Program-made: the position numbers and the translations under genes | In this document: positions 1 through 64,000 of the stretch, in pieces | Numbering within the stretch: position 1 is the stretch's first letter | Layout of the letters: the number at the start of each line of letters is the position of its first letter | Notes under the pieces: model-generated | The model's input: the letters and a program-made list of their open reading frames with translations, nothing else | Database searches by the model: none | Told to the model about the DNA's origin: nothing | Assembly: GCA_013141125.1 (NCBI GenBank) | Contig: JABFRO010000001.1 | Location: forward strand, 1,798,001 to 1,862,000 | Origin: Methylophilaceae bacterium | GTDB lineage: Bacteria; Pseudomonadota; Gammaproteobacteria; Burkholderiales; Methylophilaceae | Length of the DNA stretch: 64,000 nucleotides | Reading direction: 5' to 3'

Positions 1-12
1 CGTTTGCCATGC

Positions 13-960
13 TTATACTCCCCAATTGGCACGTGGATTGAAGGATTTGAATGTTTCAGCCATGCCCTGGTAAGCATCTCTGCCCGCATAATTATCCACA
101 GGTGGCAATACAATTTTCAGCTCCACAAAAAAATCTCCTGCTGTGCCCGATGGTATTCCCCGGCCTTTTAGCCGCAACTTGTCACCTGTCGCTGAATTAG
201 CAGGTATTTTCAGCTCAACAATACCGGATGGAGTGGGTACTTTTACTTTTGCGCCCAGAGCAGCCTCCCAAGGAGTAATGGGGAGTGCAAGATACACATC
301 GCGATCTTCAACTCGATAGCGAGCATGTGGGCGAAACTCAATTTCCAGATAAAGGTCACCGGCTTTGCCCTGCCCCAAACCAGGCGCTCCCTGCCCGGCC
401 AGGCGGATATGCTGCTTGGCACGAACACCACGCGGTATAGTGACATTGAGCTTATGTTCGCGTGTCGTCACGTGTCCCTGCGCATCCACTTCCGGCATTA
501 ATAGTGTGATAGTACGCGTTGCACCCGCAAAGGAATCTTCCAGATCAATGAGCAACTTGGCATGTTTATCCTCGCCCTGTCCGTGAAAAGTTGAATGACT
601 GCCGCGTTCTGAGCGAAACCCTTGCCCAAACAGTGATTCAAAAAAATCACTGTAATTGCTTGAATCGCCTCCGGCGAAGCCACCGCCTGAAAACTCGAAT
701 CCGCTGTTCCAGTCTGGTGGCGGGTTAAAGTCCTGGTTGGCGTTCCAGTTGCTGCCGAGCTTATCGTAAGCCACTCTTTTTTCCGGGTCTTTCAACACCT
801 CGTAGGCTTCACCCAGCTCTTTGAATTTAGCCTCGGCATCCACCTCCTTGCTCACATCCGGGTGATATTTTCTTGCCAACTGACGATAAGCGCGCTTAAC
901 TTCATCCTGGGTCGCATCACGCGCTATCCCCATGATTTTGTAATAATCCTTGAATTCCAT
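13..960 (-). CDS. cbpA: CbpA/DnaJ-type co-chaperone
   Basis: A J-domain co-chaperone that should stimulate DnaK ATPase and present clients. Residues 1-70 form a J domain with the HPD tripeptide at 33-35. A Gly/Phe-rich linker follows at about 85-110, then two beta-rich C-terminal substrate-binding domains (about 130-300). The cysteine-rich zinc-finger of true DnaJ is absent and the length (315 aa) fits CbpA, a curved-DNA-binding DnaJ paralogue in E. coli. The next minus-strand gene upstream (1024-1656) is 63 nt away and may be co-transcribed. The family call is firm; DNA binding is inferred from the CbpA family only. Confidence 0.9.
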   Translation of the reverse strand: MEFKDYYKIMGIARDATQDEVKRAYRQLARKYHPDVSKEVDAEAKFKELGEAYEVLKDPEKRVAYDKLGSNWNANQDFNPPPDWNSGFEFSGGGFAGGDSSNYSDFFESLFGQGFRSERGSHSTFHGQGEDKHAKLLIDLEDSFAGATRTITLLMPEVDAQGHVTTREHKLNVTIPRGVRAKQHIRLAGQGAPGLGQGKAGDLYLEIEFRPHARYRVEDRDVYLALPITPWEAALGAKVKVPTPSGIVELKIPANSATGDKLRLKGRGIPSGTAGDFFVELKIVLPPVDNYAGRDAYQGMAETFKSFNPRANWGV

Positions 961-1023
961 AGTTTGTCCTTGCTTTTAGGCATCATGCGCCAAAATTCGT
1001 CAAAAAGTGACAAGTACCAACAT

Positions 1024-1656
1024 TTACCGGTCTGGTCGCAACAACTCAATCTTGAATTGATCCTCATACGGCGGCACATTGCATTCAATAATGTCCATAG
1101 GTGCTACATCCAGTCTGACACCTACAATATCAGCTCGCACCGGTAATTTGGTCACACCCCGATCCACCAAAACAACGGTACGAATTTCTGCGGCCTGTTT
1201 TTTTGCCAAATACTCTACCGCGCGCAGCATAGAATGACCCCGATACATCACATCATCCACCACCAGCACGCTATAGCCGGAAAGATCCAGCGACGCATGT
1301 TCAGGGTTTTCCGTGAGTCTGGTTTCGGGATGCCGCAAAGTGAGGTCATCCGCGTAACGTTTGATCTGCAGATGCAATAGCGAAAAATTGCCCAGATTAA
1401 AATTTTGGCTTAATCGCGTATGCAGCATTTCTGCCAACGGTGCGCCTCGGCGCAAAATACCGACAATAACCACTTTCTCCCTAGCAGTCAGTTGCGCAGC
1501 CATTTGGCAGGCCATGCTGTCCAGTATAGTCCCCAGCTGTTGGGTATCATAGAGACAGAAACGTTCTCCTGCTGGTTTTTCCAAATCATCTCCCCCTTTG
1601 CTAATTAAATTTACCCAATGACCAATGCGCACTACAAGCCTATTTTTGTCAAGCAT
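1024..1656 (-). CDS. PyrR-like phosphoribosyltransferase
   Basis: A type I phosphoribosyltransferase of 210 aa. The PRPP-binding loop is visible as VLVVDDVMYRGHS (about residues 130-142), preceded by VGILRRGAP (about 65-73) and followed by VDRGVTKLPVRADIVG, which resembles the uracil-binding/RNA-regulatory PyrR family (usually about 170-180 aa). The extra 30-35 N-terminal residues are unusual, and the true start may lie downstream. PyrR proteins regulate pyrimidine operons or act as uracil phosphoribosyltransferases; no pyrB or pyrC lies next to it here, so the role is uncertain. It is transcribed away from the AmmeMemoRadiSam genes at 1730. Confidence 0.7.
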   Translation of the reverse strand: MLDKNRLVVRIGHWVNLISKGGDDLEKPAGERFCLYDTQQLGTILDSMACQMAAQLTAREKVVIVGILRRGAPLAEMLHTRLSQNFNLGNFSLLHLQIKRYADDLTLRHPETRLTENPEHASLDLSGYSVLVVDDVMYRGHSMLRAVEYLAKKQAAEIRTVVLVDRGVTKLPVRADIVGVRLDVAPMDIIECNVPPYEDQFKIELLRPDR

Positions 1657-1729
1657 ACCACCACATCACACTTGATTTTTGCCGCGTCATCCCAATTTTA
1701 TAGGTGTAACTTAGCTGAAGGAGTTGCTA

Positions 1730-2536
1730 ATGGCCACCATCCGTCCTGCTGCCGTTGCTGGCATGTTCTATTCTGGCGATGCTGCCCAATTATCGTTTGA
1801 TATTGATGAAATGCTAGCTATGGCGGGAATTCGCGCAGCGCAACTTAAGCCCAAGGTGCTGATTGCACCGCACGCCGGTTATATTTACTCGGGCGCTATT
1901 GCGGCCAGCGCTTATGCGCTGCTGAAAGCTAGCGCAAAAAACATTCGTCGTGTTGTATTGTTGGGGCCTACGCATCGGGTAGCCGTGCGCGGATTGGCCT
2001 TGCCGGGAGTAGATGCTTTTGTCACTCCGCTCGGCAACGTGGAAATAGATCAGGATGCCGTCAAGCTGATCGCGAACTTGGCGCAAGTGAGTGTCAGTCC
2101 GCAGGCGCATGCATTGGAACATTCACTGGAAGTGCAACTACCGTTTTTACAAACAGTGTTACCGGATTTCAAGTTGCTACCGCTGGCGGTGGGCATGGCT
2201 ACGGCGCAAGAAGTGGCGACAGTGCTGGAAGCGCTGTGGGGCGGTGAAGAAACGCTGATTGTGATTAGTTCCGACCTATCGCATTTTCTGCCGTATGACA
2301 CTGCCCAGCGTGTGGATAACAGCACGGTGCAGGCGATTCTTCATTTGCAACAACCGCTGTCCCATGAACAAGCCTGTGGCGGCACGCCGATTAACGGTTT
2401 GTTGCTGGCGGCAAAACAGCATGGTTTGATACCGCATCTGCTGGATTTGCGCAATTCTGGCGACACTGCCGGGGATAAATCCCGCGTGGTGGGCTATGCC
2501 GCTTTTGCATTCACGGAGGATAAAGCGCATGGCTGA
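1730..2536 (+). CDS. amrB: AmmeMemoRadiSam system protein B (MEMO1 family)
   Basis: A MEMO1-family protein of 268 aa, structurally related to non-haem iron dioxygenases. It starts IRPAAVAGMFYSG and has the family histidine-bearing stretches APHAGYIYSG (about 45-54), HSLEVQLPFL (about 128-137) and SSDLSHF (about 182-188). The ATG at 1730 was chosen because GAAGGAG lies at 1718-1724 with good spacing; the upstream TTG has none. Its last codons overlap the AMMECR1 gene (ATG at 2529), which overlaps the radical SAM gene, so the three are probably translated as one unit. The biochemical reaction of the trio is not established to my knowledge. Confidence 0.92.
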   Translation: MATIRPAAVAGMFYSGDAAQLSFDIDEMLAMAGIRAAQLKPKVLIAPHAGYIYSGAIAASAYALLKASAKNIRRVVLLGPTHRVAVRGLALPGVDAFVTPLGNVEIDQDAVKLIANLAQVSVSPQAHALEHSLEVQLPFLQTVLPDFKLLPLAVGMATAQEVATVLEALWGGEETLIVISSDLSHFLPYDTAQRVDNSTVQAILHLQQPLSHEQACGGTPINGLLLAAKQHGLIPHLLDLRNSGDTAGDKSRVVGYAAFAFTEDKAHG

Positions 2537-3095
2537 GATTGAACACGGGAAAACCCTGCTGACGCAGGCGCGCCAAGCGATTGCCAGCCAGCTGGGGCAA
2601 ACAACATCTATGGCTGAAACGCCGCTTTGGTTATTGGAACCGGGTGCAACGTTTGTCACCCTGACACAGCAAGGCCAGCTGCGTGGCTGTATAGGCAGTC
2701 TGGAAGCATACCGGCCGCTGCTGGAAGATGTACGTCACAACGCCATCGCTGCGGCTTTTCATGATCCGCGTTTTGCGCCACTGATATTTGAAGAGCTGGC
2801 GTTGACGCAAGTGGAAGTATCTTTGCTTTCAGCGCATGAAGCACTTAACTTTGCCAGCGAGGAGGAGGCTCTGGCGCAGTTGCGCCCCGGTATTGACGGT
2901 GTGATTCTGCAATACGGCCATCATCGCAGTACGTTTTTGCCGCAGGTGTGGGAGCAATTGCCAGCACCAGCGCAATTCATGGCGCACCTCAAACGCAAGG
3001 CTGGGTTGTCGGAACAGTTTTGGGCGGATGCCGTCAAGCTCTCACGTTATACCGTGAGCAAATGGAAGGAGAAAAACGACCATGCCAACGAATGA
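2529..3095 (+). CDS. amrA: AmmeMemoRadiSam system protein A (AMMECR1 domain)
   Basis: A 188-aa AMMECR1-domain protein. The diagnostic LRGCIGSLEA motif is at about residues 56-65, followed by ARF-type HDPRF and a C-terminal segment ending near a conserved WKEK. A GGAGG ribosome binding site sits at 2516-2520 and the ATG at 2529 lies inside the last codons of the MEMO gene; its own end overlaps the radical SAM gene start by 14 nt. Human AMMECR1 is linked to a contiguous-gene syndrome, but its activity is unknown. In bacteria it occurs next to MEMO and a radical SAM enzyme, as here. Confidence 0.92.
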   Translation: MAEIEHGKTLLTQARQAIASQLGQTTSMAETPLWLLEPGATFVTLTQQGQLRGCIGSLEAYRPLLEDVRHNAIAAAFHDPRFAPLIFEELALTQVEVSLLSAHEALNFASEEEALAQLRPGIDGVILQYGHHRSTFLPQVWEQLPAPAQFMAHLKRKAGLSEQFWADAVKLSRYTVSKWKEKNDHANE

Positions 3096-4194
3096 AACCA
3101 CAACAGCTATAGAAATCGCCGATACCTATCCAGCCCGCTATTGGCACAGGCTGGATGATGGGCGTATTCAATGTGATTTATGTCCGCGCGATTGCAAGCT
3201 GCATGAAGGCCAGCGCGGTGCCTGCTTTGTGCGTGCCAGAGTGGGCGATACCATGGTGTTGACGACCTATGGCCGTTCCTCGGGATTTTGCATTGATCCC
3301 ATTGAAAAGAAACCGCTCAATCATTTCTACCCCGGCTCCAGCATACTTTCCTTCGGTACTGCTGGCTGTAATCTGGCCTGCAAATTTTGTCAGAACTGGG
3401 ATATTTCCAAATCGCGTGATATGGATAAACTGATGGATCAGGCCACGCCAGAAGCCATTGCCCAAGCCGCACTGGCCAACGGCTGCAAGAGCGTGGCCTT
3501 TACCTATAATGATCCGGTGATTTTTGCCGAATATGCCATGGATGTTGCGGATGCCTGCCATGCGTATGGTATCAAGACGGTTGCCGTCACTGCCGGTTAT
3601 ATGCACGCTCAGCCCCGGCGCGATTTTTACGCCAAAATGGATGCCGCCAATGTAGACCTCAAGGCGTTTTCTGAGGAGTTTTATTACAAACTTACCGGCG
3701 CGCATTTACAGCCTATTCTGGAAACCCTGCAATACCTCAAGCATGAAACCCAGGTGTGGTTTGAAATCACCACGCTGCTGATCCCCGGCTGCAATGATTC
3801 AGATGCCGAGCTGGGCGCAATGTGCGACTGGATTGCCAAGGAACTGAGCACCGATGTGCCGCTGCATTTCACCGCCTTTCACCCGGATTACAAAATGCCG
3901 GATATTCCCGCCACACCGCCAGCAACGCTGAGCAGAGCGCGCCGCATTGCCCAAGCCGCCGGACTGAAATATGTGTATACCGGCAATGTGCATGATACCG
4001 ATGGCGGCACCACGGCCTGCCCGGATTGCCAAAGCCCACTCATCGTGCGCGACTGGCATTTGATTTCCGATTATCAGCTCACCGAACATGGCCGCTGTTC
4101 TCATTGCGGCGTAGCCGTTGCTGGTCATTTTGGCCTGTTTGAAAAGCAGTTTGGCCGCCGCCGCATTCCTGTTGTGTTGCAAACAGCTAGGTAA
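3082..4194 (+). CDS. amrS: AmmeMemoRadiSam system radical SAM enzyme
   Basis: A 370-aa radical SAM enzyme resembling pyruvate-formate-lyase activators. The [4Fe-4S] motif CNLACKFC gives C96, C100 and C103. Extra cysteines occur in the N-terminal region (C31, C34, C38, C48) and in two C-terminal CxxC pairs (TACPDCQ and GRCSHCG), which look like a rubredoxin-type metal knuckle. It is the third member of a tightly overlapping operon with the MEMO and AMMECR1 genes, which identifies it as the AmmeMemoRadiSam enzyme rather than a PFL activator; no glycyl-radical enzyme is nearby. Substrate unknown. The accessory island begins directly downstream. Confidence 0.92.
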   Translation: MPTNETTTAIEIADTYPARYWHRLDDGRIQCDLCPRDCKLHEGQRGACFVRARVGDTMVLTTYGRSSGFCIDPIEKKPLNHFYPGSSILSFGTAGCNLACKFCQNWDISKSRDMDKLMDQATPEAIAQAALANGCKSVAFTYNDPVIFAEYAMDVADACHAYGIKTVAVTAGYMHAQPRRDFYAKMDAANVDLKAFSEEFYYKLTGAHLQPILETLQYLKHETQVWFEITTLLIPGCNDSDAELGAMCDWIAKELSTDVPLHFTAFHPDYKMPDIPATPPATLSRARRIAQAAGLKYVYTGNVHDTDGGTTACPDCQSPLIVRDWHLISDYQLTEHGRCSHCGVAVAGHFGLFEKQFGRRRIPVVLQTAR

Positions 4195-4430
4195 ATGGAC
4201 TCTTAACGGAGTCTGTAGCTATATTTGCCTTAATGACCGCTTTGCAGACGAAGCGGACGGTCGAAGGTGTTATGTTGAATTTCTGCTCCTCAGCCATTGC
4301 GAACTGTGGTTATTTTATGAAAAGGCGGTTAGATCAGTCTTCGGGAATGACAGCTTTCGACTTTAGTGAGCAACATACTGACGTTCAAAACACTGCAACT
4401 GTGCAAGCCTGTCCACGGCATTTGAATATC
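4195..4430. other. Non-coding stretch between radical SAM gene and retron
   Basis: No convincing gene. It holds a 6-bp hairpin CCGCTT/AAGCGG at 4239-4258, whose right arm belongs to a 12-bp motif (4251-4262) that recurs just after the retron at 6431-6442. The hairpin has no T run, so a terminator role for the upstream operon is doubtful. Short reading frames here have no ribosome binding site or recognisable product. Confidence 0.5.
4251..4262 (+). repeat. Left copy of 12-bp direct repeat flanking the retron
   Basis: AAGCGGACGGTC occurs here and again at 6431-6442, in the same orientation and on either side of the retron cassette. Both copies are preceded at the same distance by TGACC, so the similarity extends imperfectly over about 29 bp. 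It could mark the ends of the inserted cassette, or be a common intergenic motif of this genome. Confidence 0.45.
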
Positions 4431-4434
4431 TTGA

Positions 4435-4463
4435 TTGATTACTTTGTAAAACATTGCTAGATT
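4435..4463 (+). promoter_or_regulatory. Predicted promoter of the retron RNA
   Basis: TTGATT at 4435-4440, a 17-bp spacer, then TAGATT at 4458-4463 preceded by TG one base earlier (extended -10, TGCTAGATT). The expected start point (about 4470) coincides with the first base of the retron a1 repeat at 4471. The position agreement is what makes this convincing. Confidence 0.65.
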
Positions 4464-4470
4464 GCCAGCT

Positions 4471-4596
4471 GGCTTATGGGCAGATTTTGGGTCGCGCATC
4501 GCGATCAGTGAAAAAAATGTCCGTCTGGATTGCCCTTGACAGTGATTATGCGTACTCGATAATCTCATTGACAGTGCGAAAGAGTGCCCATAAGCC
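4471..4596 (+). ncRNA. Retron msr-msd RNA (Ec67 type)
   Basis: The 126-nt primer-template RNA of a retron. A perfect 12-bp inverted repeat, a1 GGCTTATGGGCA (4471-4482) and a2 TGCCCATAAGCC (4585-4596), encloses it. In the msr part a hairpin TCGCG-CAT-CGCGA sits at 4492-4504; in the msd part GATTAT (4544-4549) pairs with ATAATC (4559-4564) around a 9-nt loop. The G at 4483, just after a1 in CAGATTT, is the expected branching guanosine. As I recall the Ec67 RNA, it shares GGCAGATTT after a1, CAGTG after the first hairpin, and TGCGAA-GAGTGCC into a2. The RT gene starts 26 nt downstream, the standard msr-msd-ret order. Confidence 0.85.
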
Positions 4597-4621
4597 TCCT
4601 TAAGGGATAAATCTAAAAATA

Positions 4622-6412
4622 ATGGGTAAATTAGCAGCTCTTAAGCAAATCACCACGAAACCTCAATTGGCTGCATTGCTTGGGGTGAAAGCTCAGACAC
4701 TCACTCATGTTTTATATGTATTAACGCCTGCTACTCAATACTTCGGATTTACAATCCTAAAAAAAAAACGGTGGCACTCGAAATATCCTCTCACCATCAG
4801 ATAAATTAAAAAGCCTGCAATCCAGCCTATCTAATTTATTACTCGATTGCATTGATGAGATAAACGAAACCAAAAAAAAGCAATATAGATACAAACATGC
4901 TTTGTCACATGGCTTTGTTCGAGAATGTTCGATTATGACTAATGCACTACTGCATTTAAATAAAAAAAACGTGCTAAATATCGATTTAAAAGATTTTTTT
5001 GATAGTTTTAACTTTGGTCGAGTAAGAGGATTTTTCATCAAAAATAATCACTTCAAATTAGACCCTCATATTGCCACCGTCATTGCACAAATCGCTTGCT
5101 ACGAAAACAAGCTCCCTCAAGGTAGTCCATGCTCTCCTGTTATCACCAACTTAATAACCCATTCTTTAGATATTAGACTTGCATCATTAGCAAAAAAATA
5201 TTCTTGTACGTATTCAAGATATGCTGACGATATAACTTTCTCGACGCGCAAGTCGGCATTTCCCAGACAAATTATGGGGCAAGAAGAAGGCCAATTTATT
5301 AACGGGAAAGAACTTAAAAGCGATATTGAACGTGCTGGATTTTCAATAAATGATAAGAAAACACGCATTCAATACAAGGATTCCAGACAAGATGTTACTG
5401 GCCTAATCGTTAATAAAAAACCCAATGTGAAAAAAGAGTATTGGCGTACCGTAAAATCACAATGCCATCTTTTATTTCAGACAGGTGCATTTATTAAGAA
5501 GACTGTTAATGGTGATGTAGAAGGGAATATTAATGAGTTAAATGGGCAGTTAAACTTTGTTGACCAAGTAGATCGCTTTAACCGCTCACGTGAAAAATCA
5601 CCATTAAATCCAATATATCAACTTCAAAATCACGGCCAAAATACCACCCCATTACTAAGTGGCAGAGAAAAAACTTTTAGTCGATTTTTGTTCTATCGCC
5701 TTTTTTACGCCAACACAAAACCAACCATCCTGTGTGAAGGTAAGACAGATAATATTTACCTCAAATCAACGATTAGCATCTTGGCAGAACATTATCCAAA
5801 ATTGGCTAACCGAAAAACCCAAAAGAATCCGTATGAACTGCTGATTCAATTTGTTGAATATTCGAAACGCACGCGGTTTTTTCTTCAGTTATATGGTGGT
5901 GCATCCTACCTAAATTATTTTGTTAGCCAGTTTGACAAACATCACCGGTATTACAAAGCCCCCGCTCCTCAACAGCCTGTCATTATCGTATTAGACAACG
6001 ATTCAGGTTCTTTAAACATCGTGAGTAAACTTAAAACACTGGATTCAGTAACGACATATCCTGCCACTTTGAAAAAAGATGATTATGCTAAAGCAGATTT
6101 CTTCCATGTCATGCACAATCTTTATATTGTTTTAACGCCGTTAAATGCAAAAAATGAGCCTACGGATATTGAATCCCTCTTTGATGATTCGATACGACTC
6201 AAACAACACAATGGGAAGTGTTTTAATACGATAGATAAACGCGATGAAAAAGTTGATTTAAGCAAAGAGGCATTTGCGAATCATATTATCAATGCACAAA
6301 AAAAACGCTTAATTTTGATACATTAAAACCACTTCTAAATCGGGTGGTTGCTGCCATTTCTCATTATGATTCAATTAAGCTATTAAAGGGGGTAGCATCG
6401 AAACCTTTCTGA
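4622..6412 (+). pseudogene. ret: Retron reverse transcriptase-TOPRIM, twice frameshifted
   Basis: A retron RT fused to a TOPRIM domain, given here as one gene in three frames: 4622 to about 4768, about 4760-6305, and about 6302-6412. The first segment holds the RT N-terminus up to FGFTI. After A10 at 4759-4768 the frame moves +1 and continues KKNGGTRN; the middle segment has NALLH (NAxxH), LPQGSPCSP, YSRYADD (catalytic) and VTGL (VTG). The C-terminal third carries CEGKTD and VLDNDSG, the Glu and Asp-x-Asp motifs of TOPRIM nucleases. After A8 at 6298-6305 a -1 shift gives NFDTLKPLLNR to a stop at 6412. The joined product, about 596 aa, matches Ec67 RT (586 aa as I recall) throughout. Without the shifts the product lacks its N-terminal fingers or its tail, so function is uncertain. 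AT-richer than its neighbours, consistent with transfer. Confidence 0.85.
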
Positions 6413-6430
6413 GTGACCACTTCCAGCACC

Positions 6431-6442
6431 AAGCGGACGGTC
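6431..6442 (+). repeat. Right copy of 12-bp direct repeat flanking the retron
   Basis: AAGCGGACGGTC, identical to 4251-4262, starting 18 nt after the reconstructed end of the RT gene. See the left copy. Confidence 0.45.
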
Positions 6443-6590
6443 AGGTTGATGCGTTAGCTTAGATCCAGAACAGCTATCGGGAGATGTGAGTTTCACCAAA
6501 ATCCATCCAAAGAAGGTTAAGCGATGCGATGTTTCGCCATAAAAACTCCACTGGGCAAAGGTGGGTTAGTGGGTTAGGCTAGGGTGTAGC

Positions 6591-7127
6591 TCACGCACTC
6601 ACCGCACGCATCCTGTCAATTTTTTCGATAACCGCCTGATAGAGATCATGGTCGGAATCCGGATTATTGCGGTCTGGATGGTGGGCGCTACGGATCTTTT
6701 TCAGTTTAGTCATACAGTCTGGCAGATCATGTACCTTGGTCACCCGGTCACCGTTTTTGGCCATTATGCGCTGAAGCTCAGCCTCTGCGGCTTCGCGTGT
6801 GGCATATAACATCTTGCTGCCAAGACGCCAACTATCCTGGTTCTTGCGTGGAGATAGCTTTTCCTTGCCATCAAGCCAGATCCATTTTCCAGTATCGGCA
6901 TCCTGTTCAAAATGAATGGTGGTGATGGCGTAGGTGTAAACGGGTGGCTCGATTTCCTTGGTGAACCGCTGGATGATCTTGCTAACAGTCCCCACCGTTA
7001 CAAGGTAATACGCGCCTGCCTCATGCGGGCAGAACGCGTTGCTGTGCGTTGGTTCAGGCTTGCTGTCGTTATTTGATGAATTCATTTCAGCCATGCGGCT
7101 AAGTGCTCTGCGTTGTGCATTAGTCAC
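6591..7127 (-). CDS. Orphan protein with C-terminal J-like HPD segment
   Basis: A 178-aa protein I do not recognise as a whole. It starts at GTG 7127, supported by AAGGAG 8 nt upstream; the next ATG codons lack such a site. The middle (about residues 45-120) is a compact soluble domain with no family motif I know. The end (about 140-175) reads LKKIRSAHHPDRNNPDS and a helix, which resembles helices II-III of a J domain with its HPD loop. There is no signal peptide or membrane segment. It sits on the opposite strand to the retron, between it and the tRNA-like remnant, so it may be island cargo. Interaction with DnaK would be inference only. Confidence 0.6.
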   Translation of the reverse strand: MTNAQRRALSRMAEMNSSNNDSKPEPTHSNAFCPHEAGAYYLVTVGTVSKIIQRFTKEIEPPVYTYAITTIHFEQDADTGKWIWLDGKEKLSPRKNQDSWRLGSKMLYATREAAEAELQRIMAKNGDRVTKVHDLPDCMTKLKKIRSAHHPDRNNPDSDHDLYQAVIEKIDRMRAVSA

Positions 7128-7315
7128 TGGTATTGCTCCTTATATTAGTGAAACCCACTGGAATCATCCGCTGGACTTCTGAACTGCCAAAACCGCTTTG
7201 ATGAGATCATGTCTTGCGCCCTAAGTTGTACTTGAAATCATCGTCGCAAGCGGTCTGGGACTTATCCGCTCAAAAAAAAGCCACCTCAAAGGATGGCCCG
7301 ATTACTTGCTATGCC
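7128..7315. other. Non-coding stretch upstream of the J-like gene
   Basis: Apart from the ribosome binding site of the leftward gene I see no gene, clear promoter pair or repeat here. It lies between that gene and the tRNA-like remnant. Confidence 0.4.
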
Positions 7316-7389
7316 TGGCTCCCCGAGTAGGCTTTGAATCTACGACCTGCGAATTAACGGTCGTATTCCTAACCCACCACTAGGGCGGA
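7316..7389 (-). pseudogene. Degenerate tRNA-Asn-like sequence
   Basis: Read on the minus strand, the 74 nt end in TCGGGGAGCCA, have a T arm GTAGA-TTCAAAG-CCTAC and a GTTAA anticodon-loop core, all as in tRNA-Asn(GUU). The 5' half is poor: the acceptor strand TCCGCCC pairs with only 4 of 7 bases, the D arm cannot form and the base before the anticodon is C instead of the invariant U. I read it as a tRNA remnant, such as the scar left at a tRNA integration site, not a working tRNA. Confidence 0.45.
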
Positions 7390-7434
7390 AATCAATTAAA
7401 TAAACCGCATAATTATACTGTACCGGATGTAAAT

Positions 7435-7542
7435 ATGTTGCATATAACCTTCACCTTGCGGGATTCAAGTGAGAGGATTCGTGTGTTATCCGCCGGTGAC
7501 ATGCGCAGAAAGGAGCGCAAGATTTATGGGTCAACCACTTAA
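7435..7542 (+). pseudogene. BrnT-family toxin remnant (C-terminal part)
   Basis: The frame reads FTLRDSSERIRVLSAGD and MRRKERKIYGSTT before a stop at 7540. This is the C-terminal end of BrnT-type ribonuclease toxins (RIRVISAR..SRKERKIYE); the catalytic N-terminal two thirds are missing. The break lies close to the tRNA-like remnant. It overlaps the following antitoxin start by 17 nt, the usual brnT-brnA arrangement, which supports the call. It cannot make an active toxin. Confidence 0.65.
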
Positions 7543-7663
7543 ACTCGTCCCGGAATTTGCTAATGAGGCCGAAGAGTAGGCGTTTTGGGAGACCCACGAT
7601 TCCACCAACAACAAAGAAGAACATGAACATAAAGAAAATGGTTGTTGTGATAGCGATGACTTT
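7526..7663 (+). pseudogene. BrnA-family antitoxin remnant with internal stop
   Basis: ATG at 7526 follows AGGAG (7511-7515). The frame reads LKLVPEFANEAEE, then TAG at 7577, then AFWETHDSTN in the same frame before unrelated residues to a stop. EAEE..FWETHDS is the conserved centre of BrnA/CopG-type antitoxins, so one nonsense mutation and a later divergence have destroyed it. With the truncated brnT it is a dead type II toxin-antitoxin pair. Confidence is for family identity. Confidence 0.6.
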
Positions 7664-7730
7664 TAGTAGCAGTGCAATGGCCTTAACAATGAATGCGCGC
7701 GCATGTATGACTAATTCAGTGGCTACTTAA
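7623..7730 (+). CDS. Possible small secreted peptide
   Basis: A 35-aa frame starting MNIKKMVVVIAMTFSSSAMA, which looks like a signal peptide ending in an AMA cleavage site, leaving only about 15 residues. It overlaps the brnA remnant and runs 15 bp into the end of the opposite-strand phosphoribosyltransferase. AAAGAAGA upstream is a weak ribosome binding site. It may be chance coding or the rest of a longer lost gene. Confidence 0.25.
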   Translation: MNIKKMVVVIAMTFSSSAMALTMNARACMTNSVAT

Positions 7731-8342
7731 TGCGACAATAACCTCTGCATCATCCACTTGCGGAAAATTTTGATAGAACTGACCCACCGCCTGAAAATTG
7801 GCAGGTGCAGATAAACACACCACTTCATCGGCCAAGGTTTTGACTTTGCGCAAGGAATCCGGCGCGGCGACGGGTATTGCGCAGATCAGACGGGCGGGTT
7901 TGCTTTCACGCAGCATGTTGAGTGCCGCCATCATAGTGGCACCGGTGGCCAAGCCGTCATCCACCACCACAAGTAGCCGGCCAGCGGGGCTGACGGGAGG
8001 GCGTATCGGCGTATATTCGGCGCGGCGCTGGCGCATGGTGGCCATTTGCACGGCCTTTTCACGCGCCAAATATTCGGCATCTGCACCCACCATTTGTGCA
8101 TATTCTGAAATCTGCATGGCACCGTGTTCGTCCACGGCTCCTATGGCAAATTCCGGGTTATCCGGCGCGCGTAATTTGCGTACCAGCACTACATCCAGTT
8201 CGCCATCAATCGCATCGGCGACAATTCGCCCCATCGGCACTCCGCCGCGAGGAATCGCCAGCACCAAGGCATGCTGCCCCTTCAACGCTTTCAGCTTTAG
8301 CACCAGCTGCTGCGCGGCATCCGTACGATCTTGAAATAGCAT
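7716..8342 (-). CDS. Phosphoribosyltransferase family protein
   Basis: A 208-aa stand-alone PRTase domain. The PRPP loop is LLVVVDDGLATGATM (about residues 115-129), with AIPRGGVPMG near residue 30 and a C-terminal region of the type found in COG1926 predicted phosphoribosyltransferases. Substrate unknown. The ATG at 8342 overlaps the stop of the BepA gene (TGATG), so the two are translationally coupled; a TTG one codon earlier is a less likely start. It is a different family from the PyrR-like protein at 1024. Confidence 0.8.
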   Translation of the reverse strand: MLFQDRTDAAQQLVLKLKALKGQHALVLAIPRGGVPMGRIVADAIDGELDVVLVRKLRAPDNPEFAIGAVDEHGAMQISEYAQMVGADAEYLAREKAVQMATMRQRRAEYTPIRPPVSPAGRLLVVVDDGLATGATMMAALNMLRESKPARLICAIPVAAPDSLRKVKTLADEVVCLSAPANFQAVGQFYQNFPQVDDAEVIVALSSH

Positions 8343-9844
8343 CAATTAAAAAACCCCTCTTTTTTCGGCTCAATTACCAACAATCTCAATTCATTCAGTC
8401 GCGCTTCTACACTTGATCTTTGATAAAAATCACCATCGCCAGCCTTGACGGCCAAATCCATTTGTTCCACGGCCTTGGGTATATCGTAGCGACGAAAATA
8501 GGCTTCGCTTTGCGCTTGATGACGTAACAGGTTTTTACCTTGTGCGGTGTAGGCTTTGGATCTTAGCTCGAAAAAATTGGGGTCGTTCGGGTATTGCGGT
8601 TGTTTTTCATTGATAAACTTTAACACTTGATCTATTTGATTGGTGGCTAACAAGTGTTCTGCATAGCCATAAATCAGCGCCCTGTGCCCGGGGAAGGCCA
8701 TCAGCGCAGTCAGGTACTGCTTGGCAGCCTGTTGCGGATTATTGCGTGCCACTTCAATTTGTGCGGCTAGTGTTTCTACCATGGCGTTGCGTGCTGCGTT
8801 TTTGCGCAACCATGCCAATTGTGCGGCGGCTCCCTCCAGATTGCTTTTTCGTATTAAAGCCAACGCCAACCCATAATGCTGGGAAGCTTCGTTGGTGTAG
8901 GTTTTATCGGCCAGATTACCTTCAAACAGCGCTACAGCCTGTTGTATTGAACCCAAATTAGCCAGCAGTTTGGCGCGAACATATTGGAACTCCTGACTAT
9001 CTTGCGCCTGGCGGTAAGGTAGTTGATCAACGCGGTTTCTAACATCGGCAATACGCTCCGTAGTCAAGGGGTGGGTACGCAGAAAAGAAGGCGCGCTACC
9101 TTCAACAAAACGTGAGCCTTTTTGCAAAGTTTCAAAAAACCTGGGCATGGCGCGCACATCAAACCCCGCACTATCCAGAATCTGCAAACCGATACGATCC
9201 GCTTCACGTTCATGCTCGCGCGTGTAATTCAGCTGGCTCTGCACACCCGCTGCCGAAGCCGTAGTCATTACGCCGCCGGCCAGTTCCGGGCTGGCGCGCG
9301 CGGCCAACGCGGCCAACGCCAAGGTGGCAATGGATTTGATCGAATCCATCTTTTGTTGCGCCATCATGCGCGCCATATGGTGTTGCACTACGTGACCAAT
9401 TTCATGCCCGAGTACACCAGCCACTTCGGATTCACTATTGGCAGCCAGAATCAAACCCGTATGCACGCCAATCAGCCCACCCGGCATGGCAAAAGCGTTA
9501 ATGGAGTTATCCTGTACCACAAAAAAATTGAATAGCTGATGTTTGTCCGGCCCGTTTGCGGCCAGCTTGTAGCCCAGATTTTGCACATAATCAGTAACTT
9601 CAACATCTTGCACCACATCGCCGCTGGACATCACATCACGCATAATCTGGTCGCTAATGCGCTGTTCCTGCAATGGAGTCAGCACCGTTTGCGATACATC
9701 GCCCAGATCGGGCAAATCATCGGAACGAACACCTGGAGCTATCAATATTCTGTCATCCGGGGCTTTTCTCAGCTTCGGCAAATCCTCCGCTAAAACAGCC
9801 GAGGCAACAAATGTACAAAAGAGAATTACGTAAATTGGTTTCAT
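8342..9844 (-). CDS. bepA: M48 metalloprotease/chaperone BepA (YfgC)
   Basis: A periplasmic zinc protease with a C-terminal TPR array, the BepA type that in E. coli degrades stalled LptD and maintains the outer membrane. The chosen start ([19 protein letters not shown]) gives a clean signal peptide; the frame runs 12 codons further upstream. The HExxH zinc motif is [11 protein letters not shown] (about residue 145), with the third ligand in EREADRIG (about 210). Residues about 290-480 are TPR-like helices. It is divergent from moaC with 52 nt between them, and overlaps the downstream phosphoribosyltransferase gene. Confidence 0.88.
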
Positions 9845-9896
9845 CGTTGTTATGATAGCGAGATTAGGTTTCCAGTTCATCTTAATCGGTTTAAAT

Positions 9897-10394
9897 ATGA
9901 AAGAATTTACACATTTTGATGCCAGCGGTCAGGCACACATGGTGGATGTTGGCAACAAAACGGAGACGCATCGGGTTGCAATCGCAAGCGGCAGCATCGT
10001 CATGCAAGCCGCCACCTTGAATTTAATTCTGCAAGGTGATGCCAAAAAAGGTGACGTGCTTGGCATCGCGCGTATTGCTGCGATTCAAGGCTCCAAACGC
10101 ACGTCTGACCTGATTCCGTTATGTCACCCCATCAGCCTCACCAAAGTCGGTGTAGAGTTCAAGGTGGATAGTCAAAAAAACACCATTCATTGCACGGTAA
10201 GGGCTGAAACCTACGGCAAAACCGGCGTGGAAATGGAAGCGCTGACGGCAGTGAGTGTTGCCTTGTTAACGATTTACGATATGTGCAAAGCGGTAGATAG
10301 GGGAATGCAGATGAATGATGTCAGACTGCTGGAAAAAGTCGGCGGCAAATCAGGGCATTGGTTTGCAGGCAATGACTTGACAGATACGCCCTGA
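9897..10394 (+). CDS. moaC: Cyclic pyranopterin monophosphate synthase MoaC
   Basis: MoaC converts 3',8-cyclo-GTP to cyclic pyranopterin monophosphate in molybdenum-cofactor synthesis. The start [19 protein letters not shown] is the canonical N-terminus, so the 15-codon upstream extension of the frame is ignored. [11 protein letters not shown] (about residues 74-84) and [16 protein letters not shown] (about 107-122) are the family active-site motifs. Length 165 aa is typical. No other moa gene is in the window. Confidence 0.95.
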
Positions 10395-10402
10395 AATTTC
10401 TG

Positions 10403-11305
10403 CTATTTTTGATTAAATAATGAACGCTGCACCGCAATATAAGACCCCAGCCAGCCTAGACTGATAGCACTAACAATCAAGACTAGGCCAATTCTCCAGC
10501 TTGGCAGATTGAGGCGAAACTGGCTGGAATAAAGCTCGGCAATATCAGCTACTGAGTAGTTAAACAAACTGATGATGCTGACAAGTATCAACCAGGCGAC
10601 CAGCCCTCCCCACAGGCCGTAAAATACACCCGCATATAAAAATGGACGGCGGATAAAAGCATTGGTCGCCCCAATCAAGCGGCTGACTTCTATTTCTTCC
10701 AGCTGCGTGAGAATTTGCAGGCGTATGGTGTTACCGATAATGGCAACCAGCGCGAAACTTAATAACGCAGCCAGCACCATAATGGCCTTGTTGCCGAGTT
10801 CCAGCACTGCGTGCAGACGTTTAATCCAGCTGGCATCCACAAGCGCCAGTTCAACACCCGGCCACTGCTGCAATTCTTTTTGCAGCTTTTCTACCTTTTC
10901 TGGTGTCTGCGCTTTGGGTTGCAGCAGAAATGCATCCGGCAAAGGGTTTTGCTCCAGACTAGCTAGCATATCGGCTCCATTTTTATCATGTTTCAATTGC
11001 TGCCAAGCCTTTTCTTTGCTGACGAATTGATAGTTTTTAATTTCTGGATGCTGGGTCAAGCGTCGCTTGATTTCCGAGATGGTTTTGGGCTCTAGCTCCA
11101 GTTTAAGAAACAAACTAATTTGTGGCTCACCTTGTATATTACCGGCCAACCGATCAAGACTATCTACCACCACATACAGAATACCCGGCAAGCAAAGCGT
11201 AACACCCATCACGCAGGCCATCATTAATGTGCTTGGCCAATTCCGCCGCATACGTTCAAGTATCAGCAGCAATGCCCGCGAGTGCTGATTAAGCCATTGT
11301 TTCAT
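10403..11305 (-). CDS. ftsX: Cell division protein FtsX
   Basis: The membrane subunit of the FtsEX complex, which links the divisome to activation of peptidoglycan hydrolases through EnvC-type partners. It has four predicted membrane segments: one near residues 25-48, and three after about 170. Between the first two lies the periplasmic loop (about 55-165). Length 300 aa is normal. It follows ftsE by 10 nt and ftsY further upstream, the conserved ftsY-ftsE-ftsX order, all on the minus strand. Confidence 0.93.
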   Translation of the reverse strand: MKQWLNQHSRALLLILERMRRNWPSTLMMACVMGVTLCLPGILYVVVDSLDRLAGNIQGEPQISLFLKLELEPKTISEIKRRLTQHPEIKNYQFVSKEKAWQQLKHDKNGADMLASLEQNPLPDAFLLQPKAQTPEKVEKLQKELQQWPGVELALVDASWIKRLHAVLELGNKAIMVLAALLSFALVAIIGNTIRLQILTQLEEIEVSRLIGATNAFIRRPFLYAGVFYGLWGGLVAWLILVSIISLFNYSVADIAELYSSQFRLNLPSWRIGLVLIVSAISLGWLGSYIAVQRSLFNQK

Positions 11306-11315
11306 CGCAATAAAC

Positions 11316-12029
11316 TCATGCTGGCAACTCAGGCGTTATGTCTGTATCAGCCTTTGTTTGATCAGATTCGGGCATCTCACAAATCAATTGCCCATGATCC
11401 AACTTCAACCGTTTACACCGGGATGCAGCTGCATCCAAAACACTATGCGTGGCGATAATCACGGTTACACCCACTTGTTGAAAAGCCTGAAAAAGCGCCA
11501 TGATTTCTGCCGCATAATTTTCATCGAGGTTTCCCGTAGGTTCATCGGCAATGAGAATAGCAGGTCGATTAACCACCGCACGCGCAATCGCTAAGCGTTG
11601 CTGTTCACCACCGGATAGTGTGATGGGCATGGCCTTTTCCTTGTTTAGCAGCCCGACCTTATCCAGTGCCGCGCGAATGCGCTTGGCAGCATTTGCACCA
11701 ACCACGCCGTTAATGTAAAGCGGCAAGGCCACATTATCGAAACAATTTCTATCATAAAGCAGCTTGTGATCCTGAAATATCAGACCGAATTTGCGCCGTA
11801 GAAATGGCACGGCTGCCGGACGCAGCTGACTGGTGTTTTGATTACCTATCAGCACCGTACCAGAAGTAGGACGCTCGATAGCCGCCATCAGCTTGAGCAA
11901 GGTACTTTTTCCCGCACCGGAATGCCCGGTAACAAAAACCCGTTCGCCCGGCGCAATGATAAAGGAAACCTTACGCAGTATTTCATCACTACCGGGGTAG
12001 CGTTTACTGACCTGGTCAAATCGAATCAT
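11316..12029 (-). CDS. ftsE: Cell division ATP-binding protein FtsE
   Basis: ABC-type ATPase partner of FtsX. Walker [10 protein letters not shown] is at about residues 35-43, the signature LSGGEQQR at about 138-145, and Walker [13 protein letters not shown] at about 157-168. The last 15-20 residues (ending TDITPELPA) are an acidic extension beyond the usual end. It lies between ftsY (23 nt upstream) and ftsX (10 nt downstream). Confidence 0.95.
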
Positions 12030-12052
12030 GAGGAAATATCAGAAGACAAATT

Positions 12053-13066
12053 TTAGGAGAAAAGTGCATCGACAAAATCACTGGCATTAAATGGTCGCAA
12101 ATCATCAATGCCTTCACCTATGCCGATATAGCGAATGGGTACGGGGCGGGCTTGAGCAATCGCCGCAATCACGCCGCCTTTAGCCGTACCGTCGAGCTTG
12201 CTTAATACCAGCCCGCTAACGTTTAAAGCATCATCAAAAGCCTTGACCTGCATCACCGCATTTTGACCGGTATTGGCATCCAGCACCAAAAGCACCTCAT
12301 GCGGCGCACCAGGCAAGGCTTTATCAATCACACGCTGCACTTTGCGGATTTCCTCCATCAAATTCAGTTGCGTAGGCAAGCGCCCGGCGGTATCCGCCAA
12401 CACAATATCGATACCGCGCGCTTTGGCAGAATTGACCGCATCAAAAATCACTGCGGCGGAATCACCGCCGGTTTGTGAGATGACATGCACATTGTTACGC
12501 TCACCCCAAACTTCCAATTGTTCACGCGCCGCCGCACGAAAAGTATCACCCGCCGCAATCAACACCGATTTGCCCTGTGCCTGAAACAGGTTCGCCAGCT
12601 TACCTATGGTCGTGGTTTTACCCGCGCCATTAACACCTGCCAGCATGATAACAAAGGGCTGACCTGTACTGGTATCCAACGGCTTTTCCAGTGGCTGCAA
12701 CAACTCCAGTAACGCCTGTTTCAACGCCTCGCGTAGCTGGCTGGTATCGCTCAAATTCTGGCGTTTAACCCGTCCGCGAATCTGCTCCAATAGCGCTTGC
12801 GTCGCAGCCACGCCAACATCCGAAGTGAGCAGAACAGTTTCCAGCTCCTCATACACCGCTTCATCTATCTTGCCACCATTAAACAGGCTGGCAAGCTGGC
12901 TTCCTAATTGGCTACGTGTACGCGCCAAACCTTGTTTCAGGCGCTCCGTCCACGATTTTGCAGGTGCCGCAGGCGCTTCCGCCTCTACAGCAACAACGCC
13001 TGGCAGCTCGGGAGCGGCCTCGGGAACAATGAGCGGTGTTTTATTTTTCTTAAAGAAATCAAACAT
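12053..13066 (-). CDS. ftsY: Signal recognition particle receptor FtsY
   Basis: SRP receptor GTPase for co-translational membrane targeting. A charged, Ala/Pro-rich N-terminal A domain (about 1-45) precedes the NG domain, with G1 GVNGAGKTTTIGK (about 140), DTFRAAA, G3 DTAGR (about 226) and G4 SKLDG/TAKGG (about 287-293). The short A domain is typical of betaproteobacteria. ATG at 13066 is preferred over GTG two codons upstream. First gene of the ftsYEX group. Confidence 0.95.
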   Translation of the reverse strand: MFDFFKKNKTPLIVPEAAPELPGVVAVEAEAPAAPAKSWTERLKQGLARTRSQLGSQLASLFNGGKIDEAVYEELETVLLTSDVGVAATQALLEQIRGRVKRQNLSDTSQLREALKQALLELLQPLEKPLDTSTGQPFVIMLAGVNGAGKTTTIGKLANLFQAQGKSVLIAAGDTFRAAAREQLEVWGERNNVHVISQTGGDSAAVIFDAVNSAKARGIDIVLADTAGRLPTQLNLMEEIRKVQRVIDKALPGAPHEVLLVLDANTGQNAVMQVKAFDDALNVSGLVLSKLDGTAKGGVIAAIAQARPVPIRYIGIGEGIDDLRPFNASDFVDALFS

Positions 13067-13201
13067 AAGCACCCATTCATCAAAAGAACATCATTTTAGT
13101 CGCAATCAATGGTCTATGCTATCCACTCTTTATTCATCAGCAAAGTTAGCTCCCCCTTATGTCAGCTGATATTATTCGAGATAATTCATTAGACCGTCCT
13201 A

Positions 13202-13311
13202 CCGGCGCAGGCCGGTACCCAGCTAAAAACACGCCGCGAAGCGGACAAAACCATGATGTTGTCCCGCTTTCGCGGGAATTGTTTAATCCTCTGGATTCCG
13301 GCCTGCGCCGG
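13202..13311. repeat. REP/BIME-like inverted repeat cluster
   Basis: CCGGCGCAGGCCGG (13202-13215) and its exact reverse complement CCGGCCTGCGCCGG (13298-13311) bracket about 80 bp, which contains a second hairpin TCCCGC-TTTC-GCGGGA (13262-13277). This is the organisation of bacterial interspersed REP elements. It lies between the divergent ftsY and the gene at 13402. No transposase is near. Confidence 0.65.
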
Positions 13312-13401
13312 AATAACTTGGTTTTTTCTAATGAATTAGCTCCGATTTTTCGACAAATTAGACTGATAGCTACTCTATATTTATAGCTATTGAGAATCCT
13401 T

Positions 13402-13950
13402 ATGAAAAAAAATGTGCTTTATATTCTGCTGGTATTTTTGCTGCCCATCTTGGCTGTACTCTGGTGGTGGGGGCTGTTTTCCCAAGCAACCGTTACAATT
13501 TCTGAGCGTGGCGGCTACCACTACGCCTATTTGGAGGCAATCGGCGTGTATTCCAAACATGGCTCCAAACAAAACGAGGTGCGTTTTGAGTTGAAACAAC
13601 AGGGCATAGCTCCTGGTGCGCAGGTAACTTTAATTTTGACTGATCCACGCACCACGCCGCACGACCAATTGCGCGCTTACACCGGCTATATGATTGCAGC
13701 CGATGCCACGCCTAAACCCCCGCTAAAAACAGCCACCATACCCATGCGCCGCGTTGTTGTAGCGCAAATCAAAGCACACCCGCTGTTTGCTTATGGTAAA
13801 ACATACTCCGCTTTGCTAAAGTTTTCCAGGCAACATAACATGCTACTACACTTGCCAACACTCGAAATCAATCAAGCCAGTGTGTTAAGTGTGGAGATGC
13901 CCCTTGATGCACAACAACAACCATCACCGCCCAAACCCCTCATTAAATAA
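13402..13950 (+). CDS. Membrane-anchored GyrI-like domain protein (tentative)
   Basis: A 182-aa protein of unknown function. An N-terminal membrane anchor (about residues 4-25, rich in Leu/Val/Trp) is followed by a periplasm-facing soluble domain. The sequence TISERGGYHYAYLEAIGVYS and a later RAYTGYMI resemble the beta strands of GyrI-like/AraC-effector ligand-binding domains, but this is a weak resemblance read by eye. A Pro/Gln-rich tail ends it. ATG 13402 is preferred to 13390 because MKKN directly precedes the anchor. The CobD-like membrane protein starts 18 nt after it, so they are probably one operon. Confidence 0.55.
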   Translation: MKKNVLYILLVFLLPILAVLWWWGLFSQATVTISERGGYHYAYLEAIGVYSKHGSKQNEVRFELKQQGIAPGAQVTLILTDPRTTPHDQLRAYTGYMIAADATPKPPLKTATIPMRRVVVAQIKAHPLFAYGKTYSALLKFSRQHNMLLHLPTLEINQASVLSVEMPLDAQQQPSPPKPLIK

Positions 13951-13968
13951 AACCTTCGAGCATATCCA

Positions 13969-14877
13969 ATGAATTTTTTGGCACTCATAAGCGCGTTAGT
14001 GCTTTGTTATTATTTTCCGCAACCCAAGGCTGATTACTTGCAACAGGTCTATAGGCCTTATGTGCGCCTGCTGCTGCAACGCTTTAGTGACGGCTCAACT
14101 AAAATTGGCATCATGGCTTGGTTACTTGGTGTTCTACTACCGGTGCTGGCGATTGCTTTAATGGAAGGTGTTTTATTAAAAATAAATGCTTTTCCATCCT
14201 TTTTATTTAACGTTGCTATACTTTACTTCACTTTACAATTCAGCCACTTTGGTCAGCAAGCCGAACATATCGCCAACGCATTGCGCGATAACAATATTGA
14301 TTTGGCACGCCAGTTATTTTCAGCATGGGATGCAGGCGATGCCAGCGCTTACCAAAGCAATGAAATTGCGCGCGCCAGTATAGAAGCCACACTTAAACAG
14401 GCACATCACGGCTTGTTTGCACCCATCATATGGTTTGCTATTTTAGGACCTGCGGGTGCAGTGTTGTATGCATTAGCCTATTTATTCAAGCGGCAATGGC
14501 CAACACATTCTGCACATCAGCAACTCTTCTGCCGTATCTTCAATTGGCTAAATTGGCTACCAGCCCGCATCACGGCCAGTAGCTTTGCTATCGTGGGAGA
14601 TTTTGAAGATGCGATTTATTGCTGGCGCGCACAAGCGTCGAGCTGGCCGGATTTTTCCATGGGAATTATTTTAGCCAGCGGTGCAGGCGCTTTGGGTGTC
14701 AAACTGGGCGAATCGCTTTTTTCAAAAGGTGTTTTACAATATCGTCCTGAATTGGGCTTGGGCGATGAGGCCGATGCCGATTACCTACAGAGTGCCGTGG
14801 GATTGGTGTGGCGCGTTATAATCCTGATGGCAGGATTAATGTTTTTACTGACTTTTGCAAATTGGCTGGGCGATTAA
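13969..14877 (+). CDS. CobD/CbiB-AmpE family membrane protein
   Basis: An integral membrane protein of 302 aa with segments near residues 1-15, 50-75, 80-95, 150-175 and 280-298. The motif WFAILGPAGAVLYAL (about 154-168) is characteristic of the CobD/CbiB (adenosylcobinamide-phosphate synthase) and AmpE superfamily. In many betaproteobacteria such a gene stands outside cobalamin operons and its role is unproven. No cob genes are here, although the window does encode a B12-dependent ribonucleotide reductase. Confidence 0.7.
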   Translation: MNFLALISALVLCYYFPQPKADYLQQVYRPYVRLLLQRFSDGSTKIGIMAWLLGVLLPVLAIALMEGVLLKINAFPSFLFNVAILYFTLQFSHFGQQAEHIANALRDNNIDLARQLFSAWDAGDASAYQSNEIARASIEATLKQAHHGLFAPIIWFAILGPAGAVLYALAYLFKRQWPTHSAHQQLFCRIFNWLNWLPARITASSFAIVGDFEDAIYCWRAQASSWPDFSMGIILASGAGALGVKLGESLFSKGVLQYRPELGLGDEADADYLQSAVGLVWRVIILMAGLMFLLTFANWLGD

Positions 14878-14923
14878 TTAGCAGGATAATTAATTAAACA
14901 AGTGATTAAAGGGAATAAAATTG

Positions 14924-15850
14924 ATGGATATACTACTCGCTAACCCGCGTGGATTTTGTGCAGGCGTAGACCGCGCCATTATTATCGTGGAACAGGCGCT
15001 GGAAAAATTTGGCGCGCCGATTTATGTACGCCATGAAGTGGTACACAACAAGTTCGTGGTTGATGAACTCAAAACCAAGGGCGCAGTGTTTATCGAGGAG
15101 CTGGACGAGGTTCCCGAAGGCAATACCGTGATTTTCAGTGCGCATGGTGTTTCCAAGGAAGTGCGCGCCGATGCTGAAGCCCGGGGCTTGCGTGTGTTTG
15201 ATGCCACCTGCCCCCTGGTCACCAAAGTGCATATTGAAGTCGCCAGAATGCGTGCCGCAGGCCGTGAGATTATCATGATAGGGCATCATGGCCACCCTGA
15301 AGTAGAAGGCACCATGGGACAATCCGAAGGCGGCATGTATTTGATCGAAACCCCGGAAGATGTGGCCGAGCTAAAAGTTAATGATCCACTCAAGCTGGCT
15401 TATGTCACGCAAACCACACTTTCCATGGATGATGTGGCGCATGTGATTGATGCATTAAAAGCGCGCTTCCCGCAAATACAGGCACCAAAATCCGACAGCA
15501 TTTGCTACGCCACACAAAATAGACAAGATGCCATCAAAGGCATGACCAAAGACTGTGATTTGGTGATAGTGGTAGGCTCGCCCAATAGCTCCAACTCCAA
15601 TCGCCTGCGCGAAGTAGCGCAAAATCATGGCGTTGAATCTTATATGGTAGATAACGCCAGCGAGTTAAATCCAGCCTGGGTGCTAGGTAAAAAATGCATA
15701 GGCGTTTCTGCTGGGGCCTCCGCGCCTGAAGTCTTGGTAAAAGAAGTAGTCGCCAAATTGCAAGCACTCGGTGCCGCCAAAGTAACCGAACTGCATGGCG
15801 TAGTGGAAAACGTGGTTTTTCAGCTGCCTAAAAACCTGACAGCGGCCTAG
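14924..15850 (+). CDS. ispH: 4-hydroxy-3-methylbut-2-enyl diphosphate reductase IspH
   Basis: Last enzyme of the MEP isoprenoid pathway, making IPP and DMAPP with a [4Fe-4S] cluster. The three cluster cysteines are visible in PRGFCAGV (about C12), DATCPLVTK (about C96) and [10 protein letters not shown] (about C196). [18 protein letters not shown] and VSAGASAPE are the other family motifs. The 308-aa length is typical. GGGAATAAA precedes the start. A long hairpin at 15861-15908 follows. Confidence 0.96.
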
Positions 15851-15860
15851 CCGTATTTTA

Positions 15861-15908
15861 ATGGGAATAAGCTTGATGCTGCCCCGCGCGAATCAAGCTT
15901 ATTTCCAT
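15861..15908. terminator. Hairpin between convergent ispH and doxX-like gene
   Basis: ATGGGAATAAGCTTGAT (15861-15877) pairs with 15892-15908 over 16 of 17 bases around a 14-nt loop. There is no clear T run on either strand, so it may be a bidirectional terminator of the weak type or another RNA structure. Confidence 0.5.
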
Positions 15909-15912
15909 TCCG

Positions 15913-16302
15913 TTATGGTTTGTTGAACAAACCATCCAGACTCCAGGCGGTTTTATGATTAATCGCCAGCATTAACATGCCACCCGCTATCGCCAGATAT
16001 TGCATAAAAATAATGGGCTCATCAAGCTTTAGTGCAAAGGCTACAAATAACGCATAGGCCGCCAGTACAAAAGCAAAAATCCTGGTTTTATAGCCCAAAA
16101 GCAAGGCTGTGCCAGCTAGCAATTGAATTAAAATCATTAGCGGGGCAAAAATACCGACCAGACCGAAATGACCAAGATAAGCGCGGTAAGCTTCATAGCC
16201 CTCAGGATTTTTCGTAATAATGGCGAGCTGGATAATAATCGAGACCAAGAAAATCTGTGCTAAAAGAATGCGTGCCAGAACACCTGCTAATTTATTCATC
16301 AT
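15913..16302 (-). CDS. DoxX-family membrane protein
   Basis: A 129-aa protein with four predicted membrane helices, as in DoxX/DoxD. Motifs seen are ARILLAQIFLVSI in helix 1 and LLAGTALLLGYKTR between helices 2 and 3. The start MMNKLAG is preferred because GGAAAG lies 9 nt upstream; the frame itself runs four codons further. Function is not defined for most members, some of which are linked to quinone or redox processes. It is convergent with ispH. Confidence 0.8.
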   Translation of the reverse strand: MMNKLAGVLARILLAQIFLVSIIIQLAIITKNPEGYEAYRAYLGHFGLVGIFAPLMILIQLLAGTALLLGYKTRIFAFVLAAYALFVAFALKLDEPIIFMQYLAIAGGMLMLAINHKTAWSLDGLFNKP

Positions 16303-16403
16303 TTTACTTTCCATTAAAAACGCAAAATTATACCAGTAGCCGCACCGCTAAATGTCGAAGACACGACTTGAACAAGCCAAACGAACTTTCAGGAGAAAAC
16401 AAT

Positions 16404-16589
16404 ATGAGAACTCGCATTTTAATGCTGGTGCTATTCGCCATGATGACTGCTTGCTCACCTTCAAGCGACCCCGTCCCTAAAATCGCAGAAAGCCAACGTC
16501 AGGCGTTGGATAAAGCCAAGGCCACAGCTAATACCCTGCAAGAATCTGCAGAAGCCTCACGCAAGAAAATTGATGAGCAATCAGAATAA
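16404..16589 (+). CDS. Small lipoprotein
   Basis: A 61-aa protein with a lipoprotein signal ending MTACS (lipobox Cys at residue 18), followed by a charged, helical tail of about 43 residues rich in Ala, Lys and Glu that could form a coiled coil. AGGAG at 16391-16395 supports ATG 16404; the longer frame starting at 16257 lacks one. Its end overlaps the acetyltransferase start by 17 nt. No family recognised. Confidence 0.7.
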   Translation: MRTRILMLVLFAMMTACSPSSDPVPKIAESQRQALDKAKATANTLQESAEASRKKIDEQSE

Positions 16590-17028
16590 CTTTACGGTGC
16601 AGGAAGTAAGTTGGCAGACAGCGCAAACTGCACTTTCGCAAATTCGGTTAGAAGTTTTTGTGCATGAGCAGCAGGTACCTATGCATCTGGAACTGGATGG
16701 TTTGGATGAACAGGCCCTGCATCTATTGGCGTTAAACCACGCTGGCGAGGCTATCGGTTGCGCCAGAATTTTGCTACCCGCAGATTTACGGCCCGCAAGC
16801 ATAGGCCGCATGGCCGTTATCAAAGCTTGGCGCAATAAAGGCGTTGGCACGGCGCTATTACAAGCCGCTGTAAAAATTTGCCGACAACTCAACTGGAAAA
16901 ACGTAACACTCTCCGCTCAAACGCATGCCATTGGCTTTTATGCGCGCGCTGGCTTTACTTTATGCAGCGCAGAATACCTGGATGCCGGCATTCTGCACAG
17001 AGACATGATGCTAAATCTAAGCGATTGA
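16573..17028 (+). CDS. GNAT-family N-acetyltransferase
   Basis: A 151-aa GNAT protein of the ElaA type. The acetyl-CoA-binding motif appears as IGRMAVIKAWRNKGVGTALL (about 76-95), preceded by EVFVHEQQVP near the start, which is typical of the family, and AIGFYARAGF (about 116-125) at the end. Substrate unknown. The start codon lies inside the last codons of the small lipoprotein gene, suggesting coupling. Confidence 0.85.
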   Translation: MSNQNNFTVQEVSWQTAQTALSQIRLEVFVHEQQVPMHLELDGLDEQALHLLALNHAGEAIGCARILLPADLRPASIGRMAVIKAWRNKGVGTALLQAAVKICRQLNWKNVTLSAQTHAIGFYARAGFTLCSAEYLDAGILHRDMMLNLSD

Positions 17029-17054
17029 TTATTAAATAGAAGTGACCTGAAAGA

Positions 17055-17083
17055 TTGCCAGCAAGCGGTGCTTTATATACAAT
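17055..17083 (+). promoter_or_regulatory. Predicted sigma-70 promoter of the fae-like gene
   Basis: TTGCCA (17055-17060), 17-bp spacer, TACAAT (17078-17083), 34 nt before the ATG at 17118. Each hexamer is one base from consensus or close to it. Confidence 0.6.
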
Positions 17084-17117
17084 ACGCCCTCTTTAACCCC
17101 CCCTCCAAGGTATTAAT

Positions 17118-17663
17118 ATGTCTAATCCAATTATTTTCAAAGCAGGTGAAGCCACGGTATACACCCCCGGTAAAGATGTTACTGCCGCCATGCCGGAAAT
17201 TCTTATCGGCCGTGTTGATGGCCCAGTGGGTGCTGCTTTTGCCAACATGATGGCGCAAACCAAAGGCCATACCGCCATGTTTGTGGTGCGTGACATCAAC
17301 CAGCTGGTGCGCCCTGCCGCCATGATGGCACCCAAAGTGACATTGAAAGATTCAGCCAACATTGAACTGTTTGGTGGCGTGGTACAAGCCGCCACCGCTG
17401 ATGCTATTCTGGATTGTGTGATTGAAGGCATCATCCCCAAAGATCAGGTCAATGATCTGTGCATTATCAGCCTGGTCTGGATTGACCCGGGCTGTGCCAA
17501 AGAAGCCAATCTGGATAAGGCAGACATGTACAAAAACAACTACGAAGCCACCAAGCTGGCCATCAAGCGTGCGTTGAACGACGAACCTTCGATTGACGAA
17601 CTCATTAAAAACCGCCACACCATCAAACATTGCATGTGGGAAGAAAGCTGGGATCAAAAATAA
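17118..17663 (+). CDS. Formaldehyde-activating enzyme (Fae) homologue
   Basis: A 181-aa Fae-family protein. Fae condenses formaldehyde with tetrahydromethanopterin in methylotrophs and related bacteria. Shared features are ILIGRVDGPVGAAFA (about 28-42), IPKDQVNDLCIISLVWIDP and the tail YNNYEATKLAIKRAL-like segment (about 136-150). In classical Fae the catalytic His lies four residues before the LIG motif (HIDLLIG); here that place is Met (MPEILIG), so it may be a divergent paralogue (fae2/fae3-like) with another role. It has its own promoter and terminator, hence a single-gene unit. Confidence 0.85.
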   Translation: MSNPIIFKAGEATVYTPGKDVTAAMPEILIGRVDGPVGAAFANMMAQTKGHTAMFVVRDINQLVRPAAMMAPKVTLKDSANIELFGGVVQAATADAILDCVIEGIIPKDQVNDLCIISLVWIDPGCAKEANLDKADMYKNNYEATKLAIKRALNDEPSIDELIKNRHTIKHCMWEESWDQK

Positions 17664-17689
17664 TCCGGCTCAAGTTTAGGGAATAAAAT

Positions 17690-17717
17690 AAAAAAAGCAG
17701 CTTAGGCTGCTTTTTTT
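17690..17717 (+). terminator. Rho-independent terminator after fae-like gene
   Basis: AGCAGC (17696-17701), TTAG loop, GCTGCT (17706-17711), flanked by an A run on the left and T7 on the right, so it could work in both directions. Confidence 0.9.
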
Positions 17718-17817
17718 ATGGCCGAATCAAGCGTTTTCCTAATGCATTCTAAAAAAATCAAGCCATATGCCGATAAACAAAAACTGGCACGCTATCGCAA
17801 ATAATTTCGTGATGGAT

Positions 17818-17836
17818 ATTGCCGTTTATCGGCAAT
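17818..17836. other. Short hairpin upstream of the pilin operon
   Basis: ATTGCCG-TTTAT-CGGCAAT, a perfect 7-bp stem, 79 nt before the pilin start. It could be an operator or 5' leader structure. Related partial copies (CGGTTATCGG) follow within 25 nt. Confidence 0.35.
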
Positions 17837-17914
17837 TCATATCCGGTTATCGGTTAACGATAGCAATTGAAATGAATATTTTGCATGATAACGTCAAGCA
17901 CAAAGGAATCAACC

Positions 17915-18337
17915 ATGAACGCAAAAACCAAAACACCTAGTCAAGGCTTTACTCTTATTGAGCTGATGATTGTCGTCGCCATTATTGGCATTTTGGCGGC
18001 GATTGCTCTGCCCAATTACGCTGATTACGTCAAACGCGGCAAGGCGGCTGAAGCCACATCCATGCTGGCAGACTTAAGAGTCAAGATGGAGCAGTATTAT
18101 CAGGATAATCGCACCTATGTGGGCGGACCATGCGCACCTACCAATGGTGCCAAATATTTCACTTACACATGTAACCCCGCAGCAACGGCAACCACCTACA
18201 CAATAACCGCCACCAATGCTGCGGCTGACATGTCCGGCTTTGCCTTCAGTATTAATCAGGACAATACCAAAACCTCCACCTTCGATGGCACCACAGGTGC
18301 AACTTGTTGGCTAACAAGTAAAGGTGGCACATGCTAG
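17915..18337 (+). CDS. pilE: Type IV minor pilin PilE
   Basis: A type IV pilin of 140 aa. The prepilin peptidase site is [17 protein letters not shown], with Glu5 present and a hydrophobic helix to about residue 35. The Cys pair near the end (about C128 and C139) can form the D-loop disulfide. ATG 17915 gives a short charged leader and has AAAGGA upstream. It is the first gene of the fimT-pilV-pilW-pilX-pilY1 cluster and so is likely the minor pilin PilE, not the major subunit. Confidence 0.85.
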
Positions 18338-18882
18338 TTTCGGCTAAAAAAATCCAGTTCGGCTTTTCTTTGATCGAGCTGATGATCGCCGTTTCGCTCC
18401 TGGGTATTTTAACGGCACTGGCCATGCCCAGCTATCGCAACTGGATACAAAACACCATGATCCGCAATGCGGCGGAATCCATACAAAATGGCCTGCAAAA
18501 AGCGCGTATGGAAGCGGTTAAACACAATGCGAATGTGCAATTTGTATTAGGTGCCAATTCAGCATGGTCCGTTGGCTGCGTAACCGTCACTGCCGATTGT
18601 CCAGACCCGATAGAACAGCGCGCAGCCAAAGAAGGTTCTTCAACCAACATCAGCGCCACCGCGACACCGGCAGGTGCAACAACGATTATTTTTACCAACT
18701 TGGGAACCGTATCACCCAGCCCACCTGCAGCTACAGTGCCATTCACTCAGCTGGATATTGATAACTCCACATTGTCCGCAGCGGATAGCCGGAATTTACG
18801 CATCACATTAACCGCGAATGGCAGCGTGCGCATGTGCGACCCGGACTCGAGTTTATCCACAGATGATCCGCGTAAATGTTAA
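18331..18882 (+). CDS. fimT: Type IV pseudopilin FimT/GspH family
   Basis: A 183-aa pilin-like protein: cleavage site [17 protein letters not shown], a typical FimT helix, then [20 protein letters not shown] (about 50-69), the hallmark of the GspH/FimT domain. A C-terminal Cys pair is present. The start overlaps the end of pilE by 7 nt. It likely primes pilus assembly together with the downstream minor pilins. Confidence 0.88.
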
Positions 18883-18922
18883 ATAAAAACTGTCAACTCG
18901 TCCAATAGCAGAGAAAGAACAC

Positions 18923-19351
18923 ATGAAAAACTTTCACAACCAGTGTTCATCCAACCATATGAATAAACGAAAACCCCGTTTACAAAAAGGTGTGGTATTG
19001 CTTGAGTCCCTTATTGCGATTTTGATATTTTCAATGGGTATTTTGGCCATTGCTGGCTTGCAGGCCTTTATGCTTAAAGGAACATCAGAAGCCAAAAACA
19101 GATCCGATGCCAGTGTAATTGCGCAGCGCAGGGTGGCCAGGATGTGGGCTGATGCAAAAGCTGATTCAGCAGCTCTATCAGCCGCTTATGCAGAAGTAGA
19201 TACGGTAGTACCAGAGCTGCCAAATGGATTAAGAACCACAGCTTTTAACGCAGCTGTGCCAGATGAAGTCACCGTGACAGTTACCTGGCAATCCCCTGGC
19301 GAACCCGTACATAATTTTTCTACAAACGCCAATATTGTTGGGGCAAGATGA
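18923..19351 (+). CDS. pilV: Type IV minor pilin PilV
   Basis: A 142-aa minor pilin. The processing site is KG|VVLLESLIAILIFSMG, with the LLES variant normal for PilV, then LAIAGLQAFMLKG. GAGAAAG precedes ATG 18923; an internal ATG at 18959 would give a shorter leader and is possible. The end overlaps the region of the pilW start (19353). Confidence 0.85.
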   Translation: MKNFHNQCSSNHMNKRKPRLQKGVVLLESLIAILIFSMGILAIAGLQAFMLKGTSEAKNRSDASVIAQRRVARMWADAKADSAALSAAYAEVDTVVPELPNGLRTTAFNAAVPDEVTVTVTWQSPGEPVHNFSTNANIVGAR

Positions 19352-19352
19352 T

Positions 19353-20525
19353 ATGCATCCATTCAATCAGCATCGCCTTCAAAAAAACCTTATCCCGCAA
19401 GCGGGCTATAGCCAAACGGGTTTCAGCCTGGTAGAGCTTTTGGTGGGCTTGGTCATAGGCCTGATAGTAAGCTTGGTGATTATGCAAATATTTTCTGTAT
19501 TTGAAGGACAAAAACGCACCACCTCCGGCACAGCAGATGCGCAAACCAGTGGCAGTGTGGCTTTATATAGCATACAAAGAGACGTGCAACTGGCAGGGTA
19601 TGGTTTGCCACTTTATGACAGAACCAATATGCCATTAACATGCACCACAACAAGTTTCGATCACGATGGCAATGGCGCAACACCTAACATTAATACCATA
19701 CCTATTGCAATTACGGATGGCGCGTTGGCAACCGATAGCGATACGGTAACTGTTCGCTATGGCACCTCAGCAAGCGCGGGTATTCCAGTGCTGGTTAAAA
19801 ACATAGCGGGCACGACTGTAACCGTTGATACCAATATGGCTTGCGCTAATGATCCGTACAACGACACTATTCCAAAAAGGAATAGCGTTTATGCTGTCAC
19901 CGGCAACACTGACTGCACAGTAACCATGGTGAATGATACCAATGCTAATTTAGCCGCAGCCCCCCAAAGCATTACTCTATTAAACACTGCAGGATTAACA
20001 ATTGATAAAACCAGTCTAGCCTGCCTAGGTGAGTGGCGCGAAGTTATTTACACCGTGAATGCCAATAACGAACTCACTCGAAACGACGAGCCGATTATTA
20101 CCGGCATTGTGAATATACAAGCGCAATATGGCATATCTGCCAATCCCACAAATAATGCTACTGGCAACCACATAGCGCAATGGGTAGATGCCACCGGAGT
20201 TTGGGCAGCACCAGGTAATACCAGTGCGACCTGTGACCTAGCCAATGCCAACAGAAACTGTATTAAAGCCGTGCGTATCGCTGTTGTGGCACGCAATGGT
20301 CTGCTTGAAAAGTTACCGGCTGTCTCTACTGCATGCAGCTCAACAACAGCGGCTAATCCTACCGGCGTATGTGCCTGGGATGCCACTTCAGCCGCACCTG
20401 TCAATGCCTCACCTGCCCCAGTCATTGATTTGTCCAATACGCAAAATTGGGACCAATACCGATATAAAGTGTATGAAACCATTATTCCCTTGCGCAATTT
20501 GGTTTGGACGAAAGAGCGATTATGA
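19353..20525 (+). CDS. pilW: Type IV pilus assembly protein PilW
   Basis: A 390-aa minor pilin/assembly protein. The processing site is TG|FSLVELLVGLVIGLIV after a 20-residue leader, then a conserved QRDVQLAGYGLP stretch (about 75-86) seen in PilW proteins. The middle is a Thr/Asn-rich beta domain with Cys pairs. ATG 19353 is preferred to the TTG at 19335. Its stop overlaps the pilX start (ATGA). Confidence 0.88.
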   Translation: MHPFNQHRLQKNLIPQAGYSQTGFSLVELLVGLVIGLIVSLVIMQIFSVFEGQKRTTSGTADAQTSGSVALYSIQRDVQLAGYGLPLYDRTNMPLTCTTTSFDHDGNGATPNINTIPIAITDGALATDSDTVTVRYGTSASAGIPVLVKNIAGTTVTVDTNMACANDPYNDTIPKRNSVYAVTGNTDCTVTMVNDTNANLAAAPQSITLLNTAGLTIDKTSLACLGEWREVIYTVNANNELTRNDEPIITGIVNIQAQYGISANPTNNATGNHIAQWVDATGVWAAPGNTSATCDLANANRNCIKAVRIAVVARNGLLEKLPAVSTACSSTTAANPTGVCAWDATSAAPVNASPAPVIDLSNTQNWDQYRYKVYETIIPLRNLVWTKERL

Positions 20526-21121
20526 GAACTCACCTTAAAAATAGATTTAGCAAGCTTGGTGGAAAAATGTTTAAGCAAAAACAACAAGGATTGGTGTTGT
20601 TTTTTGCACTGATTGCTCTTGTGGTCATGTCGCTTGCGGCCGTAGCGTTAATCCGTTCAATAGACACCAATAGTTTGATTGCAGGTAGCTTGTCATTTAA
20701 GCAATCCAGCATGTTTTCGGCAGATCGGGGCGTAGAAAACGCAATCACTTGGATTAAAACTGAAAATAGTGCTTCATTAAATGACGACGACAGCGCTAAT
20801 GGATATTTTGCTACCTCAGCTGCCGATGCCAGAGCGTTAGTCGATGCCAATGGTTTTGCTGACATGACAGATACACAAGGAAACACCATAAGCTATGTGG
20901 TACAGCGTATGTGCAGTAAGCAGGGGCTGGATACGGATACATACGAAGAAAAATTAACAAACTGCTTATTTGCACCAGGACCAGACCCCGGTTGTAAGGA
21001 AACACCGGATGTCTGTAAAAAAACCCCCCCTTTACCCACCAAGCAAATCATTTACCGCATTACGGCTAAAGTGGTTGGCCCCAGAAACACCACAAGCTAT
21101 ATACAAACCTTTGCTTTTTAA
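20522..21121 (+). CDS. pilX: Type IV pilus assembly protein PilX
   Basis: A 199-aa PilX-family minor pilin. KQQGLVLFFALIALVVMSLAA-type helix near residues 18-40; the processing Gly is followed by LVLFFALIALV as in PilX, which lacks the usual Glu5. Then FSADRGVENAITWI (about 62-75). The start overlaps pilW by 4 nt. PilX and PilY1 act together at the pilus tip in related bacteria. Confidence 0.85.
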   Translation: MRTHLKNRFSKLGGKMFKQKQQGLVLFFALIALVVMSLAAVALIRSIDTNSLIAGSLSFKQSSMFSADRGVENAITWIKTENSASLNDDDSANGYFATSAADARALVDANGFADMTDTQGNTISYVVQRMCSKQGLDTDTYEEKLTNCLFAPGPDPGCKETPDVCKKTPPLPTKQIIYRITAKVVGPRNTTSYIQTFAF

Positions 21122-21163
21122 ACTTCAATTTTTTGAAATGTCATATTGAGCGAGATCGACATC

Positions 21164-24100
21164 ATGATAAACGTAAAAACTCAACAGCTTTTCAACCAAT
21201 GTGCACGCAGACCTCAATACAAGCGCATGTTGTATCAGGTCGGCCTGGCGGCAAGCTTGCTGACAACGCTTGCTCTATTTCCTGCGAGCGTGTTTTCGGC
21301 TATGCCAGCGCTGGCGGAGAAGCCCCTAGGCAAACCTTCTGGCACGATCAAACCCAATCTAATGTTTGTGTTTGATACGTCAGGCAGTATGAGTAAAGAT
21401 TTAGCCAACGACACCTTAACCGACTGGGGACAATGTAAAGCGGCAGATAAAAATGTAAATGGCTTAAGTACAACAATAACAAAATTTACCATAGGCCCCA
21501 CAGCTGCTTTTCCTGCAAAACCTAATACACGCCTGACTATTTTCTTATCTCCGCACGTCAAAAATGTAAACGATTTAATCTACCTCACCATGCCAGGTAA
21601 ACCTACCTTGTCTGGTGTTTATAAAATTAAAGCGAAAAACACTGGGAGTTCCAGTAGCGGTGCTGTGTCAAAATTTAATGAGATAACGCAAGCACAAATA
21701 ATCGGTGGCGTAGTCAAAACAGGGTTGATTACACAAGCTCTCAATCTCCCAGTCAAAACTGGGTTGATTACACAAGCACTCAATCTCCCGACTAAAGTTG
21801 GCCAGTTTGGATATACCACTGGTGACCCTGGTGTGAATGGCTGTAGCGTCACCACTGCAGCCCCAGCCAATAGCGGTAACCTCATCAGTGACTTGAATCT
21901 GGGTGGCGGTTTTGTAGTTGGTAAATTTGGCGTCACTGCAACACCTAGTAGTAGCTGTTATTGGAAGGATCCCAAAGATAAAACTGGCTGTGCTGTGCCC
22001 ACTAGCCAACCAGCAAATAACGGAAGCATTACCACCGATTACAAAACGATGGACGGTATGCTGGTTAACCCAGATGGAACAGTCACTGCAACAGCCGATA
22101 GCCGTTGTTATTGGAACGATCCAAAAGATAAAACTGGCTGTGCAGTGACCAGCGTTCAGCCGTCGCATACGGCTACTACTAGTAGTATAAATAAAGGTGG
22201 CGGTCAACTGGTGAATCCAGACGGCTCGCTTGGGGGCGCAGATGCCCGTTGCTTTTGGTTGGATAAGCCAGATACAAATACAACTGGCTGTAAAGTGACC
22301 AGCGCTCAGCCGCCGCATACGGCGACTACTGTTGCTATAAATAAAGGTGGCGGTAAACTGGTAAATCCAGACGGAACCGTGACTGCAACAGATGATCCGC
22401 GTTGCTATTGGTTGGATAGTGCTGATACCTCTGCCGAAAATAGTATTGAGGTAGATATCGCAGCCGACACACCAGCCACTTATGTTGTGGGTACCGATGC
22501 GGAAGCCTTAGATGCGCGTATTGTTAATGCCCCAACAACCCCAAATACTTTGTCAACATGTTTGGATGAACCACCGAACCGTGCCGCTCAGGTGAATACT
22601 TTGTTTTATGACCCCAACGTTGAATATGTGCCACCACCCAAACCAACACTGGTTGGCTTAGGAACAGCATCCCCTGCCAATAGATTACCCTCCATGACAT
22701 CTGCCTATACTACAAACTGGGCTAATGTTCGGATAGATGGCACTAGACTTAAGGCCAATGGAGACCCCGTAACGAATGCAAATGGAACACCTTGCAACAC
22801 TGGAGGTACTAATCTACTGACTTGTAATAATACCTATCAAGCGCCTGATGGCACGTTTGACTTCACAAAATGGAAAGAAATGGTCTATTGCGACACCCCC
22901 GATCGACCTGCTGCCTTTAGTACCGACAGAGCTTGGATGGAGGACTCTAGCCGTTGTAAGCGTAATATTCCTGTCGCTAATACGGTGTTAACCTCACCTA
23001 ATTGGCCTTACAGATATCCAGAAATTACTACAGGTATATTACCTATTGCGCCTAATCAAACTAACTGGCAAACGCCTGCGGTAGAGCATCAAAATGGGCA
23101 ATCTAAAGGTACCAAGAACCCAGCCTTTGATTTTAGCGGTGGGGCATATTACGCCTTTGGTAAGACCTATAATTATGCTGTTCCCTACTATTACACCATT
23201 AAGCCTATTGAGTATTGTACAAGGCCAGATTTAAAAACATGCAACTTGCAAAATGCGGCGGATGCTACCTATCCATATCCTTCTTATGTGCGCTACTGTA
23301 AAACACGGCTGCAATCTACTGACACAACAAATGCGTATTCGGGTGATTGCCAAGCGGCCTACACTGGCGCACAAGAAAATACTGACTATAAATTTGCGCG
23401 TTATGGCTTATTTGAAAAAACCGAGGTCAAACCTAGCGTTACTAGCTATCCCAAAGGCACTGATCGTAAAGATTGCTTAGGGGCAACGTGTACTTATAAT
23501 GAAGAAATGACCAATATTGCCAATTGGTATGCTTACTACAGAACCCGTATTCAACTAATGAAAAGTGCAGCGGGACGCACCTTTGACACCTTGGACGAGA
23601 ATTATCGTGTAGGTTTAATTACTGTTGAATACTTTAACGAAGTGGCAGGCAACTATTTGCCCATTAAAGATTTTATTCCTGGCACTAATTTCCAAAAACA
23701 AAAGTGGTTTGAAACCCTATATAGCAGGTGGCCAGAGGGAGGTACTGGTTTACGTAATGTGTTGGCTACTGTGGGTAGAATCTATGCGGGGAAAAAACCT
23801 GTCACAGGCTTTACTGCTACTTCAGATGACCCTGTACAGTACTCTTGCCAAAAGAACTATACCTTACTCACCACTGATGGTTATTGGACGGAAGATGCTT
23901 TATATGGGGTAAAAGGTACTAAAATTGACGGTAGTACAACAGTAGGTAATCAAGATACCGCGCCTACACCAAGACCACAGCGTGAAGGCGCAGCAGCCAT
24001 TGACAGCTTGGCCGATGTGGCGCAGTACTATTATGAAACAGATATTCGCAGCACAACCAATGCCAATTGTACGGGCTCATTGGGTGCGGATGTTTGTTTG

Positions 24101-26377
24101 AATGATGTAAAAACAACCGCCGATGATCCCAAAACAACACAGCACATGACAACCTACACCTTGGGCTTGGGCGTGGATGGTCTATTAAACTCGACCGACT
24201 ATAAATCAGCTACGGTTGGCGATTATGCTGATTTGATTAGTGGTGCAGCAAATTGGCCTGTACCAGGTCCTGACAATGGAGACACTACTTTTACAGCTCT
24301 TGAGCGCGCCACCGTAGATGATCTTTGGCATGCAGCAGTAAACGGTCACGGCACTTATTTTAGTGCCAGAAACCCGCAACAGGTTATTACCGGGATAGGC
24401 AATACCTTGGTGAAACTCGGTGATGCCATTGGTACTGGCTCAGCAACATCCTTAAGCAACAATACACCGGTGGCAGGTGATAACTACGCCTATAGTGCCA
24501 GGTATGTAACAGGCACTTGGACAGGTAATTTGTTTGCCCGTACCATTGCCAGCGATGGCACGTTAAGTACCGGAGCAGTTTGGTGTGTTGAAAATGAATC
24601 AAGTGTCACGCCGCCGTGTACGCCTGATACAACAACGGGTCTCAATACAAAAGTTGGCGCCAATACAGACACCCGTACCATTTACGCCAATGTGAATGGT
24701 AGTTTATTGAAATTTGACTATAATAATTTAACAGCAACGCAACAGGCTTTTTTCAATACACCCAATATTAACGGTTTAAGCCAAAAGCCTGATTATAATG
24801 CTTATCAATTAACCAAACTTGGCGGGGCAAGCTTGGTTAATTACCTGCGTGGCCAAACTGAATATGACAGACGGCCTGCAAACAACCTTAATGTACCGCC
24901 AGCTACAACGGGCGATAATCGCTTATATCGCGAGCGGACAGCTGTTTTAGGCGATATTGTAGATTCTGACCCGGTTTTTGTTGGGGAATCCCAGACGGAC
25001 TATGCTGATGCTGGATACACCGCTTTCAAAGCCACAACAGCAATCAGGGACAGAATGGTTTATGTAGGTGCTAATGATGGTATGTTGCATGCCTTTAATG
25101 CGAACACTGGCGAAGAGCGTTGGGCTTATGTGCCAACTAAAGTGATGCCAAGCATGTGGAAGCTGGCCGATGAAGATTATCGATACAAACATACCAATTT
25201 TGTGAATGCGAAAATGACCGTGTCGGATGTTTATGTAGGTGGTACATGGAAAACAATTCTGGTAAGCGGTTTTGGTCAGGGCGGACGAGGTTATTTTGCC
25301 CTGGATATTACAAACCCTAGCCTCCCGCCTACCTTGCTATGGGAAACAGATGATGCCAGCACTTGGGATAATTTAGGCTACAGTTATGGCAAGCCAGTCG
25401 TCACAAAAAGAGCTATAGACAATAAATGGGTAGTCGCCATTACCTCGGGCTATAACAACACTTCACCTGGTAATGGAGAAGGCAGATTGTTTGTGTTAGA
25501 TGCAGGCACAGGTGCTGAACTTATTGCAGGTGGCATCACTACTGGTGTGGGTACAAGCTCAACCCCAAGCGGTTTGGCTCAAATTTCCGGTTTTGTTAGC
25601 AGCCCCTTCATAAACAATGTCGCACAATATATTTACGGGGGTGATCTGTTTGGCAATTTGTGGCGTTTTGATCTTAATACAAACGCTGTAATGAAATTCA
25701 CTACATTAGTTGATAATGGTGATATTCCACAACCAATTACCGTTGCGCCTACTTTGGGTGAAATTGACAATAACCGTGTAGTATTTATTGGGTCAGGAAA
25801 ATATATTGAACCTGATGATTTGCTATCAGTAAACTTTAGCCAACAGACTTTATATGGCATTAAAGATGCTGATGTTATTTCGACAATTACAGGTTTACGT
25901 GCAACGCTTGTAGAGCAAACGCTGACAGGGTCAATCGGTACCAGGGATTTTACTACCACGGCTCCTGTAGACTGGGCATCCAAGAACGGATGGTTTGTGG
26001 ATTTGCCTAACAGCACAACCACTGGAGAGCGTGAAAATGTAAAAGCCATCTTGGCATCTGGCACACTAATCGTGCCTACGATGGTTCCGCCAACTGGCGT
26101 ATGCGGTGAAGGTATGGGCTGGTTAAATGTCTTTGACTATAGAACAGGCGGTGCAGTAGATTCTACACTTAGTACCGTAGGTTCTACACAAGTTACGTCA
26201 CCTATGGCAGGGTTATATCTTGTATACGACCATGCTAATCTGGACAACGACAAGGCTACAGTGGGGGCTGATTTCAATGATGGCCGCAATGATAATGGCG
26301 GAGAAGAAGTGAAGTTTAAAAAGAATGGTGAATTCTTAGGTAAACGAAGCATTTGGAGAGAGTTAATAACGCCATAA
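21164..26377 (+). CDS. pilY1: Type IV pilus tip adhesin PilY1, enlarged
   Basis: A 1737-aa PilY1. Signal peptide about residues 1-52, then a von Willebrand A domain with MIDAS motif FDTSGSMS (D71, S73, S75). About 600 extra residues, including four 50-aa Cys-paired repeats, separate the MIDAS from the rest of the A domain (YRVGLITVEYFN, about 805; LLTTDGYWTEDA, about 905). The C-terminal seven-bladed propeller spans about 1240-1720, with FVGANDGMLHAFNANTGEE-like and GDLFGNLWRFDL motifs. The Asp-rich calcium loop that normally precedes YxGDLxGNLWRFD reads FINNVAQYIY here and lacks its acidic ligands. ATG 21164 is preferred to TTG 21146. Last gene of the pilin operon. Confidence 0.92.
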   Translation: MINVKTQQLFNQCARRPQYKRMLYQVGLAASLLTTLALFPASVFSAMPALAEKPLGKPSGTIKPNLMFVFDTSGSMSKDLANDTLTDWGQCKAADKNVNGLSTTITKFTIGPTAAFPAKPNTRLTIFLSPHVKNVNDLIYLTMPGKPTLSGVYKIKAKNTGSSSSGAVSKFNEITQAQIIGGVVKTGLITQALNLPVKTGLITQALNLPTKVGQFGYTTGDPGVNGCSVTTAAPANSGNLISDLNLGGGFVVGKFGVTATPSSSCYWKDPKDKTGCAVPTSQPANNGSITTDYKTMDGMLVNPDGTVTATADSRCYWNDPKDKTGCAVTSVQPSHTATTSSINKGGGQLVNPDGSLGGADARCFWLDKPDTNTTGCKVTSAQPPHTATTVAINKGGGKLVNPDGTVTATDDPRCYWLDSADTSAENSIEVDIAADTPATYVVGTDAEALDARIVNAPTTPNTLSTCLDEPPNRAAQVNTLFYDPNVEYVPPPKPTLVGLGTASPANRLPSMTSAYTTNWANVRIDGTRLKANGDPVTNANGTPCNTGGTNLLTCNNTYQAPDGTFDFTKWKEMVYCDTPDRPAAFSTDRAWMEDSSRCKRNIPVANTVLTSPNWPYRYPEITTGILPIAPNQTNWQTPAVEHQNGQSKGTKNPAFDFSGGAYYAFGKTYNYAVPYYYTIKPIEYCTRPDLKTCNLQNAADATYPYPSYVRYCKTRLQSTDTTNAYSGDCQAAYTGAQENTDYKFARYGLFEKTEVKPSVTSYPKGTDRKDCLGATCTYNEEMTNIANWYAYYRTRIQLMKSAAGRTFDTLDENYRVGLITVEYFNEVAGNYLPIKDFIPGTNFQKQKWFETLYSRWPEGGTGLRNVLATVGRIYAGKKPVTGFTATSDDPVQYSCQKNYTLLTTDGYWTEDALYGVKGTKIDGSTTVGNQDTAPTPRPQREGAAAIDSLADVAQYYYETDIRSTTNANCTGSLGADVCLNDVKTTADDPKTTQHMTTYTLGLGVDGLLNSTDYKSATVGDYADLISGAANWPVPGPDNGDTTFTALERATVDDLWHAAVNGHGTYFSARNPQQVITGIGNTLVKLGDAIGTGSATSLSNNTPVAGDNYAYSARYVTGTWTGNLFARTIASDGTLSTGAVWCVENESSVTPPCTPDTTTGLNTKVGANTDTRTIYANVNGSLLKFDYNNLTATQQAFFNTPNINGLSQKPDYNAYQLTKLGGASLVNYLRGQTEYDRRPANNLNVPPATTGDNRLYRERTAVLGDIVDSDPVFVGESQTDYADAGYTAFKATTAIRDRMVYVGANDGMLHAFNANTGEERWAYVPTKVMPSMWKLADEDYRYKHTNFVNAKMTVSDVYVGGTWKTILVSGFGQGGRGYFALDITNPSLPPTLLWETDDASTWDNLGYSYGKPVVTKRAIDNKWVVAITSGYNNTSPGNGEGRLFVLDAGTGAELIAGGITTGVGTSSTPSGLAQISGFVSSPFINNVAQYIYGGDLFGNLWRFDLNTNAVMKFTTLVDNGDIPQPITVAPTLGEIDNNRVVFIGSGKYIEPDDLLSVNFSQQTLYGIKDADVISTITGLRATLVEQTLTGSIGTRDFTTTAPVDWASKNGWFVDLPNSTTTGERENVKAILASGTLIVPTMVPPTGVCGEGMGWLNVFDYRTGGAVDSTLSTVGSTQVTSPMAGLYLVYDHANLDNDKATVGADFNDGRNDNGGEEVKFKKNGEFLGKRSIWRELITP
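21713..21790 (+). repeat. Tandem 39-bp repeat (two copies) in pilY1
   Basis: Two near-identical 39-bp units, starting GTCAAAAC at 21713 and 21752, each coding 13 residues including GLITQALNLP. They lie just before the longer repeats and keep the reading frame. Confidence 0.85.
21839..22436 (+). repeat. Four tandem 150-bp repeats in pilY1
   Basis: Units begin at the GGCTG (Gly-Cys) of 21839, 21986, 22136 and 22286, spaced 147, 150 and 150 bp. The coded unit is GC-V--SQP then a Gly-rich run, LVNPDGTVTA, D-RCYW-D: two cysteines, a short Trp-ending motif and an Asp-Gly turn. The last three are most alike. This looks like recent in-frame amplification of a small disulfide-bonded module. Confidence 0.85.
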
Positions 26378-26400
26378 CTAAAGTCATATTATGATACTTA

Positions 26401-26438
26401 AAAAACCACAGCGACTTAATCGTTACTGTGGTTTTTTT
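26401..26438 (+). terminator. Rho-independent terminator after pilY1
   Basis: AAAAACCACAG pairs with CTGTGGTTTTT across a loop that has a further small stem, ending in T7. It is 24 nt after the pilY1 stop and can also serve the convergent gene at 26484. Confidence 0.9.
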
Positions 26439-26483
26439 ATATGATTCACAACGAATTGAATCCACATCCCAGTAAGAACTTAT

Positions 26484-27593
26484 TTATGGTGAAATTGTGT
26501 AAATGGTTGTTACGGTTTGCTCAACGAAACTTTTATCTTTTTCTGTTTTGCGAATTTTAACAGGCAAATATTGATAATCCATTGCAAGCCAAAGCTCGTT
26601 CTTTTCTTCACCATCTTCACTTTCCTGCAAATGTATAGTTTTTAGCTCGCCTAATTTCGTTGAAATTAACTCAACACCTTGAAATATATAAATATAGGTG
26701 TGTAAGTTTTTAGTGTTTATCATCGGAACTTGTATATTTCCCCGTGGTGGAAAAAACATAAACTGATACATAAAACTTAAGAGATCTTGTGTTCCTTCTG
26801 TTAACTTTTCGTTTTTATCGCCCGTTGAATTATGTATTTGCAAAATCCCTTCTGACCAAGCAAAACGAGCACTTTGCACTTTGTCTTTATAGATTCCATA
26901 TTGAGAAGAAAAATAACTGGGCGTTAAACCTTTCTCGTTAACCACTCCTTCACTTTTTTGAATAAGGGTACCAACAGTTGGCGAAGCCAAGCCTTTTGCA
27001 TTCGTCATACTAGTGAGCATGTAAGTATGGTTTTTATCAATATTAAACACCATTCGCGCTATGCCAACGCTACTGGCATCATTGCTATAACGTACTTCAA
27101 ATTCTGTTTCTACATATTTATATGCTTGTGGGGATGGGTGGGCAACACTGGCGGTCTCTATAGACTCACTTTTATCGCTCGTTTGTTTGATCGCAACAGT
27201 ATTGGTAGCTACTGGATTAGTGATTGCATGCTCAACTAGTTGTGTATTTTGAGGCACTGGCAAAAGGACAGTTTCGGCGGGGTTTTTTTGTTGTATTTGT
27301 AGTTCGTCTGAAATTGTATTCGTGTCATTAGTATTAGCTGCCGATAGCTCTGGCTGAGATGGTTTTGAAGTTACTGTTGATTCTTCCGCGACATTATTAG
27401 CAGACATGAGTGCCGCTTTTTGTGTTGCTCGCAAATTCACCGTTAAAACTTGTTGGCTTTCCTCTATCTCTGGCAAACTTATCGTGAACTTGCTCAATAG
27501 GAATAGATGTGCAAACAAAGAAACAATGAGTGAGAGTATCAGGGTTTTATTTTTTGAGAATAGCGATTGTAAGAATTCAATTGTTTTTTTCAT
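26484..27593 (-). CDS. DUF3108-containing membrane-anchored protein
   Basis: A 369-aa protein with an N-terminal membrane anchor (about residues 15-37), a Thr/Gln/Asn-rich linker (about 55-150) and a C-terminal DUF3108 domain (about 165-365), recognised by YVETEFEVRY, GLTPSYFSSQYG, DLLSFMYQFMFFPP and LWLAMDYQYLPVKIR. DUF3108 proteins are periplasmic and uncharacterised. The TonB-like architecture (anchor, linker, periplasmic domain) is common in betaproteobacteria. Convergent with pilY1. Confidence 0.8.
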   Translation of the reverse strand: MKKTIEFLQSLFSKNKTLILSLIVSLFAHLFLLSKFTISLPEIEESQQVLTVNLRATQKAALMSANNVAEESTVTSKPSQPELSAANTNDTNTISDELQIQQKNPAETVLLPVPQNTQLVEHAITNPVATNTVAIKQTSDKSESIETASVAHPSPQAYKYVETEFEVRYSNDASSVGIARMVFNIDKNHTYMLTSMTNAKGLASPTVGTLIQKSEGVVNEKGLTPSYFSSQYGIYKDKVQSARFAWSEGILQIHNSTGDKNEKLTEGTQDLLSFMYQFMFFPPRGNIQVPMINTKNLHTYIYIFQGVELISTKLGELKTIHLQESEDGEEKNELWLAMDYQYLPVKIRKTEKDKSFVEQTVTTIYTISP

Positions 27594-27853
27594 ATTGCCG
27601 CATTTTTACATGTTTATTTTTTCAAGCTCAGAAGTAATTAAACATGAAGCTGCCCAGAAAAATAAGGTGGAAAATGCTTAAATAAGGCATTGTCAAAGAT
27701 TATATTCCATAAAAAATATGTGTCCAAAAGAAGTCTCTAACTAAAATGGCTCGACTCATACCTCTGCTGTTCGATAAAGCCATACTAATCATGACCGGAA
27801 AGTCCTTTCAGCTCCTCATCCTGAGCATCCCCAAGGGCTTAATCAACGCAACT

Positions 27854-29515
27854 CTAAATATGATAACTAACATATTGATATAAACGGAAACTTTCAAAGC
27901 GGTCACTTGCACGTTTACCTTGCCAAATGAGTTTCCAATCCGCGCCGGGTTCTATCTTTTCTTTGTTTCGCTCATCTTGAATTAAATACAAATCGCAGCT
28001 AATGGGTTGCGTTCTCTCAGTAGGTTGCGTCAGTATATTGGTGTAATAATCCAGCAAGGCACGTTGCGGTGTGCCTAAATGGTAGCTGGAAACGCATATA
28101 TAGTCAGCGGGCAGTGCATCTTTCAGACTGAACATCACTTTCTGATAGCTTTTGGCTGCATCTATCCAGGGCAGCCATAAGGTCATTAACAAGCACCAAG
28201 TCATGGTCATGCCAACGGCCCAGTCGGTTATGGCAGCACGGTTGGAGCGTTTGGCATTGTAAATAACGAGTAAGCCCACGATGCTGGCGGCCAGAGCGAT
28301 GAAAAGCGCCAGCCAATCGATTTGTGGTGCAGTTACTCCAGAAAGTATTTTCATGCGTTCAGCAAGCTTGGCAGGCCAACCCATAGTCATGGCAAACCAG
28401 CCCAGCCAGATGAGCGCGCTCAGGCTGCCAAATAAAATCAGGCCAAACCAGTTGAGTAGACCAGCCGCACCGCGTTTTAATGTTTCCACGCTTCCACCCG
28501 CCAATATGGCTAGTGGCAAAAGCAGGGGTAAGGCGTGAATATCACGACGATCTGCACTCAGACCAATAAAAATAAAACTAATGACAAAAAAGCTGATTAA
28601 TAATTGAAATTTTGGCTTGTTTAACAAGCAGGCGCGGTAGCGCCATAAGCCCCAAATAGCGATGGGCAAGGCAGGCCAGGCATACCAGGTGAGTGTTTTC
28701 AGAAAGTGAATATGTTGGCAGTTGTTGAAGTCCGTTGAACTGCTATGCAGCCATGCGTAAAACAGGTCTGGTGAAGTTAGCGCAAGTAGAACCGGCCATA
28801 AAGTTAACCATGGACTGGCAGCCAAGGCACTTAGACCAAGCACAATAGCAAAACTTTTGCTACGCCATGCGCTAAAGAATGCGGGCAACACCAGTGCGCT
28901 GGCAATGGCTATGGCCGCTGAAGAAAAGCCTGTCGCCAGAAAGCTGATGCCTATACCGCTACCCAATAGAACGCTGGCACGAAAAGGCCGGCGTTTAGCT
29001 AAAGCCAAGGCATATAAGCTCATCGCCAAGCCGGTAAGCGCGGCTAGCTCCGGTATAAGCAAATGGGCAGGAATTATCAAGCCTATGGAGCTTAGAAAAA
29101 TAAAAACCGTCTGCCGCCCGCTACCGCTGCTCCAGAGTTCACGCCCGGTCATGCCTACCATCATTATCGCAAGCGCCATCCAAATGCCGCTCGCCAGACG
29201 CGCTGCATCATGCATGGGGAGAACGGGCGCAAGTAATTTGGCTAATCCGGACGCACTCCAATAAAAGAGCGGTGGATTTTCGAGTTTGGTTTGTCCAACA
29301 GCCATCGGCGCAAGCAGGCTGCCTTCTTGCAGCATGGATTTTACAATGCTGATACTTTGCGATTCGTCAGGCTTCCACGGAGCATGCCCTATTAACCCAA
29401 AACAAACCCAAATCACGCAAAGCAAAATCAGCAGATGCGTTTTTGCTTTCTCACCAATGCGCGCGCGAGGTGTGGAAAGATTAGCCTGCCAATCATGTTC
29501 TAATTCGAACGCCAT
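27854..29515 (-). CDS. ArnT/PMT-family glycosyltransferase
   Basis: A 553-aa polytopic membrane protein with about 12 predicted helices. The first periplasmic loop carries APWKPDESQ (catalytic acidic residue) and KLENPPLFYWSASGLAKLL, features of ArnT/PMT (GT83) lipid-linked sugar transferases that modify lipid A or proteins. Donor and acceptor are unknown; the Ara4N genes are absent from the window. It follows the malic enzyme gene by 6 nt and is probably co-transcribed, although they are functionally unrelated. The C-terminal domain is short and soluble. Confidence 0.8.
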   Translation of the reverse strand: MAFELEHDWQANLSTPRARIGEKAKTHLLILLCVIWVCFGLIGHAPWKPDESQSISIVKSMLQEGSLLAPMAVGQTKLENPPLFYWSASGLAKLLAPVLPMHDAARLASGIWMALAIMMVGMTGRELWSSGSGRQTVFIFLSSIGLIIPAHLLIPELAALTGLAMSLYALALAKRRPFRASVLLGSGIGISFLATGFSSAAIAIASALVLPAFFSAWRSKSFAIVLGLSALAASPWLTLWPVLLALTSPDLFYAWLHSSSTDFNNCQHIHFLKTLTWYAWPALPIAIWGLWRYRACLLNKPKFQLLISFFVISFIFIGLSADRRDIHALPLLLPLAILAGGSVETLKRGAAGLLNWFGLILFGSLSALIWLGWFAMTMGWPAKLAERMKILSGVTAPQIDWLALFIALAASIVGLLVIYNAKRSNRAAITDWAVGMTMTWCLLMTLWLPWIDAAKSYQKVMFSLKDALPADYICVSSYHLGTPQRALLDYYTNILTQPTERTQPISCDLYLIQDERNKEKIEPGADWKLIWQGKRASDRFESFRLYQYVSYHI

Positions 29516-29521
29516 GCTTGA

Positions 29522-30715
29522 TTAAAGATTGGCTGCTGCGGCAACGCGCGGAGGTATGCGCTCAATCAATCTGGGGTCAAATGCTTTGGGAATAATGTAT
29601 TGTTTGCCAAAACTCAGCTCAGTGAGGTTATAGGCTTTAAGCACCTCATCCGGTACGGGTTCTTTGGCCAGCTCGGCCAAAGCCTTGACCGCCGCCACTT
29701 GCATGGCCACGGTAATTTGTTTAGCGCGTGCATCCAGCGCGCCACGAAACAGAAACGGAAAACACAGCGCATTATTAACCTGATTGGGGAAATCCGAACG
29801 GCCGGTTGCCATCACAAGATCATCACGCACCGCATGAGCCAGCGCTGGCAAAATTTCCGGGTCAGGGTTGGCCAAGGCAAAAACCACAGGGTTTGCTGCC
29901 ATTAATTTAAGCAGCTCTGGCGATAATGCATTGGCGGCGGAAACACCAATAAAAACATCTGCCTCCGGCATGACTTCAGCCAATGTACGTGCCTCGGTAT
30001 TTAGTGCCAGATCACGGTTTTGCTCATGCAAATCAGTGCGTGCGGAATGCAGCACACCATCTTTATCGACCATGGTGATATTAGTCGCGCCCATGACTTT
30101 CAATAAGCGCGCACAGGCGCAACCGGCCGCGCCTGCGCCAAGAAATACAATCTTTGCCTGCGCCAAGGTCTTGCCTTGTATTTCCAAAGCGTTAAGCAAT
30201 GCGGCGCTGACAATTACGGCAGTGCCATGTTGATCGTCGTGAAATACCGGAATATCCAGCCGCTGACGCAGCTCTTTTTCGATGCGGAAGCAATGCGGCG
30301 CGGCGATGTCTTCAAGATTAATGCCACCAAAAGTCGGCGCAATATTGACCACGGTTTCGATAAAAGCCTCAACACTAGGCGCATTTATTTCAATATCAAA
30401 AACGTCAATCCCGGCAAAGCGTTTGAACAATATCGCCTTGCCTTCCATCACCGGTTTGCTGGCTAATGCACCCATGTTACCTAGCCCCAAAACAGCCGTG
30501 CCATCGGTAATCACCGCGACCAAATTACCCTTGTTGGTATATTTGTAGGCATTTTCCGGGTCTTGATGAATCTCTCGAACCGGCTCGGCAACACCGGGCG
30601 TGTAAGCTAATGATAAATCTTCTTGTGTAGCACAAGGTTTGGAAGATTCAACCGAGAGTTTTCCGGGACGGGGGAGTTCGTGATAGGCCAGCGCGCGCGC
30701 TTTAAGTGAGTCCAT
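29522..30715 (-). CDS. Malic enzyme, short form
   Basis: Oxidative decarboxylation of malate to pyruvate with NAD(P). At 397 aa it has the malic N-terminal domain (YTPGVAEPVREI, about 38-49; TNKGNLVAVITDGTAVLGLG, about 59-78; catalytic Lys in GKAILFK, about 92-98) and the NAD-binding domain (FLGAGAAGCACARL, about 194-207). It lacks the phosphotransacetylase-like extension of the 750-aa MaeB type. Cofactor preference cannot be read safely. Followed closely by the ArnT-like gene. Confidence 0.92.
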   Translation of the reverse strand: MDSLKARALAYHELPRPGKLSVESSKPCATQEDLSLAYTPGVAEPVREIHQDPENAYKYTNKGNLVAVITDGTAVLGLGNMGALASKPVMEGKAILFKRFAGIDVFDIEINAPSVEAFIETVVNIAPTFGGINLEDIAAPHCFRIEKELRQRLDIPVFHDDQHGTAVIVSAALLNALEIQGKTLAQAKIVFLGAGAAGCACARLLKVMGATNITMVDKDGVLHSARTDLHEQNRDLALNTEARTLAEVMPEADVFIGVSAANALSPELLKLMAANPVVFALANPDPEILPALAHAVRDDLVMATGRSDFPNQVNNALCFPFLFRGALDARAKQITVAMQVAAVKALAELAKEPVPDEVLKAYNLTELSFGKQYIIPKAFDPRLIERIPPRVAAAANL

Positions 30716-30821
30716 GAAGAGTTTCCGTTTCCTAAATCTGTAATTTTTTGAATCAGTAGCTGTTTGGTCTGGTTTCTGGATTTGGCAGTAATTTGCACCA
30801 GCTTGTTTTGCAGTTTAAAAT

Positions 30822-30849
30822 AAAAAAGGCAGCTCAAGCTGCCTTTTTT
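30822..30849 (-). terminator. Bidirectional Rho-independent terminator after rpmE
   Basis: GGCAGC (30828-30833), TCAA loop, GCTGCC (30838-30843), bordered by A6 and T6. It ends the leftward rpmE transcript. Confidence 0.9.
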
Positions 30850-30873
30850 ATTGTCACCATACACCGCTCAGCT

Positions 30874-31074
30874 TTACATGCCGTATTTTTGACGGAACTT
30901 CTCAACGCGGCCAGCGGTATCTACAATCTTTTGTTTGCCAGTATAGAATGGGTGACATTCTGAACAAACTTCAATATTGAAATTTTTGCCAGAAGTTGAA
31001 CGTGTCTGGAACTTGTTACCGCAACTGCATGTTACGGTTACTTCAGGGTAATTTGGGTGAATATCAGCCTTCAT
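30874..31074 (-). CDS. rpmE: 50S ribosomal protein L31 (zinc type)
   Basis: 66-aa L31 of the large ribosomal subunit. Cysteines at 16, 18, 37 and 40 (CSC and CSEC) form the zinc-binding set of the C+ type. The start is preceded by GAAAGAGAC. The gene follows rho in the same direction, an arrangement common in proteobacteria. Confidence 0.96.
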
Positions 31075-31191
31075 GCTGTGTCTCTTTCAAAAGCGGTCGC
31101 AGAAAACCGCATATTATCAGGTAAAATTAAAAATTAATCAACTATTGCTTACAAGTCCGCGTATATATTTCCGCGAAAGATTCTACCTTCT

Positions 31192-32451
31192 TTAACTTCT
31201 ACGCATGGCATCAAAGAAATCCGAGTTGTTTTTGGTGGCTTTGATTTTATCCAGCAAGAATTCCATCGCCTCCATATCATCCATTGGGTAAAGCAGTTTA
31301 CGCAAAACCCAAATTTTTTGCAGATTATCTTTTTCGATTAACAGCTCTTCTCGGCGCGTACCGGATTTATTCACATTAATCGCAGGATATTGGCGCTTTT
31401 CGGCCATGCGACGATCAAGATGAATTTCCATATTGCCAGTGCCTTTAAACTCCTCATAGATCACATCATCCATGCGCGAACCAGTATCCACTAGGGCAGT
31501 GGCAATAATAGTGAGCGATCCACCTTCTTCAATGTTGCGTGCCGCACCAAAGAAGCGCTTGGGGCGTTGCAATGCGTTGGCATCAACGCCACCTGTCAGC
31601 ACTTTGCCAGAAGCTGGCACTACCGTGTTGTAAGCGCGTGCCAAGCGCGTAATGGAGTCTAGTAAAATGACTACATCTTTTTTATGCTCAACCAAACGCT
31701 TGGCTTTTTCCAGCACCATTTCAGCGACTTGCACGTGACGTGTGGCTGGCTCATCAAAAGTGGATGCGACCACTTCACCCTTAACCGAGCGTGTCATTTC
31801 CGTCACTTCTTCCGGGCGCTCATCAATCAGCAACACAATTAGAATAACTTCAGGATGGTTGGAAGTAATCGCATGTGCAATGTGCTGCATCATGACTGTT
31901 TTGCCGCTCTTGGGACTGGCAACCAAAAGTCCGCGCTGACCTTTACCGATTGGCGCAATCATGTCAATGACGCGCCCGGTAATATTTTCTTCGCTACGTA
32001 TATCCCGCTCGAGTTTTAGCGGCTCAGTCGGAAATAAAGGAGTCAGGTTTTCAAATAGTATCTTGTGCTTGGTGTTTTCCGGTGATTCACCATTAACACT
32101 ATCAACCTTGACCAGCGCAAAGTAGCGCTCACCTTCTTTGGGAGTGCGTATTTCACCTTGAATGGTGTCTCCTGTATGCAGATTAAATCGACGTATCTGC
32201 GAAGGAGAGACATAAATATCGTCAGGACCAGCCAAATAAGAAGTGTCCGGCGAGCGTAAAAATCCAAATCCATCCTGCAATACTTCCAGCGTTCCATCAC
32301 CCGAGATGATTTCACCTTTTTTACCTTTGTTTTTAAGCAGCGCAAAAATTAAATCATGTTTACGCAGACGGCTGGCACCTTCAATATCATTGGTGATGGC
32401 CATCTCGACCAGCTCGGTGACAGGGAGTTGTTTTAAATCGGATAAATGCAT
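31192..32451 (-). CDS. rho: Transcription termination factor Rho
   Basis: Hexameric RNA helicase that ends transcription. The chosen start [11 protein letters not shown] gives 419 aa, the usual Rho length, with the N-terminal RNA-binding cold-shock-like domain (DGFGFLRSP, about 60-68), Walker [12 protein letters not shown] (about 178-188), Walker [16 protein letters not shown] (about 262-276) and the Q/R-loops. The frame runs 35 codons further upstream (GTG 32556, ATG 32535); neither start has a clear ribosome binding site, so a basic N-terminal extension is possible. Confidence 0.95.
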
Positions 32452-32593
32452 AGGGGGAACTCGTTGGGGATCAGAACTGCTAGGGGCGGGCTTAGACTTT
32501 TGGGGATTTTGTCTGGCTCTTGGTTTATGAGGCATCATGATAGGGATCAATCTCACCTTGCAAAGCCAAGAACCAAACTACAGCGTAGCGTGA

Positions 32594-32920
32594 TTAGATG
32601 TTGCTGTCAATAAATGCGGTTAACTGGGATTTGGATAATGCGCCCACTTTGGTGGCTTCAACATTACCATTTTTGAATAACATTAATGTAGGAATTCCAC
32701 GCACCCCATACTTTGTTGGGGTTTTTGGGTTTTCATCAATATTGATCTTGGCTATCTTGATACGATCTGCGTATTCCTTGGCAACCTCATCAAGAATTGG
32801 GGCTATCATTTTGCACGGGCCGCACCATTCTGCCCAGTAATCAACCAGTACCGGCAATGGTGATTGTAAAACTTCCTGCTCAAAAGCGTCATCGCTTAAA
32901 TGGGTAATATGTTCGCTCAT
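32594..32920 (-). CDS. trxA: Thioredoxin
   Basis: 108-aa thioredoxin 1, a cytoplasmic disulfide reductase. Active site [10 protein letters not shown] (Cys33 and Cys36 region), cis-Pro in [14 protein letters not shown] precedes the ATG. Located just upstream of rho on the same strand, the classical trxA-rho pair. Confidence 0.97.
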
Positions 32921-33107
32921 TGTGAACCTCTATGTGAAATGGATGTTACGGAATGGTGGTTGAGAGTTGTTATGTCGCTATCCTAGCGAAAATTCGACAT
33001 GAAGTGAAGCGTTCAAGCTAGAAAGTTTGATTTTTAATTTTAGTTTAAGCCCTGGAAGATTACTAGGGTATTGCGTGCTAAAAGCCAGCATACTGAAGCC
33101 AATTTTC

Positions 33108-34682
33108 TTAAACGTTACTGAATTGAAAACGTTCAAATCCATTGGTTCGCTCTATAAGCTTGGTCAACATGATACGTGAATTTTTGCTGGAAAAATTTAA
33201 ATCCATCTCACGTGCAGGGCTATAAACACCACAAGCCGTGATAATGGATGCAGCTTGATTCAGTGCAGGAAGCTCCGGCAAAAGTAGAGCTTGCTCATAT
33301 TCATATAGACCTACCGCACGTATTCTCACCGACTGTGCTTCAGGAGCAATTAACTCCGCCCCAATATCCAGTTGCTGCTTATCGTTATTATTTACCCAGC
33401 GCAACACACCAATCGACCAATGTGAAGCTTCGCCCAGCTTGATGGCAAACAGCTCCCCCACTCTTACCGCTGCTGCACTATTGGGGAGCTTGCGCAGTGC
33501 CAAGCCCGTCGCGCTAATATTAAGCACTTGCCAACGCGATGTAATGGCTGACGTAAGCCCATTAGCGGCTTTGTTTTCAGAAGGCAGGGTTACTTTCTGA
33601 TCAAGTTCGCTGCCTAACTGCCCCTCTTGATTAATGAGATAATGCGCCGCACTCAAGCCTATACCCACCTCAATACCATCCGTTTTATGCTCACGATTGA
33701 ATCCGCGCTGGGGGGATATACCCCAATGCTTAATGAGATAAGTCAATAGATCCAAGTGGCGAAGGCCGGCAGGGTTATCAGGCAAGTCAGTTAAGGCGGA
33801 TAAATTTCCTGTTTGTAACATTTGCATTTGATCGTGTAACAAGCGCGCCAACTCCACTGTCACTAATAAAATATCGCTGCTTGCGTTAGTTTGCTTGGCA
33901 ACTTTAAGGTAAGGAACCGGCGGCTCTTTACTATTAAGACGAACCAGAAACACGCCTGCCGAGTTGGTTAATGGCGCCAGATCAATTAGCTGTGCCAAAT
34001 GTGCATACTGTTTCACATACTCTACGACAAATTTCATATCACTTGTTGCCAAGTGTTGAGGATAGGTCAAGGACAATAGCAACACCTGTTTATAAATCAG
34101 ACTGATCGTGTTAATTCTGTCTTCACTATCCGAAGCCAAGTTAATATCTTGCAGCTCATGCTGCACCGCATAAAAATAGAGCTGATGCAAATCACTCCAT
34201 ACACTAGCGGGTACGGAAAAATAAGTCTGGTAATACACCATAGCTAGCTGACCCAAGGCCTCCACGGCGCGCTGCACTAAAATAGCTTTTGATTTACTGC
34301 TGCTCAAGCTGATTAATTTATTCTGCTGATCAATCAATGCTAATTTATAGCCGTAGCTCAGCTCCAGCAACAAGGACTCCGCTGCCGCCGCAAACTCTTT
34401 GGCGTGCTTGCTTAAAGGCGATGGCTCATTGCAATACTGTATAGCGAGTGTTTCTTTTAGATTGAATAGTGCTGGCTGATAGATTTCCAAGGCCTTAAAG
34501 CGGGCATCAGCGCCAACTTTTTGCCGATTAAGGATTTCAATTTCTTCCCGCATTAAAATGGCGGCCTCAAGTGGCCTACCAAAAGGTAAATCACAAACAA
34601 ATTGAGTCACATGACGCGGCCTTGTTTCAGCCACTATGAGCGGATTTTCTTCAAGTGCGGGAACAGTGAGTGTTAAAGCCAT
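33108..34682 (-). CDS. Large protein with C-terminal PilZ-like domain
   Basis: 524 aa. Residues 1-370 are helical with no motif I know; the N-terminus has FVCDLPFGRPLEAA and a region rich in Leu that may bind a partner. The C-terminal part (about 375-480) reads WQVLNISATGLALRKLP and IGVLRWVNNN, DIGAELIAP, a PilZ-type beta barrel with the N-x-S-x-x-G motif. The Arg-rich first half of the c-di-GMP site (RxxxR) is not clear, although SRWQV precedes, so binding is uncertain. No signal peptide, therefore cytoplasmic. Likely in the same transcription direction as the ferredoxin 73 nt upstream. Confidence 0.65.
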   Translation of the reverse strand: MALTLTVPALEENPLIVAETRPRHVTQFVCDLPFGRPLEAAILMREEIEILNRQKVGADARFKALEIYQPALFNLKETLAIQYCNEPSPLSKHAKEFAAAAESLLLELSYGYKLALIDQQNKLISLSSSKSKAILVQRAVEALGQLAMVYYQTYFSVPASVWSDLHQLYFYAVQHELQDINLASDSEDRINTISLIYKQVLLLSLTYPQHLATSDMKFVVEYVKQYAHLAQLIDLAPLTNSAGVFLVRLNSKEPPVPYLKVAKQTNASSDILLVTVELARLLHDQMQMLQTGNLSALTDLPDNPAGLRHLDLLTYLIKHWGISPQRGFNREHKTDGIEVGIGLSAAHYLINQEGQLGSELDQKVTLPSENKAANGLTSAITSRWQVLNISATGLALRKLPNSAAAVRVGELFAIKLGEASHWSIGVLRWVNNNDKQQLDIGAELIAPEAQSVRIRAVGLYEYEQALLLPELPALNQAASIITACGVYSPAREMDLNFSSKNSRIMLTKLIERTNGFERFQFSNV

Positions 34683-34755
34683 TTCTACCTACTCCAATAA
34701 GTACAAGCGCATGGTAATTAGTCTTGCGGCTTTTGTCACTGACTGTTGCGGTATT

Positions 34756-35521
<766 letters not shown>

Positions 35522-35530
35522 GAGCTTGCC

Positions 35531-36100
35531 TCAATAATTTTTATTTGCAATATCCGCCAACTTTAACAAGTGAAAGAAAACATTACCGGCTTTACCTTGT
35601 TTTACCACCTGCCATGGTTCGCTATCTTTTATGGCATATTCCGCTTCGACATACAACCATCCGTCTGCTTTCAGGTGTTGTTGCAATTGCGGCAACAGCC
35701 TGGGCAGCCAGCCTTGATTGTAAGGGGGGTCAAGGAAAATAATATCGAATGGTGGATGGCTCATTTTCAAAAACTGCAGGGCATCCATATGGTAAATTTG
35801 TGCCGATTCAGATTGCAGAAGTTTTCTATTGGCCTGTAGTGCAAAATAAGCCGCGCTTGATTTTTCCACCATCACCACCTTGTCCGCACCGCGTGATAGT
35901 GCTTCAAAGCCCATAACACCGGTGCCGGAGAATAAATCCAAGCAGGTCAAGCCGTTAAGCTCCTGTCCCAACCAGTTAAAAACCGTCTGCCGGACGCGAT
36001 CCGGGGTTGGCCGCAATCCTGGCACATCAGGAAACGCCAACATCCGGCTACGCCATTCGCCGCCGCCTATACGTACGCGATTACTGGCTGCCACCGACAA
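35531..36100 (-). CDS. rsmD: 16S rRNA (guanine966-N2)-methyltransferase RsmD
   Basis: 189 aa. N-terminal RIGGGEWRSRML and LRPTPDRVRQTVFNWL (about 29-44) are RsmD hallmarks; SAM motif I is LDLFSGTGVMGFEALSRGA and the catalytic motif DPPY lies at about 125. The start overlaps the end of the upstream M16 gene by 20 nt, supporting one operon. Confidence 0.93.
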   Translation of the reverse strand: MSVAASNRVRIGGGEWRSRMLAFPDVPGLRPTPDRVRQTVFNWLGQELNGLTCLDLFSGTGVMGFEALSRGADKVVMVEKSSAAYFALQANRKLLQSESAQIYHMDALQFLKMSHPPFDIIFLDPPYNQGWLPRLLPQLQQHLKADGWLYVEAEYAIKDSEPWQVVKQGKAGNVFFHLLKLADIANKNY

Positions 36101-37394
36101 TGACCGTGATTAATTTATCGGTTTTAATGCGCCGCTTAAAAGCCTCTTTAATACTCGCACTGGTGACTTGATTCACTTTTGCGCTGAAATCATCCAGATA
36201 AGTCAATGGCAGTTTATAAAACCCGATCACCGCCAAATAATCCAGAATTTTGCCGTTGCTATCCAAGCGCAATGGAAAGCCGCCGATAATGTTCTGCTTG
36301 GCTGAATTTAGTTCAGCTTCGGTAATACCATTGTTGATAAATTTATCCAAGGTTTCACGCACCAGCTTTAACGCGGTATCCACTTGATCGGTTTTTGTCT
36401 GCAAACCGATCTGAAATGGCCCCAATTCTGCCAAGGGCATAAAAAAACTATATACGCTATAGGCCAAACCGCGTTTTTCGCGCACCTCTTCCGTCAAGCG
36501 TGAGACAAAACCGCCGCCTCCAAGAATATAGTTACCTACATAAAGCGGAAAATAATCAGCATCGCCACGTTTTACACCGGGATAGCCCAATAGAATATGC
36601 GATTGACTGGCTGGGTGCGGAATACGCTGCTCATTCGCTTTGTCCGGGTAAATCACTGAGGGCAAGGCACTGATAGTAGACGCAGCAGGCAACCTGCTCG
36701 CGATGCGCTCAGCAGCTTTTGCGGCTTCATCGCGGCTTAAGTCGCCTATCAAAGCAATCACAGCGCCATTGGCTGCATAGTGATCCTGATAAAATTTTTG
36801 CAAATCCTCGCGTTTAATAGCCGATACGGTTTCCAGCTCACCGCTACTATCCAATGCATAGGGATGGTCACCATAAAGCGCCGTCATGAACGCCCTGCTG
36901 GCGATGCTTTCCGGTTGCGTGGCGGCCTCTTTCAAACCGGCTATAATGCGCGCTTTTTCCCGACTTAACACAACTTCAGGAAAATCCGGTTGCTGTAGAA
37001 TTTTGATGTATATATCCAAGGCTTGCTCACGTTCACGCGCGTTGCTTAATGTACGCAATTTAAAACTAGCGCGGTCTGCATCCAGCTCGCCGCCTATGAT
37101 TGCACCCACATCAGCGATACGTTTGGATATGGCTTCATCCGAAAATCCGGCTGCGCCCAGTGTCATTAGATAGCGTGTAATGCTCGCCAAGCCCGACTTG
37201 GTCTTTTTATCATGTGCACTACCCGCTGCAAAATTAATGCTGAGATCAATAATGGGCAAATCGTGATTCTCTACAAAATAAACTTCAGCACCGGTTGTGG
37301 TTTGCCAATGCTGAATATTAACGGCGGCCTGTGCTGGCATGTTCCATAGAAACAATACCACCAGAATGTATTTGAATAAAGAACTAGCGTACAT
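36081..37394 (-). CDS. M16 peptidase-like subunit without catalytic motif
   Basis: A periplasmic M16-family protein of 437 aa. Starting at MYASSLFKYILVVLFLWN gives a signal peptide ending AQA; the frame runs 12 codons further. Where the zinc motif HxxEH should be, it reads SGLASITRYLMT, so it cannot be a zinc peptidase. It keeps the partner-type features GPFQIGLQTKTDQ and GGFPLRLDSN. The upstream M16 gene encodes a complete HxxEH and overlaps it by 11 nt: together they would make a two-chain protease such as those of the PqqL/mitochondrial processing type. Confidence 0.85.
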   Translation of the reverse strand: MYASSLFKYILVVLFLWNMPAQAAVNIQHWQTTTGAEVYFVENHDLPIIDLSINFAAGSAHDKKTKSGLASITRYLMTLGAAGFSDEAISKRIADVGAIIGGELDADRASFKLRTLSNAREREQALDIYIKILQQPDFPEVVLSREKARIIAGLKEAATQPESIASRAFMTALYGDHPYALDSSGELETVSAIKREDLQKFYQDHYAANGAVIALIGDLSRDEAAKAAERIASRLPAASTISALPSVIYPDKANEQRIPHPASQSHILLGYPGVKRGDADYFPLYVGNYILGGGGFVSRLTEEVREKRGLAYSVYSFFMPLAELGPFQIGLQTKTDQVDTALKLVRETLDKFINNGITEAELNSAKQNIIGGFPLRLDSNGKILDYLAVIGFYKLPLTYLDDFSAKVNQVTSASIKEAFKRRIKTDKLITVIVGGSQ

Positions 37395-38742
37395 AAGGTT
37401 TGGCCTTGGTCTTTTTGTCATTTGGGTCAATAGACTGAGGATCTAGCGTGGCGACGCTCAGATTGTCGCGCAACAAATATTTTTTAGCGACGGCTTGCAC
37501 CTGCTCGGGCGTTACCGCTGAAAGCTTGGCTGGATAGTCTTTGAGAATTCTCCAGGAAAAGCCGCTGGTTTCCATCATGCCGATTTGCATACCCTGATAA
37601 AACATGGAATCGCGCTTATACACATCGGCGGCGATGACTTGCGCTTTTACCCGCTGCAATTCTTCATTGGTGATGCCAAATTCCTTGATTTTTTCTATTT
37701 GCAGCAGCATGGCAGCTTCTAACTCAGCGGCGGTTTTCCCCTCAGAAGGTGTGCCATTAAGCTCGAACAGCGCTTGCTGACCGCGCGCGATCATGTCATA
37801 ACCGGCACCGACATCAACCGCAACCTTCTCTTCACGCACCAGGCTCTGGCTGAGCCGTGCGGATGGATTACCATCAAGCACGCCCGCCAGAATTTCCAGT
37901 GCATATGGCTCCCAATCCTGGTCTGCATCGCGCAGGGCTGGCACATGAAAGCCGAGCTGAACATAAGGTAATTTTGCTTGTGCTTTCACGATGACACGAC
38001 GTTCGCCTTTTTGCTCTGGCTCGGTTTGTGGTTTACGCACAGGTAGAACATGCGGCTTTAGCACATCAAAATATTTTTTAGCCAGCTTCAGCACTTCGTC
38101 TGCTTTTACATCTCCAACTACCACCAAAGTCGCGTTATTGGGTGCATACCAGTTGTGATACCACTCGCGCGCGTCTGCGGCGGTCATGTTTTCCAAATCA
38201 TTCATCCAGCCTATCACCGGCCTGGCATATGGATGCACACGGTAAATGGTGGATTGAAACTGTTCATTTACCAGGGATTGCGGCTTATCTTCAGTGCGCC
38301 AGCGGCGCTCTTCCATGACAACTTTGATTTCCTTGGCAAACTCCTCGTCCGTTAGCTGAAGATTCGCCATGCGATCCGCCTCAAGCCTGAATGAAAGCGG
38401 TAGTTGAGATTTTTCCAATTGCTGATAATAAGCGGTGTAGTCATTGCCAGTAAATGCATTTTCTTTACCACCCGCCGCCGCAATCAAACGTGAAAATTGT
38501 CCGGCTTTAACATTTTGCGTGCCCTTGAACATCATGTGTTCCAACACATGCGCCACGCCAGTTTTTCCATTCACCTCATCCAAGCTACCCGCGCGATACC
38601 AAATCTGCGATACCACCACTGGCGAGCGATGATCCTCCTGCACAACTATCCGCAGACCATTGTCCAGTTTGAACTCTTGAATACTGGCAAGAGCAGTGGC
38701 CGGTATCAATGCCAGCGCTACTAATATATTTCTGATAAGCAC
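37384..38742 (-). CDS. M16 zinc peptidase
   Basis: Catalytic M16 protease, 452 aa. Signal peptide MLIRNILVALALIPATALA; zinc motif HVLEHMMFKGT (about 65-75) with the distal Glu in EADRM/ EERRW region (about 130-145). C-terminal inactive half contains NGNPSARLSQSL-like and the GY substrate motif. First gene of the M16-M16-rsmD-coaD-fdx group. Substrate unknown; family members digest small peptides in the periplasm. Confidence 0.9.
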   Translation of the reverse strand: MLIRNILVALALIPATALASIQEFKLDNGLRIVVQEDHRSPVVVSQIWYRAGSLDEVNGKTGVAHVLEHMMFKGTQNVKAGQFSRLIAAAGGKENAFTGNDYTAYYQQLEKSQLPLSFRLEADRMANLQLTDEEFAKEIKVVMEERRWRTEDKPQSLVNEQFQSTIYRVHPYARPVIGWMNDLENMTAADAREWYHNWYAPNNATLVVVGDVKADEVLKLAKKYFDVLKPHVLPVRKPQTEPEQKGERRVIVKAQAKLPYVQLGFHVPALRDADQDWEPYALEILAGVLDGNPSARLSQSLVREEKVAVDVGAGYDMIARGQQALFELNGTPSEGKTAAELEAAMLLQIEKIKEFGITNEELQRVKAQVIAADVYKRDSMFYQGMQIGMMETSGFSWRILKDYPAKLSAVTPEQVQAVAKKYLLRDNLSVATLDPQSIDPNDKKTKAKPYVR

Positions 38743-38981
38743 GTGATAGCTCTCCTTTTTGTGCGCATTATACTGACGGCAGCATAGTCATTACTTTTGT
38801 TTTTACTTCGAGAATAGATAAGTTTTATTGCATTTTTAGCCAATGTGACCCAGCAGCCAAGCCAATAGTTCAATCAGAGAAAGTTAGCCGAGATGTCAAA
38901 CAGCGATTATAAATAATCAGTTAAACTTGCAATTGGGTCATCCGGCAATATGTCAATCGCTTATAAGGAGATATAAACAGT

Positions 38982-40067
38982 ATGAAATCTACCGACTTTA
39001 AATTAAGACTTGGGGCAAGTTTACTTTTAGTGGCAACTGGTTTATTGAGTGCATTTAACGCCACGGCTGAGAGCAAGGGCGTGGCTTATGTTTCCAATCA
39101 AAACGGCGGGGTTTCTGTCATTGATCTGGAAACTTTGGACATTGCGGGTAACTTGGATCCGCAAGCCAAAAGCCCGCGCGGATTGGGCATAACCGCTGAT
39201 GGCAAACTGCTAATTACCGCCAACAAAGATGATGGCAATATTTCTATCATAAACACGGCGACAGGCAAGCTGGTTCGGCATATTGCCATTGGTAAAAACC
39301 CCGAGTTTGTGCGCATTCATGGGGATAAGGCCTTTGTTTCCTTTGAGCCCAGCTCCAAGGGCGGCCCGCCACCCAAACCAGGCGAAATAGTAAAAGCCGA
39401 CAATAACAAAGAAAACGGGAATGAGCCTAATGAATTAGCACGTATAGCGATTGTGGATCTAAAGCTTGGTAAAAAAGTGCGTGAAATCGTTGGTGGTCCA
39501 GAAACTGAAGGGATAGAATTTTCCCCGGATGGTAAAAAGTTAATTATTACCAATGAAGCCGATAACACTGTCACGGTACACAATATAAGCACCGGCAAGC
39601 TGCTAAAAACGATCCCAACCAAAGCCTTTGGTGATCGCCCGCGAGGCATTAAAATATCACCGGATGGCAAATTTTATGTGACGACACTGGAGTTCGGTAA
39701 TAAATTTCTGGTGCTGGACAGCGAGTTCAAGCCAGTACGCACCGTTGATACAGGCAAAGCACCTTATGGCATCAGCTTTGATCCAGAAGGCAAGCGCATT
39801 TACGTGGCTAGCTCTAAGGAAAAGGCATTGCAGGTTTTTGATGCAAAATCCTTTGCGAAAATCAAGGATATTCCTACAGGTGATCGTTGCTGGCATTTCA
39901 GCTTCACCCCGGACGGCAAGCAAATTTTACTGGCATGCGGCAAATCGGATGAAGTGCAAGTGATTGATGTGGAAAAACTGGAAACCATCAAGCGTATTTC
40001 CGATAAAGAAACACCTTGGGGCGTGATAACCTATCCCAAATCCTTCGGCAGTCTGGATAAGCCATAA
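38982..40067 (+). CDS. YVTN beta-propeller repeat protein
   Basis: 361 aa with signal peptide (cleavage near FNATAES, about residue 30) and seven propeller blades; repeated motifs such as SPDGKKLIITNEADNTVTV, SFDPEGKRIYVASS and FTPDGKQILLACG mark YVTN/cytochrome D1-like blades. A Pro/Gly/Lys-rich insertion (about 127-150) interrupts blade 3. It resembles the beta-propellers linked to PQQ-dependent alcohol catabolism, but no PQQ enzyme is here, so the role is open. AAGGAGA (38965-38971) is the ribosome binding site. Confidence 0.85.
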   Translation: MKSTDFKLRLGASLLLVATGLLSAFNATAESKGVAYVSNQNGGVSVIDLETLDIAGNLDPQAKSPRGLGITADGKLLITANKDDGNISIINTATGKLVRHIAIGKNPEFVRIHGDKAFVSFEPSSKGGPPPKPGEIVKADNNKENGNEPNELARIAIVDLKLGKKVREIVGGPETEGIEFSPDGKKLIITNEADNTVTVHNISTGKLLKTIPTKAFGDRPRGIKISPDGKFYVTTLEFGNKFLVLDSEFKPVRTVDTGKAPYGISFDPEGKRIYVASSKEKALQVFDAKSFAKIKDIPTGDRCWHFSFTPDGKQILLACGKSDEVQVIDVEKLETIKRISDKETPWGVITYPKSFGSLDKP

Positions 40068-40519
40068 GCATCATCAACAGCCAGCTTATGCGGGAACGTT
40101 TGGTATAACCTGAAAAAATTATAGAATCCTTGTTTACTAATAGATTAGGCACACCTGACGGCGAGATGGCAAACTTGTCGAAAGATTGGCATCTCGTCAT
40201 GGCTGGCTCAAATGTTTCAAGGTATTAGAAGCAACCGTTGTTATATTCAACACCATTTTTATGGGATTATTTTAGGCGCACTGACGCAGACCGCTCTTTA
40301 ATATTTTCAATATCAAACTGGCATGAAAATAGCTTGGATTGGAAATTGCACCAATCAAACCTGATGTTCGTACGATGTTTAAGGATACAAAAATTAAAAA
40401 ATGCAAAACGCGTGACGATATTGATTACAGCAATACTGGGAACCCAAGGTGTCTTTAGCCTTTAAGCGAATTAGTCCGCCTTTTATTCACGCTCCACATT
40501 TTCGACATTTATATAAGCC
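40068..40519. other. 452-bp non-coding region
   Basis: No supported gene. An imperfect inverted repeat, GGCGAGATGGCA near 40160 and TGGCATCTCGTC near 40188, may be a transcript end or the remnant of a mobile sequence. The only reading frame over 70 codons has no ribosome binding site or family features. Confidence 0.45.
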
Positions 40520-42106
40520 ATGCTAACTTTTAGAGTAAATGCGATTCCATTTTTGCTGTGGGTATTTTTCACAAATACGGCATCTGCTATCGGATTAGGC
40601 GAGATCCAGGTTCAGTCAAATCTTGGCGACCCGTTAAGGGCGGCCATTCAGGTTCTTGATGCACCCAATGGTTTAGAGGCCGCTTGTTTTAAGCTTCGAC
40701 ACTTGGGAGATGCTGACTTTAACGATGACATGCGTGCACATGTTTCAGTTAAAAGACAATCTGGCGATGTTGTACTTATCATAACCACCCAGCAGGCGAT
40801 CAATGAGCCTATATTGCAATTTACTGTTATATCCGATTGCAATGCTTTGCGCCGAGATTACGTCATCCTGCTTGATCCGCCTTTGTATCAGAAACAACAA
40901 GCTGCTACCGCTATTGATGACGATCAGCCGCTAATTAATGACTTTATTCCTTTAAACAAAACAACTGACAAGTCATTTAAAAAGCAACGAACTGCCCAGC
41001 CTGGCACTGGCGCATCAGATCAAAAAGTTAGCCGGAACGCATTGATTAAAACCAAAGCGGGCAACATCTCCAACAATTCTGTATTGAACTCGACTGCATC
41101 GAGCCCCGCTCTGGTTCATCCTCATAATGACCACATGCAACCAGCGCCTCGCCTGGCGATATCCAGTGGCGAGTCGTCTATTGTTCATGCGGAAAACTCA
41201 AAATTTGCACTAAAGCTGGATTCAGGGCTGTTGAATATCTCTCAAGCCAGCCCCCCCATCAGCAGTAAAAGCGAAGGCATTGAACTATCTGACGACAGCG
41301 CGGCACTGGCTCACCGACTGGCACATTTGGAAACCCAGCTGGTAGCGCTGCAAAAACGGAATACTGAATTGGAACAAGTGAATAAAGCAGCAGCTACGAT
41401 GACTGCAAGACCAAACGCTTTGATTACGAGATTGAATAATTGGTGGATGTTTATTTCAGGCTTTTTGTTACTAATGGCGGTGGCAATATGGGCTTGGTTC
41501 AAGCTTTACAAAAATCGGCCTGTAGAGAATGATCAAGCGCTGTGGTCGGCTACAGAAGTAGTATTAGACAATGAAAAGATTAGCATCTATCCCGTGGCAA
41601 AAGCCGGAGAAACCAATCATTTAGAAAATATGCCTATCAGTTTTAATCAACAAAACGAGACTGGTGGCACGGAAGTTAGTGAAGATATTCTTGATCAAGC
41701 GGAAGTATTTGTGGCGCATGGCCATGCTAATTTTGCCATCCAAATTTTACAGGATCATTTGCTGGAAGCACCCAGAGAATCCCCCGAGCCTTGGTTGCTA
41801 CTGCTTGATTTATTAAAACGTGACGCTATGAGTGCTGAATATATGGCTGCCAGTGAGGTCTGCCGGCAGCATTTCAACATCAATGTGGCCGCCTATGCCG
41901 CCATAGCTGCACCTGAAAACACTGATGGCATAGAATATTATCCACATGTCATTGCCGAATTGCAGGAGCAATGGGGAAAGCCTTCATTGGAATCCTACCT
42001 GAACGATTTGATATACAACCACAGAATTGAGCCACGCCAGGGCTTTGAGGCAAGTGCATACCGCGACTTATTGTTTTTGCTGGCTGTAATTAAACAAAAG
42101 GTTTAA
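40520..42106 (+). CDS. FimV/HubP-like protein
   Basis: 528 aa. Signal peptide ends near ASAIG; IQVQSNLGDPLRAAIQVLD (about 30-48) and YVILLDPPL are the FimV N-terminal domain. A coiled coil (LAHLETQLVALQKRNTELEQV-type, about 265-290) precedes a membrane helix (about 311-330). The C-terminal domain FIMV-type AEVFVAHGHANFAIQILQ (about 394-411) ends it. No LysM motif seen. FimV/HubP organise polar complexes and type IV pili; with the minor pilins in the same window this fits surface motility. Shorter than Pseudomonas FimV (about 900 aa). Confidence 0.8.
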   Translation: MLTFRVNAIPFLLWVFFTNTASAIGLGEIQVQSNLGDPLRAAIQVLDAPNGLEAACFKLRHLGDADFNDDMRAHVSVKRQSGDVVLIITTQQAINEPILQFTVISDCNALRRDYVILLDPPLYQKQQAATAIDDDQPLINDFIPLNKTTDKSFKKQRTAQPGTGASDQKVSRNALIKTKAGNISNNSVLNSTASSPALVHPHNDHMQPAPRLAISSGESSIVHAENSKFALKLDSGLLNISQASPPISSKSEGIELSDDSAALAHRLAHLETQLVALQKRNTELEQVNKAAATMTARPNALITRLNNWWMFISGFLLLMAVAIWAWFKLYKNRPVENDQALWSATEVVLDNEKISIYPVAKAGETNHLENMPISFNQQNETGGTEVSEDILDQAEVFVAHGHANFAIQILQDHLLEAPRESPEPWLLLLDLLKRDAMSAEYMAASEVCRQHFNINVAAYAAIAAPENTDGIEYYPHVIAELQEQWGKPSLESYLNDLIYNHRIEPRQGFEASAYRDLLFLLAVIKQKV

Positions 42107-42259
42107 GTATAGAAAGCAATTGCGTGATGGATTGGCTTGGAATTTGCTTTTGGGTATTGGCTTAGGGGTATTTTCTAATAGACCCATCTACAACCGACTT
42201 GAAAAAATAAAATAGAATCAAAAAAATCAATCTAAATAATTTTTAAAAAGGAAAATAAT

Positions 42260-43540
42260 ATGAGCATCGTTGCAGTAGTGGGGCTGGGTTATGTAGGCTT
42301 GCCTTTAGCGGTTGAGTTTGGCAAAAAACAGCAGACCATAGGCTTTGACTTATCAAAAGAGAAAGTAGAAAGTTATAAACAATTCATAGACCCCACAGGC
42401 GAGCTGGCAACTGAACATTTGCGCGCCGCCACGCAGTTAACCGTTACCACAGATCCGTCCGAGCTATCCAAGGCGGATCACATTGTAGTCGCCGTACCAA
42501 CACCAGTTGATATTGCACACCAGCCTGATTTCAGACCACTCATTGGTGCCAGCGAAACAGTAGGCAAATATATGAAGCGTGGTGCAATCGTCACTTATGA
42601 ATCTACCGTCTACCCGGGTGCAACGGAAGAAGTTTGCATCCCGATTCTGGAGCGCCATTCCGGCCTGAAATGGAAAACCGATTTTCATGTCGGCTTTTCG
42701 CCCGAACGTATTAACCCAGGTGATAAAGAACATACGCTCACCACTATTCTGAAAGTCGTCTCGGGTGATGATGCCGAAACTCTGGAAAAAGTGGCCAAGC
42801 TTTATGAGTCTGTGATTACCGCAGGTGTGCATCGCGCTTCCAGCATCAAAGTGGCTGAGGCGGCAAAGGTCATTGAAAACACACAACGCGATTTGAATAT
42901 TGCCTTGATGAACGAATTAGCCCTCATTTTTGACAAGCTGGGCATTGATACGCTGGAAGTCTTGCAAGCCGCTGGTACCAAATGGAACTTTCTACCGTTT
43001 CGTCCCGGTTTGGTCGGCGGGCATTGCATCGGTGTTGACCCTTACTATCTGACGCATAAAGCAGAAATGGTCGGTTATATTCCCCAAGTGATTTTGGCTG
43101 GCCGCCGCATCAACGACAGCATGGCCAAATATATCGCCGAGCAAACCGTTAAGCAGATTATTAAAGCCGGTTTCCATGTGCGTGGTGCCAAGGTTAATGT
43201 TCTTGGGCTGACGTTCAAAGAAAACTGCCCCGATCTGAGAAATTCAAAAGTCGCTGACGTGATTCAAGAGCTGCAAACTTATGGCGTTGAAGTGCATGTG
43301 CATGATCCCGTGGCTGATGCGGCTGAAGCGCATCATGAATATGGTGTCTCACTGGAATCCTGGGACAATTTACCCAAGGCCGAAGCTATTATTGCCGCAG
43401 TTTCACATCGTGAATTTGTTGCCAGGCCGCTGACTGATTTCTTGTCCAAAGTAGCTGAACATGGCTGCTTTATTGATGTGAAATCACAGTTTGACCAAGT
43501 TGCGCTCAATACTGCTGGCGTTAGTGTCTGGCGTCTGTAA
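42260..43540 (+). CDS. tviB: UDP-N-acetylglucosamine C6 dehydrogenase TviB
   Basis: 426-aa nucleotide-sugar dehydrogenase. NAD-binding GLGYVGLPLAVEF at residues 8-20; catalytic Cys in GGHCIGVDPYY (about C257); ESTVYPGATEEVC (about 115-127). It is of the TviB/WbpO branch by the conserved GFDL and FSPERINPGD segments. It oxidises the C6 of UDP-HexNAc to the uronic acid. Followed 18 nt later by the epimerase TviC, as in the Vi antigen and many exopolysaccharide clusters. AAAAGGAAAA is the ribosome binding site. Confidence 0.9.
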   Translation: MSIVAVVGLGYVGLPLAVEFGKKQQTIGFDLSKEKVESYKQFIDPTGELATEHLRAATQLTVTTDPSELSKADHIVVAVPTPVDIAHQPDFRPLIGASETVGKYMKRGAIVTYESTVYPGATEEVCIPILERHSGLKWKTDFHVGFSPERINPGDKEHTLTTILKVVSGDDAETLEKVAKLYESVITAGVHRASSIKVAEAAKVIENTQRDLNIALMNELALIFDKLGIDTLEVLQAAGTKWNFLPFRPGLVGGHCIGVDPYYLTHKAEMVGYIPQVILAGRRINDSMAKYIAEQTVKQIIKAGFHVRGAKVNVLGLTFKENCPDLRNSKVADVIQELQTYGVEVHVHDPVADAAEAHHEYGVSLESWDNLPKAEAIIAAVSHREFVARPLTDFLSKVAEHGCFIDVKSQFDQVALNTAGVSVWRL

Positions 43541-43558
43541 GCCATTACGCAATCTCAT

Positions 43559-44596
43559 ATGACAAATTATCAGGAATTAAAAGCACATTTATCCAATCAG
43601 CAGTATCACTGGTTGGTAACTGGCGTGGCCGGGTTTATTGGTTCTAACTTATTGGAAACGCTGCTAAAGCTAAACCAGAAAGTAACCGGGCTGGATAATT
43701 TCTCCACCGGCCACAAAAAAAATCTGGAGCAAGTGCAAGCTTTAGTTGGCGAGACCTTATGGCACAATTTCAATTTTATTGAAGGCGATATTCGCCAGCT
43801 TAACGATTGTAAACGTGCTTGTAGTGGCGTGGATTTTGTTCTGCATGAAGCCGCTTTGGGCTCTGTGCCGCGCTCCATTGCAGACCCCATACTAACCAAC
43901 GACAACAATATTTCCGGCTTTTTGAACATGTTGGTGGCAAGTCGAGATGCAAACATCAAACGCTTTGTTTACGCCGCCTCCAGCTCTACTTATGGCGATC
44001 ATCCCGATCTGCCCAAAGTGGAGGCCGTTATTGGCAAGCCGCTCTCACCGTATGCAGTCACCAAATATGTCAACGAGTTGTATGCGGAAGTTTTCGCGCG
44101 CAGCTATGGCTTCAAGTGCATAGGCTTAAGATATTTCAATGTATTTGGGCCGCGTCAGGATCCTAATGGCGCATATGCAGCCGTGATTCCGCGCTGGATT
44201 TCTGCACTCATCCAGGATCAACCTGTGCGCATCAATGGCGATGGTGAAACCAGTCGGGATTTCTGCTTTATAGACAACGTGGTACAAGCCAATCTGCTGG
44301 CAGCATTGGCCGACCAGCCAGAGGCAGCCAATCAAGTTTACAACGTCGCTTTGAACGAACGCACCAGTCTGAATCAGCTCTACGAAATGTTACGTGTATT
44401 GTTACTGGCACAATTTCCGCATCTCGCAACGCATCGACCTCAGTATGGCGACTTTCGTGATGGCGATGTACGGCATTCGCAGGCAGATATAAGCAAGGCT
44501 ATCAAGTTGCTAGGTTTCCAACCTACACATCGCATCAATAAAGGACTAGCTGAATCCATTGATTGGTATGTAACGCATCTTGCAACAACAAAATAA
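43559..44596 (+). CDS. tviC: UDP-N-acetylglucosamine 4-epimerase TviC/WbpP
   Basis: 345-aa extended SDR epimerase. GxxGxxG as [11 protein letters not shown] (about 22-32), catalytic Ser-Tyr-Lys as ASSSTYGD and YAVTKYVNE, plus [19 protein letters not shown]-terminal 15-residue extension ([13 protein letters not shown]) is typical of WbpP/TviC. Together with TviB it makes UDP-GalNAcA for a polysaccharide; the substrate is inferred from the family. Confidence 0.9.
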
Positions 44597-44643
44597 AATT
44601 ATTTATTTAACAAAACCGCTTTCACTGAAATAGGAATTTCACC

Positions 44644-47427
44644 ATGATCACACGCTACAAAAAGCCAATGAAAACCATCGCTGTTTTAACCGGATTGGCA
44701 TTGCTCATGGGAGGGGTGACTTCCTGCGGAAAAGCTGAAACCAGCCAAAAGCTGGTTTTGGAAGCCAAGCAATATCAGCAGAAAGGTGACAACAAAGCGG
44801 CCGTTATTCAGCTCAAAAATGCGTTACAAAAAAATCCGGATGATGCTGAGGCGCGTTATCTGCTGGGTACGATTTACAACCAAATCGGTGATGTGCAATC
44901 AGCAGAAAAGGAGCTGCGCCGAGCTTTGACATTAGGCGTTGATGCCGCAAAAATTCTGCCTGAACTCGGCAAGGCTTTAGTGACCCAAGGTGAGTTTCAA
45001 AAAGTCCTGGACGAAGTAAAGCTGCCAGCAGGTGTAATAGAATCCACTGAAATAGCTTCTTTGCGCGGTAACTCTTACTTGGCTCTAGGCAAACAGGCCG
45101 AGGCCAAACAATCTTTTGAACTTGCGCTTAAAAACAAACCAAACTTTCCAGATGCGCTTATTGGCTTGGCTAAACTTGCCATCCTTGAAAAAAATATTGA
45201 TGCGGTTACGCGCCTTGTTGAGCAAGCCGTTGTTAACAATCCCAAGGATGAATCCAGCTTGCTGTTTAAGGGCGATTTACTGCGCGCTCAGGGAAAAGCA
45301 GAATTGGCTTTATCTGCGTATACCCAAGTTCTAAAAATAAATCCGGACAATTCGGCGGCACATATCAATAAAGCCAGTATGGAAATTGGCGAAAATAAGC
45401 TCGATGCCGCCAAAGTGGATATTGATGCCGCGCGCAAAGTCTCGCCAAACAATATGATGGTTTCCTACCTGCAGGCATTACTCGACTTCCGCCAAAATAA
45501 ATCTGCAGCCTCTTGGGAATCTCTACAACAGATACTACGTGTAGCACCAGAACATATGCCTAGCGTGTTATTAGCGGGTGCGGTGCAATACACCCTGGGT
45601 TCCATGCCGCAAGCGGAGCAACACTTGAGGCATTATCTAAATAAGGATCCCAAAAACCTTTATGCGCGCAAACTGCTGGCATCCACTTTAATGAAAAGTC
45701 GTCAAACACAAGAAGCTATCAGCACGCTGACCCCTGCTCTGCAAGACGCTCAGCAGGATCCACAACTATTTGCCCTTGCTGGTGAACTGTACATGCAGAC
45801 TGGCGATTACACAAAAGCAACGGAGTATTTTGCAAAAGCCAGTGCGCTTGCGCCAAAAACCGCAGAAATTCACACGGCGCTAGGTTTGAGCAAATTAGCA
45901 CTAGGCGAGAATGACCGCGCAGTGGCGGAACTGGAAACAGCCGTAGGTTTGGATGCTAAATCGCCTAAAGCTGGTGTGGTACTGGTAATGACACATCTGC
46001 GCCTGAAAAACTTTGACAAAGCGCTAACGGCAGCGAAGGCTTTGGAAGCAGAGCAATTGGATAATCCGCTTGCTCACAATCTTAAAGGTGCCGCCTATTT
46101 GGGTAAAAAAGATTTTGCCAATGCGCGTGCCAGTTTTGAAAAAGCACTAAGCCTCCAACCCACCAATTACCCTGCGGTGGTAAATCTGGTTCAGCTGGAT
46201 TTGCAGGACAAGAAACCGGAAGTGGCAAAAAAACGACTGGAAGGCGTGCTTGAGAAAGATAAAAAGAATACGCAAGTGATGGCGGCACTGGCTGGGGTTG
46301 CCATGTCTCAGGGGCAAACGAAAGAAGCTACCAGCTGGCTAGAAAAAGCGACTAAAGAAAATCCAGACACGTTGCCACCCGCGATAGTGCTCACAGCACA
46401 TTATTTGCGCATTGGTGAAAAACAAAAAGCGCTCTCCCTAGCGCAGAAACTCCAGGGCTCAAACCCTGAGGTTCCCGAAATTCTAGAGCTTCTGGCTCAA
46501 GCTCAATTCATTAATAATGATAAAGCGGCGGCTTTAAGTTCCTACCAAAAACTTGCTGCCAAGAAGCCAGATTCCGCACCTGCCCAATTCCGCATCGCTT
46601 CCATTCAAATGTCCATGGAGAACCCTGCTGCTGCGACAGATAGCCTCAAAAAGGCATTAGCATTGCAACCGGACTATCTTGAAGCACAACTGGCGCTGGC
46701 GGCGCTGGAGGTACGTAAGGGCAATCATGAGCAAGCGTTGGTAATGGCGAGACAGTTACAGAAAAAGAATGAAAAATCACCGGTAGGCTATGAACTGGAA
46801 GGCAATGTGTTAATGGTGCAAAAGAAGCCGGACTTGGCAGCCAAAGCCTATGAAAAGGCGTTTGCTATCAGTAAAAGCGGGGCGCTCCTAGTCAAGTTAC
46901 ATGCCACACTCGTGCAGGTAGGTAAAACTAAAGAAGCTGATTTGCAACTCGCTAAATGGCTAAATGAAAATCCAAACGACATGGCTACGCGCACTTATCG
47001 GGCAGAAACCTATCTTGCTGATAAACAAAATCAAGCGGCGATAGATCAGTATTTAATTATTTTACGTCAGGATCCCAAAAATATACCTGCACTTAATAAT
47101 CTCGCCTGGATATATCAGCAGGTAAAAAACCCTCAAGCACTCGAGTACGCTGAAAAGGCCAACCAGCTCCTGCCTAACAACGCTGGCATATTGGATACGC
47201 TAGGATGGATATTGATAGAACAAGGCAATACAACGCGCGGCTTGCCGTTGCTGCAAAAGGCCATCACACTGGCACCTGAGTCTTTGGAAATTCGCTACCA
47301 TTTGGCAGTAGGATTGGCTAATTCAGGCAATAAAGCCGAGGCACGTAAAGTCTTGGAAAAACTGTTAGCAACAGGAAAAAACTTTTCAAAAGTTGAAGAG
47401 GCACGGAGCTTGTTAAAGCAGCTTTAA
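44644..47427 (+). CDS. prsT: PEP-CTERM system TPR lipoprotein PrsT
   Basis: 927 aa with lipoprotein signal ending GGVTSC (Cys about residue 28) and about 25 TPR-like helical repeats to the end. PrsT is the TPR lipoprotein encoded in the exopolysaccharide/exosortase (PEP-CTERM) loci of betaproteobacteria, where it is thought to help polymer export or processing. Its place after tviB-tviC matches. No exosortase (EpsH) lies in this window. AGGAA (44629-44633) supports the start. Confidence 0.88.
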   Translation: MITRYKKPMKTIAVLTGLALLMGGVTSCGKAETSQKLVLEAKQYQQKGDNKAAVIQLKNALQKNPDDAEARYLLGTIYNQIGDVQSAEKELRRALTLGVDAAKILPELGKALVTQGEFQKVLDEVKLPAGVIESTEIASLRGNSYLALGKQAEAKQSFELALKNKPNFPDALIGLAKLAILEKNIDAVTRLVEQAVVNNPKDESSLLFKGDLLRAQGKAELALSAYTQVLKINPDNSAAHINKASMEIGENKLDAAKVDIDAARKVSPNNMMVSYLQALLDFRQNKSAASWESLQQILRVAPEHMPSVLLAGAVQYTLGSMPQAEQHLRHYLNKDPKNLYARKLLASTLMKSRQTQEAISTLTPALQDAQQDPQLFALAGELYMQTGDYTKATEYFAKASALAPKTAEIHTALGLSKLALGENDRAVAELETAVGLDAKSPKAGVVLVMTHLRLKNFDKALTAAKALEAEQLDNPLAHNLKGAAYLGKKDFANARASFEKALSLQPTNYPAVVNLVQLDLQDKKPEVAKKRLEGVLEKDKKNTQVMAALAGVAMSQGQTKEATSWLEKATKENPDTLPPAIVLTAHYLRIGEKQKALSLAQKLQGSNPEVPEILELLAQAQFINNDKAAALSSYQKLAAKKPDSAPAQFRIASIQMSMENPAAATDSLKKALALQPDYLEAQLALAALEVRKGNHEQALVMARQLQKKNEKSPVGYELEGNVLMVQKKPDLAAKAYEKAFAISKSGALLVKLHATLVQVGKTKEADLQLAKWLNENPNDMATRTYRAETYLADKQNQAAIDQYLIILRQDPKNIPALNNLAWIYQQVKNPQALEYAEKANQLLPNNAGILDTLGWILIEQGNTTRGLPLLQKAITLAPESLEIRYHLAVGLANSGNKAEARKVLEKLLATGKNFSKVEEARSLLKQL

Positions 47428-47505
47428 CAAAAACAGGCTCATGCGCTTTGATTATTGAAAGCCATAAGTCATGATTACTTAAAGCAAAATGAGCCTTGCC
47501 CCATT

Positions 47506-47556
47506 AAAAAGACGGAATGCAATAACTTTCTGTTAGCGATAACATTCCGTCTTTTT
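47506..47556. terminator. Bidirectional terminator between prsT and waaA
   Basis: AAAAAGACGGAATG (47506-47519) is the exact reverse complement of CATTCCGTCTTTTT (47543-47556); loop 23 nt. The A and T runs allow termination from both sides, as expected between convergent genes. Confidence 0.9.
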
Positions 47557-47564
47557 ACATACGA

Positions 47565-48854
47565 CTAATTGACTGATTCAGTTGGCAGATGACGCGCAAT
47601 CAGGCTCATCACACGCTCAGTGGCACCGGTAGCACTATGGCTAAAAGCCAATGCCGCCTGATGCATAGCCAGACATGTCACAGGATCATTAATTAAATGC
47701 TGTAAGGTTGTGGCTAACTCAACACCGTCTTTTACACACAGCGCTGCGCCTGCTCGTAAAGCCTGCTCTGTCGCCTGTGTAAAATTAAAAGTATGTGGCC
47801 CAACCAGTACCGGCTTGCCCATAATGCAAGCTTCAATCAGATTTTGCCCGCCTAGTGGTAGCAAACTGCCGCCGATAAAGGCGATATCGCAAGCGGCATA
47901 ATAGACAAACATCTCACCCATGCTGTCACCTAGAATGATGCTGGCATTCTTAACGCGGCTCTCGTTCTCATTCGCGTTGATTTGTAAATGGCTGCGCCGC
48001 ACATAATCTATTCCGCATTGTTTGAGCAGTTTGGCCACCTCATCAAAGCGTTGCGGATGTCGCGGCACAACAATAGTAACTAAATCCGGGATATTCAGCG
48101 CTTGTAGCGCATCCAGAATAATCACCTCTTCCCCTTCTCGTGTGCTGGCTGCCAGAAAAACGGGGCGCTTTATGCCGATTAATTCACGCAATCTCAAACC
48201 TTGGCCAAGGGCATTCCGGGGTGGTGATATATCAAACTTGAGATTGCCTGACACTTCCACCCGCTCTGCACCTAATTTCCGCAGGCGTCTGGCATCAGCT
48301 TCGCTTTGAGCTGCAATCGCGTCTAGCTTCTGCAAACCCTGTGCGCTTAATCGAGCCACCCTGGCATAGCCACGTGCCGATTTTTCCGACATGCGTGCAT
48401 TCACCAGCAAGAGTGGAATATCGCGTTGTTTACAAGCGGCGATTAGATTAAACCAAAGCTCGGTTTCCATCAGCAACCCCAATTGCGGCTGAAAATGGCA
48501 CAAAAAACGCTGCACGGCCCCTGGCACATCGTATGGCAAATAAGCACGCTCTACACGCTTGCCAAAAAGCTGCTCGCTGGTGGCGCGGCCAGTTGGTGTG
48601 GCATGAGTAAGCAAAATTCGATATTGCGGATAGCGTTGTTGCAAAGCCTCCACCAGCGGCGCGGCAGCTCGCGTTTCACCGACAGAAACACAATGCATCC
48701 AGATTAATGGAGTCACAGATCGTCGAGGGAAATAGCCAAAGCGCTCAGCCCAATAGTGTAGATATTCCGGCTGGCGCAGACCGCGCCAGAGCAATTTAAG
48801 CGGAACGAACGGCAGTAGTAAATAAAGCAGTAGTGTATATAGGATGCGAGACAT
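47565..48854 (-). CDS. waaA: Kdo transferase WaaA
   Basis: 429-aa 3-deoxy-D-manno-octulosonic acid transferase, GT30, adding Kdo to lipid IVA. Membrane anchor at the N-terminus (about 4-22); acceptor-side motif SVGETRAAAPLVEAL (about 56-70) with catalytic Glu; GSLLPLGGQNLIEAC (about 315-329) and GKPVLVGPHTFNF (about 331-343) bind CMP-Kdo. Whether mono- or bifunctional cannot be told from sequence alone. Confidence 0.93.
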   Translation of the reverse strand: MSRILYTLLLYLLLPFVPLKLLWRGLRQPEYLHYWAERFGYFPRRSVTPLIWMHCVSVGETRAAAPLVEALQQRYPQYRILLTHATPTGRATSEQLFGKRVERAYLPYDVPGAVQRFLCHFQPQLGLLMETELWFNLIAACKQRDIPLLLVNARMSEKSARGYARVARLSAQGLQKLDAIAAQSEADARRLRKLGAERVEVSGNLKFDISPPRNALGQGLRLRELIGIKRPVFLAASTREGEEVIILDALQALNIPDLVTIVVPRHPQRFDEVAKLLKQCGIDYVRRSHLQINANENESRVKNASIILGDSMGEMFVYYAACDIAFIGGSLLPLGGQNLIEACIMGKPVLVGPHTFNFTQATEQALRAGAALCVKDGVELATTLQHLINDPVTCLAMHQAALAFSHSATGATERVMSLIARHLPTESVN

Positions 48855-49243
48855 GGCGAGATTTTCGCATAGATTGCCATTTCATAACTATTCTTGGCTT
48901 TTGTCACTAACACTGCCAATGACCTGCACCTGAACATCGTAACAAGCAGACTCTTGGACTTACAATTGTGAGTGGATAAACAGCATAAACGCAGCCAAAT
49001 GTCCAAATGTTTATTTTCAAACAAGTTAGCCAGTGCTTACATATTCGGCTATCAAAGCCAGCGTAACCTTGCTTGATTGCGGAAAAAAATCAGCAGCCAT
49101 GGCGCTTGGGAATAGCAAATAATCTCCTTGACCAACACCACAAAATGACATATTTTTCAGTATATCCACTATATATTGTGTTTTAAAGCCATCATTCGCA
49201 TACCCAAGAATCTAGCATCCACCAAAAAATAAAGGAATCAATC
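48855..49243. other. Non-coding region upstream of nrdJa
   Basis: 389 bp between divergent waaA and nrdJa. It holds the NrdR box given separately. I looked for a cobalamin riboswitch (B12 box) and did not see one. Several short frames have no ribosome binding site. Confidence 0.5.
49166..49181 (+). promoter_or_regulatory. NrdR-type operator
   Basis: CCACTATATATTGTGT differs in one position from the NrdR consensus (ACACWATATNTWGTGT). It lies 63 nt before the nrdJa start. A poorer half-matching box, starting ACAC at 49135, is 31 bp upstream; NrdR sites typically occur as such pairs. The B12-dependent reductase is thus probably repressed by NrdR when (d)ATP is plentiful. Confidence 0.75.
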
Positions 49244-51412
49244 ATGCTAAAAGCCATCAAAAAATCAGCCACTCATAATCAAGGAGCTTTAACCAAAGAA
49301 GTGCCTTTGCAATCCGTGTCTCTTGATATATGGGATAAAAAATATTGTCTGAAAACCAAGCAAGGCGAGCATGTCGATAAAACAATAGATGACACTTATC
49401 AGCGCGTGGCGCGGGCTTTGGCGGATGTGGAAGAAACGGATGAAAAGCGCCAGCTATGGCATGAAAAATTTCTGTGGGCGCTGCGTCGAGGCGCGATTCC
49501 TGCCGGTCGCATTACCTCAAACGCGGGTGCGCTGGAACACAAACCCGCCACCAGCACCATTAATTGCACGGTTTCCGGCATTATTGAAGACAGCATGGAC
49601 GATATTCTGGGCAAGGTGCATGAGGCCGGACTCACGCTGAAAGCCGGTTGCGGTATAGGTTATGAATTTTCTACGCTGCGTCCCAAAGGCGCGTTTGTGG
49701 CCGGTGCCGGTGCCTATACCAGCGGCCCGCTGTCGTTCATGGATATTTACGACAAGATGTGCTTCACCGTGTCCTCCGCCGGTGGCCGTCGTGGTGCACA
49801 AATGGCCACTTTCGACATTTCACATCCCGATGTCACCGATTTCATCAAAGCCAAGCGCGAAGCCGGGCGCTTGCGTCAATTCAACCTGTCCTGCCTGATT
49901 ACCAAAGAATTTATGGAGGCCGTAAAAGCCGATACCGAATGGAAACTGGCGTTCCCAGTCACAAAAAAAGAGGCAGAGCAGGATGGCCTGAAACTGGATG
50001 ACAATAGTCAGGTGGTTTGGCGCGAATGGCCAGTGAAGAACAAATATCTCACCAAGACCGAAGGTGCGGATGCGGGAAAAGTGGCTTGCCGCGTGTATAA
50101 AATCATCAAGGCACGCCGCTTGTGGGATGTCATTATGTCGTCCACCTATGATTTTGCCGAACCGGGTTTTATTCTGATTGACCGCGTGAATGAGATGAAC
50201 AACAACTGGTTCTGCGAAAACATACGCGCTACCAACCCCTGCGGCGAACAGCCCTTGCCGCCTTACGGTGCCTGTCTGTTAGGCTCCATCAACCTCACCA
50301 AATTTGTACGCGACCCATTCACCGAAAATGCGCGCTTTGACTGGAACGAATACCGCGAAGTCATCGCCACCTTCACGCGTATGCTGGACAACGTGGTCGA
50401 AATCAACGGCTTGCCACTGCCGCAACAACGTGAGGAAATCGCCCGTAAACGCCGCCACGGCATGGGTTATCTGGGCTTGGGTTCTACATTGACCATGTTG
50501 CGTTTGAATTATGGTGATGATGCTTCACTGGAATTCACCGAAGAAGTGACCAAAGTCATGGCCGAAGTGGGCTGGGAGATAGGTGTAGCGCTGGCGCAGG
50601 AAAAAGGTGCCGCACCTATCATGGAAGAAGAGTTTGAAATCACGGCCGACCTGCTGGCCAAACGCCCGGAAATGGCGATAGACGGCATCAAGCTGGGCGA
50701 CAAGATTCAAGGCAAAGTGCTGCTGGGTTTGTATAGCCGCTATATGCAGCAGTTCCCGGAAGCATTGCGCCGCCAAATCGCGGAACACGGCGCACGTTTC
50801 AGCCACCATAGCTCGATAGCGCCCACCGGCACCATTTCACTCTCGCTCGCCAACAACGCCAGCAACGGCATTGAGCCATCGTTCGCCCACCACTATGCAC
50901 GCAACGTCATCCGCGAAGGCAAAAAATCCAAGGAAAAAGTCGATGTGTTTTCCTATGAATTATTAGCCTACCGCGAGCTGGTAAACGCCAAAGCCATGCC
51001 GTTTACCGAAAACGAAGACGAAAAACTGCCGGATTACTTCCTCGATTCCTCCACTATTCAAGCCAAGGCGCATGTGGATATTCAAGCCGCCGCGCAAAAA
51101 TGGATAGACAGCTCCATCTCCAAAACCATCAACGTGCCAACCGATTATGATTTTGAGGATTTCAAGAACATCTATCTTTATGCCTACGACAAAGGCTTGA
51201 AAGGCTGCACCACTTTCAGATTCAACCCGGAAGCCTTCCAGGGTGTACTGGTCACGGAAAAAGACCTGGAAAACACCACCTACAAATTCACGCTGGAAGA
51301 TGGCACCGAAATCGAAGCCAAAGGCAATGACGAGATTGAATACGACGGTGAAATTCACTCTGCCGCCAATCTTTATGATGCGTTGAAGGAAGGCTATTAC
51401 GGCAAGTTTTAA
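49244..51412 (+). CDS. nrdJa: B12-dependent ribonucleotide reductase, large part NrdJa
   Basis: 722-aa catalytic part of class II (adenosylcobalamin) ribonucleotide reductase. Motifs: TINCTVSG (substrate-binding Cys, about 109), AGCGIGYEFS (about 136-145), NPCGEQPLPPYGACLLGSINL (about 331-350; catalytic Cys, Glu and PYGAC) and SIAPTGTISLS (about 525-535). The usual single-chain NrdJ C-terminal TSCPD domain is absent and is encoded by nrdJb, 71 nt downstream, the split NrdJab arrangement known from Pseudomonas aeruginosa. AAAGGAATC precedes the ATG. Confidence 0.93.
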   Translation: MLKAIKKSATHNQGALTKEVPLQSVSLDIWDKKYCLKTKQGEHVDKTIDDTYQRVARALADVEETDEKRQLWHEKFLWALRRGAIPAGRITSNAGALEHKPATSTINCTVSGIIEDSMDDILGKVHEAGLTLKAGCGIGYEFSTLRPKGAFVAGAGAYTSGPLSFMDIYDKMCFTVSSAGGRRGAQMATFDISHPDVTDFIKAKREAGRLRQFNLSCLITKEFMEAVKADTEWKLAFPVTKKEAEQDGLKLDDNSQVVWREWPVKNKYLTKTEGADAGKVACRVYKIIKARRLWDVIMSSTYDFAEPGFILIDRVNEMNNNWFCENIRATNPCGEQPLPPYGACLLGSINLTKFVRDPFTENARFDWNEYREVIATFTRMLDNVVEINGLPLPQQREEIARKRRHGMGYLGLGSTLTMLRLNYGDDASLEFTEEVTKVMAEVGWEIGVALAQEKGAAPIMEEEFEITADLLAKRPEMAIDGIKLGDKIQGKVLLGLYSRYMQQFPEALRRQIAEHGARFSHHSSIAPTGTISLSLANNASNGIEPSFAHHYARNVIREGKKSKEKVDVFSYELLAYRELVNAKAMPFTENEDEKLPDYFLDSSTIQAKAHVDIQAAAQKWIDSSISKTINVPTDYDFEDFKNIYLYAYDKGLKGCTTFRFNPEAFQGVLVTEKDLENTTYKFTLEDGTEIEAKGNDEIEYDGEIHSAANLYDALKEGYYGKF

Positions 51413-51428
51413 TTTAACGACCTTGTAG

Positions 51429-51457
51429 GGTGGGCAAAAAGCACTATCTTGCCCACC
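51429..51457. repeat. Hairpin repeat between nrdJa and nrdJb
   Basis: GGTGGGCAA and TTGCCCACC form a perfect 9-bp stem with an 11-nt loop; GTAGGGTGGGCAA-type hairpins are a common intergenic repeat in proteobacteria. It may attenuate or stabilise the operon mRNA. There is no T run. Confidence 0.6.
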
Positions 51458-51483
51458 GTATATAACCCAAACACGGAAAAATC

Positions 51484-52197
51484 ATGGCAATCAAAATTGA
51501 AAAGAAAATCACCGGCTATAACGTCATCACCGAAGAAGACAAAACCAAATCCGCCGCACTTGCCGCGCAGGAAAAACTGGCTGCAAAAGCGGCAAGCAAC
51601 GTCAAACAAGTGGAAGACATGTTAAGCCGCCCGGAAAAACTGGTTGGCAACACTTATAAAATCAAAACACCGGTCACCGAACACGCGCTCTATATCACCA
51701 TCAACGACATCCTCATGGATGAAGGCACACAGCAAGAACACCGCCGCCCGTTCGAGATTTTTATCAATTCCAAAAACATGGATCACTTTCAATGGATCGT
51801 CGCCCTCACCCGCGTCATGTCCGCCGTGTTCCGCAAAGGCGGCGATGTGACTTTTCTTGTGGAAGAACTGCGTAGTGTATTCGACCCCAGCGGCGGCTAT
51901 TTCAAAAAAGGCGGCAAATACATCCCCAGCCTAGTTGCTGAAATCGGTGAAGTGGTCGAACAGCATCTGATAGAAATCGGCATGCTAAAAAAACCCGGCC
52001 TCGATGAACATCAACAAAAACTGGTCACCGAAAAACGCACTGAATACCTGGCCAAACATGCCAAAGCAGGAGGTGATGCCAATGAAGAAGGCTTTCCTCC
52101 CGGCGCGCAACTGTGCGGAAAATGCCAGACCAAAGCCGCGATTATCATGGATGGCTGTTTGACTTGTTTGAATTGCGGGGAGAGTAAGTGTGGTTAG
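51484..52197 (+). CDS. nrdJb: B12-dependent ribonucleotide reductase, small part NrdJb
   Basis: 237 aa, the TSCPD/C-terminal part of a split class II reductase. MAIKIEKKITGYNVI start, LTRVMSAVFRKGGDVTFLVEEL (about 102-123) and a Cys-rich tail CGKCQTKA and CLTCLNCGESKCG, which probably holds the redox-active and zinc cysteines. The 3' half of the gene is present again, damaged, at 53983-54394, after the AlbA_2 gene. Confidence 0.9.
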   Translation: MAIKIEKKITGYNVITEEDKTKSAALAAQEKLAAKAASNVKQVEDMLSRPEKLVGNTYKIKTPVTEHALYITINDILMDEGTQQEHRRPFEIFINSKNMDHFQWIVALTRVMSAVFRKGGDVTFLVEELRSVFDPSGGYFKKGGKYIPSLVAEIGEVVEQHLIEIGMLKKPGLDEHQQKLVTEKRTEYLAKHAKAGGDANEEGFPPGAQLCGKCQTKAAIIMDGCLTCLNCGESKCG

Positions 52198-52291
52198 GAA
52201 AACGCTGATTTATTTGATATTGTCGTCCATGCAAAGATAGGCATGACAAACAACTCAGCATTTTTCTTGATAGTCACAGATTACGTGATTC

Positions 52292-52313
52292 TTATCACAT
52301 CTGAAAACGGAAA
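52292..52313 (+). repeat. 22-bp direct repeat before AlbA_2 gene
   Basis: TTATCACATCTGAAAACGGAAA, repeated with one mismatch at 53832-53853 on the far side of the AlbA_2 gene. A third, partial copy (TTATCACATC) is at 53887. Candidates: operator of the AlbA_2 regulator, or ends of a transferred segment. Confidence 0.7.
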
Positions 52314-52353
52314 GTTATAAATATTTATATATTTTCAATAGGTTGCTATCACA

Positions 52354-53814
52354 ATGGCTAGCAAATACTGGGTTACAAACGCGCTCACTTGTCTGGAAGA
52401 AAGTTTATCGCCAGTTCCGCATGAAACCAATGAAATTGATTGGAAAATTAGTCTGTCTGATAACAAGGAACGATTGATTGAGCATCTGATCGCTTTCGCC
52501 AATAACCCCAATGGCGGCTATCTTGCCTTTGGTATCCGCGATGACGATGGGCATTTGGAAACAGTGGATCAAGAGTCAGTTGCAACCATAGCTAACACCT
52601 TGGCTAATTTAGGGCGGGAGGCGGTTGAACCACCACTTGTAATTGATCATTCTGTCGTCGAGTTTCGTAATGTGTCTATTCTGATGGTATCCATTCCTGA
52701 ACAACGTAATAAACCGGTTCATCGCCGTGGAAAATCTGTTGAGGAGGCCTGGATACGCTCTGGAGGTACAACCCGCAAAGCATCTCGCCAAGATGTTGGG
52801 GCGCTGATGTTAAACAGCACTGCACCTCGTTGGGAGGAATTGCGCGCATCTTCGCTTATGCCACTAGAGTTGGCCATTGATAGTCTGGACATTGAAACCA
52901 TTGCCAAGTTGCTTCAAAAACCACTACCCACTGAGGTTTCTGAACAAGCGAATTGGCTAATAGCGGAAGGCATCTTGACACCTGATGGACGCGGTTATTA
53001 TGTGACCAACTTCGGTGCAGTGGCTGCAGCACGCAAACTTGAGCAGTTCCCTACATTAGAACGTAAACGCATTCGAGTTATCCGCTATCGTGGTACAAAT
53101 AAAGTTGAAACGATAGACGAACTATTAGGGCAACGTGGCTATGCTGCTGGGTTTGAAGGCCTGATAGGTTACCTCAAGCGCATGCTGCCACATTCGGAAG
53201 TTATTCAACAATCTTTACGACAGGAAGTGAGTATTTATCCTGAAATTGCGTTACGAGAGTTGATAGCCAATTCGTTAATACATCAAGATTTCACCATTAG
53301 CGGTGCAGGGCCTATGGTTGAAATATTTGATGACCGTATCGAGTTTACCAACCCGGGATCTCTCTTGCCTGGAAAACGACCCGATAGGTTGATTGGCACA
53401 ACACCTGAGTCGCGCAACGAAATGCTAGCTTCTGCATTCAGGCGCTATAGAATTTGCGAAGAGCGTGGTACAGGTTTTCAGAAAGTCGTGCAATCTGTTG
53501 AGTTATTTGGTTTACCGCCGATTCTATTTTCCTCATTAGAAAATGCTTTTAGAGTCACCTTGTATGCGCCACGCAAGTTTGTTGATATGTCTCAGAGTGA
53601 ACGTATCGAAGCTTGTTATCAGCACGCTGTATTGCTATACCTTTCCAGCCAGACAATGACAAACTCAACATTAAGAGAACGATTCAAGTTGCATGAAAAG
53701 CAACGAAATCAGATCACCAATCTGATTGGTGATGCAGTTGCCGCAGGAAGAATAAAACGCAAGGATAGTGGTAGCGGCAATAAATTTGCAGAGTATTTAC
53801 CTTATTGGGCTTAA
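52354..53814 (+). CDS. AlbA_2/RecG-like regulator with HATPase_c_4
   Basis: 486 aa. An N-terminal AlbA_2 (Schlafen-like) domain includes NPNGGYLAFGIRDDDG (about 50-65) and WIRSGGTTRKASRQDV (about 132-147). A HATPase_c_4-type segment (ELIANSLIHQDFTISG and FTNPGSLLPGK, EERGTGFQKV, about 308-385) follows, then a winged-helix-like end. Such proteins are called ATP-dependent DNA helicase-related or putative transcriptional regulators; some belong to defence or mobile DNA. It stands on the plus strand between nrdJb and a broken nrdJb copy and is bracketed by a 22-bp repeat, so it is probably an insertion. Confidence 0.8.
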   Translation: MASKYWVTNALTCLEESLSPVPHETNEIDWKISLSDNKERLIEHLIAFANNPNGGYLAFGIRDDDGHLETVDQESVATIANTLANLGREAVEPPLVIDHSVVEFRNVSILMVSIPEQRNKPVHRRGKSVEEAWIRSGGTTRKASRQDVGALMLNSTAPRWEELRASSLMPLELAIDSLDIETIAKLLQKPLPTEVSEQANWLIAEGILTPDGRGYYVTNFGAVAAARKLEQFPTLERKRIRVIRYRGTNKVETIDELLGQRGYAAGFEGLIGYLKRMLPHSEVIQQSLRQEVSIYPEIALRELIANSLIHQDFTISGAGPMVEIFDDRIEFTNPGSLLPGKRPDRLIGTTPESRNEMLASAFRRYRICEERGTGFQKVVQSVELFGLPPILFSSLENAFRVTLYAPRKFVDMSQSERIEACYQHAVLLYLSSQTMTNSTLRERFKLHEKQRNQITNLIGDAVAAGRIKRKDSGSGNKFAEYLPYWA

Positions 53815-53831
53815 ATTGAATAGGATAGTTT

Positions 53832-53853
53832 TTATCACATTTGAAAACGGAAA
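53832..53853 (+). repeat. 22-bp direct repeat after AlbA_2 gene
   Basis: TTATCACATTTGAAAACGGAAA, 21 of 22 bases equal to 52292-52313. Confidence 0.7.
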
Positions 53854-53982
53854 ATATTAAAATCACCTTATATATCAATAAGAATTTATCACATCAAAAT
53901 TTAATATTGGCATACATTTAACCGGTTTATCCAAGAGCCAAAAGCAAACAAGGACTATTGGGGACAGGCCACTTTTAATTCT

Positions 53983-54394
53983 TCCAATAGATAGTCTCCC
54001 TCACCCGCGTCATGTCCGCCGTATTCCGCAAAGGCGGCGATGTCACCTTTCTGGTGGAAGAGTTGCACAGCGTGTTTGACCCCAGCGGCGGCTACTTCAA
54101 AAAAGGCGGCAAAAACATCCCCAGCCTGGTCGCTGAAATCGGTGAAGTGGTCGAACAGCATCTGATAGAAATCGGCATGCTGAAAAAACCCGGCCTCGAT
54201 GAACATCAACAAAAACTGGTCACCGAAAAACGTACTGAATACCTGGCCAAACGTGCCAAAACCAGCAGTATATCTAATGAAGAAGGCTTCCCTCCGGCGC
54301 GCAACTGTGCGGAAAATGCCACACCAAAGCCGCGATTATCATGGATGGCTGTTTGACTTGTTTGAATTGTGGGGGAGAACAAATGCGGTTAACT
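53983..54394 (+). pseudogene. Truncated, frameshifted second copy of nrdJb 3' part
   Basis: Closely similar to nrdJb from about codon 98 to the stop (LTRVMSAVFRKGGDVTFLVEEL and the rest). The first 97 codons are missing. One C is missing in TCCCGGC near 54296 (reads TCCGGC), so the frame changes before the Cys-rich tail. The in-frame start and ribosome binding site are lost. It marks the ancestral end of nrdJb, or a partial duplication. The AlbA_2 gene lies between the two copies. Confidence 0.85.
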
Positions 54395-54421
54395 CAAAAC
54401 TCGACAATCAAGGAAATGTAT

Positions 54422-54693
54422 ATGCACGAAAATTTAGAATTCGCTTGCGATGCTTTGGATGCATTATCTATTGCAGCTGAAATTGCATGGACTGGCGAAC
54501 AAACATTGATTGAGGCTTTTGGCTGGAATTGTCCTGCCATCACTCGGCATGATTTAACTTCAATGCCAAAAACCTGCTGATCGAATACGTTGGAGCGGAA
54601 ATATATCAACTCCGACTGCAAAAGAGCCTGTCCAATAGAGAACGTGCATTGAAAACCCATTCTTCCTTTAATGCAGCGTTGCGTGGCTTTTGA
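54422..54693 (+). pseudogene. Small hypothetical protein, frameshifted
   Basis: ATG 54422 follows AAGGAAA. The frame reads MHENLEFACDALDALSIAAE and ends at 54580 after HDLTSMPKTC. One frame down, the text continues sensibly from the same place, NFNAKNLLIEYVGAEIYQL and then RALKTHSSFNAALRGF to a stop at 54693. A missing T in GATTT (54549-54553) would join them to about 90 aa. The family is unknown to me; its place behind nrdJb suggests it was the third gene of the nrd operon. Confidence 0.55.
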
Positions 54694-54764
54694 TCGCCGC
54701 CAAGGAAAGCCTCTGCTACTTTAGCCAATCCATCCTTCGCATCCCATGATGGCCGGAGCCCAAC

Positions 54765-56213
54765 TTAAATCCCCAATTTATTTTTAAGCACTTCATTAAC
54801 TTGCGCTGGATTGGCTTTGCCTTTTGAGGCTTTCATCACCTGCCCAACCAAACCATTAAAGGCTTTCTCCTTACCCGCTTTAACTTCGGCCACCATGGCA
54901 GCGTTGGCGACGAGTACTTGCTCAACAATGGCTTCAATCGCACCCGAGTCGGAAATCTGCTTCAGGCCTTTTTTGTCTATGATGGAGTCTGCACTACCTT
55001 CACCTGCCCACATAGCCTCAAAAATCTCTTTGGCAATTTTGCCGGAGATAGTGTTATCAGCGATGCGTTTAAGCAGACCTGCAAGTAATTCCGGTGAAAC
55101 AGGGGATTCGGCAATAGCTTTGTTTTCTTCATTTAGCTTGGCAGCTATGCTACCCATGACCCAGTTGGCAGCCAATTTGGCTTCGCCACCAAATGCGGTG
55201 CAAGTGGCCACAAAATAATCCGCAATGGCGCGCGAGGAAGTAAGCGCTGTGGCATCATAAGCAGCCAAGCCATAAGTTTGTTCAAATTTGGCTTGGATAG
55301 CGTGCGGTAGCTCGGGCATGGTCGCGCGCACTTGCTCAATAAAAGCGGACGTAATTTCCAACGGTAGTAAATCAGGATCGGGGAAATAGCGGTAATCGTT
55401 GGCTTCTTCCTTGCTGCGCATCGCGCGGGTTTCGCCGGTGTCGGGATTGAACAGCACGGTAGCTTGATGGATAGTGCCTCCGTCTTCCAGCGTTTCAATT
55501 TGCCATTGTGTTTCGTATTCAATGGCTTGCTGCATGAATTTGAACGAGTTCAAATTCTTGATCTCACGCCGCGTGCCTAGTTTGTCCGAACCTTTGGGAC
55601 GCACCGAAACGTTCACATCACAACGGAAACTGCCTTCCTGCATGTTGCCATCACATATATCTATCCATTGCACCAGTTCATGCAGCTTTTTGGCATAAGC
55701 CACGGCTTCGGCGGCGGAACGCATGTCCGGCTCGGAAACTATTTCCAGCAGCGGAGTGCCAGCGCGGTTGAGGTCAATACCGGTCATACCGTGGAAGTCG
55801 CCATGCAATGATTTACCGGCATCTTCTTCCAGATGCGCACGGGTAATGCGTATGGTTTTTTCTTCCCCACCCACTTGTATGGTCAACTCGCCCATGCCCA
55901 CTACCGGCAGCTCAAACTGGCTAATTTGATAACCTTTGGGCAAATCCGGGTAGAAGTAGTTTTTACGCGCGAAGACTGATCTGGGCGCAATTTGCGCATT
56001 GATGGCAAGGCCAAGTTTCACCGCGCAATGTACGGCTTCTTTATTCAGCACAGGCAATACGCCGGGCAGGGCAATGCTGACCACGCAAGCTTGCGTATTC
56101 GGCTCTGCACCAAACGCAATGCTCGCCCCACTAAAAATTTTGGATTTGGTTTTAAGCTGGGTGTGGGTTTCCAGACCGATGACGACTTCCCACTTTGTGT
56201 TATTGAATGCCAT
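54765..56213 (-). CDS. gatB: Asp/Glu-tRNA amidotransferase subunit GatB
   Basis: 482-aa B subunit of the GatCAB amidotransferase, which converts Glu-tRNA(Gln) and Asp-tRNA(Asn). [20 protein letters not shown] is the canonical start, 2 nt after the gatA stop; the frame runs 11 codons further back. Motifs [15 protein letters not shown] and [15 protein letters not shown], and the C-terminal YqeY-like domain ([15 protein letters not shown] to [11 protein letters not shown]). Confidence 0.96.
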
Positions 56214-56215
56214 GA

Positions 56216-57697
56216 TTAGACTCCTTCCGGCATACGTGTGTGCCAATCCGTCACTTGTTGATAGGCATGGCCTACGCTCAACATGCGTGCTTCGTCAAAA
56301 TAATTGCCGATGATTTGCAAACCAACAGGCAAGGGCTTGCCATCGTCAGAGCTCGCAAATCCTGCGGGGATGCTCATGCCAGGCAATCCAGCCAAGTTGA
56401 CGGCAATGGTATAAATATCCTGCAAATACATGGACACCGGATCATCGACTTTTTCACCCGCGTTGAAGGCGGTAGAAGGTGCGGCTGGCCCCATGATGAT
56501 GTCGCACTGTTTAAAGGCTTCGGTAAAATCCTGCGCGATTAATCGGCGGATTTGCTGGGCTTTTAGATAATACGCATCGTAATAACCCGCACTTAGCACA
56601 TAAGTACCTATCAAAATGCGGCGTTTGACTTCCGCCCCAAAACCTTCGGCGCGGCTCTTGCAATACATGTCCATCAAATCATCATACTGGCTGGCTCGAT
56701 GGCCGTAACGCACACCATCGTAGCGCGATAAATTACTGGAAGCTTCAGCCGGGGCCAGCACGTAGTACACCGGAATAGACAACATGGTATTGGGCAGGCT
56801 GATGTCTACAATTTCAGCGCCCAGTTTGCGGTATTGATCTATGGCATCATTTACTACTTTGGCGACAGCGCCATCCAAACCTTCTGCGAAATACTCCTTG
56901 GGCAAGCCCACTTTCAAACCGGCCAGCGGCTTGTCGGATGAATTGTCTTTGAGCTTGCGCGTGTAGTCTTCTTTTTCATGTTCCAGACTGGTGGAATCCC
57001 GGCTATCAAAACCTGCCATGACATTCAGCATTAACGCCATGTCTTCACAGGATTTGGCCATAGGGCCAGCTTGATCCAGGGAGGAAGCAAAAGCAATCAT
57101 GCCATAACGTGAAACCAAGCCATAAGTAGGCTTGAGGCCGGAAAATCCGCATAAAGATGCAGGCTGACGAATAGAACCGCCGGTATCAGTACCGGTAGCG
57201 GCGGCACATAATCTGGCAGCCACAGCGGCAGCCGCACCGCCAGAGCTACCGCCTGGCACGCGGGCGCGATCCCACGGATTTTGCACCTTGCCAAAATACG
57301 AGGTTTCATTGGAAGAACCCATGGCGAACTCGTCCATATTGGTTTTACCCAGATTCACCGCGCCTGCGGCATCAAAGCGTTCAATCACACCCGCATCATA
57401 AGGCGCAATGAAGTTTTCCAACATTTTTGAGCCGCAGGTGGTTCTCCAGCCTTTGGCACAAAAAATATCTTTTTGCGCCAAAGGAATGCCCGTAAGTGGC
57501 TCGGCATTGCCTTGTGCAATGCGCTGGTCAGCGGCTGCGGCCTGCGCCAGAGTCTTTTCAGGATTCAGCGTAATAAACGCATTGATTTCAGGATTATGTT
57601 GGGCGATACGCTTGAGGTATTCGCTGGTGATTTCAACACTGGAAATCTGTTTATTGGCAAGCATAGTCGCCAATTGTTTTAGGCTGCGATTAATCAT
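56216..57697 (-). CDS. gatA: Asp/Glu-tRNA amidotransferase subunit GatA
   Basis: 493-aa amidase-signature subunit. The Ser-cisSer-Lys triad is visible: Lys in [11 protein letters not shown] (about K77), cis-Ser and nucleophilic Ser in [14 protein letters not shown] and [11 protein letters not shown] (about 150-180). Start MINRSLKQL at 57697 follows gatC by 9 nt. Frame extension to 57706 (MLI) is not needed. Confidence 0.96.
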
Positions 57698-57706
57698 GAT
57701 TAACAC

Positions 57707-58021
57707 TTATTCAATAACTTTAGGGACGAGGTAGAGGCCATTTTCGGTGGCTGGCTCGGTAGAGCCATTACCAATTAATGGCGCTATGGATTGAAATAAC
57801 TCACGCTGGTTGGTTTCAGTCACCACGTCTTCGCGCAGGCGCTGCACCAGATCCTGCGCATGTGACATGGGCGTAATACCGGAAGTATCCACTGCCTGCA
57901 TTTGCTCAATCATGCCAAGAATTCCAGAGAGCTTGGCCAAAGTAGCTTCGGCTTCCGCATCACTCACCTCTATGCGCGCCAGATGGGCGACGCGCTTAAC
58001 ATCTGCGCTGCTTAGTGACAT
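57707..58021 (-). CDS. gatC: Asp/Glu-tRNA amidotransferase subunit GatC
   Basis: 104-aa C subunit that holds GatA and GatB together. [19 protein letters not shown] at the N-terminus, [20 protein letters not shown] (about 34-53) and [10 protein letters not shown] at the end are typical. First gene of gatC-gatA-gatB, divergent from mreB across 134 bp. Confidence 0.95.
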
Positions 58022-58137
58022 TTTTATCTATCCAAACCTTAAAATTTTATGCAATATCGGTTATTATACCTTGATTCCATACGCTTCTTCAGCAACAGCC
58101 AAATGTCATACAAGGCTTTGATATTAGCCATATTTAG

Positions 58138-59199
<1,062 letters not shown>

Positions 59200-59327
59200 T
59201 GTTCCCTGGGTGCAAGTATTAGACTGGGAATGTGCTGATAACAGCGCAATATCACGCATTATTTTGCATTTCCTGATAAAACCAGTTTCTGAGTTTTCAA
59301 TACAGCATCAACATATGCTCCCGCGCC

Positions 59328-60272
59328 ATGGATAACCAACAGCCCACTGCATTTTTCATTCACGGCCCCAGTCCGCTCGCTCGCCTGATTTTTTTTGCCG
59401 CGCTCTCGTTGTCAGTAATGATGGCGGATGCACGCTTGCACTATTTGACAGAAATCCGGCTGGGGCTTGTCGCATTGATGCATCCACTGGAAAATTTAGC
59501 GGCCCTGCCCGCCAATCTGTATCGGGGCATGTCGGAATACCTGGTCACGCATAACACCTTGCTCAAAGAGAATCGTCGCCTGACGCTGCTGGCTTTGCAA
59601 CAAGGGGTTGAATTGCAGAGTCTTAAAACATTAGCCTCTGAAAACGAACACTTGCATAAGCTCTTTGGCGCAGCAAAATTAATTGCCCAGCCGGCTAAAC
59701 TGGCTGAAATTACGCATACCGGCCGCGATCCTTTTACACATAAAGTTATGGTAAATCTAGGTGCGCGACAAAATATAGTGGCGGGTCAGGCCGTGGTTGA
59801 CCAAACTGGCGTTGTCGGCCAAGTGACCCTAGTATATCCATTCTCCAGCGAGGTAACTTTAATCACCGATAAAACTTTGGCCATACCCGTACAGATTGAA
59901 CGCAATGGACTACGTGCCATTGCGTTTGGTCAGGGGCGAGATGGAACCATTGGCCTACCTTATCTGCCAGCCAATGTTGACATTCGCAAGGGTGACAAGC
60001 TCATTACATCCGGCATTGATGGCATTTATCCGGCAGGGTTAGCCGTTGCCATGGTCATTAAATTAGAAAGCAATACCGATTCTCCGTTTGCCCGCATCAC
60101 CTGTCAGCCTGTAGCTGGTGTGGAAAATCATTTCCAGGTATTGCTGCTTAGCCCATCTTCTCCAGTAGTGGCGGATGGCAGAGTAATCAATGAGAATGCT
60201 ATTAAAGCTACCGCGCCCTCTGTGTCGCCCTCAAAATCCACAATACGCGCATTACCTCATGCAAGCCATTAA
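59328..60272 (+). CDS. mreC: Rod-shape determining protein MreC
   Basis: 314 aa, periplasmic scaffold. One membrane helix (about 17-35), a coiled coil (LLKENRRLTLLALQQG to ENEHLHKLFG, about 75-115) and two beta-barrel domains (NLGARQNIVAGQAVVDQTGV; GDKLITSGIDGIYPAGLAVA). The 3' end overlaps mreD by 14 nt. Confidence 0.93.
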   Translation: MDNQQPTAFFIHGPSPLARLIFFAALSLSVMMADARLHYLTEIRLGLVALMHPLENLAALPANLYRGMSEYLVTHNTLLKENRRLTLLALQQGVELQSLKTLASENEHLHKLFGAAKLIAQPAKLAEITHTGRDPFTHKVMVNLGARQNIVAGQAVVDQTGVVGQVTLVYPFSSEVTLITDKTLAIPVQIERNGLRAIAFGQGRDGTIGLPYLPANVDIRKGDKLITSGIDGIYPAGLAVAMVIKLESNTDSPFARITCQPVAGVENHFQVLLLSPSSPVVADGRVINENAIKATAPSVSPSKSTIRALPHASH

Positions 60273-60738
60273 GCCGTTGTCCATTTACGTTTCTATCCTG
60301 CTGGCACTGCTATTGCAGCTATTACCATGGAGTGGCTGGGGCTTGTTGTTGCGCCCCGATTTTATCTTACTGACCCTAATCTACTGGATGCTGCGTGCGC
60401 CACAGCATTGCAGCATAGGCACGGCATGGTTGGTTGGCATTGTGGTTGATCTAATTAATGGCGGCTTAATAGGACAAAATGCTTTGGCTTATACCTTGAC
60501 GGCATTTTTTGCGGCCAATTATCAGCGTCGACTGGTACTTTTTAATGTCGGCGAACAAGCAGGTTATGTGTTGGCTCTATTGCTATTGGCGCAAGTAATA
60601 CTTTTTGTCGTCAAGCTTTTCGGCGGTGGAGAAGCACCAGGCTGGACTTATTTTTTAGCCAGCTTTACTGGCATAATTTTCTGGCAAATTGTCTCGTTCT
60701 CACGCCTTGGCAATGACATTCATCTACATCCGCATTAA
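60259..60738 (+). CDS. mreD: Rod-shape determining protein MreD
   Basis: 159-aa membrane protein with five predicted helices. RPDFILLTLIYWML (about 32-45) and GLIGQNALAYTLTAFF (about 73-88) are the conserved MreD motifs. ATG 60259 is chosen since MQAIKPLSIYVSILL starts helix 1; the longer frame from 60190 lies wholly in mreC. Confidence 0.93.
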   Translation: MQAIKPLSIYVSILLALLLQLLPWSGWGLLLRPDFILLTLIYWMLRAPQHCSIGTAWLVGIVVDLINGGLIGQNALAYTLTAFFAANYQRRLVLFNVGEQAGYVLALLLLAQVILFVVKLFGGGEAPGWTYFLASFTGIIFWQIVSFSRLGNDIHLHPH

Positions 60739-60744
60739 ACCCAG

Positions 60745-62673
60745 ATGATAGCATCAGGCTCAGAATTCAAAAATTATCGACAAGAACAATATTTCTTCCG
60801 TCAGCGTCTCGCCGTGGCGGCATTCATGGCGCTTTTTTGTTTTAGTATTTTAGCCATACGGTTTGTTTATTTACAAATCGTAAAATTCAATCATTTTCAA
60901 ACGCTGGCTGAAAATAATCGCATTTCCCTGGTGCCCATAGTGCCGAATCGCGGTTTGATTTTTGATCGAAATGGCGTGGTGCTTGCCCATAATTTTTTTG
61001 TCTATACGCTAGAAATCACGCCATCCAAAGTTGCAAGTCTGGAACAAACCATAGCCGCCATTGCGCAAATAGTTGAGGTGAGTGAAAACGATCGCAAGCG
61101 TTTTAAAAAACTTCGTGCGCAAAGTCGCAGTTTTGAGAGCATTCCAATACGCACGCATTTGAACGAAAATGAAGCGGCCAGATTTGCCGTCAACCGCTAT
61201 CGCTTTCCCGGAGTTGAAATAAAATCCCGCCTCTATCGAAATTACCCGCAAGGCAAAATGGGCGTGCATTTTATCGGCTATATTGGGCGCATTAACGATG
61301 GCGATATCAAAGCGCTGGAAAAATCTGAAGATATTTCCAATTACAAAGGTTCAGACCATATCGGCAAAAGTGGCGTGGAACAATTTTACGAAAGCAGCCT
61401 GCATGGCGTAACCGGCTTTCAACAGGTTGAAATTGATGCCGACGGACAAGCTGTGCGCGTGTTATCCAGCACGGCACCAGTACCCGGCGATAATTTGTAT
61501 TTATCCATAGACAGTAAATTGCAACAAATTGCCGAGCAAGCCTTTGGCGAGCATAGAGGTGCCCTGGTGGCGATGAATCCAACCAACGGTGAAGTCTTGG
61601 CATTTGTCAGCCAGCCAACGTTTGATCCTAATTTATTTGTAGACGGCATAGACTCTGAAAATTGGGATGCGCTGAATAAATCTCTGGATAAACCGCTCAT
61701 CAATCGACCATTACGCGGTGTTTACCCGCCCGGCTCTACTTTCAAGCCGTTTGTGGCCATGGCCGGGTTGGAAGCCGGTAAACGCTTGCCTCCCTTTAGC
61801 ATTAGTGACCCCGGTTATTTTAGCCTGCCCGGTAGTTCGCATCGTTATCGCGACTGGAAGCCTGGCGGCCATGGTCGGGTAGATATGCGGCGTGCCATTG
61901 CGATTTCATGCGATACGTTTTTTTATGGGCTGGCGCTGGAGTTGGGTATAGAAAAATTGACTTCTTTTGTTAGTCATTTTGGCTTTGGCAAAGCCACCGG
62001 CATTGATATTCAGGGTGAAAACGGTGGTTTATTACCTACACCCGAGTGGAAAGCGAGACGTTGGAAAAAATTATGGTATCCGGGAGAAACCGTAATTGTC
62101 GGCATCGGTCAAGGTTATACGCTGGTTACGCCCATGCAATTGGCACAGGCCACAGCCACATTAGCCAATAACGGCGTGGCCACCCGCCCGCACCTGGTGA
62201 CGAGTATTCAGGAAAATAGTAGCGGCTTGGTTCACCCGGTACCGATCATCAACATGGATAGAGTGCCGTTGCAACCCTCCAATATTGCCATTGTGAAACA
62301 GGGCATGATGGATGTTACGCAGCCGGGAGGAACGGCATCCAGCGTTGGTGCTGGCAGCGCATATCTGATTGCAGCAAAAACCGGCACGGCGCAAGTCGTA
62401 GGTATGCGTCAAAATGAAAAATACAATGCAGGAAAACTGGCTGAACGTCATCGAGACCATGCACTTTTTATCGCTTATGCCCCGGCAGAAAATCCTAAAA
62501 TCGCTTTGGCTGTCATTGTGGAAAATGGCGGGCATGGAGGCTCGGCCGCAGGCCCTATCGCGCGCAAAGTAATGGATTATTATCTGCTCGGAAAATCTCC
62601 AAATTTAGCGACACCACAAGCTAAAGAGCTAGCAAAACCGCTCCCCGAGCCAATGGAGGAGTTACATGATTAG
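60745..62673 (+). CDS. mrdA: Penicillin-binding protein 2 (MrdA)
   Basis: 642-aa transpeptidase of the elongasome. Membrane anchor about 30-50, pedestal domain, then SxxK as YPPGSTFKPF (about S330), SxN position SCDTFF (about 387) and KTGTAQVVG (about 547). C-terminal tail PLPEPMEELHD. The end overlaps rodA by 8 nt. Expected to act with RodA as a glycosyltransferase-transpeptidase pair. Confidence 0.95.
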   Translation: MIASGSEFKNYRQEQYFFRQRLAVAAFMALFCFSILAIRFVYLQIVKFNHFQTLAENNRISLVPIVPNRGLIFDRNGVVLAHNFFVYTLEITPSKVASLEQTIAAIAQIVEVSENDRKRFKKLRAQSRSFESIPIRTHLNENEAARFAVNRYRFPGVEIKSRLYRNYPQGKMGVHFIGYIGRINDGDIKALEKSEDISNYKGSDHIGKSGVEQFYESSLHGVTGFQQVEIDADGQAVRVLSSTAPVPGDNLYLSIDSKLQQIAEQAFGEHRGALVAMNPTNGEVLAFVSQPTFDPNLFVDGIDSENWDALNKSLDKPLINRPLRGVYPPGSTFKPFVAMAGLEAGKRLPPFSISDPGYFSLPGSSHRYRDWKPGGHGRVDMRRAIAISCDTFFYGLALELGIEKLTSFVSHFGFGKATGIDIQGENGGLLPTPEWKARRWKKLWYPGETVIVGIGQGYTLVTPMQLAQATATLANNGVATRPHLVTSIQENSSGLVHPVPIINMDRVPLQPSNIAIVKQGMMDVTQPGGTASSVGAGSAYLIAAKTGTAQVVGMRQNEKYNAGKLAERHRDHALFIAYAPAENPKIALAVIVENGGHGGSAAGPIARKVMDYYLLGKSPNLATPQAKELAKPLPEPMEELHD

Positions 62674-63760
62674 TGCATTTATAAAACGTGTTCTCTATCA
62701 TATTGATGGTTTTCTCATGGGGTGTTTGCTACTGGGGATGCTGGTCGGGCTCTGTGTGCTATACAGCGCTTCCGGGCAAAGTCTTGAACGTGTAGGTGCG
62801 CAAATGGCTAATATGGCAGCTGCACTTGCTGTGATGTGGGTAGCCGCTAATATTGCACCGCAGATTCTGGAGCGCTTTGCGCTTCCGCTGTATATTCTGG
62901 GAGTTTTGCTGTTATTGGGTGTATTTTTATTTGGCGGAATCAGTCATGGAGCCAGACGCTGGCTGAACCTGGGCATTGTCACCATACAGCCTTCAGAGCT
63001 GATGAAGATCGCCATGCCCATGTTGTTGGCCTGGTATTTCGCCAAGCGTGAAGCGAGCCTGAGAATGTCGGATTATGCGATTGCAGCCTTGTTATTGCTG
63101 ATCCCCGTTGGCTTCATCCTGAAACAACCTGATCTGGGAACCTCGTTACTTATCGCGGCATCCGGTTTTTATGTGCTGTTTCTGGCAGGACTAAGTTTGC
63201 GCCTAATCCTCGGCGCCGGCGTTTTGATAGGCGCATCGGCACCGATACTATGGTCACATTTGCACGACTATCAACAACGTCGCATCCAGATTTTATTTGA
63301 TCCCTCTCAGGATCCGCTAGGTGCGGGTTATCACACCATACAAGCCACGATTGCCCTGGGTTCTGGCGGCGTGGCCGGAAAAGGCTGGCTACATGGCACA
63401 CAAGCGCAACTGGATTTTTTACCCGAACGCACCACGGACTTTATTTTCGCGGTTTTTGGTGAGGAGTTCGGGCTGTTGGGAAATTTATTGCTGCTGCTGC
63501 TTTTTTCATTGATTATCGGACGCGGTCTGGTCATCGCCGCTCAAGCGCAGAATACATTCAATCGGTTACTAGCGGGAAGCATCACACTTACTTTTTCTAC
63601 CTATGTTTTCGTCAATATTGGTATGGTGAGTGGCATACTGCCAGTTGTTGGCGTGCCATTACCTTTGATTAGCTATGGCGGCACTTCCTTAGTGACACTA
63701 ATGCTGGGTTTTGGTATTTTGATGAGTATACATACAAACAAAAAACTGGTAACTGCCTGA
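62666..63760 (+). CDS. rodA: Rod-shape protein RodA, SEDS glycosyltransferase
   Basis: 364 aa, about ten membrane helices. SEDS motifs: GARRWLNLGIVTIQPSELMKI (about 94-114) and FLPERTTDFIFAVFGEEFG (about 252-270, with the catalytic Asp), LPLISYGGTSLV near the end. The TGATG overlap at 63758-63762 couples it to rlpA. Confidence 0.95.
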   Translation: MISAFIKRVLYHIDGFLMGCLLLGMLVGLCVLYSASGQSLERVGAQMANMAAALAVMWVAANIAPQILERFALPLYILGVLLLLGVFLFGGISHGARRWLNLGIVTIQPSELMKIAMPMLLAWYFAKREASLRMSDYAIAALLLLIPVGFILKQPDLGTSLLIAASGFYVLFLAGLSLRLILGAGVLIGASAPILWSHLHDYQQRRIQILFDPSQDPLGAGYHTIQATIALGSGGVAGKGWLHGTQAQLDFLPERTTDFIFAVFGEEFGLLGNLLLLLLFSLIIGRGLVIAAQAQNTFNRLLAGSITLTFSTYVFVNIGMVSGILPVVGVPLPLISYGGTSLVTLMLGFGILMSIHTNKKLVTA

Positions 63761-64000
63761 TGAACACAAAAATCGTAAACTTAAACTACTATACTTTACT
63801 GAAGTGTTTGCTGATTATCGTACTAGGGTTGCAGCTTGCAGCTTGCAGCAGCAATAAAACAAAACCCACATCTGACTCCGCAAGCTCTGCCAGCAAACCA
63901 GCAATAGGCAGCAAACGTGGCGGTTATTATCTGGATGATGGCCCGGGTGATAATCCGCCCGCCAATATTGATGCCATACCCGATGCAGTGCCGCGCGTGG
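63760..64000 (+). CDS. rlpA: Septal ring lytic transglycosylase RlpA (partial)
   Basis: The first 80 codons of an open frame cut by the window end. Lipoprotein signal ending LQLAACS (Cys about residue 31), a Ser/Thr/Lys-rich linker, then GGYYLDDGPGDNPPAN, a stretch seen in betaproteobacterial RlpA just before the double-psi barrel. Position right after rodA is standard for rlpA. The catalytic domain is not in the window. Confidence 0.85.
   Translation, partial: MNTKIVNLNYYTLLKCLLIIVLGLQLAACSSNKTKPTSDSASSASKPAIGSKRGGYYLDDGPGDNPPANIDAIPDAVPRV

Follow-up and report, generated by a model that had tools for sequence, protein, structure and literature searches.

The window (the whole 64,000-nt stretch of DNA analysed here) carries what is very probably a retron of the Retron-Eco2 (Ec67, type I-C) kind, acquired recently and horizontally, with a protein gene that is frame-broken as assembled. 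We place it in Ec67/Retron-Eco2 because of protein models, homology to a solved structure, ncRNA covariation and a covariance-model search. Retrons of this kind are already known; the analysis adds that the gene is damaged, that the origin is horizontal and recent, and that covariation is strong. To judge from the sequence, nearly all known catalytic residues, the ncRNA and its promoter are preserved. An earlier note on this DNA had called the retron complete, which is true of its parts, though not of the reading frame, interrupted twice; the note had written of a 'joined RT' without stressing the breaks. All parts of the retron given below lie on the + strand.

An RT-Toprim fusion of the Ec67 family

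Joining the three open frames described below yields a protein of 596 aa that matches NCBIfam NF038237 (retron_Ec67_fus) along its length at 755 bits (cutoff 450), the PADLOC model RT-Toprim_I-C at 747 bits and, by phmmer, the solved Eco2 protein (PDB 9i2f/9lm3) at 478 bits over residues 2-583. These scores, together with the ncRNA model below, bear out the Ec67 (Retron-Eco2) membership proposed in the earlier note; the betaproteobacterial host that it had named also agrees with the genome, which shares its taxonomic order with one of Undibacterium.

The reverse transcriptase (RT) and Toprim motifs singled out in that note (NAxxH, YADD and VTG; EGKTD and DND) were all found in the joined protein. 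Alignment to Ec67 identified the RT motifs as NALLH, YADD and VTG, the catalytic YADD (5220-5231) aligning with Eco2 Y199-D202. Toprim catalytic residues, placed by alignment with Eco2, span 5736-6002: E372 and D376 in EGKTD (from 5736) and D458 and D460 in LDND (DND at 5994-6002). Taking the functional residues of Eco2 from PMC12405507, we found F46, R56, K66, YADD, K245, R247, H281, E374, D378, D460, D462 and E515 all conserved, the last five of these aligning with window E372, D376, D458, D460 and E517. The catalytic lysine of Eco2, K562, has an uncertain placement in the alignment, close to the second frame break.

There is a negligible probability that the gene belongs to another retron type or encodes the reverse transcriptase of a group II intron or DGR. 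The group II RT model TIGR04416 gives the weak match (52 bits, cutoff 300) that any RT would give, but the Ec67 fusion family is favoured by ~700 bits, a Toprim domain is fused, a specific ncRNA lies upstream and the nearest relatives are likewise fusions of RT with Toprim, so that these scores refute a group II intron or DGR identity.

The msr-msd RNA and its promoter

Just upstream of the RNA lies a promoter-like pair (4435-4463), comprising a -35 element TTGATT (4435-4440) and, after a spacer of 17 nt, an extended -10 with TG at 4455-4456 and TAGATT at 4458-4463. The extended -10 had been pointed out before, and its TGnTA recurs in many relatives at a similar distance before a1, although the pair was too weak to register in a generic promoter scan.

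The whole msr-msd RNA occupies 4471-4596. Its a1 arm (4471-4482, GGCTTATGGGCA) is the perfect complement, over 12 bp, of its a2 arm (4585-4596); the repeat was therefore read correctly in the earlier note, but the 126 nt said there to be enclosed are the total span, the arms enclosing 102 nt. Directly after a1 stands G4483, the predicted branching guanosine (priming G, 2'-5' linkage), as the note had it; a G occupies that column in all 24 relatives aligned, and it corresponds to rG15 of Eco2 (PMC12405507). An msr stem-loop, GGTCGCG-CAT-CGCGATC, follows at 4490-4506, and alignment with Ec67 predicts an msd template at 4519-4583. The msDNA should then be the reverse complement of 4519-4583, ~65 nt long, with a first base T opposite A4583; the 67-nt msDNA of Ec67 likewise begins with T (PMC12405507). 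The start codon of the protein gene, ATG 4622, lies 25 nt past a2.

In the minimum free energy fold a1 and a2 are paired (z-score -3.3 vs shuffles), and they are paired also in the centroid fold, where the msr stem-loop at 4490-4506 is formed and G4483 is unpaired. The fold that the note had anticipated, with paired arms and a free branching G, was thus recovered for the arms, whereas G4483 is drawn paired in the minimum free energy fold, its unpaired state resting on the centroid and the family consensus. The predicted msDNA, folded as DNA, did no better than shuffles.

By itself the a1/a2 repeat is weak evidence, because chance alone would put ~0.4 perfect 12-bp inverted repeats with such spacing into a window, and this one contains a few others. 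The ncRNA as a whole is nonetheless far beyond chance, as shown by a held-out covariance-model match and by covariation. Since an Rfam search of the ncRNA gave no match at the gathering threshold, and none at E up to 1, the covariance model was built in this analysis. Another 26 loci arranged in this way were gathered, among them that of Ec67 in E. coli S10 and nine on IMG/VR contigs, and the model R1 was built from 14 relatives, excluding the window and its closest relative. Searched against the window and the genome, R1 recovered 4471-4596 at 118.1 bits (E ~1e-29) and nothing else of weight, making the RNA unique in the genome; the covariance search proposed in the earlier note therefore came out in its favour.

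For covariation, an alignment of 24 distinct ncRNAs was scored at 19 named pairs, 98% of whose cells hold standard pairs; this pairing was lost when partners were slid. Two-sided compensatory change was seen at 15 of the 19 pairs, vs a mean of 7.6 in shuffles, with a1/a2 contributing 11 of its 12 pairs and the msr stem-loop 4 of its 7. Conservation is uneven along the RNA: from after a1 to ~4535 the window is 81-100% identical to close-clade relatives, while in the msd hairpin part identity drops to 24-72%, the closest relative excepted. At the sequence level, then, the msr and the msd ends are conserved and the msd middle is variable. The msd hairpin region, at alignment columns 68-127 (window ~4536-4575), is very variable even among close relatives, in which the msr and the two ends of the ncRNA hardly change. 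The Ec67/Eco2 retron family is extended here by a clade of closely related ncRNAs, in which covariation strongly supports a1/a2 and the msr stem-loop.

Horizontal acquisition of the module

The 2-kb module (4416-6412) shares 93.7% DNA identity with a copy that sits, in another bacterial family, at an unrelated site (locus L002, on JAHJJI010000033.1, a MAG from a marine rock biofilm), where the retron has a 178-aa ORF on one side and an mfd-like ORF on the other. In the window, whose host genome is 3.2 Mb, it is preceded by a conserved three-gene cluster ending in a radical-SAM gene (1724-4194) and followed by a 178-aa ORF (6591-7127) without Pfam match. The window radical-SAM protein is only 75% identical to that of a genome of L002's genus; the GC content of the module is 36.5%, vs 52% and 49% in its flanks; and, among 150 genomes of the host's family, only the host genome itself has an RT-Toprim above the family cutoff. 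Because of this combination of a near-identical copy in another family, a far more diverged neighbouring gene, low GC and restriction to a single family genome, the sequence comparison indicates that the module was acquired horizontally, and recently. A retron module of 2 kb is thereby shown moving between bacterial families. Relatives diverge directly after the radical-SAM gene, where an empty site was not definable.

A conjugative Shewanella baltica plasmid, other plasmids and viral contigs carry related copies. One, on plasmid pSBP2_mcr4 (NZ_CP051531.1), is a 61%-identical type I-C retron near traI of a conjugative Shewanella plasmid named for mcr-4. Three further hits, H4, H5 (Caballeronia) and H9 (an E. 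coli plasmid), match RT-Toprim in two pieces with no gene listed, so that RT-Toprim copies that are broken or split may not be exceptional on plasmids and large replicons.

On either side of the window retron stand short direct repeats that contain AGCGGAC (4235-4258 and 6415-6438); the L002 retron has a related pair around it, in inverted orientation (4736-4770 and 6815-6850). They are possibly remnants of a transfer event; we claim no transposition mechanism, because the pattern has few copies in the genome and its counts equal those of a reversed-pattern control, with no excess.

Two frame breaks in the RT-Toprim gene

The window has no single uninterrupted RT-Toprim reading frame; two one-base indels divide the gene. 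The first open frame (4622-4804) encodes the RT N-terminal part, in frame to ~4768 and out of frame thereafter, and would give a truncated peptide of 60 aa; the break falls at an A10 tract (4759-4768), with a net gain of 1 nt relative to the intact relative L002. The second open frame (4769-6326), whose first usual start codon is TTG 4902, takes in the bulk of the RT domain and the Toprim domain. At an A8 tract (6298-6305) 1 nt is missing relative to L002, a C having been lost from AAAAAAACACG, and the C-terminal tail continues in a third frame (6306-6412) to a TGA stop at 6410-6412. The missing single frame bears on the function of the window copy, not on its descent. As assembled, this copy is expected to give no full-length protein and is most likely silent or weakly active; a whole-genome search found no second RT or ncRNA able to complement the broken gene. 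Probably, then, we are looking at a locus switched off, or at a sequencing glitch, rather than at a new system.

L002 is uninterrupted over 587 aa and 92% identical. Together with 25 further relatives it has an uninterrupted frame over the part compared (26 of the 26 checked); no break was seen in a fragment at a contig end (L088). By parsimony counts, uncorrected for multiple hits (385 and 1,403 sites; outgroups L003, L009, L041 and L004), 21 synonymous and 26 non-synonymous changes fall on the window branch (dN/dS ~0.34), and 18 and 23 on the L002 branch (dN/dS ~0.35). Equality with the intact sister means that the window copy was under the same constraint for nearly all of its separate history; purifying selection acted on it until very recently, and an old pseudogene is rejected. 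It follows that the break is very recent, or is a sequencing error, or is bypassed by transcript slippage.

We consider the chances about even that a very recent loss explains the breaks. It is possible, and we keep it as a tentative reading, that both instead arose in poly-A tracts through errors of sequencing or assembly, the retron being fully intact and functional. Both breaks are indeed at poly-A, the A10 being the longest homopolymer in the window; the selection on the window branch matches that of the intact sister, the RT and Toprim motif residues are intact, and all other relatives carry intact frames. However, other A8, T8 and C7 runs in the window show no visible frame breaks, and ORFs elsewhere in it look full-length. 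The reported assembly completeness of 99.89%, unlike that of an indel-ridden assembly, speaks mildly against error, and the second break, a lost C, is more than a change of run length.

A partial bypass of real breaks, by slippage or otherwise, is unlikely. The specific form in which RNA polymerase slips on A10 (minus one A, or plus two), giving some in-frame mRNA and a low or phase-variable level of RT-Toprim, we hold to be improbable. The tract is about as long as those known to slip, transcriptional slippage on an A11 tract rescuing tssM1 of Citrobacter rodentium (PMC4256274), and purifying selection on the window branch persisted; but A10 is not conserved, aligned relatives having shorter or interrupted runs at that place, the first site needs -1 or +2 rather than addition of a single A, and the full C-terminus needs a second event. 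Ribosomal -1 frameshifting at A10 does not restore the frame at the first site and is ruled out, since it enters a third frame with an early stop. It is very doubtful that A10 is a slippage or phase-variation switch by which RT-Toprim, a potentially toxic nuclease, is kept off for the most part and restored in a small fraction of cells or transcripts.

The assembled gene carries a warning that defence scans may score this locus as an active retron despite its interruption. The intact sister copy L002 is the sensible one for testing.

Relation to Retron-Eco2 and other retrons

The locus shares with Retron-Eco2 (Ec67; E. coli S10 / Cl-1) the order promoter - msr - msd - RT-Toprim, an RNA with one msr stem-loop, a1/a2 and an invariant branching G, and the union of NAxxH/YADD/VTG with the Toprim E..D and DxD in one fused protein of about 590 aa. 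It differs in having only ~43% protein identity, a different msd sequence and a gene interrupted twice. The trimer-loop D331/R332/Y333 of Eco2 is not conserved in the whole window clade, throughout which Tyr stands at R332, a position where mutation abolishes defence by Eco2; in the window R70 is Ser and S513 is Asp. Phage genes surround the Ec67 locus, but none were seen beside the window retron. The type I-C retron of L002 is alike over the whole module, with a nearly identical ncRNA, and differs in its intact frame and in its surroundings, the window copy standing instead downstream of the radical-SAM gene cluster. Type XI and XII retrons (RT-protease and RT-TIR) have a similar fusion architecture and a related RT (~327 bits with PADLOC, RT part only), but their effector is a protease or TIR and not Toprim.

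For Eco2, Toprim RNase activity and anti-phage defence have been reported, the complex being an RNA-bridged, self-inhibited trimer whose Toprim RNase is toxic once freed from RT-msDNA, with phage DenB as the likely trigger (PMC12405507). By analogy, we infer that members of the clade with an intact gene work on the same principle. In a working copy, RT-Toprim would prime from the branching G and copy the msd into a ~65-nt DNA still linked to the RNA; this msDNA would keep RT-Toprim in an inactive oligomer, until attack on it by a phage nuclease released the Toprim domain, which would then cut RNA and block phage replication. The trimer-loop and S513 changes suggest that oligomer contacts and the metal site may differ from those of Eco2.

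Other features of the window

A defence island was looked for among 10 window proteins, with no PADLOC hit. A formaldehyde-activating enzyme (Fae) is encoded at 17118-17663, which, together with the small-genome relatives in the family, suggests that the host is a methylotroph, perhaps one of the Methylophilaceae. At 13182-13338, a 317 bp intergenic region holds several perfect inverted repeats of at least 12 bp, for example CCGGCGCAGGCC.
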